DNA of 64,000 nucleotides from NCBI GenBank assembly GCA_903813345.2, contig CAIIXF020000006.1, positions 29,986,024 through 30,050,023 of the forward strand, in the 5' to 3' direction. The position numbers and the translations under genes are program-made. Of this stretch, positions 1-64,000 are shown one piece after another (position 1 is the first letter of the stretch; the number at the start of each line of letters is the position of its first letter). This DNA comes from Owenia fusiformis (lineage: Eukaryota > Annelida > Polychaeta > Sabellida > Oweniidae). Below the pieces are notes generated by a model. That model was not told the origin of the DNA. It saw only the letters and a program-made list of their open reading frames with translations, and did not search any database.

Positions 1-304
1 GATGTTCAATAAGTTTGTTTAACCTTTTACTAATATGCGTCATCTAAGGAATTGTCAATAGCATTGATGCTTTTAAGATCAATGTTTCCTTTGTATCAGA
101 TGTGATGTTATTCACGTCTTCATCTTATACCATACCCTGGTTTTGAATGAAATAAAGAATTAAATGTCTTTTTATGGTTTATTGTAAGTGATTTACTGTA
201 CTGTCAAAGGTCTGAGGTTTTTGCCCAGGACACTTAAATAAGCAATACAATGCAAAAAATGCTCCTCAAAGAAAGCATTAAAGGGGCAACAAGAACTGCA
301 GAGA

Positions 305-660
305 GAAAATACGAAATTTTTTATTTTTTCTGAGCTATCATGGAAACATTTGGCTTAACATCTTCTTTGACATACCTATTTTCTTAAAATGTATGGATAA
401 ACTATCAATTTCAGTATTAAGAAGTGTAAATTCGGTTAAAAGCTTCTATAAAGGTAGTCCCGCTTATATATTTTTAAGATCCACGATGTTTCAAGTGTAA
501 TATCAGCTGAAATAATGTTCATCCTGGGGGTTTCTTTGGAGATCATAAAAATATATGTTAGTCTGGACGAAATATCCAAACTTAGATATATTTTGACATT
601 GGTCCATGATCGTTGAATGGGCCCTCTGCACTCATTGTTGCACCTTTAACATACAATTCC
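305..660. repeat. Dispersed repeat, copy 1
   Basis: Shares several blocks, in the same orientation, with 35,745-36,480: CATACCTATTTTCTTAAAAT, then GATATATTTTGACA and CCATGATCGTTG in the same order. Diverged, with indels; no coding potential. Confidence 0.65.
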
Positions 661-853
661 CATCTATTTGAAACATGACCTTGACAAGCCCTATAGTAAC
701 AATTAAAGAGACTAAACTTAGGAAAATATAAAGTAAATGTTATCTACAATTACTTTAAAAATGACCTCAGCTTTTGGGGTTTTGGATGTGACCTTTGGGT
801 GACCTTATATCCATGTATGCCATTAATGAGACACATGAGAATAGAGAGGTAAA

Positions 854-1074
854 CACAGGGGCGGATCTGGGAACCAACAAGGGGGGCCCAAATTTCAGTT
901 CAGAGAAAAAAAACTTCCGTGGAAAATAATTTTGAAATTTTGAGGTCCATTTTGGCCCAGTAATGACCAAAAAAACCTACTTTTTGGCCCCAAATTTTTT
1001 TTTGGGCCCAATTTTTTTTCTGGGCCCACCCAAGGGGGGGGGGGAGTGCGCTCCCCCCCCCAGATCCGCCAGTG
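854..1074. mobile_element. MITE with GGCGGATCTGG ends and G/C runs, copy 1
   Basis: Inverted ends: CACAGGGGCGGATCTGG on the left; the right end read in reverse is CACTGGCGGATCTGG. The inside is built of homopolymer runs and GGGCCC blocks. A relative lies at 14107-14344. Confidence 0.7.
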
Positions 1075-2049
1075 AAAGAGTATAAACATGTAAGTCAAAA
1101 CCAACATTTACCTCTCTATACAATCTATACTTTTACAAAGATTCTTTGATTTCTATATATGGTTTTATTTATATCGATCTCCATGTTCTTTATTTAAAGC
1201 TAAAAATTCTTCATCAAAGGCCCAGGAATCAAAGGGAACCTAGGATGATGATCCTAGGATGATCCTAGGATGATCCTAGAAGGGAACAGTTCTAATTTGA
1301 TTACAAATATCAGGGAGATGAAATAAAATTGGTTTAACCAGTAGTTCTAGAAATGACACATTAGACTTTATCACAAAATGTATACATTTATTAGACAGAT
1401 ACTGGTTACACCACTAAACAACCTTGTCACATTTATCTAATATATCACTCACTCGATACAAAATGTGCCTTTTTTTTTGTTACATATGTTCGATAACCTG
1501 AAAATTAATTTAACGTGTCTCACCCACTGTGAAATAAAATTGTAAATAGGCATCGACAAGGCCAAGCATAATATTTAGAGTCCAAGGTCTCCAGAACTCA
1601 ACTCAAATTCATTGAGGAAAAAACAAGTTGTGCACAAAAATCTATAACCTATAACTATAACTCACCACAGTGTTGGTTTTGTGTTGTATGTATTCGCTAG
1701 TTTTTTCACCAGTTGTTTATAAACACACTAGTCACAATTTTCACAAATGAGATGTTGAAATAGACCCTAGTCTCTGATCAAAATTTTCCACGATCAAAAT
1801 ATCCGGGTTTGTTGTGAAAACTTTGTCAAAATGTTTCGTCTTGTGTAAGCAAATAGTCAGTTTTAATTAATTTTGCATAACGTATTATCTCACAATTTGA
1901 GACAATATTGCGTATATATATCAAATATAGACTTGTGAAATCATATAATGATTATAATGTAAGTTATTTTTGAAAGTTTTATTACTAATTCGCCAGATTT
2001 GACGTAATTTACTTTTTGCTTGGTTATTATTTTCAGCTCACGTTTGCGC

Positions 2050-2062
2050 AAAGATGGCGACC
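2050..2062 (+). promoter_or_regulatory. YY1-type motif over the ABHD16A start codon
   Basis: The sequence AAAGATGGCGACC contains the YY1 consensus AAGATGGCG with the translation start ATG inside it. In animals such motifs are often found around the start codon of housekeeping genes. The role here is inferred from the motif only. Confidence 0.35.
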
Positions 2063-2122
2063 TTGTTAAAATGCATTCTCGGTCCAAATTTATACAGAGT
2101 TTACCAAACTGCCGGTTCAAAT
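2054..2122 (+). CDS. ABHD16A: ABHD16A exon 1 (start codon)
   Basis: 23 codons, phase 0 at the end, donor GTAAGT. Starts MATLLKCILGPNLY, closely matching the vertebrate N-terminus (MA-LL-C-LGP-LY), so the start is secure. Confidence 0.92.
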
Positions 2123-5100
2123 GTAAGTAACATACTTGATGTTAATGCTACATTGTATATAAATGAAGTACGAACGTGATGTCAAAATTTCAAAATCATC
2201 GAAGCGATAATGACGAAGAAAAAGTGCATTTTGTAAAATAATTTGCAAAAAAATGCAAATAAAATTTCTTATCCCGTGCCAGGACTATAGTCCTGCAGTG
2301 AGAGCATTCTTTTGCCTGTACGATTACAACATGGGAGAATTTTCTACGCTTCTTACACTTAAGATACCTATTTCAATAGATTCCTTGGTATTTTAGCATT
2401 CTTTTCTTGTAGTTGAATCCACAATTGTCTGGGTTTATCGCCAGAACAAAGAAATTTTCGTTTTTAATCACAATATAGGCGTGTAATATTTAACTCATTT
2501 CAACCGTCAAATTCCTCTATTTTTGGTGGAACATCCGGGTCAGTCAAACGGGGAATCCCCTTATAAATCCAACCACCATCTTGGAAAGTGATGGAATATC
2601 TCTCGTTCTGCCGATATACCCAAACAATTGTGAATTCAACTACACGAAAAGAATGCTAAAATATCCAGGAATCAATTGAAGTAGGTATCTTAAGTGTAAG
2701 GGGCGTAGATAATTCTCCCAAGTTGTAATCGTACAGGCAAAAGAATGCTCTCAATGCAGGACTATAGTCCTGGCACGGGATAAAAAATTTCCATTGAATT
2801 GAAATGAATCATGAATGGAAGCAAATTTTAACTTGTGGAAAAATACTGGTACAGTGGGGACATAAAGAATTACAAAAGCTATGGAAATTACATGCTGTCG
2901 CTCACGTAATAAATTCTTACCTCAGTGTATTCAGTGCTCTATTTTCTCCGTCCTAGTAAGTCCAGGTATATTGCAATTCGTGTCCATAATGAGAAATAAG
3001 AACTTAAAAATTTGAAGTGAAATTCACATGTTTATGCCGACTCTTCAAATGTTGAGGTGATTTTGGAGCCCGATTACGCCGCAATGTGGATTGGCTCCCA
3101 GAATGCAACATGACACGTGTCAGCTTTCAAAATGCTGTTCTGCCATTTTGAAATCTGTCACGAGTAAATAACAGCGCTTGCATTAGGTTAGAAAATTTGT
3201 GAGTCCCAAGGACGCAATTTTTTTTTAAAAAGTGTGTCCTTTGAAAAAAAGTGTGTCCCCTATTTCTAGCCTGTTTTGAGGTATAACTTTATTTTAAAAG
3301 CATTTTTTACCAAAACACCTTTCAGTTTTTGATTTCTTGCCGCGAATTTAAAACGGAAGTAAACATTAAGTACGGACTGAATAAATGCATGTTCGTTCAT
3401 TCGACAATGAATACATTTTATTTCATGAATAACCTAATATTTGTTTCTGAATAGGAAAAACTGTGGCGTGTCATGGTTTCAAATCTAAAAATAAACAAAG
3501 TCAAAAAAATTCGAGAGAATCATGATTATTTGTAAATATTCAACATGTTGAGCCTTATTTACGATTCAAATAAAGGTGAGAGATCATAATTATTTGTTTT
3601 TGTTAGGTATCGTTGTAAACACATTGTAGTATTGACCTAAAAAAATTTTGCATCCAAAAAATGGAAATATTTCCAATTTTTGCGTCCTCCAAATTATTTT
3701 TGAGTCCTTAACATGTACGGGACGCCGTTAATGCAAGCCCTGAAATAAGGTTACTTGATGTTGCATTCTGGGAGTCAATCCTCCTTGGATCACAAACATG
3801 GCGATTCATGAAAACATTCATTCAATTTGGAAGGGATTTATCCATTATTTGCAGGTATGAAGCTTTGGATTCATTTATTGTGCTACTTAAAGTGATTGGG
3901 AATTATTTTTCTACCGCCTGGGAGAGTTTGAGACACAAAACTTAGAATTTAGCTCATTGTGACAACTTTTGAGGGTTGAGATTTATTTTTGTCTCCCACT
4001 TTAGATCATATTACTTTCTAGACATATTTAAGTATTAACACTGCAAGGCAATGGTATTGGCCTCTGATTGAATAAGTTTGTTGACCAGTCATACCAGATG
4101 CATTCCGGGGCAATGCAGACATCATCCACTTATGTTCCTTCGTTCATAAGTGAATGATGTCTCTTGGAGGATTCATCCTATGATGAACAGAACAGGAGCA
4201 ATAGCCTCTCAGTTGTTTGGAAAGGTTTGGAAAGTTTGATTGGAATTATTAAGGCTCAGTTGGAAAGTAACATTTTGGTAAAAAATTGCTATAGGCTGCA
4301 TATGTTATTTTCTGGTACAAAATTAAGTATGAAGGCATGTGTGTATTTCCTTGCTTTTTTCAGGAAAGTATCATTACAGTGTCTCCTTTTAGTAAACCTG
4401 GAAACAGGTCAATGGTAGCTCCTGTGTTGTCTAGAAACTTTGAAAGAAAATTTGGAAAAATACAAAGTGTGAAATATCAGAATTTCCTGGAGTTCCAATT
4501 AAACTCTTACCAGATATTCTAAAAGAAGACATTGTAATGATACATTCCTGAAAAAAGCAAGTAAATTAACACATGCCTTCATATTTTGTACCAGATATAG
4601 CAATGTGCAGGTATAGCAATTTTTTACCAAAATGTTATTTTCCAGCTGTACCTTAAAGGACCTTTAGCCTATATCCTCTACTACTTAGTCTATATCCAAT
4701 AGACTGAATTTCCTGAGGCACAATTAAATACTATAAAAAGAAACACAGCATACAGGCTTCAACACTCACATTTTTTGCCTGGTGCCAAAATAACTACCTG
4801 ACCAATTTTCAGGTAGTTATTTGCCTCTGTCAGGTAGTTGTATATAAAATGATGTTATGAAATTTCAAAAATAACATAAACCCAGCATATAATGTTAAGA
4901 TAGTGTTAATGTAAAATCGCCTGTTGTTTTTTAGGGACGTTTCAAATTTTCCATGTTAAATTAATGATTTCCATTGATTTTGCCTGTTGTTATTTTCTCT
5001 ATTCTAGTGAAACCCTGTGACCAAACTTAAGGGAGTGTACCTGTATATTGTTTCCAAACTTTTAGAGGGGAGTTTACCTTTTACAACTGTACAATCACAA

Positions 5101-8100
5101 AGAATTTTTGAAGACAAGGAATAATTTATATAAAATTACAAAACCCAATTCTATTTTTTTTTATTTAACTAACATTGCTCAACACAATGATTGACAGGTC
5201 TCTTACTAGAATAAGCAAACTCCTTGGCAGAGCTGTTATGCATTCTTTTCAAATTGGGATAATTGGAAAATTGGCGAAGATCTAATTTCCCGAGGCTTTC
5301 TGAAAAATTGACGAAGATATGAATTACCAATTTTTTGCTATGATATCACCTTATATACGAGACATTTTTAATAAAATATTTAAATAAATTGTATGTACAA
5401 GTTAATTGAGTCTCAACAAGTAGATTCATGTGGAATAGTATTGCTAGAATCCATTTTCAAATCATAAGAATAGGGGTTCATAAACAGTACACGTATTAAA
5501 GCTTAACTAAGACCTTTTGTAATTTTTAGTTAGTAACTTCAACTTCACAGGTAAAAAGGAGGGATGGAAGAATTCTGTATTGATGAAAAAGAAATGTTCT
5601 TTTTATTTCCAGGGCATGGTTTACACGCCAAATGGCTTGGAGAGTACATGTAACACTGTCATAAAATGGGTAGGTACCATTTAAAGGTATATTCCATCTG
5701 TTCATTAGATATGATTGTCTCATGTTTATTGATTCAATCTGGAAGGAACATCACTCTGTAAAGTCTATCTGTCAGCGCTAGGTCCCGGGTTCGATCCCAG
5801 GTTCAGGCACTTCGTTTGTTATATAAAGCACTTGAGGGTGTTTGACTGAGTTGTCCACACCTTAACAATACAAGTTCAGTGTCTGTAACAAATGGCAGGT
5901 AGTAACATTTTGCATGTTAATGCCTTGTTAAAAATTAAAACCTCACCCACCCTGTATATTTGTTTAAAACAAATATTTCAAGAAAACAATTTGTGATAAT
6001 TGAATCAATACTCTGGAAATTCTTATTCACCAGGACTATTTATTGATTAAGGTTTATTACTAAATCTTTGACAGATTGTCACAAAATTCTGTGTATTTTG
6101 GGAAGTTCAACCTAATTCCATCAAAATTTGCAAAATAGATGCTATTGAATGAAGCAAAATAAAAACGAATTAAAATCAGGTCTTATTCATCTATCTTACA
6201 GTCTATTTGCAGCTTTCTTTTGCCACACATCACAAAATCATTCTTTGATTTATCACTTGAAGAAATTCAGCTTGAGGAGATTTGGGAATTGATTTATTGG
6301 TTATCTTCAGACTTTTTGCCCAGTTGCATATTTATTGGTTCACATTTATTGCCTCGCAAGATTAAAAGCAATTTATACAGTCCAGTGGCCTCGCCTTGTA
6401 GAATATTTGGTCAATATTCTTATATCGCAGAATTTAATTCCGAAATATTCAATATACCATCAGACTGCTCAGCAGCAAGAGTAAAAGTCAGTTATAGCCA
6501 TTTTAGGGCATTTCCAAAAATGATGGACTTTGTTTTGGCTGCTATAAGGCATTTTTCGAAATATGGGAATTCATTAAGATATGGGATCTCTAAAAATAGA
6601 TTTTCGGGCAAAAGGGGGGAATTTTTTATGAAAAAATAAATAAATTCATTAGGATGATTTCAGCATATTTCCAAAAAAGGTCAATTTGTTAGAATTATTT
6701 TAGGGTAGTAATTGCCCAAAAAAGGAGAACTTGGTAAGGCCTTTTGAGGACTTCTCCCACGCCCAATTAGGTGACTCTTAACAATCGGCATAAACTCATA
6801 CATTCTCATAAATGCATTTAAAATTAAAATAAAAAATATGATTACATTTCAGATGAAGTTTGCTTGGTCACTATCGTATTGGACATCTCCAGTCTTACTG
6901 CCAATCATGTATCGACGTGGATTCTTCACAAGAGAGGGTGCCATCTATCTAATCGAGTATGCATCAATTGCGGGACTTGTTCTTTGTTTTTCGTACTGGC
7001 TTAGAGGTAAATAATAAATAGTCGTGAACATAAAATATGGAGATACTATAGAAGTATCTGATATTTGATATTTCAGTTTTAGAATGTTACCCCCACTACG
7101 TGTGCAATATTAAACAACTATATCCTTATGTACAGTGAGTCTAGTTATTTTCAAGGATTTATATGATAGTAACATTTTATGCCTATTTACATTTTACCTA
7201 AATGCTATATTTGCACTGGTGATCCACTCGATTACGCTTGCTACCGAAACGGTTCGTTTCGGTAACAAAATGTCCTTCGACGAGCGGATCACTTGTGATT
7301 TGAATCAAATTCTGTCTGCCTCCTTTGCTTTCTAAGAAACTTTCATTTTTCAAAATACATTTATTTCCATGTTTGTACAATAACATGTTTTACTATTCAG
7401 GTCTTGGGAGGTACAACAATCCAGATTATGTTGCCTTTGTAGCAATCCTTCACAATGCACAAGAGAACTTCACTTTGCAGAATAAAGTAAGTAATTCATT
7501 TTTATCCAGTTGACTCTTTTAGCAGTGTCACTCAAAGGATGTTTTCGTATTCAAACATGAGAAGCTGTATTGTCAATCAAAACACTCATGCATTAATTAT
7601 ATGATAGAGGTCATAAACAAATTTCTGGGAATCTGTTACAAAAATATGAAAACTCCAACCACTAAACAATCTCTAACAACCATCTTTCAAATTTTGAACC
7701 AACCCACCAAGCCCTTAAAGGATGCTAATTCTATGTTTATAAATAAATGTGATTAAAATCTAAATTGATACTCCATCTTCTATTATTTTGTATTATCAAT
7801 GGCTGCAAAGCTGTGTGTACTCTATTTGGAAATATAAATTCTTCACACTTTTTTCAGGCCTTGTTGAGTCGATATGACTTTGATTTCTTCGCTTGGCCAG
7901 TAGAATACAGCTGGGCTGAGGGGCAGAGAGGGTAAGTTACAGTTAAGATGAAGGGGCCAAAGGGGTGAGGGCATCTGGATGGAGGGCCAAAGGAGGTGAG
8001 GGCATCTGGATGGAGGGCTAAAGGAGGTGAGGGCATCTGGATGGAGGGCTAAAGGGGGTGGGGGCAACATGGTGGAGGGCCCAAGGGCACAGGGACAACT

Positions 8101-11100
8101 GTGTTGAGGGGCAAAGGGGGTGAGGGCAACTGGGTGGAGGGCCGAAGGGGTTGGGGGCAACTGGGTGGAGGGCCAAAGGGGTTGGGGACAACATGTTGGA
8201 GGGCCCAAGGGCACAGGGACAACTGTGTGGAGGGGCAAAGGGGGTGAGGGCAACTGGGTGGAGGGCCAAAAGGGGTGAGGACAATTGGGTGGAAGGCCAA
8301 AAGGGGTGAGGACAACTGGTTGGAGGGCCAAAGGGGGTGGGGGCAACTGGGTGGAAGGCCAAAAGGGGTGAGGACAACTGGGTGGAGGGCCAAAAGGGGT
8401 GAGGACAACTGGGTGGAAGGCCAAAAGGGGTGAGGACAACTGATTGGAGGGCTAAAGGGGGTGAGGACAACTGGGTGGAGGGCCAAAGGGGGTGAGGACA
8501 ACTGGGTTGAAGGCCAAAAGGGGTGAGGACAACTGGGTGGAAGGCCAAATGGGGATGAGGACAACTGGGTGGAATGCCAAAGGGGTGAGGACAACTGGGT
8601 GGAAGGCCAAAGGGGTGAGGACAACTGGGTGGAAGGCCAAAGGGGTGAGGTCAACTGGGTGGAAGGCAAAAGGGGTAAGGTCAACTGGGTGGAAGGCCAA
8701 AAGGGGTGAGGACAACTTGGTGGAAGGCCAAAGGGGTGAGGTCAACTGGGTGGAAGGCAAAAGGGGTGAGGTCAACTGGGTGGAAGGCCAAAGGGGTGAA
8801 GACAACTGGGTGGAAGGCCAAAGGGAATGAGGACAACTGGGTGGAAGGCTAAAGGGAATGAGGACAACTGTGTGGAAGGCCAAAGGGGATGAGGACAACT
8901 GGGTGGACTGTTAGAAGGGGTGAGGACCAAAGGATGGAGGAGTCATAGTGAGCTTGAAGTCACCTTGCCAAAATATCAAAGTTTTGTCTGAGAGTAATTA
9001 AATAAAGCATTAGATCACACCATCTCCATTAAAACTTATATGAAACAGCATGTAAAATTTCAAAAGTGAAACTCCACCTCAAGCTCCGACCTTGAAAATG
9101 GCTTAGCAGAAAAATTAAGACATTGCTAATTGACCTTACCTCTTTAAGTGTTTTCTTGTTGCAATTTTTTCAGAGATGGGAGCAAACCCAAGATCCAAGT
9201 GCCTAAAAGGACACGGTCTTTCGCAGATAGTTTCACAAGAATTCCATGTGACGTAATCAGGTGAGAAATGTGAATAAATCGTCAAAGCATGAAAATGATA
9301 ATAACAAATGGCAATATTTGAAAATCAACTAATCAAATCCCTATAATTCATATTTATTAAACCAATGTGAAAAACAACTATTTTTAAAATATTATGTACT
9401 TCACAAAATTAGAGATGAAAAAAATGAGAAATGGGTTCATACAGAATTCTGGCAATAGAGCAAGCCTAAAAAGTTTGATTTTTTCTAGTTATATAGGTGC
9501 CCATACATTTGGTAGAAGAATGGTGTATCCTGGTGCTACGGGTCTTATGAATGCATTAGTCAGTAAGTCATTTTACTTCTATGCACACGATTTGCACATA
9601 TTTGCTTGTTTTATAAGGGAATATTTGCAAGTACATTTCAATAGCACAGATGCAAGTAGGTAGTTACCAGTTTCACCACTAGGTGGCTCATTCGGGTCAG
9701 ATAGCATGGTGGGTATAGTGGAAAGTTCCCCTTAACTTAAATAACATCTGTTTTAGTGGTCCAATTTTCACATAACCCTTATGTATCTAATAGTTATCCA
9801 AATTAAAATATGTCCAGTAAAAGAAAATGTTATCTGTCCAATACAGAAAAGTTACTTTACTTGTGATTCTGTAACATGGGGATCTATGGGAATCCACCTG
9901 AAATAGAAGTCACATTTTCATATAAAATTAAATTTTCAAAGTTGAAAAACAATTTTCGAAACAATATATCTAGATGTACTTTAACATGTAAATTTCAAAT
10001 ATGGCATCACTTTTACTGGATTTTGAATATTAATTATGTAAATCAAGATTTTTCTACTCGCATCTAGTCTATTAGCATTGATGTATGGACTATTATCAGG
10101 TGTTGGTTTGTCATGGTTGTCATGGAAATAGATTTCTTTTATTTAACAACAATGTCCTGAAGAAAATATTGATATTCTGAATGATAAACCCAGAGGTTGT
10201 AGTGCGTTTCCTTACCTGGCAATTCACTCATACTGTTCCCATTACATCATGGAGCATTCAATTATTGTAACTTGACAGCCATACATCTAGTTTTTCTTGC
10301 ATGTGGGGCTCTAAAGAAATATTTTGATTTTGGAAAAAAATTAACCCCACATTATTGAAAAGGTAAGAGTTTTGGGTGTTAATTTGTAACAATAGAATGT
10401 TTTCCCGATGAACTTGAAACATCTGCTTATAACTTTCTTTTCTTCCTGTAGGTCCCATGTTGATGGAAGGACGCAAGAAACTGGTAGAAGAGGTAGGTCA
10501 CTTTCATTAAATCCTACTTCTATTTATCTTATATCTTATCTATTACACATTGGATGTTACCATGACTACTGCATAGTCATGCCATCTATACATTCAGTGT
10601 GTCAACGTATGTATATGTTGCTGACAAAATGTCTTATAGATGGTATCTCTAAAAATCTGAACTTAGGACTAAACTGTATTGTATAACCCAGAGATAAGAG
10701 ATAAGGACTAAATTGTAATTTTTATTCCAGAAACAAGGGTGTAAGGGCCTAAAATATATTGTATATTTCAGAGCCAGAAGTCTAAATTGCATTTTCAAGA
10801 GACAGGGGATCAGGACTAAAGTGTTCCATAGAGAGGGTTCAGGGTTAAAATATATTGTTGCATTGTATATTCCAGAGACAGGGGATTAGGACTAAAGTGT
10901 TCCATAGAGAGGGTTCAGGGTTAAAATATATTGTTGCATTGTATATTCCAGAGACAGGGGATTAGGACTAAAGTGTTCCATAGAGAGGGTTCAGGGTTAA
11001 AATATATTGTTGCATTGTATATTCCAGAGACAGGGGATTAGGACTAAAGTGTTCCACAGAGAGGGTTCAGGGTTAAAATATATTGTTGCATTGTATATTC

Positions 11101-14100
11101 CAGAGACAGGGGATTAGGACTAAAGTGTTCCATAGAGAGGGTTCAGGGTTAAAATATATTGTTGCATTGTATATTCCAGAGATGGGATTAGGACTAAAGT
11201 GTTCCATAGAGAGGGTTCAGGGTTAAAATATATTGTTGCATTGTATATTCCAGAGATGGGATTAGGACTAAAGTGTTCCATAGAGAGGGTTCAGGGTTAA
11301 AATATATTGTTGCATTGTATATTCCAGAGACAGGGGATTAGGACTAAAATGTTCCATAGAGAGGGTTCAGGGTTAAAATATATTGTTGCATTGTATATTC
11401 CAGAGATGGGATTAGGACTAAAGTGTTCCATAGAGAGGGTTCAGGGTTAAAATATATTGTTGCATTGTATATTCCAGAGACAGGGGATTAGGACTAAAGT
11501 GTTCCATAGAGAGGGTTCCGGGTTAAAATATATTGTTGCATTGTATATTCCAGAGACAGGGGATTAGGACTAAAGTGTTCCATAGAGAGGGTTCAGGGTT
11601 AAAATATATTGTTGCATTGTATATTCCAGAGACAGGGGATTAGGACTAAAGTGTTCCATAGAGAGGGTTCAGGGTTAAAATATATTGTTGCATTGTATAT
11701 TCCAGAGACAGGGGATTGGGACTAAAGTAAGTGTATTATACTGTATATTCCATAGAGAGGGTTCAGGGTTAAAATATATTGTTGCATTGTATATTCCAGA
11801 GACTGGGGATTAGGACTAAAGTGCATTATACTGTGTATCTCATACTTGAGTGGGTTTGGGGTAGATATCACCCGGGAATATATATCATATCTGAGGAGTG
11901 GGCAGGATATATTGTATATGTCCCGCTCTAGGCCAAATGCGGGCAGATATAATATATCCATCCCGCTCCCGGGAATTTTTTCAAAAGTTTAAAAAAGTTT
12001 AAAAATTTAAAAAATTTAAATTTCAGAAGTTTAAAATTTTTCAAAAAGTTTAAATGTTACAATTCTATTGTATTGAACTGAATGAATATTATGAAAATGT
12101 TAAATATAAATTGTGCTTTTAAAGTATAGGCCTATCTTGTCATTTGAAAAAGGTGGTAAAGGTTATATCTACCCCAAACCCACTCAAGTATGAGATACAC
12201 CAGTTATGTACGGTTGGTTTTGGATACAGGGTTTATCCCGCGGGAAATATGTGTATCTCCCTCGGTCCTAGCGGTCCCTCTCCCTCGGTCCCTGCGGTCC
12301 CTCGTGAGATACACATATTTCCCTTAGGATAAACCCTGTATCCAAAACCTCCCAGTACATAACCCTTATATATTCCATAGAGGAGGGTTCAGGGTTAAAA
12401 TATATTGTTGCATTGTATATTTCAGAGGCAGGGGATCAGGACTAAACTCTTGTCAGAAGACCTAAATGAAATTGATACAATGTTTGTAGACAGGAGACAT
12501 ACCTCATCAATCAATGGACAGACACTGGTTAGTACAATCAATAAATATTTCATTTAGGTAATCATCTTATTGAATAGAATTTGTAACTATAAAGTTTGGA
12601 GGGATATACAGAATGCCTCCACTTGGGTATCTGTCTTGCAGGGTGTGGCATAATTATCTGAGCCTATTGATCAAAATTGAATTATGGATAAGTTGTCATA
12701 TAGTTTTCTTATACATATTGAAACAAGTAGCTGTATCAAATGGTAGGTTGTGACATGTATGTTGTTATTATAATTGCAATATGATCATTTTTGTAGGTAG
12801 TTACAAGTGAAGGCAATGCAGGGTTCTATGAGATAGGGTGTGCATGTACTCCCCTAGAAGCAGGTTATAGTGTGCTAGGGTGGAACCACCCTGGCTTCGC
12901 AGGGAGCACCGTAAGTAATTGGATCATTTCAATTTGAATTTTATCAGAATATAGTATCAATTTGTCAAACCAAATGAAAATGATTGAAATACATACAAGT
13001 AAAATGAAAAGCTCCATTTATAAATTTCAAATTGTAGCAAAAATCAAAACCAGAAAGTTCACATACCCTAGCATAAATAAAGAATCAAGAAGGCTTGATG
13101 TACATTATATTTATTATTAATGCAGGGGTTATATAGCATATACTCATTTCACTGGGGATCCAGCTAGTGATTGGAAGACTGACTCGTGTACTCGAGTTTT
13201 ACTCATATTTGTCCTAAAAATCAGTTGATTGAGTTGAAAACTTGAACTCACGATTTGAAATTTTTACCAAAAAAAAATTTTTCACTCGTTTTCACCTTAC
13301 CTTGACTCGCGATTCCTCTCTCCTATTCACAATTTCCATGCTTATAGTTGTAATGTTCTGCTTAATCTGTATATACAACTTAACTTTCTATTTAATGCCA
13401 TGTGCGGAAGACAAACATACTTGGATTTTATTCTGCGTTCGTTATTTTTATTCGAACTCCTATGCAGTGTCTCGGTATAGACACTGCGGCGGGCAGATTA
13501 TGGAATCCCCAAAATTTGGGGAAGATAGTCCCCCTTTTTGTCACAGATGTACTTGTTTTTCACACAACTTATAAAATATATGTTCTTTTATGTTCACCAA
13601 TAATTATTTTGTCAAAATATTCCCAAATCAATGAAATATAAGAGGAAATCACCGCGGAAGGAATTCTGAGTAAAAGTTATGTTGATAAAAGTTTACCGCA
13701 CGTGTTGTTTATTAGTTAATACGCGCAATTCAACCAATGAAATTGTCTAAACTTTACAATCACGCGACCTGAGCATGGGACTAGAGCCAATCACATCAGT
13801 TGTTTATTACGATGTTACCATGCTTACGGTGAGATACCTGCCCGCCGCAGTGATATATCACTGCACGGGAGTATGATTTTTATTATGCAAAAGTTTCATT
13901 TCCGGTTTGATGCATTCTGGGAATATCCAACAGCTGGAAATTTTAATAAAAAAAAGTATAGAGGCACTTGAAAGACTTGATCAAATTGATGAATTCTGCC
14001 GCTACTTGGGAAACTGAAACCGGAAGTAACTCAACTAAGTCAAATCGCGAATATAATCGTGGTTTTTCATGGCCCACTCAAGTGGAGATTTTCAGGCGAG

Positions 14101-17100
14101 TCCGACCACTAGATCCAGCCCCCCCCCCCCCTTTTTTGGGCCCAGAAATTTTTTTTAGTGCCCCAAATATTTTGTAGGGCCTCAAAAAATAGGCCTTTTG
14201 AGTGTAATTTGGCCTTTGAGGCAAAATTATCAAAAAATGGGCATTAATTTTTCAAAAGGTGCTCAACATTATTTTAGGGGACCAAATTGTTTTTCTGACT
14301 TTTTGCCCCCCCCCCCCCCTTGTTAGATTCTGGATCCGCCAGTGCGTATACTTATAAAGCAATTAGGAAAGTGATGACAGGTTACCAATGTACAATGTAA
14401 TGCATACACAACATTATCATTAATTGTAACTACATGTATATACATCCATATGGGTGTCAGTTGCGTGTAAACTAAACATGATAATTGATAAATGAAACTA
14501 CTATGTAATTGGAATCAGTACCCATATCAGTCATGTAGTTTGATATTTTATACAATGATCCCTATGATTAGGTGTATTTATTTACTATTTTGATCATGCA
14601 CTATTTCAAAAATTATATCATTGTTATATCAACCTGCATTGGCTGTATTTCCTTTCATATCCATCCTGGGCACAAAACAAAGTAATTACGAGAATTGAAA
14701 GACAACACTAAATACACAATATTTCTGAATATCTAACAATATTATCTTTCTGACATGAAAAATGCATATTTCAAAACGCATTTGTATTTGAGGTTTGATC
14801 ATGTAACATGGGATTTGCCACCTTGTGAAATGAATGGAAACCCCATGTTTTGTTGCCTTAATTACTTCTTTAATGGAAATAGGACTTGGAAAATCGTCCT
14901 ACTTACATGGAGGTTTCCATTTACAGAGAACTATTTCAACTATTAAATATATTTGTACAGGCATTAAGCAAAGCAAAGTACATGTATTCATCTTAAACTC
15001 ATACAATTTTTTTATGAATCACAATCTTCTACATTAAACGACTTTTAATCTTTCTAAAGCATGCTTTACAATCAAGCACAAAATGTTTGTGTCCAACTGT
15101 ATACAATATTGGATTAATGGCATTGTTAAGGTGAAGGAAACGGCGGAGTAGACTCTGCAATGGCGATTCAAGTTCTGTCTTTTTGTGAAACAATTCTTCA
15201 TTGGTCAATTCTCCTATTGTTATAACCCAATATGGAATCCACGAAAGTAGAAATATCGCAGTTACTAGAAATTATATTTTTGTAGCTTTCAAACCACTGT
15301 TTTTAATATTGGGTGTTGTATATGTGGTAACTTTATTTTCAGCAGTTCGTGGGTCCTCAATTTGTCTCGTTTTGGACCTTTCATTTTCTGCAGGAATGTT
15401 TCTTGTATTTATTTGGTCAAAATTTACATCAACCATCTGTATATGATCATGTGCCTGGAGTTGGATTTGTGTGTTGTGTTCATGTAAAGGGTTTAAACTT
15501 CCAGCAAGTGCTGGTAAAGGGTTATTTGCCTCTTCAATCATTGGTAAAGGGTTTTGTATCTCGCCATGTGGCGTTAAAGGATTGTTTGTTGCTTCAATCA
15601 TTGGTAAAGGGTTTTGTATCTCGCCATGTGGCGTTAAAGGATTGTTTGTTGCTTCAATCATTGGTAAAGGGTTTTGTATCTCGCCATGTGGCGTTAAAGG
15701 ATTGTTTGTCGCTTCAATCATTGGTAAAAGGTTTTGTATCTCGCCATGTGGCGTTAAAGGATTGTTTGTCGCTTCAATCATTGGTAAAGGGTTTTGTATC
15801 TCGCCATGTGGCGTTAAAGGATTGTTTGTCGCTTCAGTCATTGGTAAAGGGTTAGTTGTCCCTTCAATCATTGGTAAAGGGTTTTGTTTCTTGTCATGTG
15901 GTGTTAAAGGGTTGTTTGTCGCTTCAATCATTGGTAAAGGGTTACGTGTCCCTTCAATCATTGGTAAAGGGTTTTGTATCTTGTCATGTGGCGTTAAAGG
16001 GTTGTTTGTTGCTTCAATCATTGGTAAAGGGTTTTGTATCTCGCCATGTGGTGTTAAAGGATTGTTTGTCGCTTCAATCATTGGTAAAGGGTTTTTTATC
16101 TCGCCATGTGGCATTAAAGGATTGTTTGTCGCTTCAATCATTGGTAAAGGGTTTTGTATCTTGTCATGTGGCGTTAAAGGGTTGTTTGTCGCTTCAATCA
16201 TTGGTAAAGGGTTTTGTATCTTGTCATGTGGCGTTAAATGGTTGTTTGTTGCTTCAATCATTGGTAAAGGGTTTTGTATCTCGTCATGTGGCGTTAAATG
16301 GTTGTTTGTTGCTTCAATCATTGGTAAAGGGTTTTGTATCTCGCCATGTGGCATTAAAGGGTTGTTTGTCGCTTCAATCATTGGTAAAGGGTTACTTGTC
16401 CCTTCAATCATTGGTAAAGGGTTTTGTATCTTGTCATGTGGCGTTAAAGGGTTGTTTGTTGCTACAATCATTGGTAAAGGGTTTTGCATCTTGTCATGTG
16501 GCGTTAAAGGGTTGTTTGTTGCTTCAATCATTGGTAAAGGGTTTTGTATCTCGCCATGTGGCGTTAAAGGGTTGTTTGTCGCTTCAATCATTGGTAAAGG
16601 GTTACTTGTCCCTTCAATCATTGGTAAAGGGTTTTGTGTCTCGCAATGTGCAGTTAAAAGGTTGTTTGTCGCTTCAATCATTGGTAAAGGGTTTTGTGTC
16701 TCGCAATGTGCAGTTAAAAGGTTACTTGTCCCTTCAATCATTGGTAAAGGGTTTTGTGTCTCACATTGTGCTGTTAAAGGGTTATGTGTCCCATCAAGTG
16801 TTAGTAAAGTTTTGGTTGAGTTTTTTATCCCATCAATTGCTGTTGAATTGGTTTTCATCACATCATATGTTTTAATAGACATTTCTGCCTTAGATTGTGT
16901 TGATGACATTTCACTATTCCCAAGATGAACTGATAGCTCTTGGTCAATAGCACCTGTGAATTTAAGCTTTGGGTTGCTATCGACAACTTCATCACGTGGC
17001 TCTTCATCACGATGCGGTGTCTGATCCTTTGTTGTAAATTTTGTAAGCGATCTTTTTACTGGATTTTTATTTCTGATTTTTGAGGAATTTCCAATTCGAC

Positions 17101-20100
17101 TTGAACTCAAATAGGCAGTTCTTGCTATTTTCCCATACAAAAACATGATGATTATAAAAGTGATGAAAACTACTATCATTAAGCATAAGTTGTAAATAGA
17201 AACAAGCACATTGTTTTTGTATTTCATTTGTGTGCTGCATGTTCGCCCATGAAATTGCACATCACCAATAACAGTAGCAGTAGTGTTTATACCATAAATC
17301 TCTATTACTGGTAAACATATGACAGTTCCTACAAAGGTGGATACCGAAATCAAAATAATCATTCTTTTCTTTCGTATTCTAACCGACATCAGAGGACGAC
17401 ACACAGCGTAGTATCTGTCTATAGCTATAGACAGCAGCAGAAATATCTGCACAGCAAAACTGGTGTATTTTAGAAATTTGAATATTTTACAAATTACACC
17501 AATCTGGTCGTACCTGTTGATAAAGGTGCCTATGATGAAGGGATGGACTAGAAGACAACTAAAAAAGTCTATAGCAGCAAGAGTCTGACTATAGCAATTG
17601 GCGGTTGAGTAGTACACAATCAGCACAAGCAAGTTTCCGAGAATCCCAATTATCATCATTAGAAACATGAATATTAGTGAAATTAAATTCTTCTCTGCGT
17701 ATATTGTATTATATTTAGAAATAACAGTTTCGTTATATCCTGACAACTCCATATTTATGTCTCTCCAACTTCTATTTTACTTGATTGCGTCACCCTTAAT
17801 TGTTTGATCAGTCCTATATTTTGTTATAGCTGTCGTATCACTTAAGATAGTATTGAAAACGTCCTGTGCTGCGTGTGTTTTTCACTGGAATAATAGTCAA
17901 TATATTAAAGAGGAACTATTATTTAAGATAACTATAAACTGTCAATTCATATTTTACTTGTCTTTCTTTAAGATATGGTTTATAGACATGGCAAGCAATT
18001 TTAATAAATGCAACATTTTTCATTGAAAAAAAAGTTCTTTTCCAATATTTAAAAATTTGAATAATGAAATCTAAAGCTTCTTCAAATTAAAGGTAGAACT
18101 CTGAATGAAAATACAGGGTGTCCAATAAATATGGTAAAAGATATTGTAACTTTCTTAATATTGCATGTCTTAGCAAGACTTCAGGAAATGGGCAAGAATG
18201 GGTTTGAAAGTGTTTCTAGAGAGTGGGTGAATAGGCATAAGAAGTGTATAGCTAGAGATGGACATTATGTTGAATAGCTTATTTTCATAGCAATGAGACT
18301 TTAGGACTGTTTTTATTATTTTATATTGTATTTGAGGTAGTAATAGACCTGGGAGTATGAATAAAGCTATCAGAAAGAATGAATATGTTTTGGAAAGTTG
18401 TGACGTAAACAAACTTGACCTACCTTCTTGTTGTTTCGGTTGCTATAGCAACCACAACTCTGGCCAATCAAATAGAAGATGCTTTAAATTCACAGAAAAA
18501 AGGTAAAAAGGTTTGGGCTACAAACTCAAAAAAATTTCATCAAGATTGGTGCAATATTAAGAAAGTTACAATATCTTTCATACCTTATTTATTTTTTCAG
18601 AATTGAACCATTTGGATAACTGCATAATGTAATGGATACTCTTGAATGGCTGTTAATCAACATTCATGTCATATTTGAAAAATGGCATCCAATGGCCTTC
18701 AGGACTGTCAATAGATGGCATAAAATTCAGTGGGTTTAGTAGCATACTTTAACATGTAAAAATTGCTCTAAAAATCTCCCAAGATAGATTTTATTGAAAA
18801 TGTCAAAAACCTTATGACTTTAAATCTTAAAACATGTTTGTAAATAATAATGAAGGAAAATTTGATATTCATTATAATATATAACATATAAATGCAGTGA
18901 ATTTGAAGTTTTAAAACAGCAATATTTACACGCAAACCAATGGGGCAGATGTGAACAAGAACCTAGTAGTTAACTGCCATCTGTACGAGTCCTTGCTCCC
19001 ATTCAAATGGCTGCCATTTTCAGTAAAAAAAATCTAAAAATTTTGCTTAAACGAAAGTATTGATTGTTTGATTCCTGCACATTTTGAAATATATTTGTTT
19101 CTGTAACAGATTGTTTTTAAATCTGACACTTCCTATTTAATTAGGTTATGGTTTGAATCTTATTAAAGTGTTCATGTGGGGCTTGAAAATTAAAGATTAA
19201 GACCAATAAATAGTTGCAAAGCTTTTACTGTATGATTATTATAGTCATACTGCTTATCTTAATTTGTTTTTTATTTCTGAAGTGTTAATAATAGAAAATA
19301 AATGTAATTCATTTGAATAACTTTAACATACCTTATTGTGAACCCTTCCTCCAATATGAGAATGTATGAATGTCTAATAACTTGTTTCCTGCATTTTGTA
19401 TTAGATACGTGTAAACTGACACCTACATGTATGTTACAGAGTTATGTCATAAGTCAATAACATTATACTAGACTGACAATTTACGTGAACACATTTAAGC
19501 GACCTGGTGTTCAAATTGAGGCTGAAATGAGAATTGTTGAAAACTGTATTAGACAAATATTTTGGAATAATTGCCGATTTGGAAATCTTGAAAAACACAT
19601 TTTTGTAATTTTCTCTTGTGACTTATGAAAGAAATCTTGTTCAATCTACCTGATGTGTAAAACAAAATTTAGATCCCACAAGTAATAGTTACCATCACCA
19701 TACTATAATTCCCATCAATGGTCTCCAGTACTGTCAATTAATGATGAAGAATTCAATAGGTTTAATTGTAAACATTTACATGTAAAATTAATTCAAAATT
19801 CTCCAAAACAAAAATTATCTATAACACAATAATATTGAATCTTTGGACATATAAGCCATGAACAATGCAATTTTTTCAAAACATTCCAATTTTTTTTAAT
19901 TTTTAAAACAATATTTACACATAAACCAAGACACATGTTTGATGAAAAACCCAATTGCATTTTGCGAATTGCCATCTCTTTTTTAATCTGCATGAGTCCT
20001 TAATTAAGGCCATTGATATTTTCCCAGTAAGTTCTATTATTATCATTTTGTGAATATGTTATTGCTCTTCTCAGATCATATTCTTTTTGTAACAAAAATC

Positions 20101-23100
20101 TTTGTATTAATATCATTGATAATTTTAGCAAATAGATATAATTCCCTTTTTTTGTACATCAAACTCAACTACAAAGACATCATTCTCGACTTAAAATAAA
20201 TCATGGGGAACTTATAAAAGAAAAGGCTTTTCATTATCCAACAGAATCATGTTCAAGTATATAGGGATATTGAAATTTGGCCATATGTCATTACTCTCCC
20301 CAGAAAAGCTCTTTTATTTTACTGCCTCAATATAATACTAAATACTATCTCCAATGATACTGTTGGTTTTACAAAATAGGTCTATTCTTGATGATTGTTT
20401 GCATGTTTTTTTATATACTACAGTTTCTGTAGATAGGACCTTCTGTGATATCTGAAACTTTTTCTTATAATGGTGAATACGAGATATCTGATAATTTAAC
20501 ACAAATCATGATTAATATATATATATATTATATAAGTGGTAAACTGAGAAAATAAATGCAGTGCGTGTTAAAATGTAATACCGTACCTCAGTATTTTACC
20601 CCCCTATCACACCAAACTAGATTTTACCCGTTCTTGCCAGTCCTACGAAAACGTCGTAAAACGGGCTCAATCTGGCTGTGGTCGGGGAATATGTCTAAAA
20701 TAATTAGCTACTTCGTTCATAAACAGTCTTCAATACGTCCATCTCATTCGCAGTTCGTTCAGGTCGCACCCCGTCGGTGTGCAACGTCGTATAACAAGTC
20801 CCTTAGTCTAGAAGGTCATCATGACCTGATTACAAAACGGTATGGTCGCCATCGAATTTTGAATCGATTCAAAATTCTAAATCACATTCCCTGTCCGGGA
20901 AAGTCCATGAAGTTCGTAAACAGACCGTAGAACGTTGTATCTACGTTCATTCCATTCGCACGCAGTTTAAAACCAGTTTTGAAGAACGCAGTGGCAACTT
21001 GCCTGGTGTGATAGCTATATTTTTGCTAACTCGTTGATTAATAAGTTCTTAATCAGTTTTAACCCGTTTGCAATTAGTTCTACCTCATTCTCAATACATC
21101 CTCAGACAGTTCAACTCGTTGTAAAAACGTCCCTAGTAGGATTGAAGTACGACGGTTCCGTTCGTAGAACATCCAGCTCGTCGTTAGTAGGTTGTCACTT
21201 GTTCTAATTGTAGAACGTGACGACCAAGAGAACATTTTGAGCATGTTCTAAGTTCCAGAGGACCTACCCGTTCGAGTATGTTCGATGAAGTTTGTAAATA
21301 GACCCCAAAAGGTTCTAAGTACGTTCAGTCTGTTCGTAGACAGTTGAAGCCCATTTTCGAGAACGTAGTGAGAACTAGTTTGGTGTGATAGTAGGGTTAA
21401 CAGGTACACCAAATATTTTAACAGGTACACTAAATGGGTTTCCATTGTTGAAGTAGCAATGGTACATTATGTTATATGATAGACATCTCGTAATATACTA
21501 GGATAGGTCATCATCTTTTTGAAACTGTTCATGTCTTTTAACGGATAAACTATAAATCATGTCTTGAACTGTGACTTTCAAAAGAGTAATTTTTCCATGC
21601 TGTAATGACCATTATATTTTTAAACTATGCATTTGTTTGTGCTGATGTACCGTTTTTTCATTTTATTTATTATAAACAAATTACATAATGTTAGGACACC
21701 AATTTGATTATATACATGAAAAATATTTGTTTCAAGTTGATACATTTCGGCAACTTTCAGCAACCAATTGCCAGATTGCCATTATAGGTTGGCATGATGC
21801 CATATTTTCACAATAGATTGGCATGTTGCCAGATTGGCATTATATGATTGTGTTTTGCCATATTGGCACAATAGATTGGCATGTTGCCAGATTGGCATTA
21901 TATGATTGTGTTTTGCCATATTGGCACAATAGATAGGCATGATGCCAGATTGGCATTATATGTTGATATGTTGCCATATTGGCACAATAGATTGGCATGT
22001 TGCCAGATTGGCATTATATGATGGTATTTTGCCATATTGGCACAATAGATTGGCATGTTGCCAGATTGGCATTATATGATGGTATTTTGCCATATTGGCA
22101 CAATAGATTGGCATTATATGTTGATATGTTGCCAGGCTGGCATAATAGATTGACTGCTTCTTTGTCATTACAGTTTTGAGCATTCATATAGAATATGTAA
22201 AAGCAGGAAGTATTTGTTTACATTAAATAAGTTCATAGTCTGGTCATATTAAATCCATTTATTATTAATGTTCATTGTCACAGACTTTATTACAATTTTT
22301 TGTTTTGACAATTTAAATTAAATATTCATATAAATATAAATTTATATATATAAATAAAAAATTCAAAATTTTGAATTTTAAATTTTGAATTTTTTATTTG
22401 AAAAATTGTCTAACAGAACTTGTGTCTTTAATGTACTCTTGTGTCTTTAATGTACTGGTCCAAAGTGAGGTGCCAGGGAAAGTTCCTAGCTATAGCTTCC
22501 AACCACAATTGTCCAAGGAATCCTATTGGTTCACATAAAAACTGTTATGATACTTGCAGACAAGAACCATAACATACCTTTAAGATTTTTCAAGCACCCC
22601 ATCTGCTTGATAAGGTCAAGATTATATGTAAGTCAATATTATAATCACTGTAACTCAAGGTTCTATAATCATCTATTATTTTGAGACATTGATAAGAATA
22701 TGTTTGGTGTTGTTGTTCATATGTAATTATACATATACTTATTGATATAAATTGAAGTAATGATGACTCCACGGAGAGTTATTACATCAAAATTACAAGA
22801 GACTCAATTTCACAATGACTATTATATAATTGTTTAATAAGACATCTTAGAGAAGAAAATTAATGTACATACAGTATATATTTCAACTTATGTAATATAA
22901 ATCATCTCAATAACATAATGAAATGTGACTATGTCGTTTCACAGACTATATGAATACCACCTGATCTTTCATAACATGTGACCTGAGTTTGACTGATTAA
23001 AAAAAGGCAGGCTTGGCAGTTATATGATACATATTGCATGAATATCCTTTCTCGAACATCCTTTCTCGCTCAAGGCTTTGGAAATGAAAATATTACTTAG

Positions 23101-26100
23101 ACAGGCATATAATCGTGTAATCCAATAAGGGAATGTTGAACAATTTATCAAGAACATCTTCGAATGTTTTGTGAACAAAATTTTGCTTCTCTAAGATATC
23201 TTGACATTTTTTAATCAAGATTTTTGCGTTTCAACTGTAATGGTCCAGCAATACTATTTGAAACCTTAAAGCCACCACAAGATATGAAATGGGGACACCT
23301 AATGTGGTACAGTGCTGCCCAGATACACAAAGGTCAATAATAACAAGTTGGGTAGTCATATCTGAAGGGAGGAAAAGGGGAATCTATGAGTGGCAAACAA
23401 ATAATGGCTGATTAAATGTCCATCCAATATACAATTATGTATAATACATGTATACAATACAGTCCAAGAAGTATAGTGGTATAACAATAATTATACAAAA
23501 AATAATAGTAATATTTCTGGTAATCACTTAAAAGTAACACTGAAGACACTGGATTGAAATTAAGTCCGCATGGTCAGACAACCACATCACCAACCCTTTA
23601 CATATATAATAAAAATGATTTTAGCAAGACAACGATACAGTCGTCTCACAAAACATTTTATGTTGCATAAAAAAATATTTATATTATTAGTTTTTAAAGA
23701 ATATATTTTTTCATCTGTGAAGGAAGCAGAGATTTGCATGAAAATGTCTTAATTAATAAATAAATATAATACTCAGAGATGAAATGTTTTTGAATGATAA
23801 ACATTTATCAAACATTTATTTCACCGATTATTTCATGATGAAATTGCATGATAAAATCTCATTGATATTTTCAGGGTGTTCCCCTCCCAGACTCAGAGCA
23901 GAATGCAGTAGATGTAGTGATGCAGTTTGCCATTAATAAGTTAGGCTTCCAACCAGACCAAATAGTGCTGTTTGCCTGGAGTATAGGGGGCTACACAGCA
24001 ACCTGGGCAGCTATGAATTACCCAGATGTAAAGGCAGTCGTAAGTGAAAAATAGAATATCATAAAAGAGTCTATTCTGCATTAAGAATTTTGTGTCCAAT
24101 AGAAAACTGTATACGTTTTTATCTGCCTAGTTGTTTCTTTTTCTTTCTGTTTGTTTATTTGGTCAGTTGGTTGGTCAGTCAGACGGTCTGTGATCGGTTA
24201 CTTTTTCTAATATTTTTCATCAGCTCATAAGAGACTGTAGATTAGAACATATGAACTTTAGCTAAATCTTACTTTTGATATGTAGCTATTCCTGGTCATC
24301 TTGCACACTTTCTACACACTGGTTCATGATCACTACTAAAACACCCTCTTTTGACCATAGAATATTTGGAAAGAAGTTTGGAGAGAAGCATTTTTCTAAA
24401 GCAATGTTATTATTCTCAGCTGATTAGTTAGATGGCATACTAGCCGCATCAATGATAGGCAATGTTTTCAAAAATGGGATGGACATGTCCCCTTTTTATC
24501 GGATATGTTATGATTTTGATTCATGCGCCAATAGATATCGAATTGATTTTTTAATGTTATTATTAAACATTTAGTACACTAAGTGTAGGATAAACATATT
24601 AACTGTACATATCCATTGAATATATGTATTACTGTCCCCTGTAAATTTCTACTGTACATTATACATATTTTCTCTACATTTTGAATGTATTTGTTTCAGG
24701 TCTTGGATGCAACATTTGATGACTTAACACCACTTGCTGTAGCAAAGATGCCTGAAAGCTGGCGTAAGATATTATTAGATATTACCATAAGTATTATTAT
24801 TATAGAAATGCATTTAAATAAGTTTGTTTATGGGTTTTGCCTCACATGGTGACCCCATGAAATTGTACGCTCATCCATCTGTCCATCTGTCTGTCTATAA
24901 AAATGTTCTGAGAAATCAAACATGCCATTTGTCTGAACTAATGCACATATCCATTGAATGGTCCATGCTCGTAATTTAAACCAATTGTCCTAGCTCCTAT
25001 ACTACATTTGCCTGGTTTTGGAGAAATCAGCTTTTTCACTACTGATAACAATAAAACCTGCCAAAGTGGAAACCTAATATAAGAGGTTCATTTAACATTA
25101 AGTCAGTTGGTCTTAGGACTCTAAAAATTGTTCCACTAATGCCTGGGTCACATTTGCTCCGATCCATCTGCCGGCGCCTGGCCGATTGAGTGTTTTGTTC
25201 AATATCGTATTCAATTCTCGAAATCGTTGTTCCCTCTTCAAAAGAGGAGACGCTAAAATCTTTCCTTATAAGGTCAAAATATTTCCCATGATGCAGTTCG
25301 CGGAGGAACAAATTTATACTTCCTTGTTTTCCCTCATAGGTTTAACATGGGGATTTTCACACCTATTTTTCAAACGATATATTCGTTCATATTCCCGTAC
25401 AAGAGTACAGAAAAAATTATTAGAAATGATTGATCTCTTATTAGTCTTAATATAACAGCTATTTTTTTCATTGTATTGATTCATAGCGTGGTGAAAACGA
25501 TGATTGAAAAGTGAGAAAATATTCCGGAAGAGAAGGTCACGTGATCAGTTGACTAGTCACCATTTTGGAGAAGACAATTCCATTCGACTTTCAATACTTT
25601 CCTGCCAATCTTACCGCACTACAAACTGCAACATCGATGCAACAACTGAATAAAAGTATTCATCTTCAAATTACATTATAGAGTTACGTTGAAAACCCAC
25701 AAACAACTGAGCAGTAGACCAAAGAAGACGTATCGCTATTATCTAGGTCAATCTGTTCAGTGGTCCGAAAGCAAATCTATAATACTCGTTTTCGAATTTG
25801 TTGGTCATTGTACAATCTTTTATTGATTAAACTCGGTATACTGACTATTAAAGCAATGACAACGAAGAATACTTCCGATGGTGTCATTGTTTTATTTAGC
25901 GTGCGGGTGTAAAAACAAAATTACGTAATTAGTTTGATTTAGAACTTTCGGGTCACGCAAATAGCTACTCGAAATGCATAGTGGGAAAATATTGACCAAT
26001 CAAATGTTGTCCTTTTTGATTGCTTTTTCAGTACATATTTGCGAACGTTTTGGGTAATATTTCTATATTTTTCATGAAAAAAATTATTAGCCCAGGAGAC

Positions 26101-26271
26101 TGTTCTCCAAACTGAGAATCGTCCTTTAAAGTGAGTTTTTTGGGTAGTATAATTGAGAACATTTTCAGTTTAAACTGAAGTAAATCCCAAAATCCTGTTA
26201 TTTCCAGAGGGACTTATACGTAACACAGTACGGCAGTACATGCATCTAAATATAGCAGAGCAGTTGTGTCA
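2054..26271 (+). CDS. ABHD16A: ABHD16A-like phosphatidylserine lipase, 13 exons, 3' end missing
   Basis: Multi-exon gene for the membrane alpha/beta-hydrolase ABHD16A (BAT5). In vertebrates it is an ER-membrane phosphatidylserine lipase that makes lyso-PS. Exons: 2054-2122, 5613-5669, 6853-7006, 7401-7486, 7858-7931, 9174-9260, 9489-9562, 10452-10492, 12426-12527, 12797-12910, 23875-24039, 24700-24763, 26208-26271. All introns are GT-AG and all codon phases join. Joined, they give 383 complete residues: start MATLLKCILGP, hydrophobic segments near residues 43-62 and 75-92, the GAHTFGRRMVYPG block (about 178-190), SEGNAGFYE (about 252-260), GWNHPGFAGST (about 276-286) and AWSIGG with nucleophile Ser322. 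All blocks align with vertebrate ABHD16A as I recall it, and exon 2-3 aligns without gaps. The vertebrate protein is about 558 residues, so roughly 150-170 residues with the acid and His of the triad are absent here. Introns 5 and 8 hold minisatellites; intron 10 holds an antisense GPCR gene. Confidence 0.93.
2270..2782. mobile_element. Foldback element with ~190-bp inverted arms
   Basis: The left end TATCCCGTGCCAGGACTATA and the right end are reverse complements. The arms continue through GAGAGCATTCTTTTGCCTGT and blocks such as TTAGCATTCTTTTC and CACAATTGT, with some divergence. The arm tips contain the 12-bp palindrome GGACTATAGTCC. No transposase. Confidence 0.85.
3090..3782. mobile_element. 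Short inverted-repeat element, interrupted
   Basis: Outer arms of about 24 bp: GGATTGGCTCCCAGAATGCA at 3090, and its near-perfect reverse complement ending at 3782. Almost all of the ~640-bp inside is a second, hAT-like element. Confidence 0.65.
3172..3742. mobile_element. hAT-like MITE
   Basis: Ends read inward are CAGCGCTTGCATTAG and, from the right, CAGGGCTTGCATTAAC. Both flanks carry AAATAA, consistent with a decayed target duplication. CAGGG ends and this size fit non-autonomous hAT elements; family placement is by ends only. Confidence 0.6.
4249..4656. mobile_element. Foldback element, ~130-bp arms
   Basis: Left arm from TTAAGG through AACATTTTGGTAAAAAATTG, ATGAAGGCATGTGT and GCTTTTTTCAGGAA. 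The right arm repeats these in reverse complement up to CCTTAA at 4656. The overlapping short ORFs are by-products of the arms. Confidence 0.75.
5613..5669 (+). CDS. ABHD16A: ABHD16A exon 2
   Basis: 57 nt, phase 0 on both sides, acceptor TTTCCAG, donor GTAGGT. Encodes GMVYTPNGLESTCNTVIKW, which aligns without gaps to the vertebrate segment before the first membrane span when joined to exon 3. It is shorter than the vertebrate linker here. Confidence 0.85.
5670..6852 (+). other. ABHD16A intron 2
   Basis: 1.2-kb GT-AG intron. Holds a SINE-like fragment (5745-5930). A 139-codon open frame at 6220-6639 has no recognisable domain and no splice logic, and is regarded as chance. Confidence 0.8.
5745..5930 (+). 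mobile_element. SINE-like repeat with tRNA-type B box
   Basis: Contains GGGTTCGATCCC, a perfect tRNA-type B box, then a tail with GTGTCTGTAACAAATGGCAG and ACATTTTGCATGT. The tail recurs at 52,435-52,580 and 63,817-63,950. A fold as a true tRNA was not found. Confidence 0.5.
6853..7006 (+). CDS. ABHD16A: ABHD16A exon 3, membrane segments
   Basis: 154 nt, ends with one base of a split Gly codon. Encodes the WSLSYWTSPVLLP segment and the hydrophobic stretch IAGLVLCFSYWL, corresponding to the two N-terminal membrane segments of ABHD16A. Confidence 0.93.
7216..7294. repeat. Small imperfect hairpin in intron 3
   Basis: GTGATCCACTCG pairs with CGAGCGGATCAC, and the centre ACCGAAACG pairs with a GTTTCGGT block. 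About 80 bp; a MITE remnant or structured DNA within ABHD16A intron 3. Confidence 0.55.
7401..7486 (+). CDS. ABHD16A: ABHD16A exon 4
   Basis: 86 nt, acceptor TATTCAG, donor GTAAGT. Encodes GLGRYNNPDYVAFVAILHNA, matching the vertebrate GIGRWTNPQY region just after the second membrane segment. Confidence 0.93.
7858..7931 (+). CDS. ABHD16A: ABHD16A exon 5
   Basis: 74 nt, leaves two bases of a Gly codon. Encodes YDFDFFAWPVEYSWAEGQR; the motif YxFDFxxWPVxxxW is typical of ABHD16 proteins. The exon end and its donor (GG|GTAAGT) resemble the unit of the minisatellite that follows. Reading past the donor gives an immediate in-frame TAA (7933-7935). Confidence 0.92.
7932..9173 (+). other. ABHD16A intron 5
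   Basis: 1.24-kb GT-AG intron, about four fifths of it the ~30-bp minisatellite listed next. The rest has no feature. Confidence 0.85.
7940..8940. repeat. ~30-bp G-rich minisatellite resembling the exon 5 donor junction
   Basis: About 30 units of the type CAACTGGGTGGAAGGCCAAA followed by GGGGTGAGGA; the first units carry CATCTGGATGGAGGGCC. The array starts within ~10-20 bp of the exon 5 donor. The exon end CTGGGCTGAGGGGCAGAGAG plus GGTAAG aligns with a unit (about 22 of 28 positions by eye, best with the unit near 8095). Nearly every unit has a donor-like GGTGAGG. Long minus-strand and plus-strand open frames here are proline- or glycine-rich by-products of the repeat. Confidence 0.9.
9174..9260 (+). 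CDS. ABHD16A: ABHD16A exon 6
   Basis: 87 nt, acceptor TTTTTTCAG, donor GTGAGA. Encodes a basic linker (KPKIQVPKRTRS) and then ADSFTRIPCDVIS, matching the vertebrate ADTLLNRVKKLPCQITS region. Confidence 0.92.
9489..9562 (+). CDS. ABHD16A: ABHD16A exon 7
   Basis: 74 nt. Encodes YIGAHTFGRRMVYPGATG, one of the best conserved blocks of the family. Donor GTAAGT; one base of a Ser codon is left over. Confidence 0.94.
10452..10492 (+). CDS. ABHD16A: ABHD16A exon 8
   Basis: 41 nt, acceptor TTCCTGTAG, donor GTAGGT, phase 0 end. Encodes SPMLMEGRKKLVEE, matching the vertebrate MPVLLQGQARLVEE. It is followed by the 76-bp decoy-acceptor minisatellite. Confidence 0.92.
10683..11825 (+). repeat. 76-bp minisatellite derived from the exon 9 acceptor
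   Basis: About 13 near-identical 76-bp units plus diverged ones at the left edge. A unit reads GAGGGTTCAGGGTTAAAATA, TATTGTTGCATTGTATATTC, CAG, then AGACAGGGGATTAGGACTAA. The last partial copy (12,364-12,446), beyond an insertion, runs into the real exon 9: same TATTGTTGCATTGTATAT, TTCAG, then AGGCAGGGGATCAGGACTAA. Each unit therefore carries the acceptor, its upstream tract and the first ~21 nt of the exon. Confidence 0.93.
11706..11726 (+). other. Possible 21-nt microexon in one repeat unit
   Basis: In the last full unit the acceptor TATTCCAG is followed by AGACAGGGGATTGGGACTAA plus A, and then by GTAAGT. Other units have GTGTTC at this place. The 21 nt would insert RQGIGTK in phase 0 between exons 8 and 9, beside the native RQGIRTK. 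Use in RNA is unproven. Confidence 0.4.
11833..12200. mobile_element. MITE with perfect 35-bp terminal inverted repeats
   Basis: GTGTATCTCATACTTGAGTG plus GGTTTGGGGTAGATA at the left; the exact reverse complement at 12,166-12,200. AT-rich inside. Lies in the 76-bp minisatellite of intron 8, splitting off its last copy. Confidence 0.85.
12203..12363. mobile_element. Palindromic element abutting the preceding MITE
   Basis: GTTATGTAC...GGTTTTGGATACAGGGTTTA at the left; the matching reverse complement ends at 12,363 (TAAACCCTGTATCCAAAACC...GTACATAAC). Only two bases separate it from the element on its left. The centre is CCTCGGTCCC-type GC-rich repeats, unlike the AT-rich surroundings. Confidence 0.8.
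12426..12527 (+). CDS. ABHD16A: ABHD16A exon 9
   Basis: 102 nt, phase 0 on both sides, donor GTTAGT. Starts RQGIRTKLLSEDLNEIDTMF; NEIDTMFVDRR is diagnostic of the family. The acceptor and the first ~21 nt are part of the last copy of the 76-bp tandem repeat that fills intron 8. Confidence 0.93.
12797..12910 (+). CDS. ABHD16A: ABHD16A exon 10, hydrolase core
   Basis: 114 nt, phase 0 on both sides, donor GTAAGT. Encodes SEGNAGFYEIGC, then TPLEAGYSVLGWNHPGFAGS, nearly identical to vertebrate ABHD16A: the core strand and oxyanion-side loop of the alpha/beta-hydrolase fold. Confidence 0.95.
13464..13864. mobile_element. MITE with self-palindromic ~30-bp ends
   Basis: Left end GCAGTGTCTCGGTATAGACA then CTGCGGCGGGCAG; right end CTGCCCGCCGCAG then TGATATATCACTGC. 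Each end is itself a hairpin (CAGTG/CACTG). No transposase inside. Confidence 0.7.
14107..14344. mobile_element. MITE with G/C runs, copy 2
   Basis: Ends CACTAGATCCAG and, on the right, CTGGATCCGCCAGTG. Long C runs follow each end and GGGCCC blocks lie inside. Same family as 854-1074, in the opposite orientation. Confidence 0.65.
15029..15271 (-). pseudogene. TM6-TM7 and tail of the same GPCR, beyond the in-frame stop
   Basis: Same reading frame as the upstream ORF, 80 codons plus TAG. Starts FLVTAIFLLSWIPYWV (TM6 with FxxxWxP, codons 828-842) right after the TAA at 15,272-15,274. It continues with LNNAINPILY (TM7 NPxxY, codons 875-884) and a Cys-containing tail DCKACFRKIK, ending at codon 907. 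No frameshift and no other stop, so selection either persists or ended recently. Confidence 0.85.
15272..17752 (-). CDS. Orphan class A GPCR with repeat-filled third intracellular loop (truncated at TM6)
   Basis: Single-exon rhodopsin-family receptor inside ABHD16A intron 10, antisense. 826 codons from ATG at 17,752 to an in-frame TAA. Sequon NET at residue 7; TM1 about 23-47 with GN; TM2 about 57-77 with Asp62 (2.50); TM3 Cys88 and DRY at 112-114; TM4 about 131-150; Cys172 in loop 2; TM5 about 181-206. The third intracellular loop is about 600 residues. Most of it (15,481-16,790) is tandem decapeptides of the type NPLTPHGEIQ / NPLPMIEATN. TM6-TM7 follow in the same frame directly after the TAA (next entry). 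Closest in style to peptide-receptor-like orphan GPCRs; ligand unknown. Either a recent pseudogene, a sequence error, or an unusual gene. Confidence 0.85.
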   Translation of the reverse strand: MELSGYNETVISKYNTIYAEKNLISLIFMFLMMIIGILGNLLVLIVYYSTANCYSQTLAAIDFFSCLLVHPFIIGTFINRYDQIGVICKIFKFLKYTSFAVQIFLLLSIAIDRYYAVCRPLMSVRIRKKRMIILISVSTFVGTVICLPVIEIYGINTTATVIGDVQFHGRTCSTQMKYKNNVLVSIYNLCLMIVVFITFIIIMFLYGKIARTAYLSSSRIGNSSKIRNKNPVKRSLTKFTTKDQTPHRDEEPRDEVVDSNPKLKFTGAIDQELSVHLGNSEMSSTQSKAEMSIKTYDVMKTNSTAIDGIKNSTKTLLTLDGTHNPLTAQCETQNPLPMIEGTSNLLTAHCETQNPLPMIEATNNLLTAHCETQNPLPMIEGTSNPLPMIEATNNPLTPHGEIQNPLPMIEATNNPLTPHDKMQNPLPMIVATNNPLTPHDKIQNPLPMIEGTSNPLPMIEATNNPLMPHGEIQNPLPMIEATNNHLTPHDEIQNPLPMIEATNNHLTPHDKIQNPLPMIEATNNPLTPHDKIQNPLPMIEATNNPLMPHGEIKNPLPMIEATNNPLTPHGEIQNPLPMIEATNNPLTPHDKIQNPLPMIEGTRNPLPMIEATNNPLTPHDKKQNPLPMIEGTTNPLPMTEATNNPLTPHGEIQNPLPMIEATNNPLTPHGEIQNLLPMIEATNNPLTPHGEIQNPLPMIEATNNPLTPHGEIQNPLPMIEATNNPLTPHGEIQNPLPMIEEANNPLPALAGSLNPLHEHNTQIQLQAHDHIQMVDVNFDQINTRNIPAENERSKTRQIEDPRTAENKVTTYTTPNIKNSGLKATKI
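15481..16790 (-). repeat. 60-bp coding minisatellite in the GPCR loop
   Basis: About 22 units of 60 bp, each coding two NPL-initiated decapeptides. Some places have two NPLPMIE halves in succession. Variation is mostly codon-conserving (TPHGEIQ, TPHDKIQ, MPHGEIK). Because 60 is divisible by three, the opposite strand also stays open, giving spurious long plus-strand ORFs. Confidence 0.95.
18114..18600. mobile_element. MITE with ACAGGGTGTCC end and 29-bp perfect inner inverted repeat
   Basis: AAAGATATTGTAACTTTCTT AATATTGCA at 18,137-18,165; exact reverse complement at 18,550-18,578. The left tip CAGGGTGTCCAATAAATATG is a common DNA-transposon end; the right tip is diverged. Confidence 0.7.
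18690..19020. repeat. Direct repeat, copy 1 (partner 19,690-20,010)
   Basis: Shares ordered blocks with 19,690-20,010: CAATGG-CTTCAG/CTCCAG-ACTGTCAAT, ACATGTAAAA, TTTTAAAACA-CAATATTTACAC and GAGTCCTT. Diverged; no coding potential. Confidence 0.55.
19690..20010. repeat. Direct repeat, copy 2 (partner 18,690-19,020)
   Basis: Second, more diverged copy about 1 kb downstream in the same orientation; see copy 1 for the shared blocks. Confidence 0.55.
20604..21391. mobile_element. 788-bp MITE, CTATCACACCAAACTAG ends
   Basis: Left end CTATCACACCAAACTAG (20,604) and right end CTAGTTTGGTGTGATAG (to 21,391) are perfect inverted repeats. An internal block TTGCCTGGTGTGATAG at 21,000 resembles an extra end, and phrases such as AGTTCGTAAACAGACC and AGTTTGTAAATAGACC recur inside, so the element looks internally duplicated. 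No transposase recognised. Confidence 0.7.
21770..22150. repeat. 58-bp tandem repeat with TTGGCA palindromes
   Basis: About six units of exactly 58 bp (GGCACAATAG at 21,865, 21,923, 21,981, 22,039, 22,097). Each carries TTGCCAGATTGGCA and TTGCCATATTGGCA, NFI-like inverted half-sites. Confidence 0.85.
23875..24039 (+). CDS. ABHD16A: ABHD16A exon 11, nucleophile elbow
   Basis: 165 nt, phase 0 on both sides. Contains QFAINKLGFQPDQIVLFAWS followed by IGGYTATWAAMNYPDV. The lipase motif AWSIGG carries the catalytic Ser (residue 322 of the joined protein). It lies 10.96 kb downstream of exon 10. Confidence 0.95.
24040..24699 (+). other. ABHD16A intron 11
   Basis: 660-bp GT-AG intron; no repeat or gene recognised inside. 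Confidence 0.8.
24700..24763 (+). CDS. ABHD16A: ABHD16A exon 12
   Basis: 64 nt. Encodes VLDATFDDLTPLAVAKMPES, then W, matching the vertebrate ILDASFDDLVPLALKVMPDSW. Donor GTAAGA, one base of a split codon left. Confidence 0.94.
25213..26049 (+). mobile_element. 838-bp dispersed element, copy A
   Basis: In ABHD16A intron 12. Reads AATTCTCGAAATCGTTGTTC ... to ... CATATTTGCGAACGTT and is matched end to end, with few differences, by the reverse complement of 42,210-43,047. No conserved ORF and no clear terminal inverted repeats. Confidence 0.85.
26208..26271 (+). CDS. ABHD16A: ABHD16A exon 13 (last one found)
   Basis: 64 nt, acceptor TTATTTCCAG, consensus donor GTAAGT. Encodes GLIRNTVRQYMHLNIAEQLC, matching vertebrate GLVTRTVRQHLNLNNAEQLC. 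Two bases of the next codon remain. The expected next exon (GPVLLIRRTKDEI-type sequence) was not found up to 64,000. Confidence 0.92.
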
Positions 26272-26504
26272 GTAAGTAAAATATAACTGATTTATTAAGC
26301 AGTATCTTGTGGCCAGTGTCATAAATCACTTAGAAAATATAGCCAATTAGGTAATTGAATGAATGTTTAGTTGCTTCCAGTTTAGCTAATAACCAGGACC
26401 AGTGATTCTGTGTAAGACACTGCTCTATTTTGGTCATACATTTGCCATATTTGCTAATTTTGCGATCAGTGTGCTGGGTGGGTAGCGATTAATCATGTTT
26501 TCTA

Positions 26505-27190
26505 ATGTAGCTAGTTGTCGTGCCACAAGGGTACATGCTAAGGCTGAAGCCAACTCTACCGATCTTTAAGAAAAACTATAATAAGAAATACTCATTTAAT
26601 AAAAAGAATAATTTAACAAAAAAACGTAATTTAAAAAGGTCTTCTGAAACTAAACTTAATAAAATCAGAAGCGATCTTGCCCTTAAAAGTGACTTTTTTA
26701 GACATAATTTTATAGATCCTTCGTGCCCCTGTAGCCACCAAGATCAAGAAAAGATTCATCTTTTACTCGACTGCCCTCTAACCGCCATACATAGAAATGA
26801 TTACATACAGAACATCCTAAAGTTAGATAATCTTGATATTATGTGCTATTTTGGAAAAACCAGAATGCAAAAAATTTAAATAGTGAATTGAATACAAAAT
26901 GCCTTCAACTATCTTCAAATTATATTGACAATATCTTAGAATGACCATCCTCCTCATTTCACATCATCTCTCACTAACATTCATATACATCATCACGGGA
27001 AAGACCTGGTGGTCAGCCGTCTGGCCGTTGCAATCCTTCACACTCCAGTGATTTATTTTATGTTTTTCTCTTTCTAGAGCGAGGCCAATAATAATGCTAT
27101 ATGGCCTTGGCCCCTCACAATCTATGTAAATAATTGTGTTGAATAATAAGGAAATAAATAACAATAACCTAAAATAAAAAAGGCTGAAGC
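26505..27190 (+). mobile_element. LINE-type retrotransposon, 3' fragment
   Basis: An open frame to 26,879 ends with the typical C-terminal region of non-LTR reverse transcriptases: RSDLALKSDFFRHNFIDPSC, then CxCSHxDQEKIHLLLDCP (C-x-C-x8-H-x4-C knuckle), followed by an R-rich helix start. An AT-rich 3' UTR runs to an A-rich end near 27,190. The reverse-transcriptase core is absent, so this is a 5'-truncated, dead copy. Confidence 0.7.
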
Positions 27191-28129
27191 AATTTTTATA
27201 AAGAAGCAGTTTATAAAAAGTCTTCATTTTCTTTTACTGCTATTGACATTGGCATTCAGTGTCAGCATTCAGCTGTTCCCAGTTGGAATCTGTAACTAAT
27301 TTTTACATTTTTTGTAACTTTTTGCAGGTGGTGATATTTTATTATGTTTAAAATGTCTCGTTTCATTCAAAACTTCCAGAATTCAGCTTAAGGTTAAGTT
27401 GACTTTTTAGAGAGTTAGAAGCCAGTAGAGATTTTTCTCTTTCCACATGGTATAGACAAAAAATTTAAGTCAAACTTTGTGTCGGTAGTCCCAACTAAAA
27501 GTACTTTATCCAAAGCAATCTTAAGCTATGATGCTGATGGCAAATTTCGTTGGCACTTTATGTATGTAAATTAAAAAATTGGACTTTTCATTTTTGCTCC
27601 AATACTTAGGTAAACATGGCCTTGGAAGGGTTATGGGAAAACAAAATATTTTGAAACAGTTTTGAACATTTTCATTTTAAAAGGAATTTGAGTAGTATGT
27701 TTCATAATTAAGGAGGATAATTAAGATACAGGTTCACCATGTAGACCACTGGGTACACTCAGTTTGCCAGAAAAAATATAGTCTTAAAAAACAAAATATT
27801 TTAATGAAAAATAAGGATCTTTCATATCAAATAGTACCATAACTGGCATACACTAGCAGATTGACTTAGTTCTGCTTCTGAAGAAACTATAAGTTATCAT
27901 CTTCATTTACTGGAGGTTTCATTTGTTCAATTGAATTCATGCAGTACTTGTTATATCTCTAACATATTTCAACAAAATGTTTTCTTCTTTGTATGTTAAA
28001 ACATTTATTAAAAGCAAGTAATTTACAATATTTTCTGACATGACAACATCTTGGAAAGCCGTTTTAGTTACACATTAGCGATTTTGGCAAAAATTGATGT
28101 GGGTTAGGATATTAAGATTTGTTCTTATA

Positions 28130-28390
28130 TTTATATGGGTGTCAAATCAATGATCTTGGGTTTCAAATCCATGATCTTGGGTGTCACATTAATGATCTTG
28201 AGTGTCAATTTAATGATCTTAGATGTGCATTTAGTGATCCTGGATGTGAATTCAATGATCAGGGTGTCAAATCAATGATCTTGGTTGTCAAATCAATGAC
28301 CTGGAGTGTCAAATTTATGATCTTGAGTGTCAAATCAATGATCTTGGGTGTCAAATTAATGATCTTAGATGTCATGTTTTCAGGTGTCAA
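28130..28390. repeat. ~21-bp tandem repeat (TCAAATCAATGATCTTGGGTG type)
   Basis: About twelve imperfect units of GTGTCAAATCAATGATCTTG. The overlapping 104-codon frame only reflects the repeat. Confidence 0.85.
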
Positions 28391-28682
28391 TTCAGTGGCG
28401 CCCTACATATTTGTCAATTGGATGCAGCACTAGACTGGTTTAAAAGTTGCATTGAACAACATGTGATTAAAGCATCAGAAAATCTCAGTATTATATTGCC
28501 TTCATGATACATGCACTTAGAACAACTATATATCAAATTGTCCTCAATGAAAAGCATTTAAATATAGAAGTATTTACATGTTACCCAATACAACAGGATA
28601 AATGAAAAAGCAATACATGTATGTCATCAGCTGAATATGAGTCCTTAATTCTCTCACTCGAAGATCTCAATATTTTTAGTGC

Positions 28683-29890
28683 TTAGTATGACACACCCCG
28701 AATTACTCTCTTGTGTTGTCTGTTACATGCTTTACATGCTAACAAAGACCAATAGGCTCGACCAATCTTCTTTTGAAAAAAAGCATACAGAATCGGGTGG
28801 AGAAAACTTGCACAATAGGCCAGCCATTTTAGAATTTTGATAAGGTATGCCATGAATATAGTCTGGCAGTCCTCACAGCGTCCGTATATTATGATACCAA
28901 CAGATATAGGGGTCCATGTTAATAGCGATAAGATAAGAACTTTCCGTAAGAAAACAATTGTTTGGTACTCCCATAGAAGTTTTTTCTTACGTTTTTGGAG
29001 TTTATGGACCTCCTTAGCCGTTGGTTGGTGTTCTTGACAATTCCCTCCATTGGTGATAGGTGTCTCCACTATGTTGTCCCTAAGCAACAAGGTGCATGAT
29101 GGGGATGGGTCTCCTGTTCGAAGATGGTTGGCTAGACCTGTTGGATTGGTGTCATTTTCTGGAGTGTTCATTGTCTCCATTGGTATAGTGCTGTAGGTTT
29201 CATGTGAATCTGTATTACCATCATGTGGATCGGAAAGAGAAATGGCATTTTCAGCATTAACAAAGTTCTCATATCGTTGGTTGCCTTGGTTACATTCATC
29301 CTCCATATGTTCCTCAATATCGTTAAAATCACTCTCAGCTCCACTCATTGATGCATCATCACTGACTTCATTTTGATCAAAATCAGCCGCCATATTGGAT
29401 TTACCATTAGTTGATCCCTCATTTATCGCATTATAACTCCGATCAGTGGCATCATCCAAAATGGCATCATGGATCATATATCGATAAATGTCATTATTCC
29501 CATTGACATCATTCTGCATGTTCTTGACCTCTTTACTACTGAGAAAATGGAACAGCACGGCAAAGAAACACGGGATGAAGAACGATAGCAAGATTCCAAG
29601 AATTGAAAAATTGCCATCTGGTTCGAGGCAAACATTTAACATGAGTTGACTTTCCCGGGCTTGATGACTTACGATGAATTCAGTAAAACTCTGAATAAAG
29701 GCCACTAGCCATGGAAGGATCATCCTGGTGCACGTGGACAACACGCTTGCTCTATGACGTGCTCGCAAGGGATCTTTCAGACGGAGAAATATATCCATGT
29801 TAACAAACGCCATATGGAGAAATGTGCAGTTACAGAAGAAGAAGTCGACAGATATCCAGATATTGCAGGAAACATAGGGGTGGTAATGAC
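28683..29890 (-). CDS. GPCR exon 2: TM3-TM7 and tail
   Basis: Acceptor TTTTTTATTGCAG ends at 29,891. Starts GHYHPYVSCNIWISVDFFF (extracellular loop 1 and TM3). The third loop is rich in Asn, Asp and Glu (about residues 485-665). Ends KRVIRGVSY and TAA at 28,685-28,683. The open frame extends upstream to 29,927 through intron sequence. Confidence 0.88.
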
Positions 29891-32800
29891 CTGCAATAAA
29901 AAAGTAATTATGAATCATTAGCATCATTTATATGCCATTTCATGTTTTATTTTCAACAGAGCCTTATTTGCGCTGTTATTTAATCTGTTAATGACTAAAG
30001 CTAAGGATGACAAATGTTGGGAAATTAGGTGCTCAGTAAAAAGGATCGCATTAGGATACATCGAGGCTTTGAATCACTTAGAGGAAGGTACACTTCCTGT
30101 AGATAGAGTGATTGAATGTTCGTAATGTAGTTAATGTTCTATCGATATTTAATGACAGTGACTTCTTTAGTTTGGATATGATTTAACCACAGGCCAACAT
30201 TCCTAATGTAGGCCTCGCTAGACATGTTTTCTTTCTTTATACCTTGATTTTTGGACTTGTTATCACAAATCAACAAAATTGCAAGTCTTTAGGGACTAAG
30301 TTTCATGAAGTTAACCAAAGTTAAAGCAATTGTTGTTACCATAGAAACCATAACATGACAGTATAAAAGAACGGTGGACTTTATGAAATCACCCAGAAAT
30401 GAACTCCAGACAACTAGATCTAATCTAACTGCTCTTTTGCTTCAAAATGATATTTACAGCTAGCTGTCGCATGGTAGTTATGTTATATCACTCGAAGACC
30501 ATTGCTGATTATTGGATTGATCAACTTCAAATAAATACAGAAAAATTGTGCTTTTAGAAGTAAACCAAGATGAAAGTGAAAAAGTTTCAGCAGATTAAAG
30601 TGCTCAGAGAGCATGGCTTTCTTAAATTAATCAATTTAAAGCTACAATCACCCATCAAAAAGGAGCCAATTTATATTCATTAGTATCCATTAGATTTCTT
30701 TAATCAAATCGCTTTATAACATTAACTTCTTGACTTAGTTTTATGAAGGAGATATTGCCAAATTGCTCGCCTGCTTTGTAATCAATTCGTCTCAGTTGAG
30801 CGGGGATAAAATGTCTGAATGGTGATATTTAGAAATAAAAATAGAGCGATCAAAGTGCAAGTAGGAAAGTATTTCTGACAGGGAGTGATGTCAACTTTTC
30901 AAATGGGCGAACACAGGGTGTCTATAAAGTCTTTTAACTCTTTGAGTGCCATGGGGTTTTGGAATTGTTATGACGTCAAAATGCCACGGAAATGACTATA
31001 ATATTGATGAAAAAATCGATTTTTATGTTTTTTCGACTCCATGATATTTCTTCCACTGGTATCTATCTTGATGATATTGCAAGTGTTAAAATGCTTTATT
31101 TTCACTTTTAGTTACTATGGTAACATGTTGAACGTCACTTAATCAATACATATTTCAGTTCTTAGAGGGGTTTTATAGCTAAAATTAACATTGGAAATAT
31201 CGCACGGTTGAAAGAAAAAAACTTTGAAAACTAAACGTAATTACTTTTAGTAATGCGCCCGTTCTTGCGCAACACATTAGGCGTAGCTTATTAAATATTT
31301 TAAAACAATAATTCAAATTCAAATATGATACAAATATTTATCCTCTTTCTTTTACTATTCCTTCTTTCAAATTAAAGAAATTCAGCATATACGAACAATA
31401 TACATGCTATGTACAAAAATAATGAAGAAATATACAATATCAGGATAATTCATATTCATACAAATTCAGGCTAACTTTAATTGGCAGAACATGTGTGATG
31501 TGTATAATGAACCATGGTTTAATTGTGAAAGCCTACTTGTACTTGTTAGTATAGATCGTAAACGTGAAGCTAGTAACATGCGAAACAAGTGACCAACAAA
31601 ATAGTATGTACAATGTATAAGTCACATCTTATCCATTACGTTATATTATAACAGTAATTCAAATTCAGGGCACCAAGGGGGTACAGACAGGAAGAAAAAC
31701 AGAAAGTATGTAAATTGTATATTTTTCTTACTCTAACTATGATTTTGACTAAATGTTATATACTATTGTAATTTAAATTCAGTCAAAGCGGCAGTAGAAA
31801 TGCCCTTCTGGGCGATTACGCCGTGAATAAAAATGTAAATTTATTTATGATTTTAAGAAATAAAGAGTATTTATTATCAGGAACTTTCAGAACCCTCAAG
31901 ATCGGCTGGGCAATGATGGATATCTACTAGGGAGGCGATGAAGGCCATGTGAAAGTCTAACCTTGAAAGCAGAGCTGCATTGTTTTCATTATAAATTATA
32001 TTAGCATTGAGCAACCATCTCTGTATGATGTTAAAATGCACTTTTTTCATGCTGGATATCTAGGGAGACGATGACGGCCTGGTGAAAGTCTAACCTTACA
32101 AGCGGGGGTGGTTTTTTCCTTATAAATTTAAAAATAATCAATACTGCTCTAATCCATTTTTATTTTCTATTGAAAGTATACTGTTTGAAATCTTAAACGT
32201 ACTCAGACAACCAATTTTATATTTTTATATTCCAAATTAGCCTATAGCATTAAATGATTTAAATGACTGATATCTCAAACGTACTCAGTCAACCAATTAT
32301 ACTTTTGATATATGATTTAAATGACTGATTTGTTAATTGCGAAAATAGACCGAACATGGTCTGATTCCATCCATCACCTGGTATAAATAAAAAAGTCATT
32401 TTTATATCGTCCAGGCTTCAACGTAATGTAATGCGCTAAACGCCGATCTCAAACGTACTCAGACAACCAATTTTACTTCGGATAAACAATATTTAAAATA
32501 AGCCCATATAGAATAAAATGATTGAAATGACTGATTGTTTTAATTATGACAATAGGCCGAACATAGTCTGATTCCATCGTTTATCAACAACATGTATTAA
32601 TTATAAGTCAGTTAGTATGGCAAAAAGCATTGTCAACTATATTTCGAGATAATGTTTGCGATATGAAATCTGTGAAAGATTCAGTTTTCCTTCGGAGATA
32701 ATACGGAAAATAGTAGAATATTTGTCATTATCCACAAAAAACAAAACTTTAATCGTATAGTCCTAAAAAAATGGTTTCTGCATGGAGGTACATACAGGCA

Positions 32801-35800
32801 TGCAGTTGATTATGCAAGTATTATAGAACCAAATAATGAAATAAAGTCTTCTTGTCTTTGCGTGCAACTGCAACAGACTGAGAGGTTTCAAGAATTTCTC
32901 GATAATATGAGTTTATTTCTTCATGTATTTGAATGAAGTTTGTTTGATGTACAAATCTTTCCCCACCCAATGTTGAAGTACATTTGTACATTTTCAGATG
33001 GAAAAAAGAATATCCCCGCTATTCTATCATACGAATTAAGGTGTAATAAATAGAAATGACCAAATATGTCAGCATTTTTCAATCTACGTGGATTCCGTGA
33101 AAGAACACGTAAGGTACGCTTTCAAAGTATGCTGAAACGGATATCTGCTTATGCATTGATACATGCGCGGCCTTGACAGAACAAACCTACTAACCCACAT
33201 ACGTGGGCTACTAACCTAGATACGTCTAGCTAATTTGCATAAAGTTGTAGCAGTCTGAATCCACTTTTTTGCTCTAAACTGGCTGTATAAAAATGGAATT
33301 TATTAGTCTTTAACTCTGCTGTTGATTGATAGACTTCGAAATAAATAAGACCATGGTTTTGCTCGGAACAATAGCTTTCCGATGGTTCCACTTTTGTAAT
33401 GACCAAATTACGAGAAAATGGGGGAAATAGAGAGTAAAGGTGATTTCTCGAAAATGGGGGAAATAGAGAGTAAAGGTGATTTCTCGAATGCCAAGTTTCA
33501 CTGAAGAAATGCTGCGTTCTGATTGGCCGACTTTCTTGCAGTCCCAATCCACTTTAGCTCCCCAAACTCACGTTTTACAGAAATGACATTTATAGTTCTT
33601 TTTCTCCGCCATTTCTCGATCGATTTCTAAAAGCATAATGTCATAGTGAAGCTTACATTGTCAGTTTTCCCGATGGTATCACTTTTGAAGCCATCCACGT
33701 GCGATAAGTAGGTGAAATTTGAACGTGAAAAAGTTTCTCGATAATCGAAGATTCACTTTAAAAATACTGAGGAATCTGGCATTCTGATTGGTCAGTTTTC
33801 CTGCATTCTCAAGCCACTTTTCCGACTCCAAACTGAGTTGATAAAAATGGCACTTATTTATTGCATACATCTCTCGATTTTGTTTCACATAATGACTAAA
33901 ATCTGAAACTGATATACTTGAAACGTCAGTGTAAAGGATGAATCAAATCCAAAATTATTCAAGAAGACGAGGTTATATATAAAAACGATAAAATAAAACT
34001 AAAAACCCGTCTGGTTTTAATTAATTCTCGCCTCTAGAATGTCTGAAGAGTACCTAAACCCCTACCCTGCGTGCAGAGTCTAGTTAGCTCTCTTTTAAGA
34101 AGTGAAGTCAAACGAATACAAAGGGTACTAAACCCCAAAGTATTTTGCTCAAAATAAGTGAAATTAAAAATATTATTATTAACTTAGAACCCACGGAAGT
34201 AATTGTATAGTTTCTAAATAGCTGAATAACGCTGACATAATAAATGTCACTTTTGTTTGTCTTTGACTTTACTTGGGCCAGACCTCCATTCACTTCAATG
34301 CTAGAAACGTGCAATAGTCAATTAATTTCATGATTTATCAAAAAGTGTTGGTTGAATCTGTCTGAAACTCGAATGACATACTATTGGATGGCCCTGTCAA
34401 TATTGTCAATACAAGATGGTTGTCAAAACAAATTAGCCAAGGTTTGAATGAATTTTAGCACTGCACCAATGGAGCTTTGGCCCAAGTTTTTTCAAATGTC
34501 ATAGAAAATGATTTAAATGACATAACTGTATAAACCAAAGCTATTATTGGAGAAAACGTGTCACTAAATTCAAATATGCTATCAAAATTAGAGATTAAAA
34601 TCGCGACATGAAAAAACGAGAGTTAGCAAGATTTCAAAGCTATCTAGAAACTCTAGATCTTCTTTTGCACACAGTAGAATTTAAATGCACGCAAGTAAAT
34701 TGTTATTTTATATATGTTCTTCTGATGCCATCTCTATATTTAACATTGCCGAAATTATGTACAAGGGAGGTACTGTATATTGTTGCAATTCACAATTTCA
34801 GGTAAAATGGGCGGTACTCGGCCCTTGTGCCCTGGAGTATAAATAAACGATATCTAGGACAAAGTATTTCATATTATTAAATGTAAACCCCTTATTCATG
34901 TAAAATACTTTAACATTGTACTTACTGCAATATGATACTGCAATATGATACTGCAATTGAGCCCATCGTCTCCACTGGTAGGGTAAAGCAGGTTAATTGT
35001 ATTAAATAAACACAAAACTAAATAGTGGATTCTTTATATTTATAATCATTCAAACACTGTTTATTACTCGTGCATTTAATCATCTTAGCGTTTGCATATT
35101 CTTTGACAATATTGTCTGTAAATCCAGATCCCCTAAACGTATACGTATTGCTTGCTCATGAAGGAACAAATAATTTACCCAACGAAATATACATATTGTA
35201 TCGCCTTTTATAATGTTCATGGACGACGTTAAAATCAAATAAACTAAGGAAATGGTATGTTAACTCATTTAATGCTTGATTTGTTTAATACATGTAATAA
35301 GGCATAATGTAGGCCTACTTAGCTACCGCAGCGTCCATCGTACAAACACGAAAACGGACGCTCTTTATCAATGATCAGTTCGCATTTCTACATCCAAAAG
35401 TATTTTATTTTTATTTTCAGTTTATGCATAATGTGTAATGTCATTTCTATATATTCACATGGATTATATTTATAAATACATGTTTTACATTCTTACAGTT
35501 AATTTCATGTTTCAAAAACGTTAATAGCGCAACAATTTCAAGACAACAGTAAGCGTTCTAAAATGCTGAAAATCATATGCGTTCAAAGTATAATAAGAAA
35601 TACACTCATTTACAAATAAGTGACTTTGGTATATTTGCGACGAATTACTTACAAATCAACGTTTATAGGGACAACATTTTGGGCCAATATTAACGAAATC
35701 CTTGAATGCCAAGCTTGTTAAAGGTTCAATAAAGACTATAGAAGAAATTTGGGAGTCATTCTACCTTTCCCGAGCTATTAGTGCAACATTTTGCCTAATG

Positions 35801-38800
35801 TCTTCTTCGCCATACCTATTTTCTTAAAATATATGCACTTGTCGACGAATACCACCAATCAGACATGCAAATAGACTTCTAAATAAGCAATTGAAAGGTT
35901 GGACGTCCCACATTTTGTTTTTTGAAACATTTCTAAATCTCCGCCATTTAAAATTCTTGCTGCAGCTGAGATAGGTAAGACCGCATGTTACAGTATAACC
36001 GCGGTTGTCTGATATAACCGTATGCATGGTACCCGATACGACCGCCGTTGACGGTCTATTACCGGCGACTCTTGCAGTTAATCTCATCCACTGACGAAGA
36101 AAAATCAAAAAAATCTAAGACTAAAACACCTCAAATCTGCCCATATTCAAGGTCTTCTTGACACGCGCATGGTATAAAGGAAACAGAATGTTGGATAGAA
36201 CTTTAGGTGAAAACGGGGCTGGAATCCAATGACAATATAACCGGGAAATCATTAAAAGGTACGTGAGCATTTTTTCTGTCGATGCCAGGAGAAGATTCCC
36301 GGGGATTTAGGATGCCAGTGATTGTGAATATCGGCAGAAATTAGGTACGTTCGGGGGTTTTCTTTGTAGCTAATGAAAATAGATGTTAGCCTTGATGAAA
36401 TATTCAAAATTCGATATATTTTGACACCAGGACCATGATCGTTGGATACGTCTCTGCACCATTTATTCAACCTTTAATAAGCATTAATTTTTCGATATTG
36501 TAAGATGCCCAGCGTTCGTAAAATTTAACTACATTGTATACTGTATATGAGGAATAGATCAGGTCAAATTATTTTTGAACAAAACAAACATTACGTTTCA
36601 TTCATATCCATGCATATTTTATTTCCAATACACGAATTTCAAGTATTTACTTCATTTGTACACTAAATTACGTTAACAGATACAATCTAACAAACATCAG
36701 CGTTGCAAAAATACGAAAATTACATGCGTTCATAGCATAAAAAAAGTTACCTCAGTTAGTTTGCAACACAATTTGTTTAATTACTTGACCAATAACGTAT
36801 TATTCACCATTTATGGGGACATTGTTGAATCTACTATATTCGGGCCGATATTCCATTAAACCTTGCCAACTTGGTTAAAACGCATTTACTATACGATGTT
36901 GTAAGATACCCAGCGTCTGTTAAATTAACTTAAATCAAACTGAGTCCGGGTCGATTTATTAAGACCGATCTAAACAAACATAAATAAATAAGAATAGGAT
37001 ATTCATTCTCAGTTGATGGTATGTTTCCCTGTGTATATAAACGCGTTATTTTGGGCCGATTTTGGGCCGATCTTGGCACTTTAGCGACATACATTTTCCC
37101 ATCGGCCGAATCGGCCCAATGGCACTCAAAGGGTTAACAATGACAATCAAAGTTTTTGTAAAGTATAAAGCAAATTTTTGGACACCCTGCATGTCAGATA
37201 TTTCATTGAAATAGCAACAGATGATGTGTTATAACAATTTTGGCATGTAGCCAGGGGGTGTGATTGGTGGGATTACAACAATTTTGTAAAATTTGTTGAA
37301 AAAACAATAACAAATTATAGTTTGAAATGCTTAGAACGCACAAAATACAATGAACTGTAGATTTGAAAAAAATTCTGGGGGTGAACCCTCGTAACCCCTT
37401 TTTGGTGCTAGCTTCACGCGCAGTGATGCAAACCCAAAAAATCGCACCCTCTTGACATTTACTGGTTATGCCCCCGAACATGATCAGACTAATTTTTACA
37501 GTGTGCATGGTTTAGTGTGGTCTCTCTGTTTATGTTCAGAACTATGTCAGATTGGTGTGTCTGATTAGTATGTGTGATTAGTTTGTGGAGATTTTACCTT
37601 TATTTGAGAAATTAAAATGAAGTGTCAGTTATACCTGTCTTGTTTTCAACCTCTTTTACTATATGCCTTGATTACTTCATACTTGTGAAAAAAAATTCAT
37701 TTAAATTCAGAATATCCTGACTGGTGAGATTAATGATTTAGGTGCGTGGCAAACAGAATCGGTCTCATCTCAAGAAATGATTTAGTGTGTTGTATCACGG
37801 TTGGTTGGTTCTGCGTGTTGATTTGTTGGTTTTTCTAAGTTGTTGAATTACTTCCGCTGTTTTTTATTTGTTCTCCATTCCATTGTTGTCTCAGGATCAT
37901 AATCTCAACCATCAACATAAAAAAGAAGCATATTCCATGCTTTCAGCGAAATCTTTTTTATTTCTTATCTGAAAAGCTGTGTAATTTATTGATATCTATT
38001 ATATGCATGACACCGTTAAAATTACTCGGAATATTTTTAAATGGAAATAAGTACATTACTTTTGCCCCTCTCGGCATTATAGGAATTTACATCTAAGATA
38101 TTGTCTATTTTTCATCTATTGAAGAATATCTTTTATTTTAATATCGCTAAGGGGTTTATATCTTTGAATGATGTGTGTGGCCTTCTTTCCAATATGTGGC
38201 GTGTTATAAATGTAGACTTGGATTTAATATTTGATGTTTATTACTAGAAATAGATTTCTGATGATTTATAAAGATCGTACTTTCTACATTTCATGTTTAA
38301 CAGTGTGAAAAAGATTTACGAGAAGAAAAACAAGTTTATCAAATGCTGAGCTTTATGTTATAATCACCATCATTTATGATTCTGCGCTAATAGGATTGAC
38401 AAATGTGAAATAAAAAAGTCAACATATATTTGACAATAGACTATATGTGAGTCACTCTTACATCTAGAAATGTGATGTTAATAAAGTGTCAACTTTGAAA
38501 TATTATTTTTCTTTGAAAAAAGACTAGTCTCGGTTTGTAGAACAAAGTTCATCAGTCTACTGCACATTATACCTGCTTTGGACAATTTTGATATTTTTAC
38601 ATATTGTAGATTTAAACGTCCTCTTTTGAATATCCATGATTTAATTTGGGTGTTATTTCTATATTTTTCATAAAAATATCTTAGCCCAGGAGATGTTCTC
38701 CAAAACAAGACTTGTTCTTTGGATATGAGATTGGGGAAATTCCTTGTAGAGCCCATTTAGTAAAATCATCAAAAAATTATGAATTGTATTTTCCTGTATT

Positions 38801-41433
38801 GAACAGATTACAGTATATTTTCCTGATCATACTTTGTTTGAAATGTAGAATTATTAGTACTCAAAAGTTGAAAATTGAAAAAAAGATGAAAATTAGTCCA
38901 TTAAATCTATTTACTATTCAATTTTAGGGGAACTTTTTTTATGTCTGCTGTGGTCTACCATGTTATTTAACTCAAATTAATTACATAGTGATGAATTTGG
39001 TAACTTCATACTGGCACTTAGGTAATTACAATTGTGCAATATATTTTAACCGTTTTACGCTATTTAATACTATTGGGGGAGATAAAGTAGTTCCCAGTTG
39101 CCTTGTCAGAAAGCTAATCAATAGTTATAGATTATAGGCCTCGCTTATTGTCAAATCTGTAGTTTGATCTCAATCTTATGCCGGTATAATTCATTTTACA
39201 ATCTTCAAACATTCCCCGTCAAAATGATAATAAAGCTAAGGATCTTTATGCATGGAAGTGGAAACTATTAAAATGACCTGCCAATACAATCTATTGAGAT
39301 CGATGATGCGAACAAAAATAGCTCGAAATATTCATGTTCAATACATTCTAATACCAATATGGTATTATGTTATTTTCTGGTGTTTGCAAACGTTTCAGTG
39401 TTTTAGTCTATCAAATATGGGTTAAATAAAATGGCTCGCCCTTTTTTAAATAAAGCTTGGTCTTGATGACCAGGGTCTGAGAAAATGTGGATTCAAGTCA
39501 ACATGGGTCTTAGTAAATAACTAGGATCTAAGTCAACTAGGATTGAACTTGACTTGGGCCAGATTTGACTAGAAATCCATTCATCCATCCATGAACATAT
39601 AAGCCATTTGCTGTTTTCTCGGGACATGGACTCAAACTAGAAGGTTTCTGATCATAAATATAAAATCATTGTTCTTAATGTCTAGTATGGATATATTTTG
39701 TTGTTGTTTTGTGGGAGCGATCAATGTGGGCGCTTACACCCCTAAATATGCCAAATTATTATTATTATTAATCCGTGCTATAGGACTATTCATTACTTAA
39801 TCTGTCTTGTTTTATAAAAAATGGTTCTACCTTGGGAGTCTAACAGTGATCTAATAAAGGTTACCGTGCCATTAGCTGCATCAGGGAGTTACTTTCATCA
39901 TTAACGTAATAACTGAAATGAGCCATTGACGTAATTGGCAAAATTTGTGATAAAGTGATACGTGTATCAAAATAGGCATTTTTCTCAATTAGAACTGCAC
40001 TTATTGCCAGTTTTCTAAGGAATGATTGATATTTTCTGCTCTATTTTGCAATCTGGGTTTGTGCTATCTACGACTCAAATTGGATTATCTGTCTTTTTTA
40101 TTGACTTATTTAATATTCAATGCCAGATGGAGTAATTTGGTTGGTGGGACATTTATTTTTATTACTCTCCATTATCAAGGCCTGTTTGTGGTTATTAAGT
40201 GGACCATAAGAACTCTCCGAAATAATCAGCCTTTAATGCATATTGCCCTTATTTAGAATTAGTGCATTATTTTTTTGACATTTATAAAATAATTCAGAAT
40301 GCAATAATAACTATATCATCGTTAAATACAATTAGTTTGAAGCTAATTAGGATTGGACTACACTTATCATTACCTGCTATTTCTGTTAGCGTATTTGGTA
40401 CCATGACAACAACACTCATCACCATGTGCATAATTGCCATGGAAACCAGGAAATAGTAGGTGAGATGATGGAGATCTTTCTTCACCGCAACGCTCACCAC
40501 GAAGAGCACATTACTGATAATTGCAATCAGGATGAAAAGAAAAAGAATTGTTGATATGTAGTTGGACCTGCTCTCCAACGAATCAAGCAAACCTACTGTA
40601 TTGTTAGAAGTGTTAGTGGCATTATACATCGCCATAGTTACATTACTATTTTGTGTGACAGGATTAATCGTTGTTGAGAAATCAGTGACATTTTCAAATA
40701 GGCTTGTCACGTTGATATGCAGAAATCCATCTGTAAGCGGCGAACCAGAAATCGTTGTAGAGCCATCTTTCACTGTTGTCATAGCAACTGTGCTGTTGGC
40801 GACATATTTCATAGTTTCATCGAGGGTTTGATTAGAAACAGAGGTTATTACACCCTGGGTTGGTTCAGTCAGGTCACGTGTAATAGTTAGATTTAATAGA
40901 GACTGATCTGTCGGTGTGAACTTGGGAGAAGCAACAGAGTTATTCAAAGCGATGTATGTTGAATTCGTAATAGATTCGGAGATCTCTTGAGAGTCTCTAG
41001 CATAATCTGTCCCATTGATTAAAGTATCGCTAGTGGTACTTGATGCAGTGAAGGACATATTCAAGTTTGTCGCTTCCTCTGATGTTATTGTAACTTGACT
41101 CACAGAGGCATCCGCTTCAGATGATAAACCAGACGTCGTCAATATTTCATTCATTGTTGATGAGCTATTTATCGTCACTGAACTCTCGTTCATCAATACA
41201 TTCTGGGTGGCATCACCTCTAACGTCCATTGTGCTATTTGCGATGATTGCCTCTGATGTCTGCGTGCCAATTGCCCCAATGCCAATTGAAACCCCATTAT
41301 TTGTTGTAGGTGTTGAATTACCCGATAGCAGTTCTGTTTCATTGGTATTGAATGCTTGCTTGGTATTCATGATATTGGATGTTATCCCACTAGACTCCCA
41401 TGTTTTTTCATCAAGCTCCACTGTGACGTTCAT
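28683..41433 (-). CDS. Aminergic-like class A GPCR with long glycosylated N-terminus, two exons
   Basis: Exons 41,433-40,374 and 29,890-28,683 join in phase (GCA G|GT) across a 10.5-kb GT-AG intron, giving 755 residues. Order: Ser/Thr/Asn-rich extracellular region (about 290 residues, roughly 19 N-glycosylation sequons), TM1 about 292-316 (Asn308), TM2 about 325-347, TM3 with Cys362 and Asp369 (3.32), DIF at 386-388 where DRY is usual, TM5 with the CLEPDGNFSILG lead-in, long acidic third loop, TM6 with Trp679-x-Pro681, TM7 with HPILY at 718-722. The TM3 and TM5 lead-ins resemble serotonin/dopamine-type receptors. His336 (2.50), Ile387 (3.50) and His718 (7.49) replace the activation residues. 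Ligand and signalling unknown. Confidence 0.85.
31890..32600. repeat. Imperfect duplications inside the TTAA element
   Basis: GGATATCTA-TAGGGAG-CGATGA-GGCC-GTGAAAGTCTAACCTT occurs at about 31,917 and 32,045. TCTCAAACGTACTCAG-CAACCAAT and ATTTAAATGACTGAT-T recur at about 32,190, 32,275 and 32,450. Confidence 0.65.
33395..33490. repeat. Tandem 37-bp duplication
   Basis: GAAAATGGGGGAAATAGAGA GTAAAGGTGATTTCTC is present twice head to tail. The short minus-strand frames across it are not supported. Confidence 0.85.
35420..36900. repeat. Long diverged internal duplications and dispersed repeat copy 2
   Basis: 35,420-35,720 and 36,600-36,880 share ordered blocks (CATGCGTTCA/ATATGCGTTCA, GGGACA-CATT, GGGCC-ATATT). 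36,494 and 36,893 share TTGTAAGAT-CCCAGCGT. 35,745-36,480 is related to 305-660. Confidence 0.6.
40374..41433 (-). CDS. GPCR exon 1: extracellular domain, TM1-TM2
   Basis: ATG at 41,433 (MNVTVELDEKTWESSG). The open frame extends three codons further 5' without another ATG. Ends ...VVVMVPNTLTEIAG with donor GTAATG at 40,373-40,368. Without splicing, the frame would run into short non-membrane sequence, so the splice is strongly preferred. Confidence 0.85.
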
Positions 41434-42209
41434 CCTCCCCAAGTCTTTTTAATTAAATCTGGAATAGAAAATCGTCGAATAAATATTGACTTTGCTAACT
41501 AAGAGGGGCATTAAGGTCCCCATCTTAATTATTAACCAGTAAAAGTAATGTCACACTGACCAAATTTCAAAGCACGAAACACGCTAAGAACTGACAAAAA
41601 TAAAATATGGCTAGCCATGTAGTACTACACTAGCAATTCTGTAGAAAAATCAGCTATTTAAGAATACAGAGGGTAATGCATGGAGTTTTAACATTTCGGG
41701 ATCATTTTAGGCAAGGGTGATATTCAGTTTAAAAACTTGCAATATTAAAAACATTTCCCTTTGATCATAGACTATTATGGAATCCAGGTTCCAATTAGGA
41801 GGCTTTTTTCTTAAAGATTATTTTTGTATAGAAATGAGCTGGATGAAAAAATTACTCATAAAATGTTATGATCATCATGTGATAATTTGTATATTGTATA
41901 ACTTATTAGCTCATTTTATATTGCAATCCATAATGCTGTATAGAAAGTATATATTTCATGCCTTCAAGTAATATTCCTCTCTTAATGTTAGCACGTACCT
42001 CTTATAATTTGCTAAATAGTATTTACAGAAAAGTCTGCAATTGGTGAACATATTACAATTTGTTTTGATTTTTACATAAGTTGAGGGTATTATATTTAAG
42101 GTTACAGATAGAGACAGAGCTTCTTGAACAGTGTAATATGGAACTAAGCCATAAACCATATCCGGAGTATTTCCAAATTCTCCCTTTCGCGGTTCGCTCT
42201 TTGAATCAG
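41434..42209. other. Upstream of the second GPCR
   Basis: No gene seen. Presumably contains the promoter and 5' UTR of the minus-strand GPCR; no motif stands out. Confidence 0.5.
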
Positions 42210-43047
42210 AACGTTCGCAAATATGTTCTGAAAAAGCACTCAAAAAGGACAAAATTTGATTGGTCAATATTTTCCCACTATGCATTTCGCGTAGCTATTT
42301 GCGTGACCCGAAAGTTCTAAATCAAACTAATTACGCAATTTTGTTTAAACACCCGCACGCTAAATAAAACAATGACACCATCGGAAGTATTCTTCTTTGT
42401 CATTGCTTTAATAGTCAGTATACCGAGTTTAATCAATAAAAGATTGTACAATGAACAACAAAATTCGGAAACGAGTACTATAGATTTGCTTTCGGACCAC
42501 AGAACAGATTGACCTAGATAATAGTGACGCGTCTTCTTTGGTCTACTGCTCAGTTGTTTGTGGGTTTTCAACGTAACTCTATAATGTAATTTGAAGATGA
42601 ATACTTTTATTCAGTTGTTGCATCGATGTTGCAGTTTGCAATGCGGTAAGATTGGCATGAAAGTATTGAAACTCGAATGGAATTGTTTTTTCCAATATGG
42701 CGACTAGTCAACTGATCACGTGACCTTCTCTTCCGGAATATTTTCTCACTTTTCAATCGTCGTTTTCACCACGCTATGAATCAATACAATGAAAAAATAG
42801 CTGTTATATTAAGATTAATAAGAGATCAATCGTTTCTAATAATTTTTTCTGTACTCTCGCACGGGAATATGAACGAATATATCGTTTGAAAACATAGGTG
42901 TGAAAATCCCCATGTTAAACCTATGAGGGAAAACAAGGAAGTATAAATTTGTTCCTCCGCGAACTGCATCATGGGAAATATTTTGACCTTATAAGGAAAG
43001 ATTTTCGCGTCTCCTCTTATGAAGAGGGAACAACGATTTCGAGAATT
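42210..43047 (-). mobile_element. 838-bp dispersed element, copy B
   Basis: Reverse-complement partner of 25,213-26,049, similar over its whole length. Together the copies form inverted repeats flanking the second GPCR gene. Confidence 0.85.
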
Positions 43048-45857
43048 GCAATGTGATGTAAAGGTATGATTTATATGAAATTAGTTGAATAAGCCAGATA
43101 TAGCATGTCTGTGTGATAACATTTAAAGGGCAAGCAAATATGGTTGCTCTTTACTAACTCTAATTACAAGAGTTTGCCATCTGCTAATGAGAATATGATG
43201 TTCTATATCACCTTATCTCACGAACATCATAAACAGAGTCAAACTGTCTGCCATTTCATTCTTTCCAAAAGGTTTCTCTATATCCACTTATTTGCAAAAA
43301 GGATCTGTACATAACATCACTCTCATTCTCTCCAAATTCTTTCTCTGTACCCACTTGTTTTCAAATAGGATCTGTATATTATAATTTTCATTCTACCCAC
43401 TTTTTTACTTTTACACCTATGTATTTGTTTGCTAAAAAATTTCATTGTTAATAAAATCAATTGAAAATCTTGTACAAATATAATTAAACACCTCATGTGA
43501 TTGATTGATCGAGAAAATGAAGTCATATCTGTACAAAGGAGTCTCTTCAATGAGTGTTAATAAAGTATGGATTATCATTATCCTTTATTCATATTAATCA
43601 TAATGAAATTAATCACAATCAAATTAATCAAAATTTAATGAATCAATCAATCATCATGATGATGAAGGCTCACACCTCTGGGTATTCTATGATTGCTTTT
43701 ATGTTCAAAAATGCTAAATTAGAATAATTGCCGCACATTGTTTCCAATTATATCATATAACAAGACTTAATTTGCTTCATTTGGATGCAGAATCCATACA
43801 TGTATGTCTAACCTAGTCATAGATTCATGTAGTATTTTCTTTTTAATGCCTTATACCAATTATAAGATTATACTGTATTTACAATAGTCTGGTACTCCCT
43901 CAATGAATTATTGCGGCCATTTAGTTTAAATGTTGTTTTGGATAGATCATAAGAAAATGAATATTATATATTTTATTTGTTAATGTTCATCTGTCTGAAT
44001 ATGAAGTTGTTTCTTTGTGATTCAAAATAATTCAAAATAAATTGAAATTGAAAACTTGAATTTGAAAATGTATTTAATGTAATCTGACACTAACTTACAG
44101 TTTCTGAAGAAATCCTTGAAATACTAACCTTAATGCTCTAATTTGAATTTGGTTCTGTGTTAACGCTCCTATCTCTGAATCTTGATGTGTTCAATAAATG
44201 GTTTATTATCTCGCAAAATGTCAATATGCTACCAGTATACGAGAGTATGTTAAAACGATTAATACAATGCTACAAAGTCTGAGCCGTTATTAGTCCCTGA
44301 TCTCTCATCTTGTCTAGGTTAAAATTGATGAGTCGACGCTACCTTTGTATTTTGCAGTTTTATCGCCTGTTTTTCTCTGATACAAATTCAGCAACGTTTT
44401 ATTAGTCCCTTCTGCATTGCACCATGGGAATGCCTATACAATAAATTACGTGCGAAATATTATTTCGTTTGATTATTCGTGAAATTACTTGAAGTTCATA
44501 ATTTTCTACTTCTAAATATGAACCTCATATCATTTGAATGAAGTTCATTTTTTCAATTCTGATCTTTTATTTTTATCTGGAATGCTATGACTGGGAGGCT
44601 ATTGTATTATATTAAAGGGAATCACATTTGCTTCTAAATTATAGTTAAATAGGTTGTTCGTTCATGGTCACAAATAGTTATATTTTATATATGGGTCTCT
44701 GTAAAGTATTTTCTTGCATACTATGCAAGTATCCATGGTACTTGCATTTTTTTAACTGAGGATCTACCATCAGTAACACATTTTCAATCCATAATTGGCT
44801 GTTGCTATAGCCACCATGTTTGTGGCAGAACGTGGTTTGTGGATCCTTGAATGTGAATCTTTCAAAGTTAAGGAGACATGTTCTTTAATGTTCTTTAAAT
44901 ATTCTTGTATATGATCACTCAAAGAAATACTGATTGTTGATTCATAAGGAATGGGTTAATTTTTATCCATTGTATTATATTAATATACTGCTCGGTTTAC
45001 TTACCAGTTACTCAAATTTATTGCTTAGTTGCTATTAGTATAGTTTGTTATTCTTATCAGCTAGTACATTAAAATATATTATTTTTTATGGTCTGGGAAT
45101 TAAAATGTGCAGAGATACACAAACCTGATGCATGATAAAAGAAGTGTACATGTACTTGTAATAACTTTATTAATATCCTGCCAGTATTAGATAAATTGAT
45201 AAATCCATCACTTGAGGTATTGACTCTTTTTTTATTAAGTTTGCAGATTTTTATTATTATATCTAAAAATATAGTTTCAATATTGTCGTCAGATTGACAG
45301 GTAACCAGAACCTCATTTTTCTTGTCTGTATGTTTTCATTTTTCTTGTCTGTATGTTTTGAAAATTCCAAATGAATAAAGGAAGGACTTATATCCAAATA
45401 TGCTTACTCTCTATTATGTTCAATTGCAATATATGATTTTGTGTAAGAAATGTAAAGAAATGAACATGAAACTTACCAGATTTAGATTCTATACATGTAA
45501 AAAGCTCATCTATTAAAAACTCTTCTCCCAAGCTCCTCTGTGAAGAGCTTCTTCTGTAAAAAAAGCTCCTCTGTGTACTAATGTACTCAGTTTCAGTCAC
45601 TCCTTGGCTGAGTCAGACCTATCAAGGATGGTAGGCTTCTGCTATTCAATTTGAGTTATCTGATATGTGTCCAATCCAATGTTCTATCTCATCCCATCTA
45701 CCGTATTTAAGGGTCTCTTGTAGAGTATAATATGGTCTTATTAGTATGGGGAGAGTGCATTTTGTATAGCCTTAGGCCAAGGTAAGTTAATTATCCAATT
45801 CTTGGTCTTGTAGATATTCAAATTGAAGAGGGAATACAGCTTTGTTTTCAAGTTTTT
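43048..45857. other. No gene seen
   Basis: AT-rich. The stretch 43,950-44,070 ends in TTCAAAATAA and ATTGAAAT repeats, as seen at LINE/SINE tails. 45,315-45,360 has a 22-bp tandem duplication of TTTTTCTTGTCTGTATGTTT. Confidence 0.5.
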
Positions 45858-46861
45858 ATCGTACCTAACAAGAGGTACGATATTGTAGTCAGCTTGAAGG
45901 GCGGCGGGTGGGCGGGCGGGCGGCGTCTCACTTTTCAGCTTGTCTACAGGTTTCCAGCCAAATCATTTGAGGGATTCATCTGAAATTTTCAGGGATGTTT
46001 CTACATATCAATGTCAAGAACTGATTAGTTTTTGGGCATTCTGGGTAAATCTTAAGGTGGCCATTTTGGATTTTCCATCCTAAAATCTTCACTTTCAAGA
46101 CTTGTCTACAGGTTTCCTGCCAAACCATTTGAGGGATTCATCTGAAATTTTCAGGGATGTTTCTGCATATCAACGTCAAGAACTGATTAGTTTTTGGGCA
46201 TTCTGGGTAATTTTAAGGTGGCCATTTTGGATTTTCCGTCCTAAAATCTTCACTTTCAAGACTTGTCTACAGGTTTTCAGCCAAACCATTTGAGGGATTC
46301 ATCTGGAATTTTCAGGGATGTTTCTACATATCAACGTCAAGAACTGATCAGTTTTTGGGCATTCTGGGTAAATTTTAAGGTGGCCATTTTGGATTTTCCG
46401 TCCTAAAATCTTTACTTTCAAGACTTGTCTACAGGTTTCCAGCCAAACCTTTTGAGGGATTCATCTGAAATTTTCAGGGATGTTTCTACATATCAACGTC
46501 AAGAACTGATTAGTTTTTGGGCATTCTGGTTAAATTTTAAGGTGGCCATTTTGGATTTTCTGTCCTAAAATCTTCACTTTCAAGACTTGTCTACAGGTTT
46601 TCAGCCAAACCATTTGAGGGATTCATCTGGAATTTTCAGGGATGTTTCTACATATCAACGTCAAGAACTGATTGGTATTTGGGCATTCTGGGTAAATTTT
46701 AAGGTGGCCATTTTGGATTTTCCATCCTAAAATCTTTCCAGCCAAACCGTTCAAATTTTTACATATGTTACACAGTGATAAGTTCCAGAGCTGATTAACT
46801 TTTCTGCGGCCATCTTGCTTTCTTGGTCAACAAGACCACAATGCTGTGTTTTAGGTATGAT
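45858..46861. mobile_element. DNA element with five internal 162-bp tandem repeats
   Basis: Ends ATCGTACCTAACAAGAGGTA and, on the right, TTTTAGGTATGAT (inverted ATC-TACCTAA). Inside, five units of 161-162 bp start CTTGTCTACAGGTTT at 45,939, 46,101, 46,262, 46,424 and 46,586. A GGCGGGCGGGCGG block precedes them. Confidence 0.8.
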
Positions 46862-47850
46862 ATTGTTCACGTCTGTGCCTTGTTTAATTAAGGAATAAAT
46901 CATTGTATATTTATGAATATGACTCATGAATATAATATACTTGGTCTCCATCCTTGTGCTTTATCTCTATGGATTAATTGATGCACCCATGCTTTAATAA
47001 TTTGAAATATAGAATGATACAGGAATCTATATTGTATCCTGTGCATTAATTCATGATAATGCATGGCTGCTTAAATTTACCTGGTTGGTAAAACACTAAA
47101 GAACTCAAGTCTGATTGGCTGTTGCTTTGTCAATCGTTTAAGTTTTGCAAATTATTAAAACAAAAAGCATTTTATTTACGATCAATGCCAATTAGTTACA
47201 GTGTTATTTTTGGAAGCGTAGGAGTGGAAAATAATGTTAATAATGGGTCAAGAGAAGTACATAAGGGAATCAGAACAGATAATTAAATTAGCTTAGCCTA
47301 AGAGTTGATATTTACTGGATCCAGAACATATTTTATATTGATTGTTTCTCAGAGATAGCATCAGATATGCAGTTTATTCTGATTTTGGGGGAAATATTCG
47401 ACCGCTGGGATCATTGTGATAGTAGGATTGTTACCCAGATATCTCTGTCATATTGACACAAGAGGGTTGTTACCCAGATGTCACGGTCATGTTGACACAA
47501 GAGGGTTGTTACCCAGATGTCTCTGTCATGTTGACACAAGAGGGTTGTTACCAAGATGTCTCTGTCATGTTTATACAAGAGGATTGTTACCCAGATGCCC
47601 CTTTCACTAAATGTACTGCAGGATTGTTTCCCTGATTTCAACTACAAATGCACCAGAGAATTGTTACCCAGATGCGCCATTACAATATTCCTCCTGAAGT
47701 TGTTTCAGTATTCCATATGTCATTGAAATAAGTAGTAGAAAACTGGTAGAATAAGAATATTATCAATGCCTTATTTGAATATAAAACAGTAAATGCAAAA
47801 TTAGAAAAATTACAGAACTCTTCAAACTTTGATACAATATAAGTCAAAAA
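46862..47850. other. No gene; contains a 39-bp tandem repeat
   Basis: 47,420-47,680 is about six units of 39 bp, GGGTTGTTACCCAGATGTCT then CTGTCATGTTGACACAAGA. Each unit has a GGGT-TTACCC inverted core. ORFs on both strands here are repeat by-products. Confidence 0.8.
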
Positions 47851-48553
47851 AAGACCATGTGCAGTATGGCAAGTGATTTTAGACGGTCATATCTTTCACC
47901 ATGAGTACTTTCTAGGCATAAATACGGTGTTAAAACAATGTGTTTTCTTTCAAGTGAAGTACCCATGATGATAAAAATATCAATCGAACAATTCGAGAAA
48001 TTATGAATAGGGACCCTATGTCAACATTTTTTTCAAAATATTGAACCTATTTACTCAAAAGAGGATCTCCCTTTTCTGATTTTTATTGCTTGAAAAGATT
48101 ATTCAACAAGGGGTCTAAAACATCTTCAAAAATATAATTGTATTGAAAGTCTAGTTTTGAAGATATCAATTTTCGATGACCAAAATGATGCTGAAAACAA
48201 TGGATAGCACGAGTTTTCCCTATGGGAAAATAACATGGGATATGTGGTTTTTAACTTTAACGCATTTCAGTACGCATCCCCTTTTCAGAAATTGTTAATA
48301 AAGTGTAGATTGTTTAAATTGAGAAAAGCAAGATCCTCTTTTTAGAAAATAAGCCTAACATCTTTTTTAAAGTGCCAGAGTGGGCCCCTAATCCATAATT
48401 TGTCAGAGAGTTGGATTGATATTTTACTATCATGGGGACTTCATTTGAAAGAAAACATATTGTTTTAATAAAAAACATTGTTTTTATGGCCAGAAAATAC
48501 TCATGGTGAAAGATATGACTGTCTAAAATCACCTACCATACTGCACATGGTCA
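47851..48553. mobile_element. 700-bp foldback element
   Basis: Left GACCATGTGCAGTATGGCAA, TTCACCATGAGTA, GTTTTCTTTCAA and AGAGGATCT; the same blocks return in reverse complement up to 48,553. Arms of about 250 bp, moderately diverged. No coding sequence. Confidence 0.85.
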
Positions 48554-51500
48554 TGGACCTTTCAAAAAATTAATTTCTGACTTTGACAATCCTTTAAAAT
48601 AACTGGATAAATAATGTTTTGTGTAAGTTTATCCCCCCTTCCATTAATGCTTTTCCCCCCCTCCTCACTATATTTTCCAACCACAGTGTTTTTGAGAGAA
48701 AGACTTGAAGCAGAAAGCAGAAATACAGTGGATTCTTTTCTGTTTTGTTCAATCAAATTCATTTTGGTAGGAGCACTCTGTTTAGTTTGAAAATGCACCC
48801 TATATTATTATATATCAGCACTGTAGTAATCCCCATTGTCACTGTGTCAATCTAGTGTTTCTGAATTAATGAATACAATAATCTAATCCTGGTCTACCAG
48901 ATGATCCAGCCATGGTAAAAGTACATTGTAATAAATGTTATTGATACACCCCCTCGATAAGTATGGAAACAACTCCCCTGTTTGGTCAGGTGTTAAGGCT
49001 GTTTATGTTTGATGATTTTAAAAATTAATCACATTGTCAAAACTTTTCCACCTACTGTTTAATTTATAAAAAAGTGAAAACATAAAATGTCATAAAGAAG
49101 TTTTTTATTTATTATCTGACAGGAAATCAGGATTTCCAAACTTTTGGGGGTAGTGTATATCTGGGTCAGGGTATCAAACACCCTTACAGTAAAACTAGTC
49201 AGAGGTATTCATGTTTGACAGCATGATAACACAGAAGTCAATGGAGTTTTCATGAATGGATCATGGAAAATGTTCATAATTTTTTTTTAGTTTGACATGT
49301 TTACTTCAGAAAGGTATTTGCAATTTGAAAAATCGAGAGGAGTTCAGATGTTCTAGATATACTGCACTTATACAGCTATAGAAAAGTACATCTGATTAGA
49401 TTATAAATCTTCTTATTCTTTGCCAAAGGCACCAACAAAAGCAATTCCACTTAAGAGGTACCAAGAATGTGAAAATGGAATTGAAAGTGAAATTTTGTCT
49501 TGTGTCCAGATTTATTAATATAGTAAGACTTGACATATATTTTATGAGTCAAGAGTTGTATTTTGTTCTGAAAATCAATTGAATTTCACCAGCAGTAAAA
49601 TGTTGAGCATTTTTATTTGATATTTTATCTCTTTTGGCTAAAGCGTGTTCAATTTAAACTTCTTAGTATACCCTCAAGTTAAATCTTTTACTTTATCACC
49701 ATATCTTTGTCGTGATTTATTTTCTGGAAGTTTTATACGTTTTATTATGCGTATCTTGTGATTTGTTGTATTTGCTGTTAGATTTCTCGTGTTATACTAT
49801 GATTTATATTCCCAATTTAGATCAGCCTTTGTTCATTCTCTCATCAAACATCGTAATGTCACAGATACGAAAAAGAACCCAATCAGTCATGTGATTGTTT
49901 AGCGATAGAACGGTCGATGATCTGTCATGACGATTAATGTCCTTTGAATAGCTGTTATTTTTCAGTGATATGAAACTTCATCCGTTGTGATATGGGATGT
50001 TCTCAAGCCAAAATACATGCATAATTTAGAGCTTTATTTCCCTGTTTTGTTGAAATCAGATTCTGTTTTGAATGAGGTTATAATACGATTGAATATCTAG
50101 GAAATGAGTTTTCTACTAATGAGGGATTTATAATTGAATGATGACGTATCTGAAGTCTTACGGTATCAAACTAAGATTAGTGATTTGTTTACACATTTTT
50201 ATTATTAAGGGCAGGGTTTTCTGATTTTCCACAAGCTAATAAATAAGAATATGGACCCTGACCATGATATTGCCATAGCGGCTCTGATCTTAAAGGAGTT
50301 GTATACCCACTTAAAACCATATCATGAATAGTCATATGCCTGCTTCAAAATAGCATTTAGTGCAAAAAATTCTACGCCTACTCAGCTATTCCACATCTTT
50401 GCATCATAAGTGACAAAGTTTAATGAGATTAGCCCTGAATCTTGATAAAACAAGATGGCCAGTCTGCTGATTTTATAGAACCTCTGGGATTTTTTATCAG
50501 ATCACGTTGTTTGCTTACAAGATCACAGAGTTGTTTTTCCAATATCATCATGCCTTGAGAATATTTACTTGAGTTATTGTCAATATTGGTAAGCATCGAA
50601 AACATCCGTGTCTAAATTACAAAAAATAATCATGATTGCCTACTTATATGCCGAGGGGTTTTCTATGCTTGAAGACGTGACATCAGTTTTTATCAATAAA
50701 ATTTTAAAGTCGATTATCTTGGCAGTGTCTCTGATGCTGTCTCCTCTGACTTCAAAAAAGAAATTAACAATCAATGAAATGGCAGCATTCCCTCAACACA
50801 TCCAAACGTCAAAACTTGTGGAAGGAAAATATGAATTTCATGCAGATTTGATTTTGGGTCCTGGAAATGTAAATAAGTAACATTTTTTACTTACTTCTAG
50901 GGGAGAGGTTTGGAGTTGAACCGTAACTTCCTTTTCCCACAACTATTGATATTTGGACATCATCCCTATTGGAGTATGGTAATCCCAAGTTTATTGAATA
51001 AGTTCAGCCAGAAGTCAATGGGAAGTTCATCAGCATTTTTAATCAAAGGATGATATCCGAATATTCATAAACTTAAGTCATCAATCTCAACCTGTGTTGA
51101 ATGCTTTATTGTGATTACTCAATACATAATAAACTTGGCCTAGCTCCACCTTCAAGCATTTGATTCAGAGGGAGATTGTGGATTGGAAAAGTTGCAAGTA
51201 ACATTTACAATCTACCAGGCATAATGTTCTTTGAGATAAAACGTATGTAAAAAAGTTAGGAAATTGTTACCTTACTCTCATTTTTCATTCACTCCCCTGA
51301 ACCTTTTACATTTTATGTCCCATGATGTTGAAGCAATTCATTGTTCATGTTTTCAGTAGGGACACTTTGACATGATAAAGTGTGTGGAAAAGCACTTTAA
51401 GCAAAACGTTCCTTTAGAAAACATATAAAGGTTATTTTTAATAGATCGATTGTGTGACTTTTCATCACACGTAATGTCTAAGTACTGTTTTGCGTATATG

Positions 51501-51845
51501 ATTATTGCTGTCAATTATTGTTCAAGCATCATTATATATAATGAACCTTAATGAAAGGAAATGTTGAGATACGCCTTAAGTCTGTTCATAGATTATCAAT
51601 TAATTCCATGCATGGGGTATGCTCTTTTTATGGTGTGCTAACAATAGAAGATTTAGATGTTTACCATGCTCTATACAAAGCAGACAGTTAGAAACACTCG
51701 GATGTTTGGTAAAGGTAGAGTAGATAGAGACGAAAGTACTTAAAGTAGAAAAATTATTCAATATTTGTTTCTCACCATTCCATGCTTAGCTTATTTTCTA
51801 ATAAGTCTAACAATTCTGATATTATTTCAGTATAATTATTCAACT
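48554..51845. other. No gene seen
   Basis: AT-rich. A 90-codon open frame at 50,608-50,880 has no recognisable domain. Confidence 0.5.
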
Positions 51846-52033
51846 GGCCCATAGCCAGCTTTTACCAATTGGGGGGGGTCACTTTTTAAAAACTTTCAGG
51901 GAGGATTCACATTTGACCATTTTGGCCCAATATCACTTAGAAAGTGCTCAGAATGGTGACAAGCTGCATGATTTTGAAATAATTTTTGGCCAGAGGGATT
52001 TGCTTGCACCCCTGACCTGGCTATGGGCCTGGT
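51846..52033. mobile_element. ~190-bp MITE, TGGCCCATAGCCAG ends, copy 1
   Basis: Ends GGCCCATAGCCAG and CTGGCTATGGGCC are inverted. Its reverse complement aligns over the whole length with 53,628-53,815 (GGCCAAAAATTATTTCAAA, CATGCAG, TCACCATT). Confidence 0.8.
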
Positions 52034-52434
52034 TCAATCTTGAAAAAATTGGAAAACATATTACTCCTTGTAGTCTTTGTTGCCCCTTTAAGCATCTCTT
52101 CTCAAGGTTTAACATTGATTATCTGCTAGTTTTCATCAGTAGCCTTGGTTAGTGTTTGAAGATCCTCATGTGTCTGTTTGTTGGATTTTGCTTTTGGTTT
52201 GTTATGCTAAGAACATGATGAAGCATTGACTTTTGTCTCAGATTCCTGTGAACTTCATTGTACAAGTGTATATGTACATGCATTTATCGACCTCTCGATA
52301 GATAGATTGTCCAAGTTATGTCTTATCACTGTAAACTGAGACGACAAGACATGATTTGTTATTGAAGGATATGTTTGTATAAATGTCTTTTGTGTTGTTA
52401 TATTGACAACTGTTTGACCAATCCATTCATTTTT

Positions 52435-52580
52435 ATTTTATGTCACCACCAGAAGTTGTGCAATATTGTTATAGTCTCCAACTTTTTTTGTGGATAGCGT
52501 TCGGCGGTTAGTGTTTGATGGTTGGCATCTGTAACAAATAGAAGGTGGTGACATTTTGCATGTAAATCCCTTGCTTATAT
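52435..52580 (+). mobile_element. SINE-like/dispersed repeat, second copy
   Basis: TTATGTCACCACCAGAAG ... TTTTTTGTGGATAG ... CTGTAACAAATAGAAGGTGG then ACATTTTGCATGT; same order as at 63,817-63,950 and, for the tail, 5,880-5,925. Confidence 0.6.
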
Positions 52581-53034
52581 CAGATGATAACTCTACTAAT
52601 AAGGACACAAATTCCGAGAATGTAACAATCCAGAATTTTTGCTTTTCTCAGGACTACTAACCTTCACCCAAAAGTTCTATGACACCTAGTTCTCCAATTT
52701 ACTTTTCTTCATATTGAGATTGGTATTTTTCATGTAAAGTGTCAAGACCCTCCAGGACCTAACATCACAAATACTTTAAATCTTGTCAGGAAATTGAATC
52801 TCTCACAGGATGTCGGAAAGATTAAGTTAGGGGTACACAATGCAAAACTGTTCCTTCAGAAAATATAAGGAAATTATCAATGGATGGTGGTGTTAACAGG
52901 ACGAGACATTTTATTATAGACTTCTAGAAACACAAAGTTCATGATTTTAGAGACAGTTTGGACATTTATTGAAGTTTCACATTGATCTGTAACAATGTAC
53001 CCTCATAGGACTTTCTTCCAATATTATATACATG

Positions 53035-53415
53035 TATGTTATTTAAAAGATTCATATAAATATACATTTCTAGCTGCATGTTGTTTAAAAGATTCATATA
53101 TTCACATTTCATGCTGCATGCTATTTAACAGATTTATACAAATATATGTTTCAAGCTGCATGTTATTTAAGATTCATATAAATACATATTTTATGCTGCA
53201 TGATATTCAAAAGATTCACTTATATATACATTTTATGTTGCATGCTATTTAAAAGATTCACTTAAATACATATTTTATGCTGCATGTTATTCAAAAGATT
53301 CACTTACATAAACATTTTATGTTGCATGCTATTTAAAAGATTCACTTAAATATACATTTCATGTTGCATGCTATTAATTTAGAGATAAGTATACCTTTTA
53401 TGCTGCATGCTTTTA
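53035..53415. repeat. ~40-45-bp tandem repeat
   Basis: About nine imperfect units containing TTTCATGCTGCATGCTATTT and AAAAGATTCA-TTA-ATA-ACATTT. AT-rich minisatellite with no other feature. Confidence 0.8.
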
Positions 53416-53627
53416 ACGTATTAATGCAATGTTAGTTTCATAGTTTGATTAAGAAGAAGTCTAACTCAGCAAGACATTGACAAACTAGTGTGTTCATTGA
53501 ACTTGTAGTTTCTCCCAATGGGGATGGTCTAATCATAGAATAATTGGTTCATTCTAGGTCTTCAATCATCCAGCACTCATAATTCTTATTGATCAGTTTA
53601 CCCTTTTGAGGAATAATCAATAAAACT

Positions 53628-53815
53628 TAGGCCCAAAGCCAGCGAGGTCGGGCTCCCCCTCCCCCATGGCCAAAAATTATTTCAAACTCATGCAGTTTTT
53701 CACCATTTTTAGTACATTTCAAGTGATTTTTTGGCCAAAATTGTCAAAGTTGAATCTGCCCTGGAATTTTTTTTTAAATGAACCCCCTTAAAAATTAACA
53801 GGCCAGTCCCTGATT
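53628..53815. mobile_element. ~190-bp MITE, copy 2
   Basis: AGGCCCAAAGCCAGCGAGGT at the left, with the same interior as copy 1 in the opposite orientation. The right end is diverged. Confidence 0.7.
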
Positions 53816-56530
53816 CAGTCAGGACCATTCATTGCTCAGTTTTATCAATGTTGCATCTGATATAGTTGCTATCTGATTTGTGGCTAATAATGCTTTTAAG
53901 CCCAGTCATGATACTACATATATATTGGTAAGTTCATATTATATAAATAAATAAAAAAATGTATTGATTGGTTGAAAATCAACCTGTTGAATGCTTGATC
54001 CTAGTCAGAGGATGTTTCACTCATAGGTGAGCTTAGGGTATCAAATGCTTTGGAGGGTCACTGAGTCTGGTCATAGTGGTTAGTGTTGCAGCTACATATG
54101 ATTTATAACTGTATAGGGATCTGGCAGGGATTTGATATTGGATTATACAATTTGTCACATTCGTACCTTAGTTTGTCAAATGAATGCTTGTCTGCAGAAG
54201 GTGATTTTTTTAAACAGCAATTTCTCGAACCACAATTTTGAAATTGTTTTGATTTAAAAATGAATGTTGGAAGGCATCTCCGTCATAGGTTTTGGTTTCA
54301 TTCATTGAATATCTTTATCCCAGCATGCAAGATGATGACAGTGATCTTCTCGTTATGGGAACCTATATTTAGCGTTAACCCAAGTATTTATCATGCTCCT
54401 CATTGCCTCAAACTATTTTACTTTGCTAAGTCGTTTTATTTTTATGTCACCACTAAAAGTGAAGTTAATTTTACATGGTGAATCTTGTTGTAATTTCCCC
54501 TGATTGGGGCCCTCCTAAATGCTCCCATATGATTCATATACAATCGTTCAGCCATCCTAACCCAGCTAAACCATGTCATAATGCTTATGGGTTTTCCTTC
54601 CAAAATGGTGTTTAACAGAGACATGAAGGAGAGAAGTCATTAGTAAGAAATTATAGAGGGACTCTAAATTATAAAGAAATATGCCAGATAAATGAGTGTT
54701 TTGAGCATTTGTTGAAAGAAATTAAATTTTATCTCCAGATCTAGAGAATATTTTGCCTAGGAATATTATGGAAATTCCAGTCTGTTTAGACTGATAATTT
54801 GTTATTATAGCAAAGTGGATGCTGTTGTAATAGTGACTTAATGAATAACATAATGTTAGGGGTGTTTTAATACATCTTATATCCTATACAATATATCTGC
54901 TTTTGTAATCTGTATTGCCTCTACATTATCATCTGTAAAAAAGCTCAAATAAAAGTGCTGATGAAATCTATTTACGTAAATCACATTTGAACATTTATCT
55001 ACCATCAAATCATAGCACTTTGTATTCATTGTTCATGTTTGCATAATTTTGCCATTAAATTATCTTTATTTAGAGTGCAGTTCATTTAGCAGGTCATGCC
55101 TTAATAAGCAATGGTTACTCTTGATAGTAACCTCAAATGTCAGTGTCTAACATGGTCTTGGACTCTTATGACAGTTGAGGCACATTTTCAAGCCTCCTGA
55201 ATTCAACTCACGAGGTCATCAGTTCCAACCTCGTTGATCTTGTTCTTTCCCCGGGAACCATGTTCTCACAACTCGAATATAGGTTCTTTAGTGGGGAATC
55301 ACCAGGTTCTCTCTTCCAATCTTATTTCTCCACTCACGCATTCAGTTCTCATATCGTGAACCACATCAACTTTGTGGTTTGCGATGTAGGAACTCCAAAC
55401 TCAAAAACTGATATTGATATTGATTATAATATATTGATACACTTAAATTGTATTGCTACCAGCCAAATAAATCCAGCATTAGAATCTAAAAAGGTCCCAT
55501 TAAAGGCAATCTTCGTCTCTTGCCGCATTGCTGAATGCAGATTCATCACTGTTAATCTTGGTTTTTGGGCATGTACTTCATTTCAAAATATTTTTTACAC
55601 AATACTGCATGAGGTATATTATACATCTTTTAATATTGTTTTAGTCACGGTCTCCAAACAGTCACATTTCAGACCAATAATGAATCAATTCATGAAATAC
55701 CATATCTCACAATGTAATTAATTTATTGTCAAATCGTACATTAGTCTGATATGGAGCCTGTAATGTATTTCGTAAATTAAGTAATGATTTTTATGAAATG
55801 CAATCTACAGTTTTTTTATCAAGAGACTAACAGCTCCTATTAGTATAGAAATATTAATTTATTGATTAATGTTTTCATTGGTCTATTAATAAAGAGGATT
55901 GTGTCGATGTTACTTATACTTTTGTTCAAGGAGGGAGGTACATAAGGGAATAATTGATTTCTTGTATTTTTGAGTTTCAGCGATACCTCTGATGTGACTA
56001 CTGACCCCAATCAGAAGGTTAAAAAGTCTAGAGGATTATTCTTTATTGAAGTTTCTCAAATTCTACTTAAGAATGACAGAATACTGCGTATAATTCCTCT
56101 AGACTGGATTACATTTCTCATTATTCCATTTTCTTTTGTATTACTTGTTTTTATATTGGTTAATGAAGTTAAGATTTCTGTCCAATCACTTATTTGTTAG
56201 TTGGGATCAAACTCAAATAATGAAGCAGTCCCTTGATTTTTTTTTTGTAGTATTTATTTTATTTCAGTTTAACTTCTTACATTTTACAATTTAAAGCAAC
56301 CTTCAAACGTTCTTCCTTTCACTTTGATGACAAACAAGTCTAACATTGCTTTTCACAATTCTTATATTGTAATTGCACTTTGTTATGATGTATAGGACAA
56401 ATAACAGTTTATATGGGTTGAATTCTTGAGTATACCAAAAAAGGTTCACTTAAGCCCAGTCAACATTGTGTGACATGAGAAAGATACACCAGATATGATT
56501 TGCTTTTTCTGAAATTTGTAATAATACACA
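53816..56530. other. No gene seen
   Basis: A 153-codon frame at 55,260-55,721 and a 76-codon frame at 55,970-56,200 (with one hydrophobic segment) have no recognisable family and atypical composition; not called as genes. Confidence 0.45.
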
Positions 56531-56800
56531 GGAATAGCCTGACAACGGTAAAGTCAGATACCGTTGTCACAAATGGCGGACATAACCGTCGCTTCAATTA
56601 GATTTTCATGAACTGTATGTTTAATAGAGCACCTAGACTAAATTTCATATGAAACATCATCACAAAAGCTTAATACATGTACAGAATTAGCGACGATAAA
56701 ATCCCATGAATTGAGGACCAAGTGATTAAACAATTGAAGGGACGTTTATGTCCGCCATTTGTGACAACGGTATCTGACTTTACCGTTGTCAGGCTATTCC
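56531..56800. mobile_element. 270-bp palindromic MITE, 69-bp arms
   Basis: GGAATAGCCTGACAACGGTA ... AAATGGCGGACATAA at the left; near-perfect reverse complement on the right, ending GGCTATTCC. Two to three mismatches per 69 bp, so probably a young copy. GACAACGGTA and TACCGTTGTC also form an inner hairpin in each arm. Confidence 0.9.
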
Positions 56801-59800
56801 GGTTTGAATAAAACAAAGTAAAGAAATCTTGGAAACACAAGAAGAGGTGTCCTTAAAGTAAGTACATGGATTAGGCTTTTAAACCCAAGTATGACATTCA
56901 AGATGAGAAGATTTATTCAATATCTTTAAGACTCACTTCAAGCTAAAGATCCTGCACAAAACATTCCATCTCTAACAATAATTATTCCACTTCGTCTCAA
57001 ATAACCTTTTGGTCAAGGTTTTTCAGATCAAGACAATTTAAAACATGCCTGTTCTTTTTGCAAAAGAAATTTTCCTCGTTTTTACAACATCTTGAATATA
57101 AGATGTGTTACTCTTTGTCTTTATCTTTAATTCAGTCTTCTCTCTATCTTATTACTGTTAATCCATTGAGAAGGCTTGGCTTAGGACATTGACTAACATG
57201 TGATCAATAACATTGGGAGAAATGCACTTGGGGAGATTTCTTTTTGTGATTTGTTTCCTATTGTGATATCTCTAAATCTTTTTGTTAGATTTATTTTCAG
57301 ATTCACACATTTGAAATATATATTTTTGTAATATAAGTAAAATATGTACTGAACATGATAAACCTCATTGAAGAGACCATAATGGTCTTGTATCCTTATT
57401 ATCAATATTTTATGATCCATTTTTTGGAGCATTTTTGCAGCATTATAAAACCACCGCGCACCCAACTCCCCAAACCAAAATGCATTGCCACTCAAGAAGC
57501 CAAACCTCGCCCTTGTTTTGATAATGATGTTTTGGCAGTAAAATATACAGAATAAAAATGGAACCAGGTCAAGAGACAATTGCATCTTCTGAAGGATCAG
57601 AGATCCTGAATATTGAGAAGGAGGGATAAGTTGAGTGTTCAGAACACAGGCAACAGATGAGCTGTAAAGTTTTGAGCTTCATAATAGAGATAATGATATA
57701 GAGTAAATAGTGCAAGGTACAGAGCATACACGTGTCTCTGCAATTGACCCCAGAAAAAAGGACATTGGTTGTTTGGACTTGTTTGCGAACAGAAATGTCA
57801 CTTTAGCTTAATGACTGGATGAATTTAAGCAATTATTGGAAATATGTATTCATACGATGAATTCACACCAGAAAAGACTCTTACATTATTCGTAGATCTG
57901 AATGTTATGATCTGATATAGTTACAGATATTAGAGGTATATCTCAAAAAAGAAATAATTTGATTGATGTTTTACATTTTTCCTTCATCTTATACTAGATC
58001 AGGCTCACTCTAATTTTGTTGGATTTCTATTTTTCTAAAGATATAATATGATTTTAAGAAGAGGTTCATTATTCTCATGGTCATCTTCCCATGGAAGTAG
58101 AGGTGGAAATTACATTATAGATTGTTCAGAGAGCGAAAAGAGAATTTAAGTAGTACTCATATATGGAGTTGGATTGGTCTCTAGGGAGAGGTTGTTAAGG
58201 TCTATTGGATGGCCATACTTTTTTATACATTCTTTATTCCTCTTACATAGCAATTATCTTGATAAACCCTCTTCTGTAGCATTTTTCAGTGCAATGCAGT
58301 GAAAATATAAATCTATCGAATATGTAGAAAATATGAAGCAACCAAATGGCCACAGTTCAATATTATATGGAAAATACGTTCATATTCTATAAGAATACTT
58401 TTGTGTTTATCAGATGAATTAGTTTTACATGCAGTAAACCTGTTATTATCTCTTGTAATCTTTCAATGTCAAAATGTAAGATATTAAAATATGAATAAGT
58501 TGGATGCAGAATTGGCATGGGTTCAATCCTTGGATAGACTGACTTTCTCATCAGCCTGGTTTTGTGAAGAGTTAAGTTTTGCATTTTCAAACTACTGTAC
58601 CTTTTTTTGGGGTTGTCGATTTGGTTGAGAGGTCCTGAACACCAGCACTTTCAAGCTAGGTATAATGGGTGCCGCAACCAAGAGGCTCTTGACGTTGAGT
58701 TCGAGACGTTTGTGCTCCTTGTGTTTATCTATTTTCAATTGAACTAGAAAACGATCCATCATTGGTTTGCATCATTACATGCCATGCCATATATGGTCAA
58801 TCGCTGGTATGATCACTCAGGCCTGAAATCGATGATTTATACATGCAAATATACCGCATGACAGGTTATCTAAGGAAATTTAATTACTCAAAGTAGTAGT
58901 TAGGCTCTTAGTAAAATATTAACTCTTTAGCATACTCTATCAAATAACGTATTACACCCTATATGCAGATATCAGGTTTCATTAATGTACAGTGAAAACG
59001 GGGTGGAGGGGGAGGGGTGAGGGTTGGTAGAGGGGGCATAATGATTGAGGCATGAGATAATTTCTTTTGAATTGAGCCCTATGCCTTGGATATAAGTCTA
59101 TTCATGATTTGTTATCTGCCATTCAATGCATATCACAAATAAGTATATAAAATAATAAACATGTGTATTATATTACATATATCTCATTATACATATCTCC
59201 AAATATTTCCCTTTCCCCTTTTTGACTATTGTTGTTTTATCCTAGGTGGTGTTGCCAAGACAACAGGGAAATTGATCTATTTGTCATCAGGATTCTAGGA
59301 GATCAAAGGAAGACAGTTCAGTATTATCGTCAAGATAAATGTTTTCAATTTCCAGCCCAGTCAATTTCTTCAGACTGTGCACAAGATTTATTGTGGAATT
59401 AGGACCTTTTGCATTTTATTGCCTTATAGTTTGCCCATTGCCGTGACCCCATTACAATTTTGCTCTTAATGTATCTGAAGCTGAAGTTCAAGGTCAGTCT
59501 AATAGACTACATTTCAACCAATATGTACATGATGTCACTATGGAAGCCTATGTATGACAATCGGCGTGAATGTGACTATTCCAGAGAGATATCAACAAAA
59601 TATTAAAAATTTTCGTGGACCGTCCCTTTAGATAAAATCCATATTCCTTCTTGTAAAATAACCTTTCTACAAATAAGAGCTTGGTGGCCTGGGGTGGGTA
59701 TCTGGTAATATTTGCGTCACATCTATTATCCTCTTGCATTTTGTCTCCCCCTCACCTCCTTTGTATTTTAAGATGTTGTTTTTAATGGATTAGGGTGTCT

Positions 59801-62800
59801 CATTCAATTTCCTGCCCTTTATGCTTGGATGGATAAAGACATCTTTGAAGTCTATTACTTCTAACTAGAAAGGGTTTGGAGGTAGCTAAGTTTCTCTTTG
59901 ATAATGCCATTTGATGATTGAAGCACTTCATTGAAAATGAAATTACAAAGTAGCCCTAAAATTTTGACAAATTAGGATTTGACCTTGACCTTCCTTGCTT
60001 TTCAGGTTCTAGCTTTAAGAAATTAGAAGCTTTTTTGGACTCATATTTTGCAACTATGTTGTTTTTTGGTTCATTCATTGTACATGTATAATTATCATTT
60101 CAAGGAACATTTTATCAATTCTAAAACAGACCTCATATGTTTAGCTATATTCTGTGAATCAGTTTTCCATCAGGCACATCCGTTTTCAATCTCTAATTAT
60201 CTCCTTTAGTTTTCTTTTATTATAATAAAGTGCTTATGATCTTTCTATACAAGTCAGTTAGTATTAGGCTCGGTTACTAAAGCCTGTCTGAGTTAATCAT
60301 ATTGAACAATTTTCTCTGAGGCTTTATTAATTTTCTTGTAATTTCTGATTTTTTCACACTTGATTGACATTCTTATTATGTTCAGATACTTTTGTGACTT
60401 TTTCTGTCTAACAGAATTTAAGCTTATACTCTAAAACAGACTCTCATAGGAACAATTGTCTAAAAGTGAACGCCTACATGTTGATAGAGGGTACTTTAGT
60501 TCTAGTTATTCCCCATATAGTCTCATGTTAAATTAAAAATGTTGGTTTGAACAATTTGATCATCATATTTTTCATTTCGAACATTTTGTGCCTGATCTTA
60601 TTTGCTATCTCCATTTATTCTGACGTCAAAATGAGCTTTTAGTTAAAATTTAAGACGACTTGTATGTAATGCCATCCATGTAAAACCGTTGGTCACTCAA
60701 CGTAAAATTTTGCCACCATGTCAAATATGTTTTTATGATTTATAAGGCTTTTGTGGTGTTTTATGTACCCCTTTGTGCTCTTTAAGTACTTGAACCTGAA
60801 CTGGCCTCAGACCAAATCTTTTCCCTCAGCGGAATTTGTAACAAACAAACAAACAAACAAACAAGTACCTATAATTAAGCAAGCAATTAATCAAACTAAT
60901 ATATTGCACAGAGTATCGTACAATAACTTGATAAATATCACCATCTCTTATAAGTCAACAAGTTAAGTATTGCTATTCTGTAAGCTTTCTTGATATATCG
61001 CATTTTCAGATGAACTTTTCTAGGGTATAATCTAAATCCTTAAAAACACTCTGAAAATACAAATTAAATGCCACGTTTCACGTTAGTAAAGCTTACTTGC
61101 TAACAGCATCATAAATTACACGTCAACACTAGTAATTTTCACCATTAAGTGGATTTTATTGATGCGAAATTAGAGTTACATTGCTTATGGTCTTTCATTA
61201 GGTTTTGGGTGCGTCACAATCAACTTTCTTTATTGTGTTTATTATTTCCTCAACACACCTTCTAGCCTCTAACAAAAATGAGATAAATCACGATCTTAGC
61301 AAGTATTATATTCCTTTGGCAGGAAACTTCGTAATCATTTAAAAGTATATTTCTGTTTTTGCAATTTCGGATATGCGTCATACCTATTTTCTGAGTTGAG
61401 TTGTGAGATAAACATGTGGAAGTACTTTCCTTACGTAATTACAAAAATCTCTCATTTTACCTTATTCTGTCTAATCAGTATATAAAACTTGAAAAATCTT
61501 CATTAAAATGATTTTTTCACTGCATGAAGTGAAAGTATATTTTAACATTGTAAAGTAATTTTCAATTTCAGGACTGGATGTGGCATTAGTTGCCTCATTG
61601 TGAGGAAATCACTTCCTGTCTGGAAAAGTATTCTGTTTTCTATACGAGGCTATAATGCGTAGGTTATCCAGATCTCCAATTATCATTCATCACCTTTAAT
61701 GTTATTTCTACTAATCTGTTTTTCGATGTTATATATCTCGGCTGTAGATTCAATTTCAGATTACGTATAAGCTGCTCTGAATTTGATCTTCGTTAATATT
61801 TCATGATCTCGAATATTTCGTGTCTTTTTAGAGGTTGTAGCATTTTGTGAATTTCAGAGAATTTGGAATGGCTGTCGTTTTTTGTATACAATGATGCTTC
61901 ACGTGTTTTACAATGACATCTTAGGGAAAAGGTGAAATAAACAATGTATAACATTTTATTTGAAAGTCTCTGAACTATAGGAATTATCCCATTATATTCA
62001 ACATTCAAAATTGTCTGAACCTCGGTAGAAAACAAGAGAAAAAATGCTCATAATGATAGTATGGACAAAACCGTGAAATTCATTCAATAAAATTTACCAA
62101 ACCATCCAATCGTGTTAAATGTAAAAAGAAGTGAAATTACAGTGTTTGAGGAAATGTCTGTGGAGGTTTTGATGATGATTTGAAACTAGTCATTAGGCTC
62201 TAAAAGTAAAGTATCACGGCTGTACAGCTTGAATAGTAATTTACACTAAGATCCAAATGAGATCTGCTTCATTAAAAATACTTTCGCATCACCATAAACA
62301 AAACATTGCCAACATGAAAGTCACGTTTAATTTCTCTGGAAAAGTGAGTTAGATTTTTAAAACATATTTGTCTATAGGATGACCATTTATTGTTCCCAAC
62401 TATAACATAGCCTGGTTTCCAAGTGGTGCATTCCTGGTGTGTTTCAGGTGCAAAATAGGTTCAAATCAGGTGTTGTATAAGTCAAAGATTAGTATAAGAT
62501 TTACAATCTCCCTAACCATTGATGTACTTGAAACTAAGAGCTGAACGCATTATTTCTTCCGACCCTAGCCTCTTAGAATCAATCACCATAGAAACTCGGA
62601 AATTCCATTATCATTAATATGGGGATTTAAGGAACTACATTAGCCTAATGACAAAAGTGGACTTCGTTAAGATCAGTCTAAATAAATTTGATTTTCTCAA
62701 TATCACCTACAAAAGAATCCTCCCATTGTCTGACAACAAGGTTTCATGTTTGTTAAACATGATTTTGTGATCAGATTTGAATTCAATTTGATCAATTAAA

Positions 62801-63816
62801 GCAATGAAGCTTATCTGAGTAGTTTATCAGATTGATTTGAATCATCTAGTTTTGTTTCACAAAGTGAAAAGGCCAATATTGAAAATAGATATCATTTAAC
62901 ATTCTGGCTCATTGGAAATCAGGTAAGCTAGGGTTCTTTAAAGGTTCAATAGAAATTGCTATGAATTATGAGTATGATTTATTTTGCATAATTTAGAGAA
63001 GTTAGAACATATCAAAATTTCTCTGAAAATCACAGTTTCATGGAACACTGAAAATGATCAAATAAGTTAGGGAATCTAGCCAAAGCCAAATGATAATTGG
63101 TCACATAAAAACTTCGGAGCTCAAATGATGAAACTGTTAATGTTGCATGTTAATGGTAGCTTGATATGGATTGTGTCCCTCATTTATTATGTTCTTACTC
63201 CCCCCACCCATAAAAAAAGATTTTGGGCCACAAAAATGATATCATTTTGACCTTTGTTGGCTTCATTGCCAAAACGGGGCTTATTTTGAATAATGGCATT
63301 AGTTTAAAATCAAATGAAAGACCTGTGGGTTTTTAATATACATTTTAATGCCCTCCCCTCTTTGTGAAATGTCAGATCTTCCTTTGTAACAAAAGCCAGG
63401 CTAATATGAAACATGATGTAAATTAGGTTTGGTTCATTTGATGCTTTATTGAATTATATTCATCTCATTGTATTCTCCTGCTAAATTCTCTAACTAATCA
63501 GCTTGAGAAAGGCAAGAGCTCATGTGAGACATACTAATCTAATGAAGGAGTCAAATCATGGGCCTCAGAAACATGACCTGCTTGAAAGAGTGTTAGTATT
63601 CTCTAGGTCTTGATCTTTATTATACAGAGGGGAAATCAGAGAAACAGACGTGAAATGGCAGAAGTTTATAATTATGAGATTTAAAACAATGTACATTTGT
63701 AGATATGGCCATGTAAAATGTATACGTGGCCATGTAAAATGTATACGTGGCCATGTAAAATGTATATGTGGCCATGTAAAATGTATACGCCATGTAAAAT
63801 TAGATTATACATATAT
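56801..63816. other. No gene seen
   Basis: AT-rich with scattered short ORFs and an (ACAA)n run at 60,838-60,864. 63,700-63,800 is a 20-bp tandem repeat (GGCCATGTAAAATGTATACG, about five units). Confidence 0.5.
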
Positions 63817-63950
63817 AATTTTTATGTCACAACCACAAGTGTTTTTTGTGGATGGTGTTTGGTACTTGGTGTTTGGCAGTCGTCTTTCAGTGTCTGTAAC
63901 AAATGGCAGGTGGTGACATTTTGCATGTCAATACCCTGGTACTCATTGTT
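63817..63950 (+). mobile_element. SINE-like/dispersed repeat, third copy
   Basis: TTTTATGTCACAACCACAAG ... GTGTCTGTAACAAATGGCAG, GTGGTGACATTTTGCATGT. Best preserved of the three copies. Confidence 0.6.
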
Positions 63951-64000
63951 TTGTTCCTATGCAAAAATACTAATCCATTTCACACTTGGACTATATATGC

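Follow-up and report, generated by a model that had tools for sequence, protein, structure and literature searches.

In the 64,000-nucleotide stretch of Owenia fusiformis DNA analysed here (hereafter called the window), intron 8 of ABHD16A harbours a tandem array whose units encompass the 3' end of the intron, the acceptor and the start of exon 9. It is probable that this array is a 'mirage', the term applied to the boundary-spanning arrays of amphioxus in the accessible parts of two reports (PMC3087553, PMC3902484), namely that a tandem duplication across the intron-exon boundary subsequently grew, with the intron-side copies being silent and the exon-proximal copy being spliced. The relevant features are listed below, in window positions.

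2054-2122: first exon of ABHD16A
7858-7931, + strand: exon 5, in the joined frame; its last 25 nt (7907-7931) and the donor are by alignment the first copy of the intron-5 array
7955-8907, + strand: donor-type array in intron 5, 31 copies of a 31-bp unit by TRF
10452-10492, + strand: exon 8, in the joined frame, with its donor at 10493; its number presumes an exon 2
10665-10811, + strand: diverged elementary units (33-40 nt) of greater age; 10731 and 10772 are strong acceptor-like sites, and the acceptor at 10800 is damaged
10812-11828, + strand: core minisatellite of 29-nt sub-units alternating with 47-nt (some 45-nt) sub-units, with 13 decoy acceptors at 10876-11800
11706-11726, + strand: possible 21-nt in-frame microexon (RQGIGTK), with an acceptor and a donor at 11727; prediction only
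11833-12200, no strand assigned: 368-bp element bounded by inverted repeats of 40 bp that are 98% complementary
12216-12349, no strand assigned: second foldback element with 44-bp arms, 93% complementary
12370-12446 (start approximate), + strand: terminal, authentic copy, comprising the intron end, the acceptor CAG at 12423-12425 and positions +1 to +21 of exon 9
12426-12527, + strand: exon 9, 102 nt, phase 0, RQGIRTKLLSEDLNEIDTMFVDRRHTSSINGQTL

Eleven exons located between 6853 and 26271, with GT-AG introns between them, give one stop-free frame of 341 aa, which matches the Pfam ABHD16_N profile at E=3.1e-25 in addition to alpha/beta-hydrolase signatures. This gene model supports the start of exon 9 at 12426. 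The name 'exon 9' presumes one further exon between 2122 and 6853, to which no location was assigned. The C-terminal exons are found just beyond the window on the same strand (C6:30050974-30053845), ruling out a truncated gene, and the intron after exon 13 spans ~38.7 kb, provided that no exon was missed. Searching the genome (498 Mb, 525 contigs) with the 341-aa protein yielded only four matches elsewhere, all with E >4, and the ABHD16_N profile gave three sub-cut-off matches elsewhere, with E values of 0.04 to 3.8. Because of the located exons and their domain, the exons past the window and the lack of credible matches elsewhere, ABHD16A looks like an intact, single-copy gene. In Pfam, neither exon 9 by itself nor short exon joins returned a family. 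No ABHD16 relative was detected by phmmer against the PDB at E 0.001, nor did a scan of prokaryote contigs reveal any relative.

At 10786-11728, TRF detected a 76-bp unit in 12.5 copies with 97% matches. A repeat search of intron 8 revealed additional copies spaced 76, 74 and 94 bp apart, the terminal copy following after 626 bp. The period of 76 bp in the preliminary description thus corresponds to that of TRF, but the unit is composite. When split at a recurrent AGGxCTAAA / AGGGTTAAA motif, it proves to be a 29-nt sub-unit joined to one of 47 nt; in 3 of the 13 core copies the unit is shortened by 2 nt (74 bp). Each 47-nt sub-unit contains the intron end, the CAG and positions +1 to +12 of exon 9, and the AGGACTAAA that comes after it supplies positions +13 to +21. 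The two halves of the unit share a match of 12/14 only (2/300 shuffles). Older sub-units extend upstream of the core back to about 10665, somewhat beyond the 10683 initially proposed as the start of the array; four of these sub-stretches were compared with the terminal unit, with scores reached by 0, 12, 0 and 0 of 500 shuffles, and the two most upstream rest on matches of 10 and 12 nt only. The array is present in the interval 10683-12446 originally delimited, about 520 bp of which (11833-12350) are made up of the foldback elements.

The claim that the units hold the real acceptor plus the initial 21 nt of exon 9 is well founded. Positions +1 to +21 of the exon are identical at 20 of 21 positions to the copy at 10800, a score that none of 300 dinucleotide shuffles reached, and the similarity ends after +21, with no homology to the array in positions +25 to +102 (score reached by 171/300 shuffles). 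The terminal copy does run into exon 9 as described, since 12383-12451 shows 93% identity to the reference copy across 69 nt. The acceptor region of exon 9 matches the array with a score of 51 (0/200 shuffles), whereas those of the ten other located exons, used as controls, scored 12-23, the best of them (9174, score 23) being reached by 10/200 shuffles. In a genome DNA search that passes over very common words and scores the best candidates only, and hence does not prove absence elsewhere, 15 of 15 matches to the intron-8 unit lay at the ABHD16A locus. A transposon-borne or dispersed satellite, whose unit should occur elsewhere in the genome, was rejected on these best-scoring candidates.

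The last array copy (11800) and the authentic copy (12426) are 626 nt apart, parted by the two foldback elements. The 368-bp element is present in the genome in at least 40 copies, itself included, at 95-100% identity (40 of 747 candidate places were scored).

To grade the acceptors, we used a weight matrix trained on 14 other ABHD16A acceptors, which gives real acceptors of the gene, when left out of the training, scores of 2.0-12.8, and which assigns at least 8 to 1.7% of 767 other AGs. The real site of exon 9 scores 9.0. All 13 core copies lie above it, at 9.2-9.7, as do two older ones (9.9 and 15.1), while the damaged acceptor of copy 10800 scores 1.2. More than a dozen decoys had been proposed ahead of the real site, and there are indeed 15, each of which scores above it. 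With no further splicing assumed, reading onward from any of the 15 strong decoys leads to a stop in 3-52 codons.

The array of intron 5 is of the opposite type. Many of its copies consist of a stretch resembling the end of exon 5 followed by GTGAGG or GTAAGG, and in a self-BLAST the sequence from 7907 onward, beginning 25 nt before the end of exon 5, aligns to the array at about 83%. Among the 11 ABHD16A exons analysed by self-BLAST, boundary copies were found at exons 5 and 9 (2/11) and at none of the other nine. No dinucleotide shuffle out of 1000 reached the score of the exon 5 end plus donor against the intron-5 array; the exon part alone is borderline (18/1000), and none of ten other ABHD16A donors stands out in this comparison. 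Among the copies scoring at least 4, the donors are weaker than the real one (4.2-5.0 vs 11.0). All seven matches to the 31-bp unit in the genome search lay at the ABHD16A locus. TRF alone left the ABHD16A exon ends unmarked, and TRF coverage figures are therefore a rough yardstick.

We looked for boundary-spanning copies in other genes in a sample of 82 exon loci collected by Pfam family (30 helicase, 28 myosin and 24 TCP-1), by matching the exon frame in a strand-aware manner against the rest of the same locus. These loci are partly dependent, with several coming from one gene and two (L035 and L036) looking duplicated, and two others (L014 and L023), situated in very long open frames, are perhaps not ordinary genes. 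The systematic test covered the matched exon of each locus. Of note, 227 of the 237 Pfam-family matches sit on contigs C1-C12. The one phylum marker searched in this genome, Pfam Eryth_link_C (the annelid erythrocruorin linker family), gave three clustered matches above the cut-off, pointing to an annelid.

A self-match over the exon frame was found at 8 of the 82 loci, and four of these (L062, L075, L080 and L085) were kept as boundary-spanning: none of the 30 helicase loci, one of the 28 myosin loci and three of the 24 TCP-1 loci. We dropped L014 (25 nt, 84%) and L091 (15 nt), whose short matches were taken as chance, L081, in which a 21-nt exact second copy of the intron end (E=1.6e-5) halts before the exon, and L047, in which the array begins about 20 nt beyond the exon end as judged by eye. 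The CCT8-like locus L080 has about nine copies of 83-89 bp that carry the acceptor and 41 exon nt, with eight decoys scoring 2.6 or 5.8 vs 2.6 for the real site. The CCT2-like locus L085 has about four copies of 96 bp that are in frame throughout, with three decoys at 7.7, as for the real acceptor; its flank includes an additional donor-type array of 105 bp, cut by the locus end, in which the two donors seen are equal (9.8). The myosin locus L062 has two copies of 94 bp (decoy 9.4 vs real acceptor 8.7), and L075, which we take to be CCT1-like, has two copies of 154 bp of the donor type, the copied donor being below the real one (3.4 vs 4.7).

The boundaries spanned are thus 4 of at most 164. 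Tandem arrays cover 7.8% of the sampled flanks vs 1.6% of the matched exon stretches and, with coverage being a rough yardstick, the 82 sampled loci give no sign of array enrichment at exon boundaries. Such a distribution would be expected if the arrays originate by chance and are partially removed by selection. In L080 and L085, the exon is the source of the copies, because the copied exon parts are conserved in the CCT theta and CCT beta chains of solved structures, some of which are presumably from yeast. At the outer ends of the copies, identical short stretches (CTCCCA in L080 and CAACAAATC in L085) suggest duplication at microhomology; the shared breakpoint stretches of L075 and L062 are short or unclear.

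For ABHD16A, the duplication itself is readable in the sequence, which also supports its direction, from exon to intron. At position -5, the authentic copy and copy 10772 have a T and all 13 core copies have a C; at position +12, the C of the exon is shared by copy 10800, as against a T in the 10 full-length core copies. These edge states fit copying from the exon into the intron followed by homogenisation of the core, without proving it. Two states do not follow the edge pattern, as 10731 has a C at -5 like the core, and the G at +3 of the authentic copy is matched by no array copy (A in 10800 and the core). The direction also draws on an alignment of the copied GIRTK with GRRAK of human ABHD16A. 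The converse, that the start of exon 9 was overwritten by, or derives from, a repeat already present in the intron, is highly improbable. Sequence identity by itself is symmetric, and the private +3 state of the exon would agree with such a course, but the intron-8 unit is found, among the best-scoring candidates of the genome search, at the ABHD16A locus only, the exon states at -5 and +12 are kept in edge copies rather than in the core, the human GRRAK segment aligns with the copied part, and the copies at the CCT8-like and CCT2-like loci clearly stem from the exon. An artefact of assembly is likewise highly improbable. Tandem arrays misassemble readily, and the exact copy numbers may be wrong, but the changes private to single copies (74-bp versions, a spacing of 94 bp, an inserted transposon) and the similar arrays at other loci speak for genuine repeats.

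The strength of the decoys might also mean that the array is regulatory, with acceptor copies competing with the real site and copy number tuning the amount of productive ABHD16A message through decoy splicing and nonsense-mediated decay. Decoy scores that equal or exceed that of the real site and the stop met within 52 codons by 15 of 15 decoys would suit such a role, and in human ABCA7 exon 19 skipping has been correlated with the length of a VNTR that includes a donor (PMC5954066). We nevertheless regard this possibility as unlikely, as amphioxus mirages are described, in the portions of the reports available, as harmless to regular splicing (PMC3087553, PMC3902484), and unrelated genes carry similar arrays. 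It is more doubtful still that the array yields an extra small exon, in which case 11706-11726 would insert RQGIGTK in frame. The donor at 11727 is the best of the intron-8 interior (7.3, the next being 4.9) and falls within the range of real ABHD16A donors (2.1-11.3), and 21 nt preserves the frame; however, an acceptor and a donor occur together in one copy only, and microexons of about 21 nt usually need help for recognition.

In the mirage scenario that we favour, a tandem duplication would by chance have spanned the 3' end of intron 8 with its acceptor and positions +1 to +21 of exon 9, and the array would then have enlarged by slippage or unequal exchange, with the copies staying on the intron side. 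Exon 8 would most likely be spliced to the last, exon-proximal copy, as assumed from the conserved reading frame. By exon definition, the donor of exon 9 may pair with the nearest acceptor, leaving the upstream copies silent; occasional use of a decoy would introduce a stop codon into the message, and mis-spliced messages would probably decay. Exon definition would be an incomplete answer, as in L080 and L085 splicing to the adjacent decoy would produce a normal-sized exon. The arrays would be mostly neutral, tolerated since splicing takes the exon-proximal copy, and the same process has affected further boundaries of the genome, donors as well as acceptors.

The preliminary description knew of no described case of such a structure, a statement that does not hold in view of the amphioxus mirages and of the human ABCA7 VNTR. 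As far as the accessible text of the amphioxus reports goes, the BflGb6 array repeats the intron 3' end and the 5' part of exon 2 (PMC3087553), and further mirages are named in PGBD5, Adh and TnC (PMC3902484). From the same partial sources, the mirages of Adh3, BflGb6/BflGb9, TnC and PGBD5 resemble our arrays in being minisatellite-like copies across an intron-exon boundary, many with a splice site, that affect both 3' and 5' boundaries and have a homogenised core with non-homogenised edges. These features recur in ABHD16A, whose arrays are tandem repeats across intron-exon boundaries with units carrying a splice signal (13 core and 2 older acceptors above 9.0, and 10800 at 1.2), and whose intron-8 array has a homogenised core with diverged cluster edges. 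The systems differ in that the amphioxus mirages are from cephalochordates and ours from an annelid, that three to six repeat units are given for BflGb6 in the text available vs 15 strong decoys in ABHD16A intron 8, and that here two arrays of opposite type lie within one gene. The VNTR of ABCA7 intron 18 is built of a 25-bp unit that opens with the donor GT of exon 18, according to the accessible part of that report (PMC5954066). It is comparable with the intron-5 array in that a donor is repeated next to the real exon, but it starts at the GT, with the donor only and no exonic part described in that text. An effect of length on splicing was measured there, whereas both this comparison and that with amphioxus draw here on the sequence of one assembly alone. 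Intron gain by tandem genomic duplication, as outlined in the available excerpts on potato RdRp and Drosophila, likewise involves tandem duplication of splice-signal sequence; a new intron arises there inside an exon, in contrast with an old intron that gains copies of its own end here. Among the matches listed in a search of the open-licence literature, no annelid boundary array or mirage was apparent from a title or the start of an abstract.

What is new here is the recurrence of mirages in a second, distant lineage, with an annelid genome, a pair of arrays of opposite type in ABHD16A and boundary copies in 4 of 82 sampled loci (three CCT and one myosin). Mirages may thus be recurrent in minisatellite-rich animal genomes rather than an amphioxus peculiarity, affecting here a few per cent of exon boundaries, including those of essential genes, a generalisation for and against which we see about equal grounds. 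If it is true, these loci would each pair one used site with near-identical ones, in a natural series of 1, 3, 8 and 15 decoys. The choice between equal splice sites is usually studied with made constructs; here the local sequence is near-constant and mainly position varies, and the series could serve to quantify the choice that the spliceosome makes among equal sites. It could also show how introns or exon extensions begin, as at the CCT2-like locus, which is in frame through its copies. Boundary-spanning arrays, known chiefly from a single chordate lineage, are now extended to an annelid, which suggests that splice-site copies have a general source in tandem duplication across exon boundaries.

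The intron 5 minisatellite of ABHD16A (7907-8907) is the donor-type counterpart to the acceptor-type array of intron 8, its 31-bp units being similar to the end of exon 5 together with the donor. Elsewhere in the same genome, tandem copies spanning exon boundaries were found in L080 (CCT8-like), L085 (CCT2-like), L062 (myosin-like) and L075 (CCT1-like), four of the exon loci sampled by Pfam families. Those of L085 keep the reading frame, and the flank of this locus also harbours a donor-type array (2902-3153 of its reverse complement). In another sampled locus, L081, the intron 3' end is present twice as an exact 21-nt sequence (1383-1403 and 32-52 of the reverse complement), the second copy lying approximately 1.35 kb upstream of the real intron 3' end and lacking the exon part.

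Additional features were located within ABHD16A (window positions):
11833-12200, 368-bp member of an inverted-repeat transposon family
15272-17776, minus strand, 834-aa open frame within intron 10
21768-22114, 29/58-bp minisatellite in intron 10
28683-29927, minus strand, 414-aa open frame within intron 13 (38.7 kb)

Of 747 candidate genome places for the transposon family, 40 were scored, and these are 95-100% identical to the window element, which is itself counted among them. The 29/58-bp minisatellite has no contact with any located ABHD16A exon. The 834-aa frame harbours a rhodopsin-type 7tm_1 match (E 3.1e-26) as well as a long coding repeat, a 60/30-bp minisatellite; judged by eye, the 414-aa frame looks receptor-like.

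Finally, a profile search of the genome contigs identified 12 successive matches to one myosin-head stretch (profile positions ~18-84):
G000:C9:37986009-37994334 (whole assembly, contig C9), minus strand, row of 12 myosin-head profile matches
This row probably represents a set of alternative exons.
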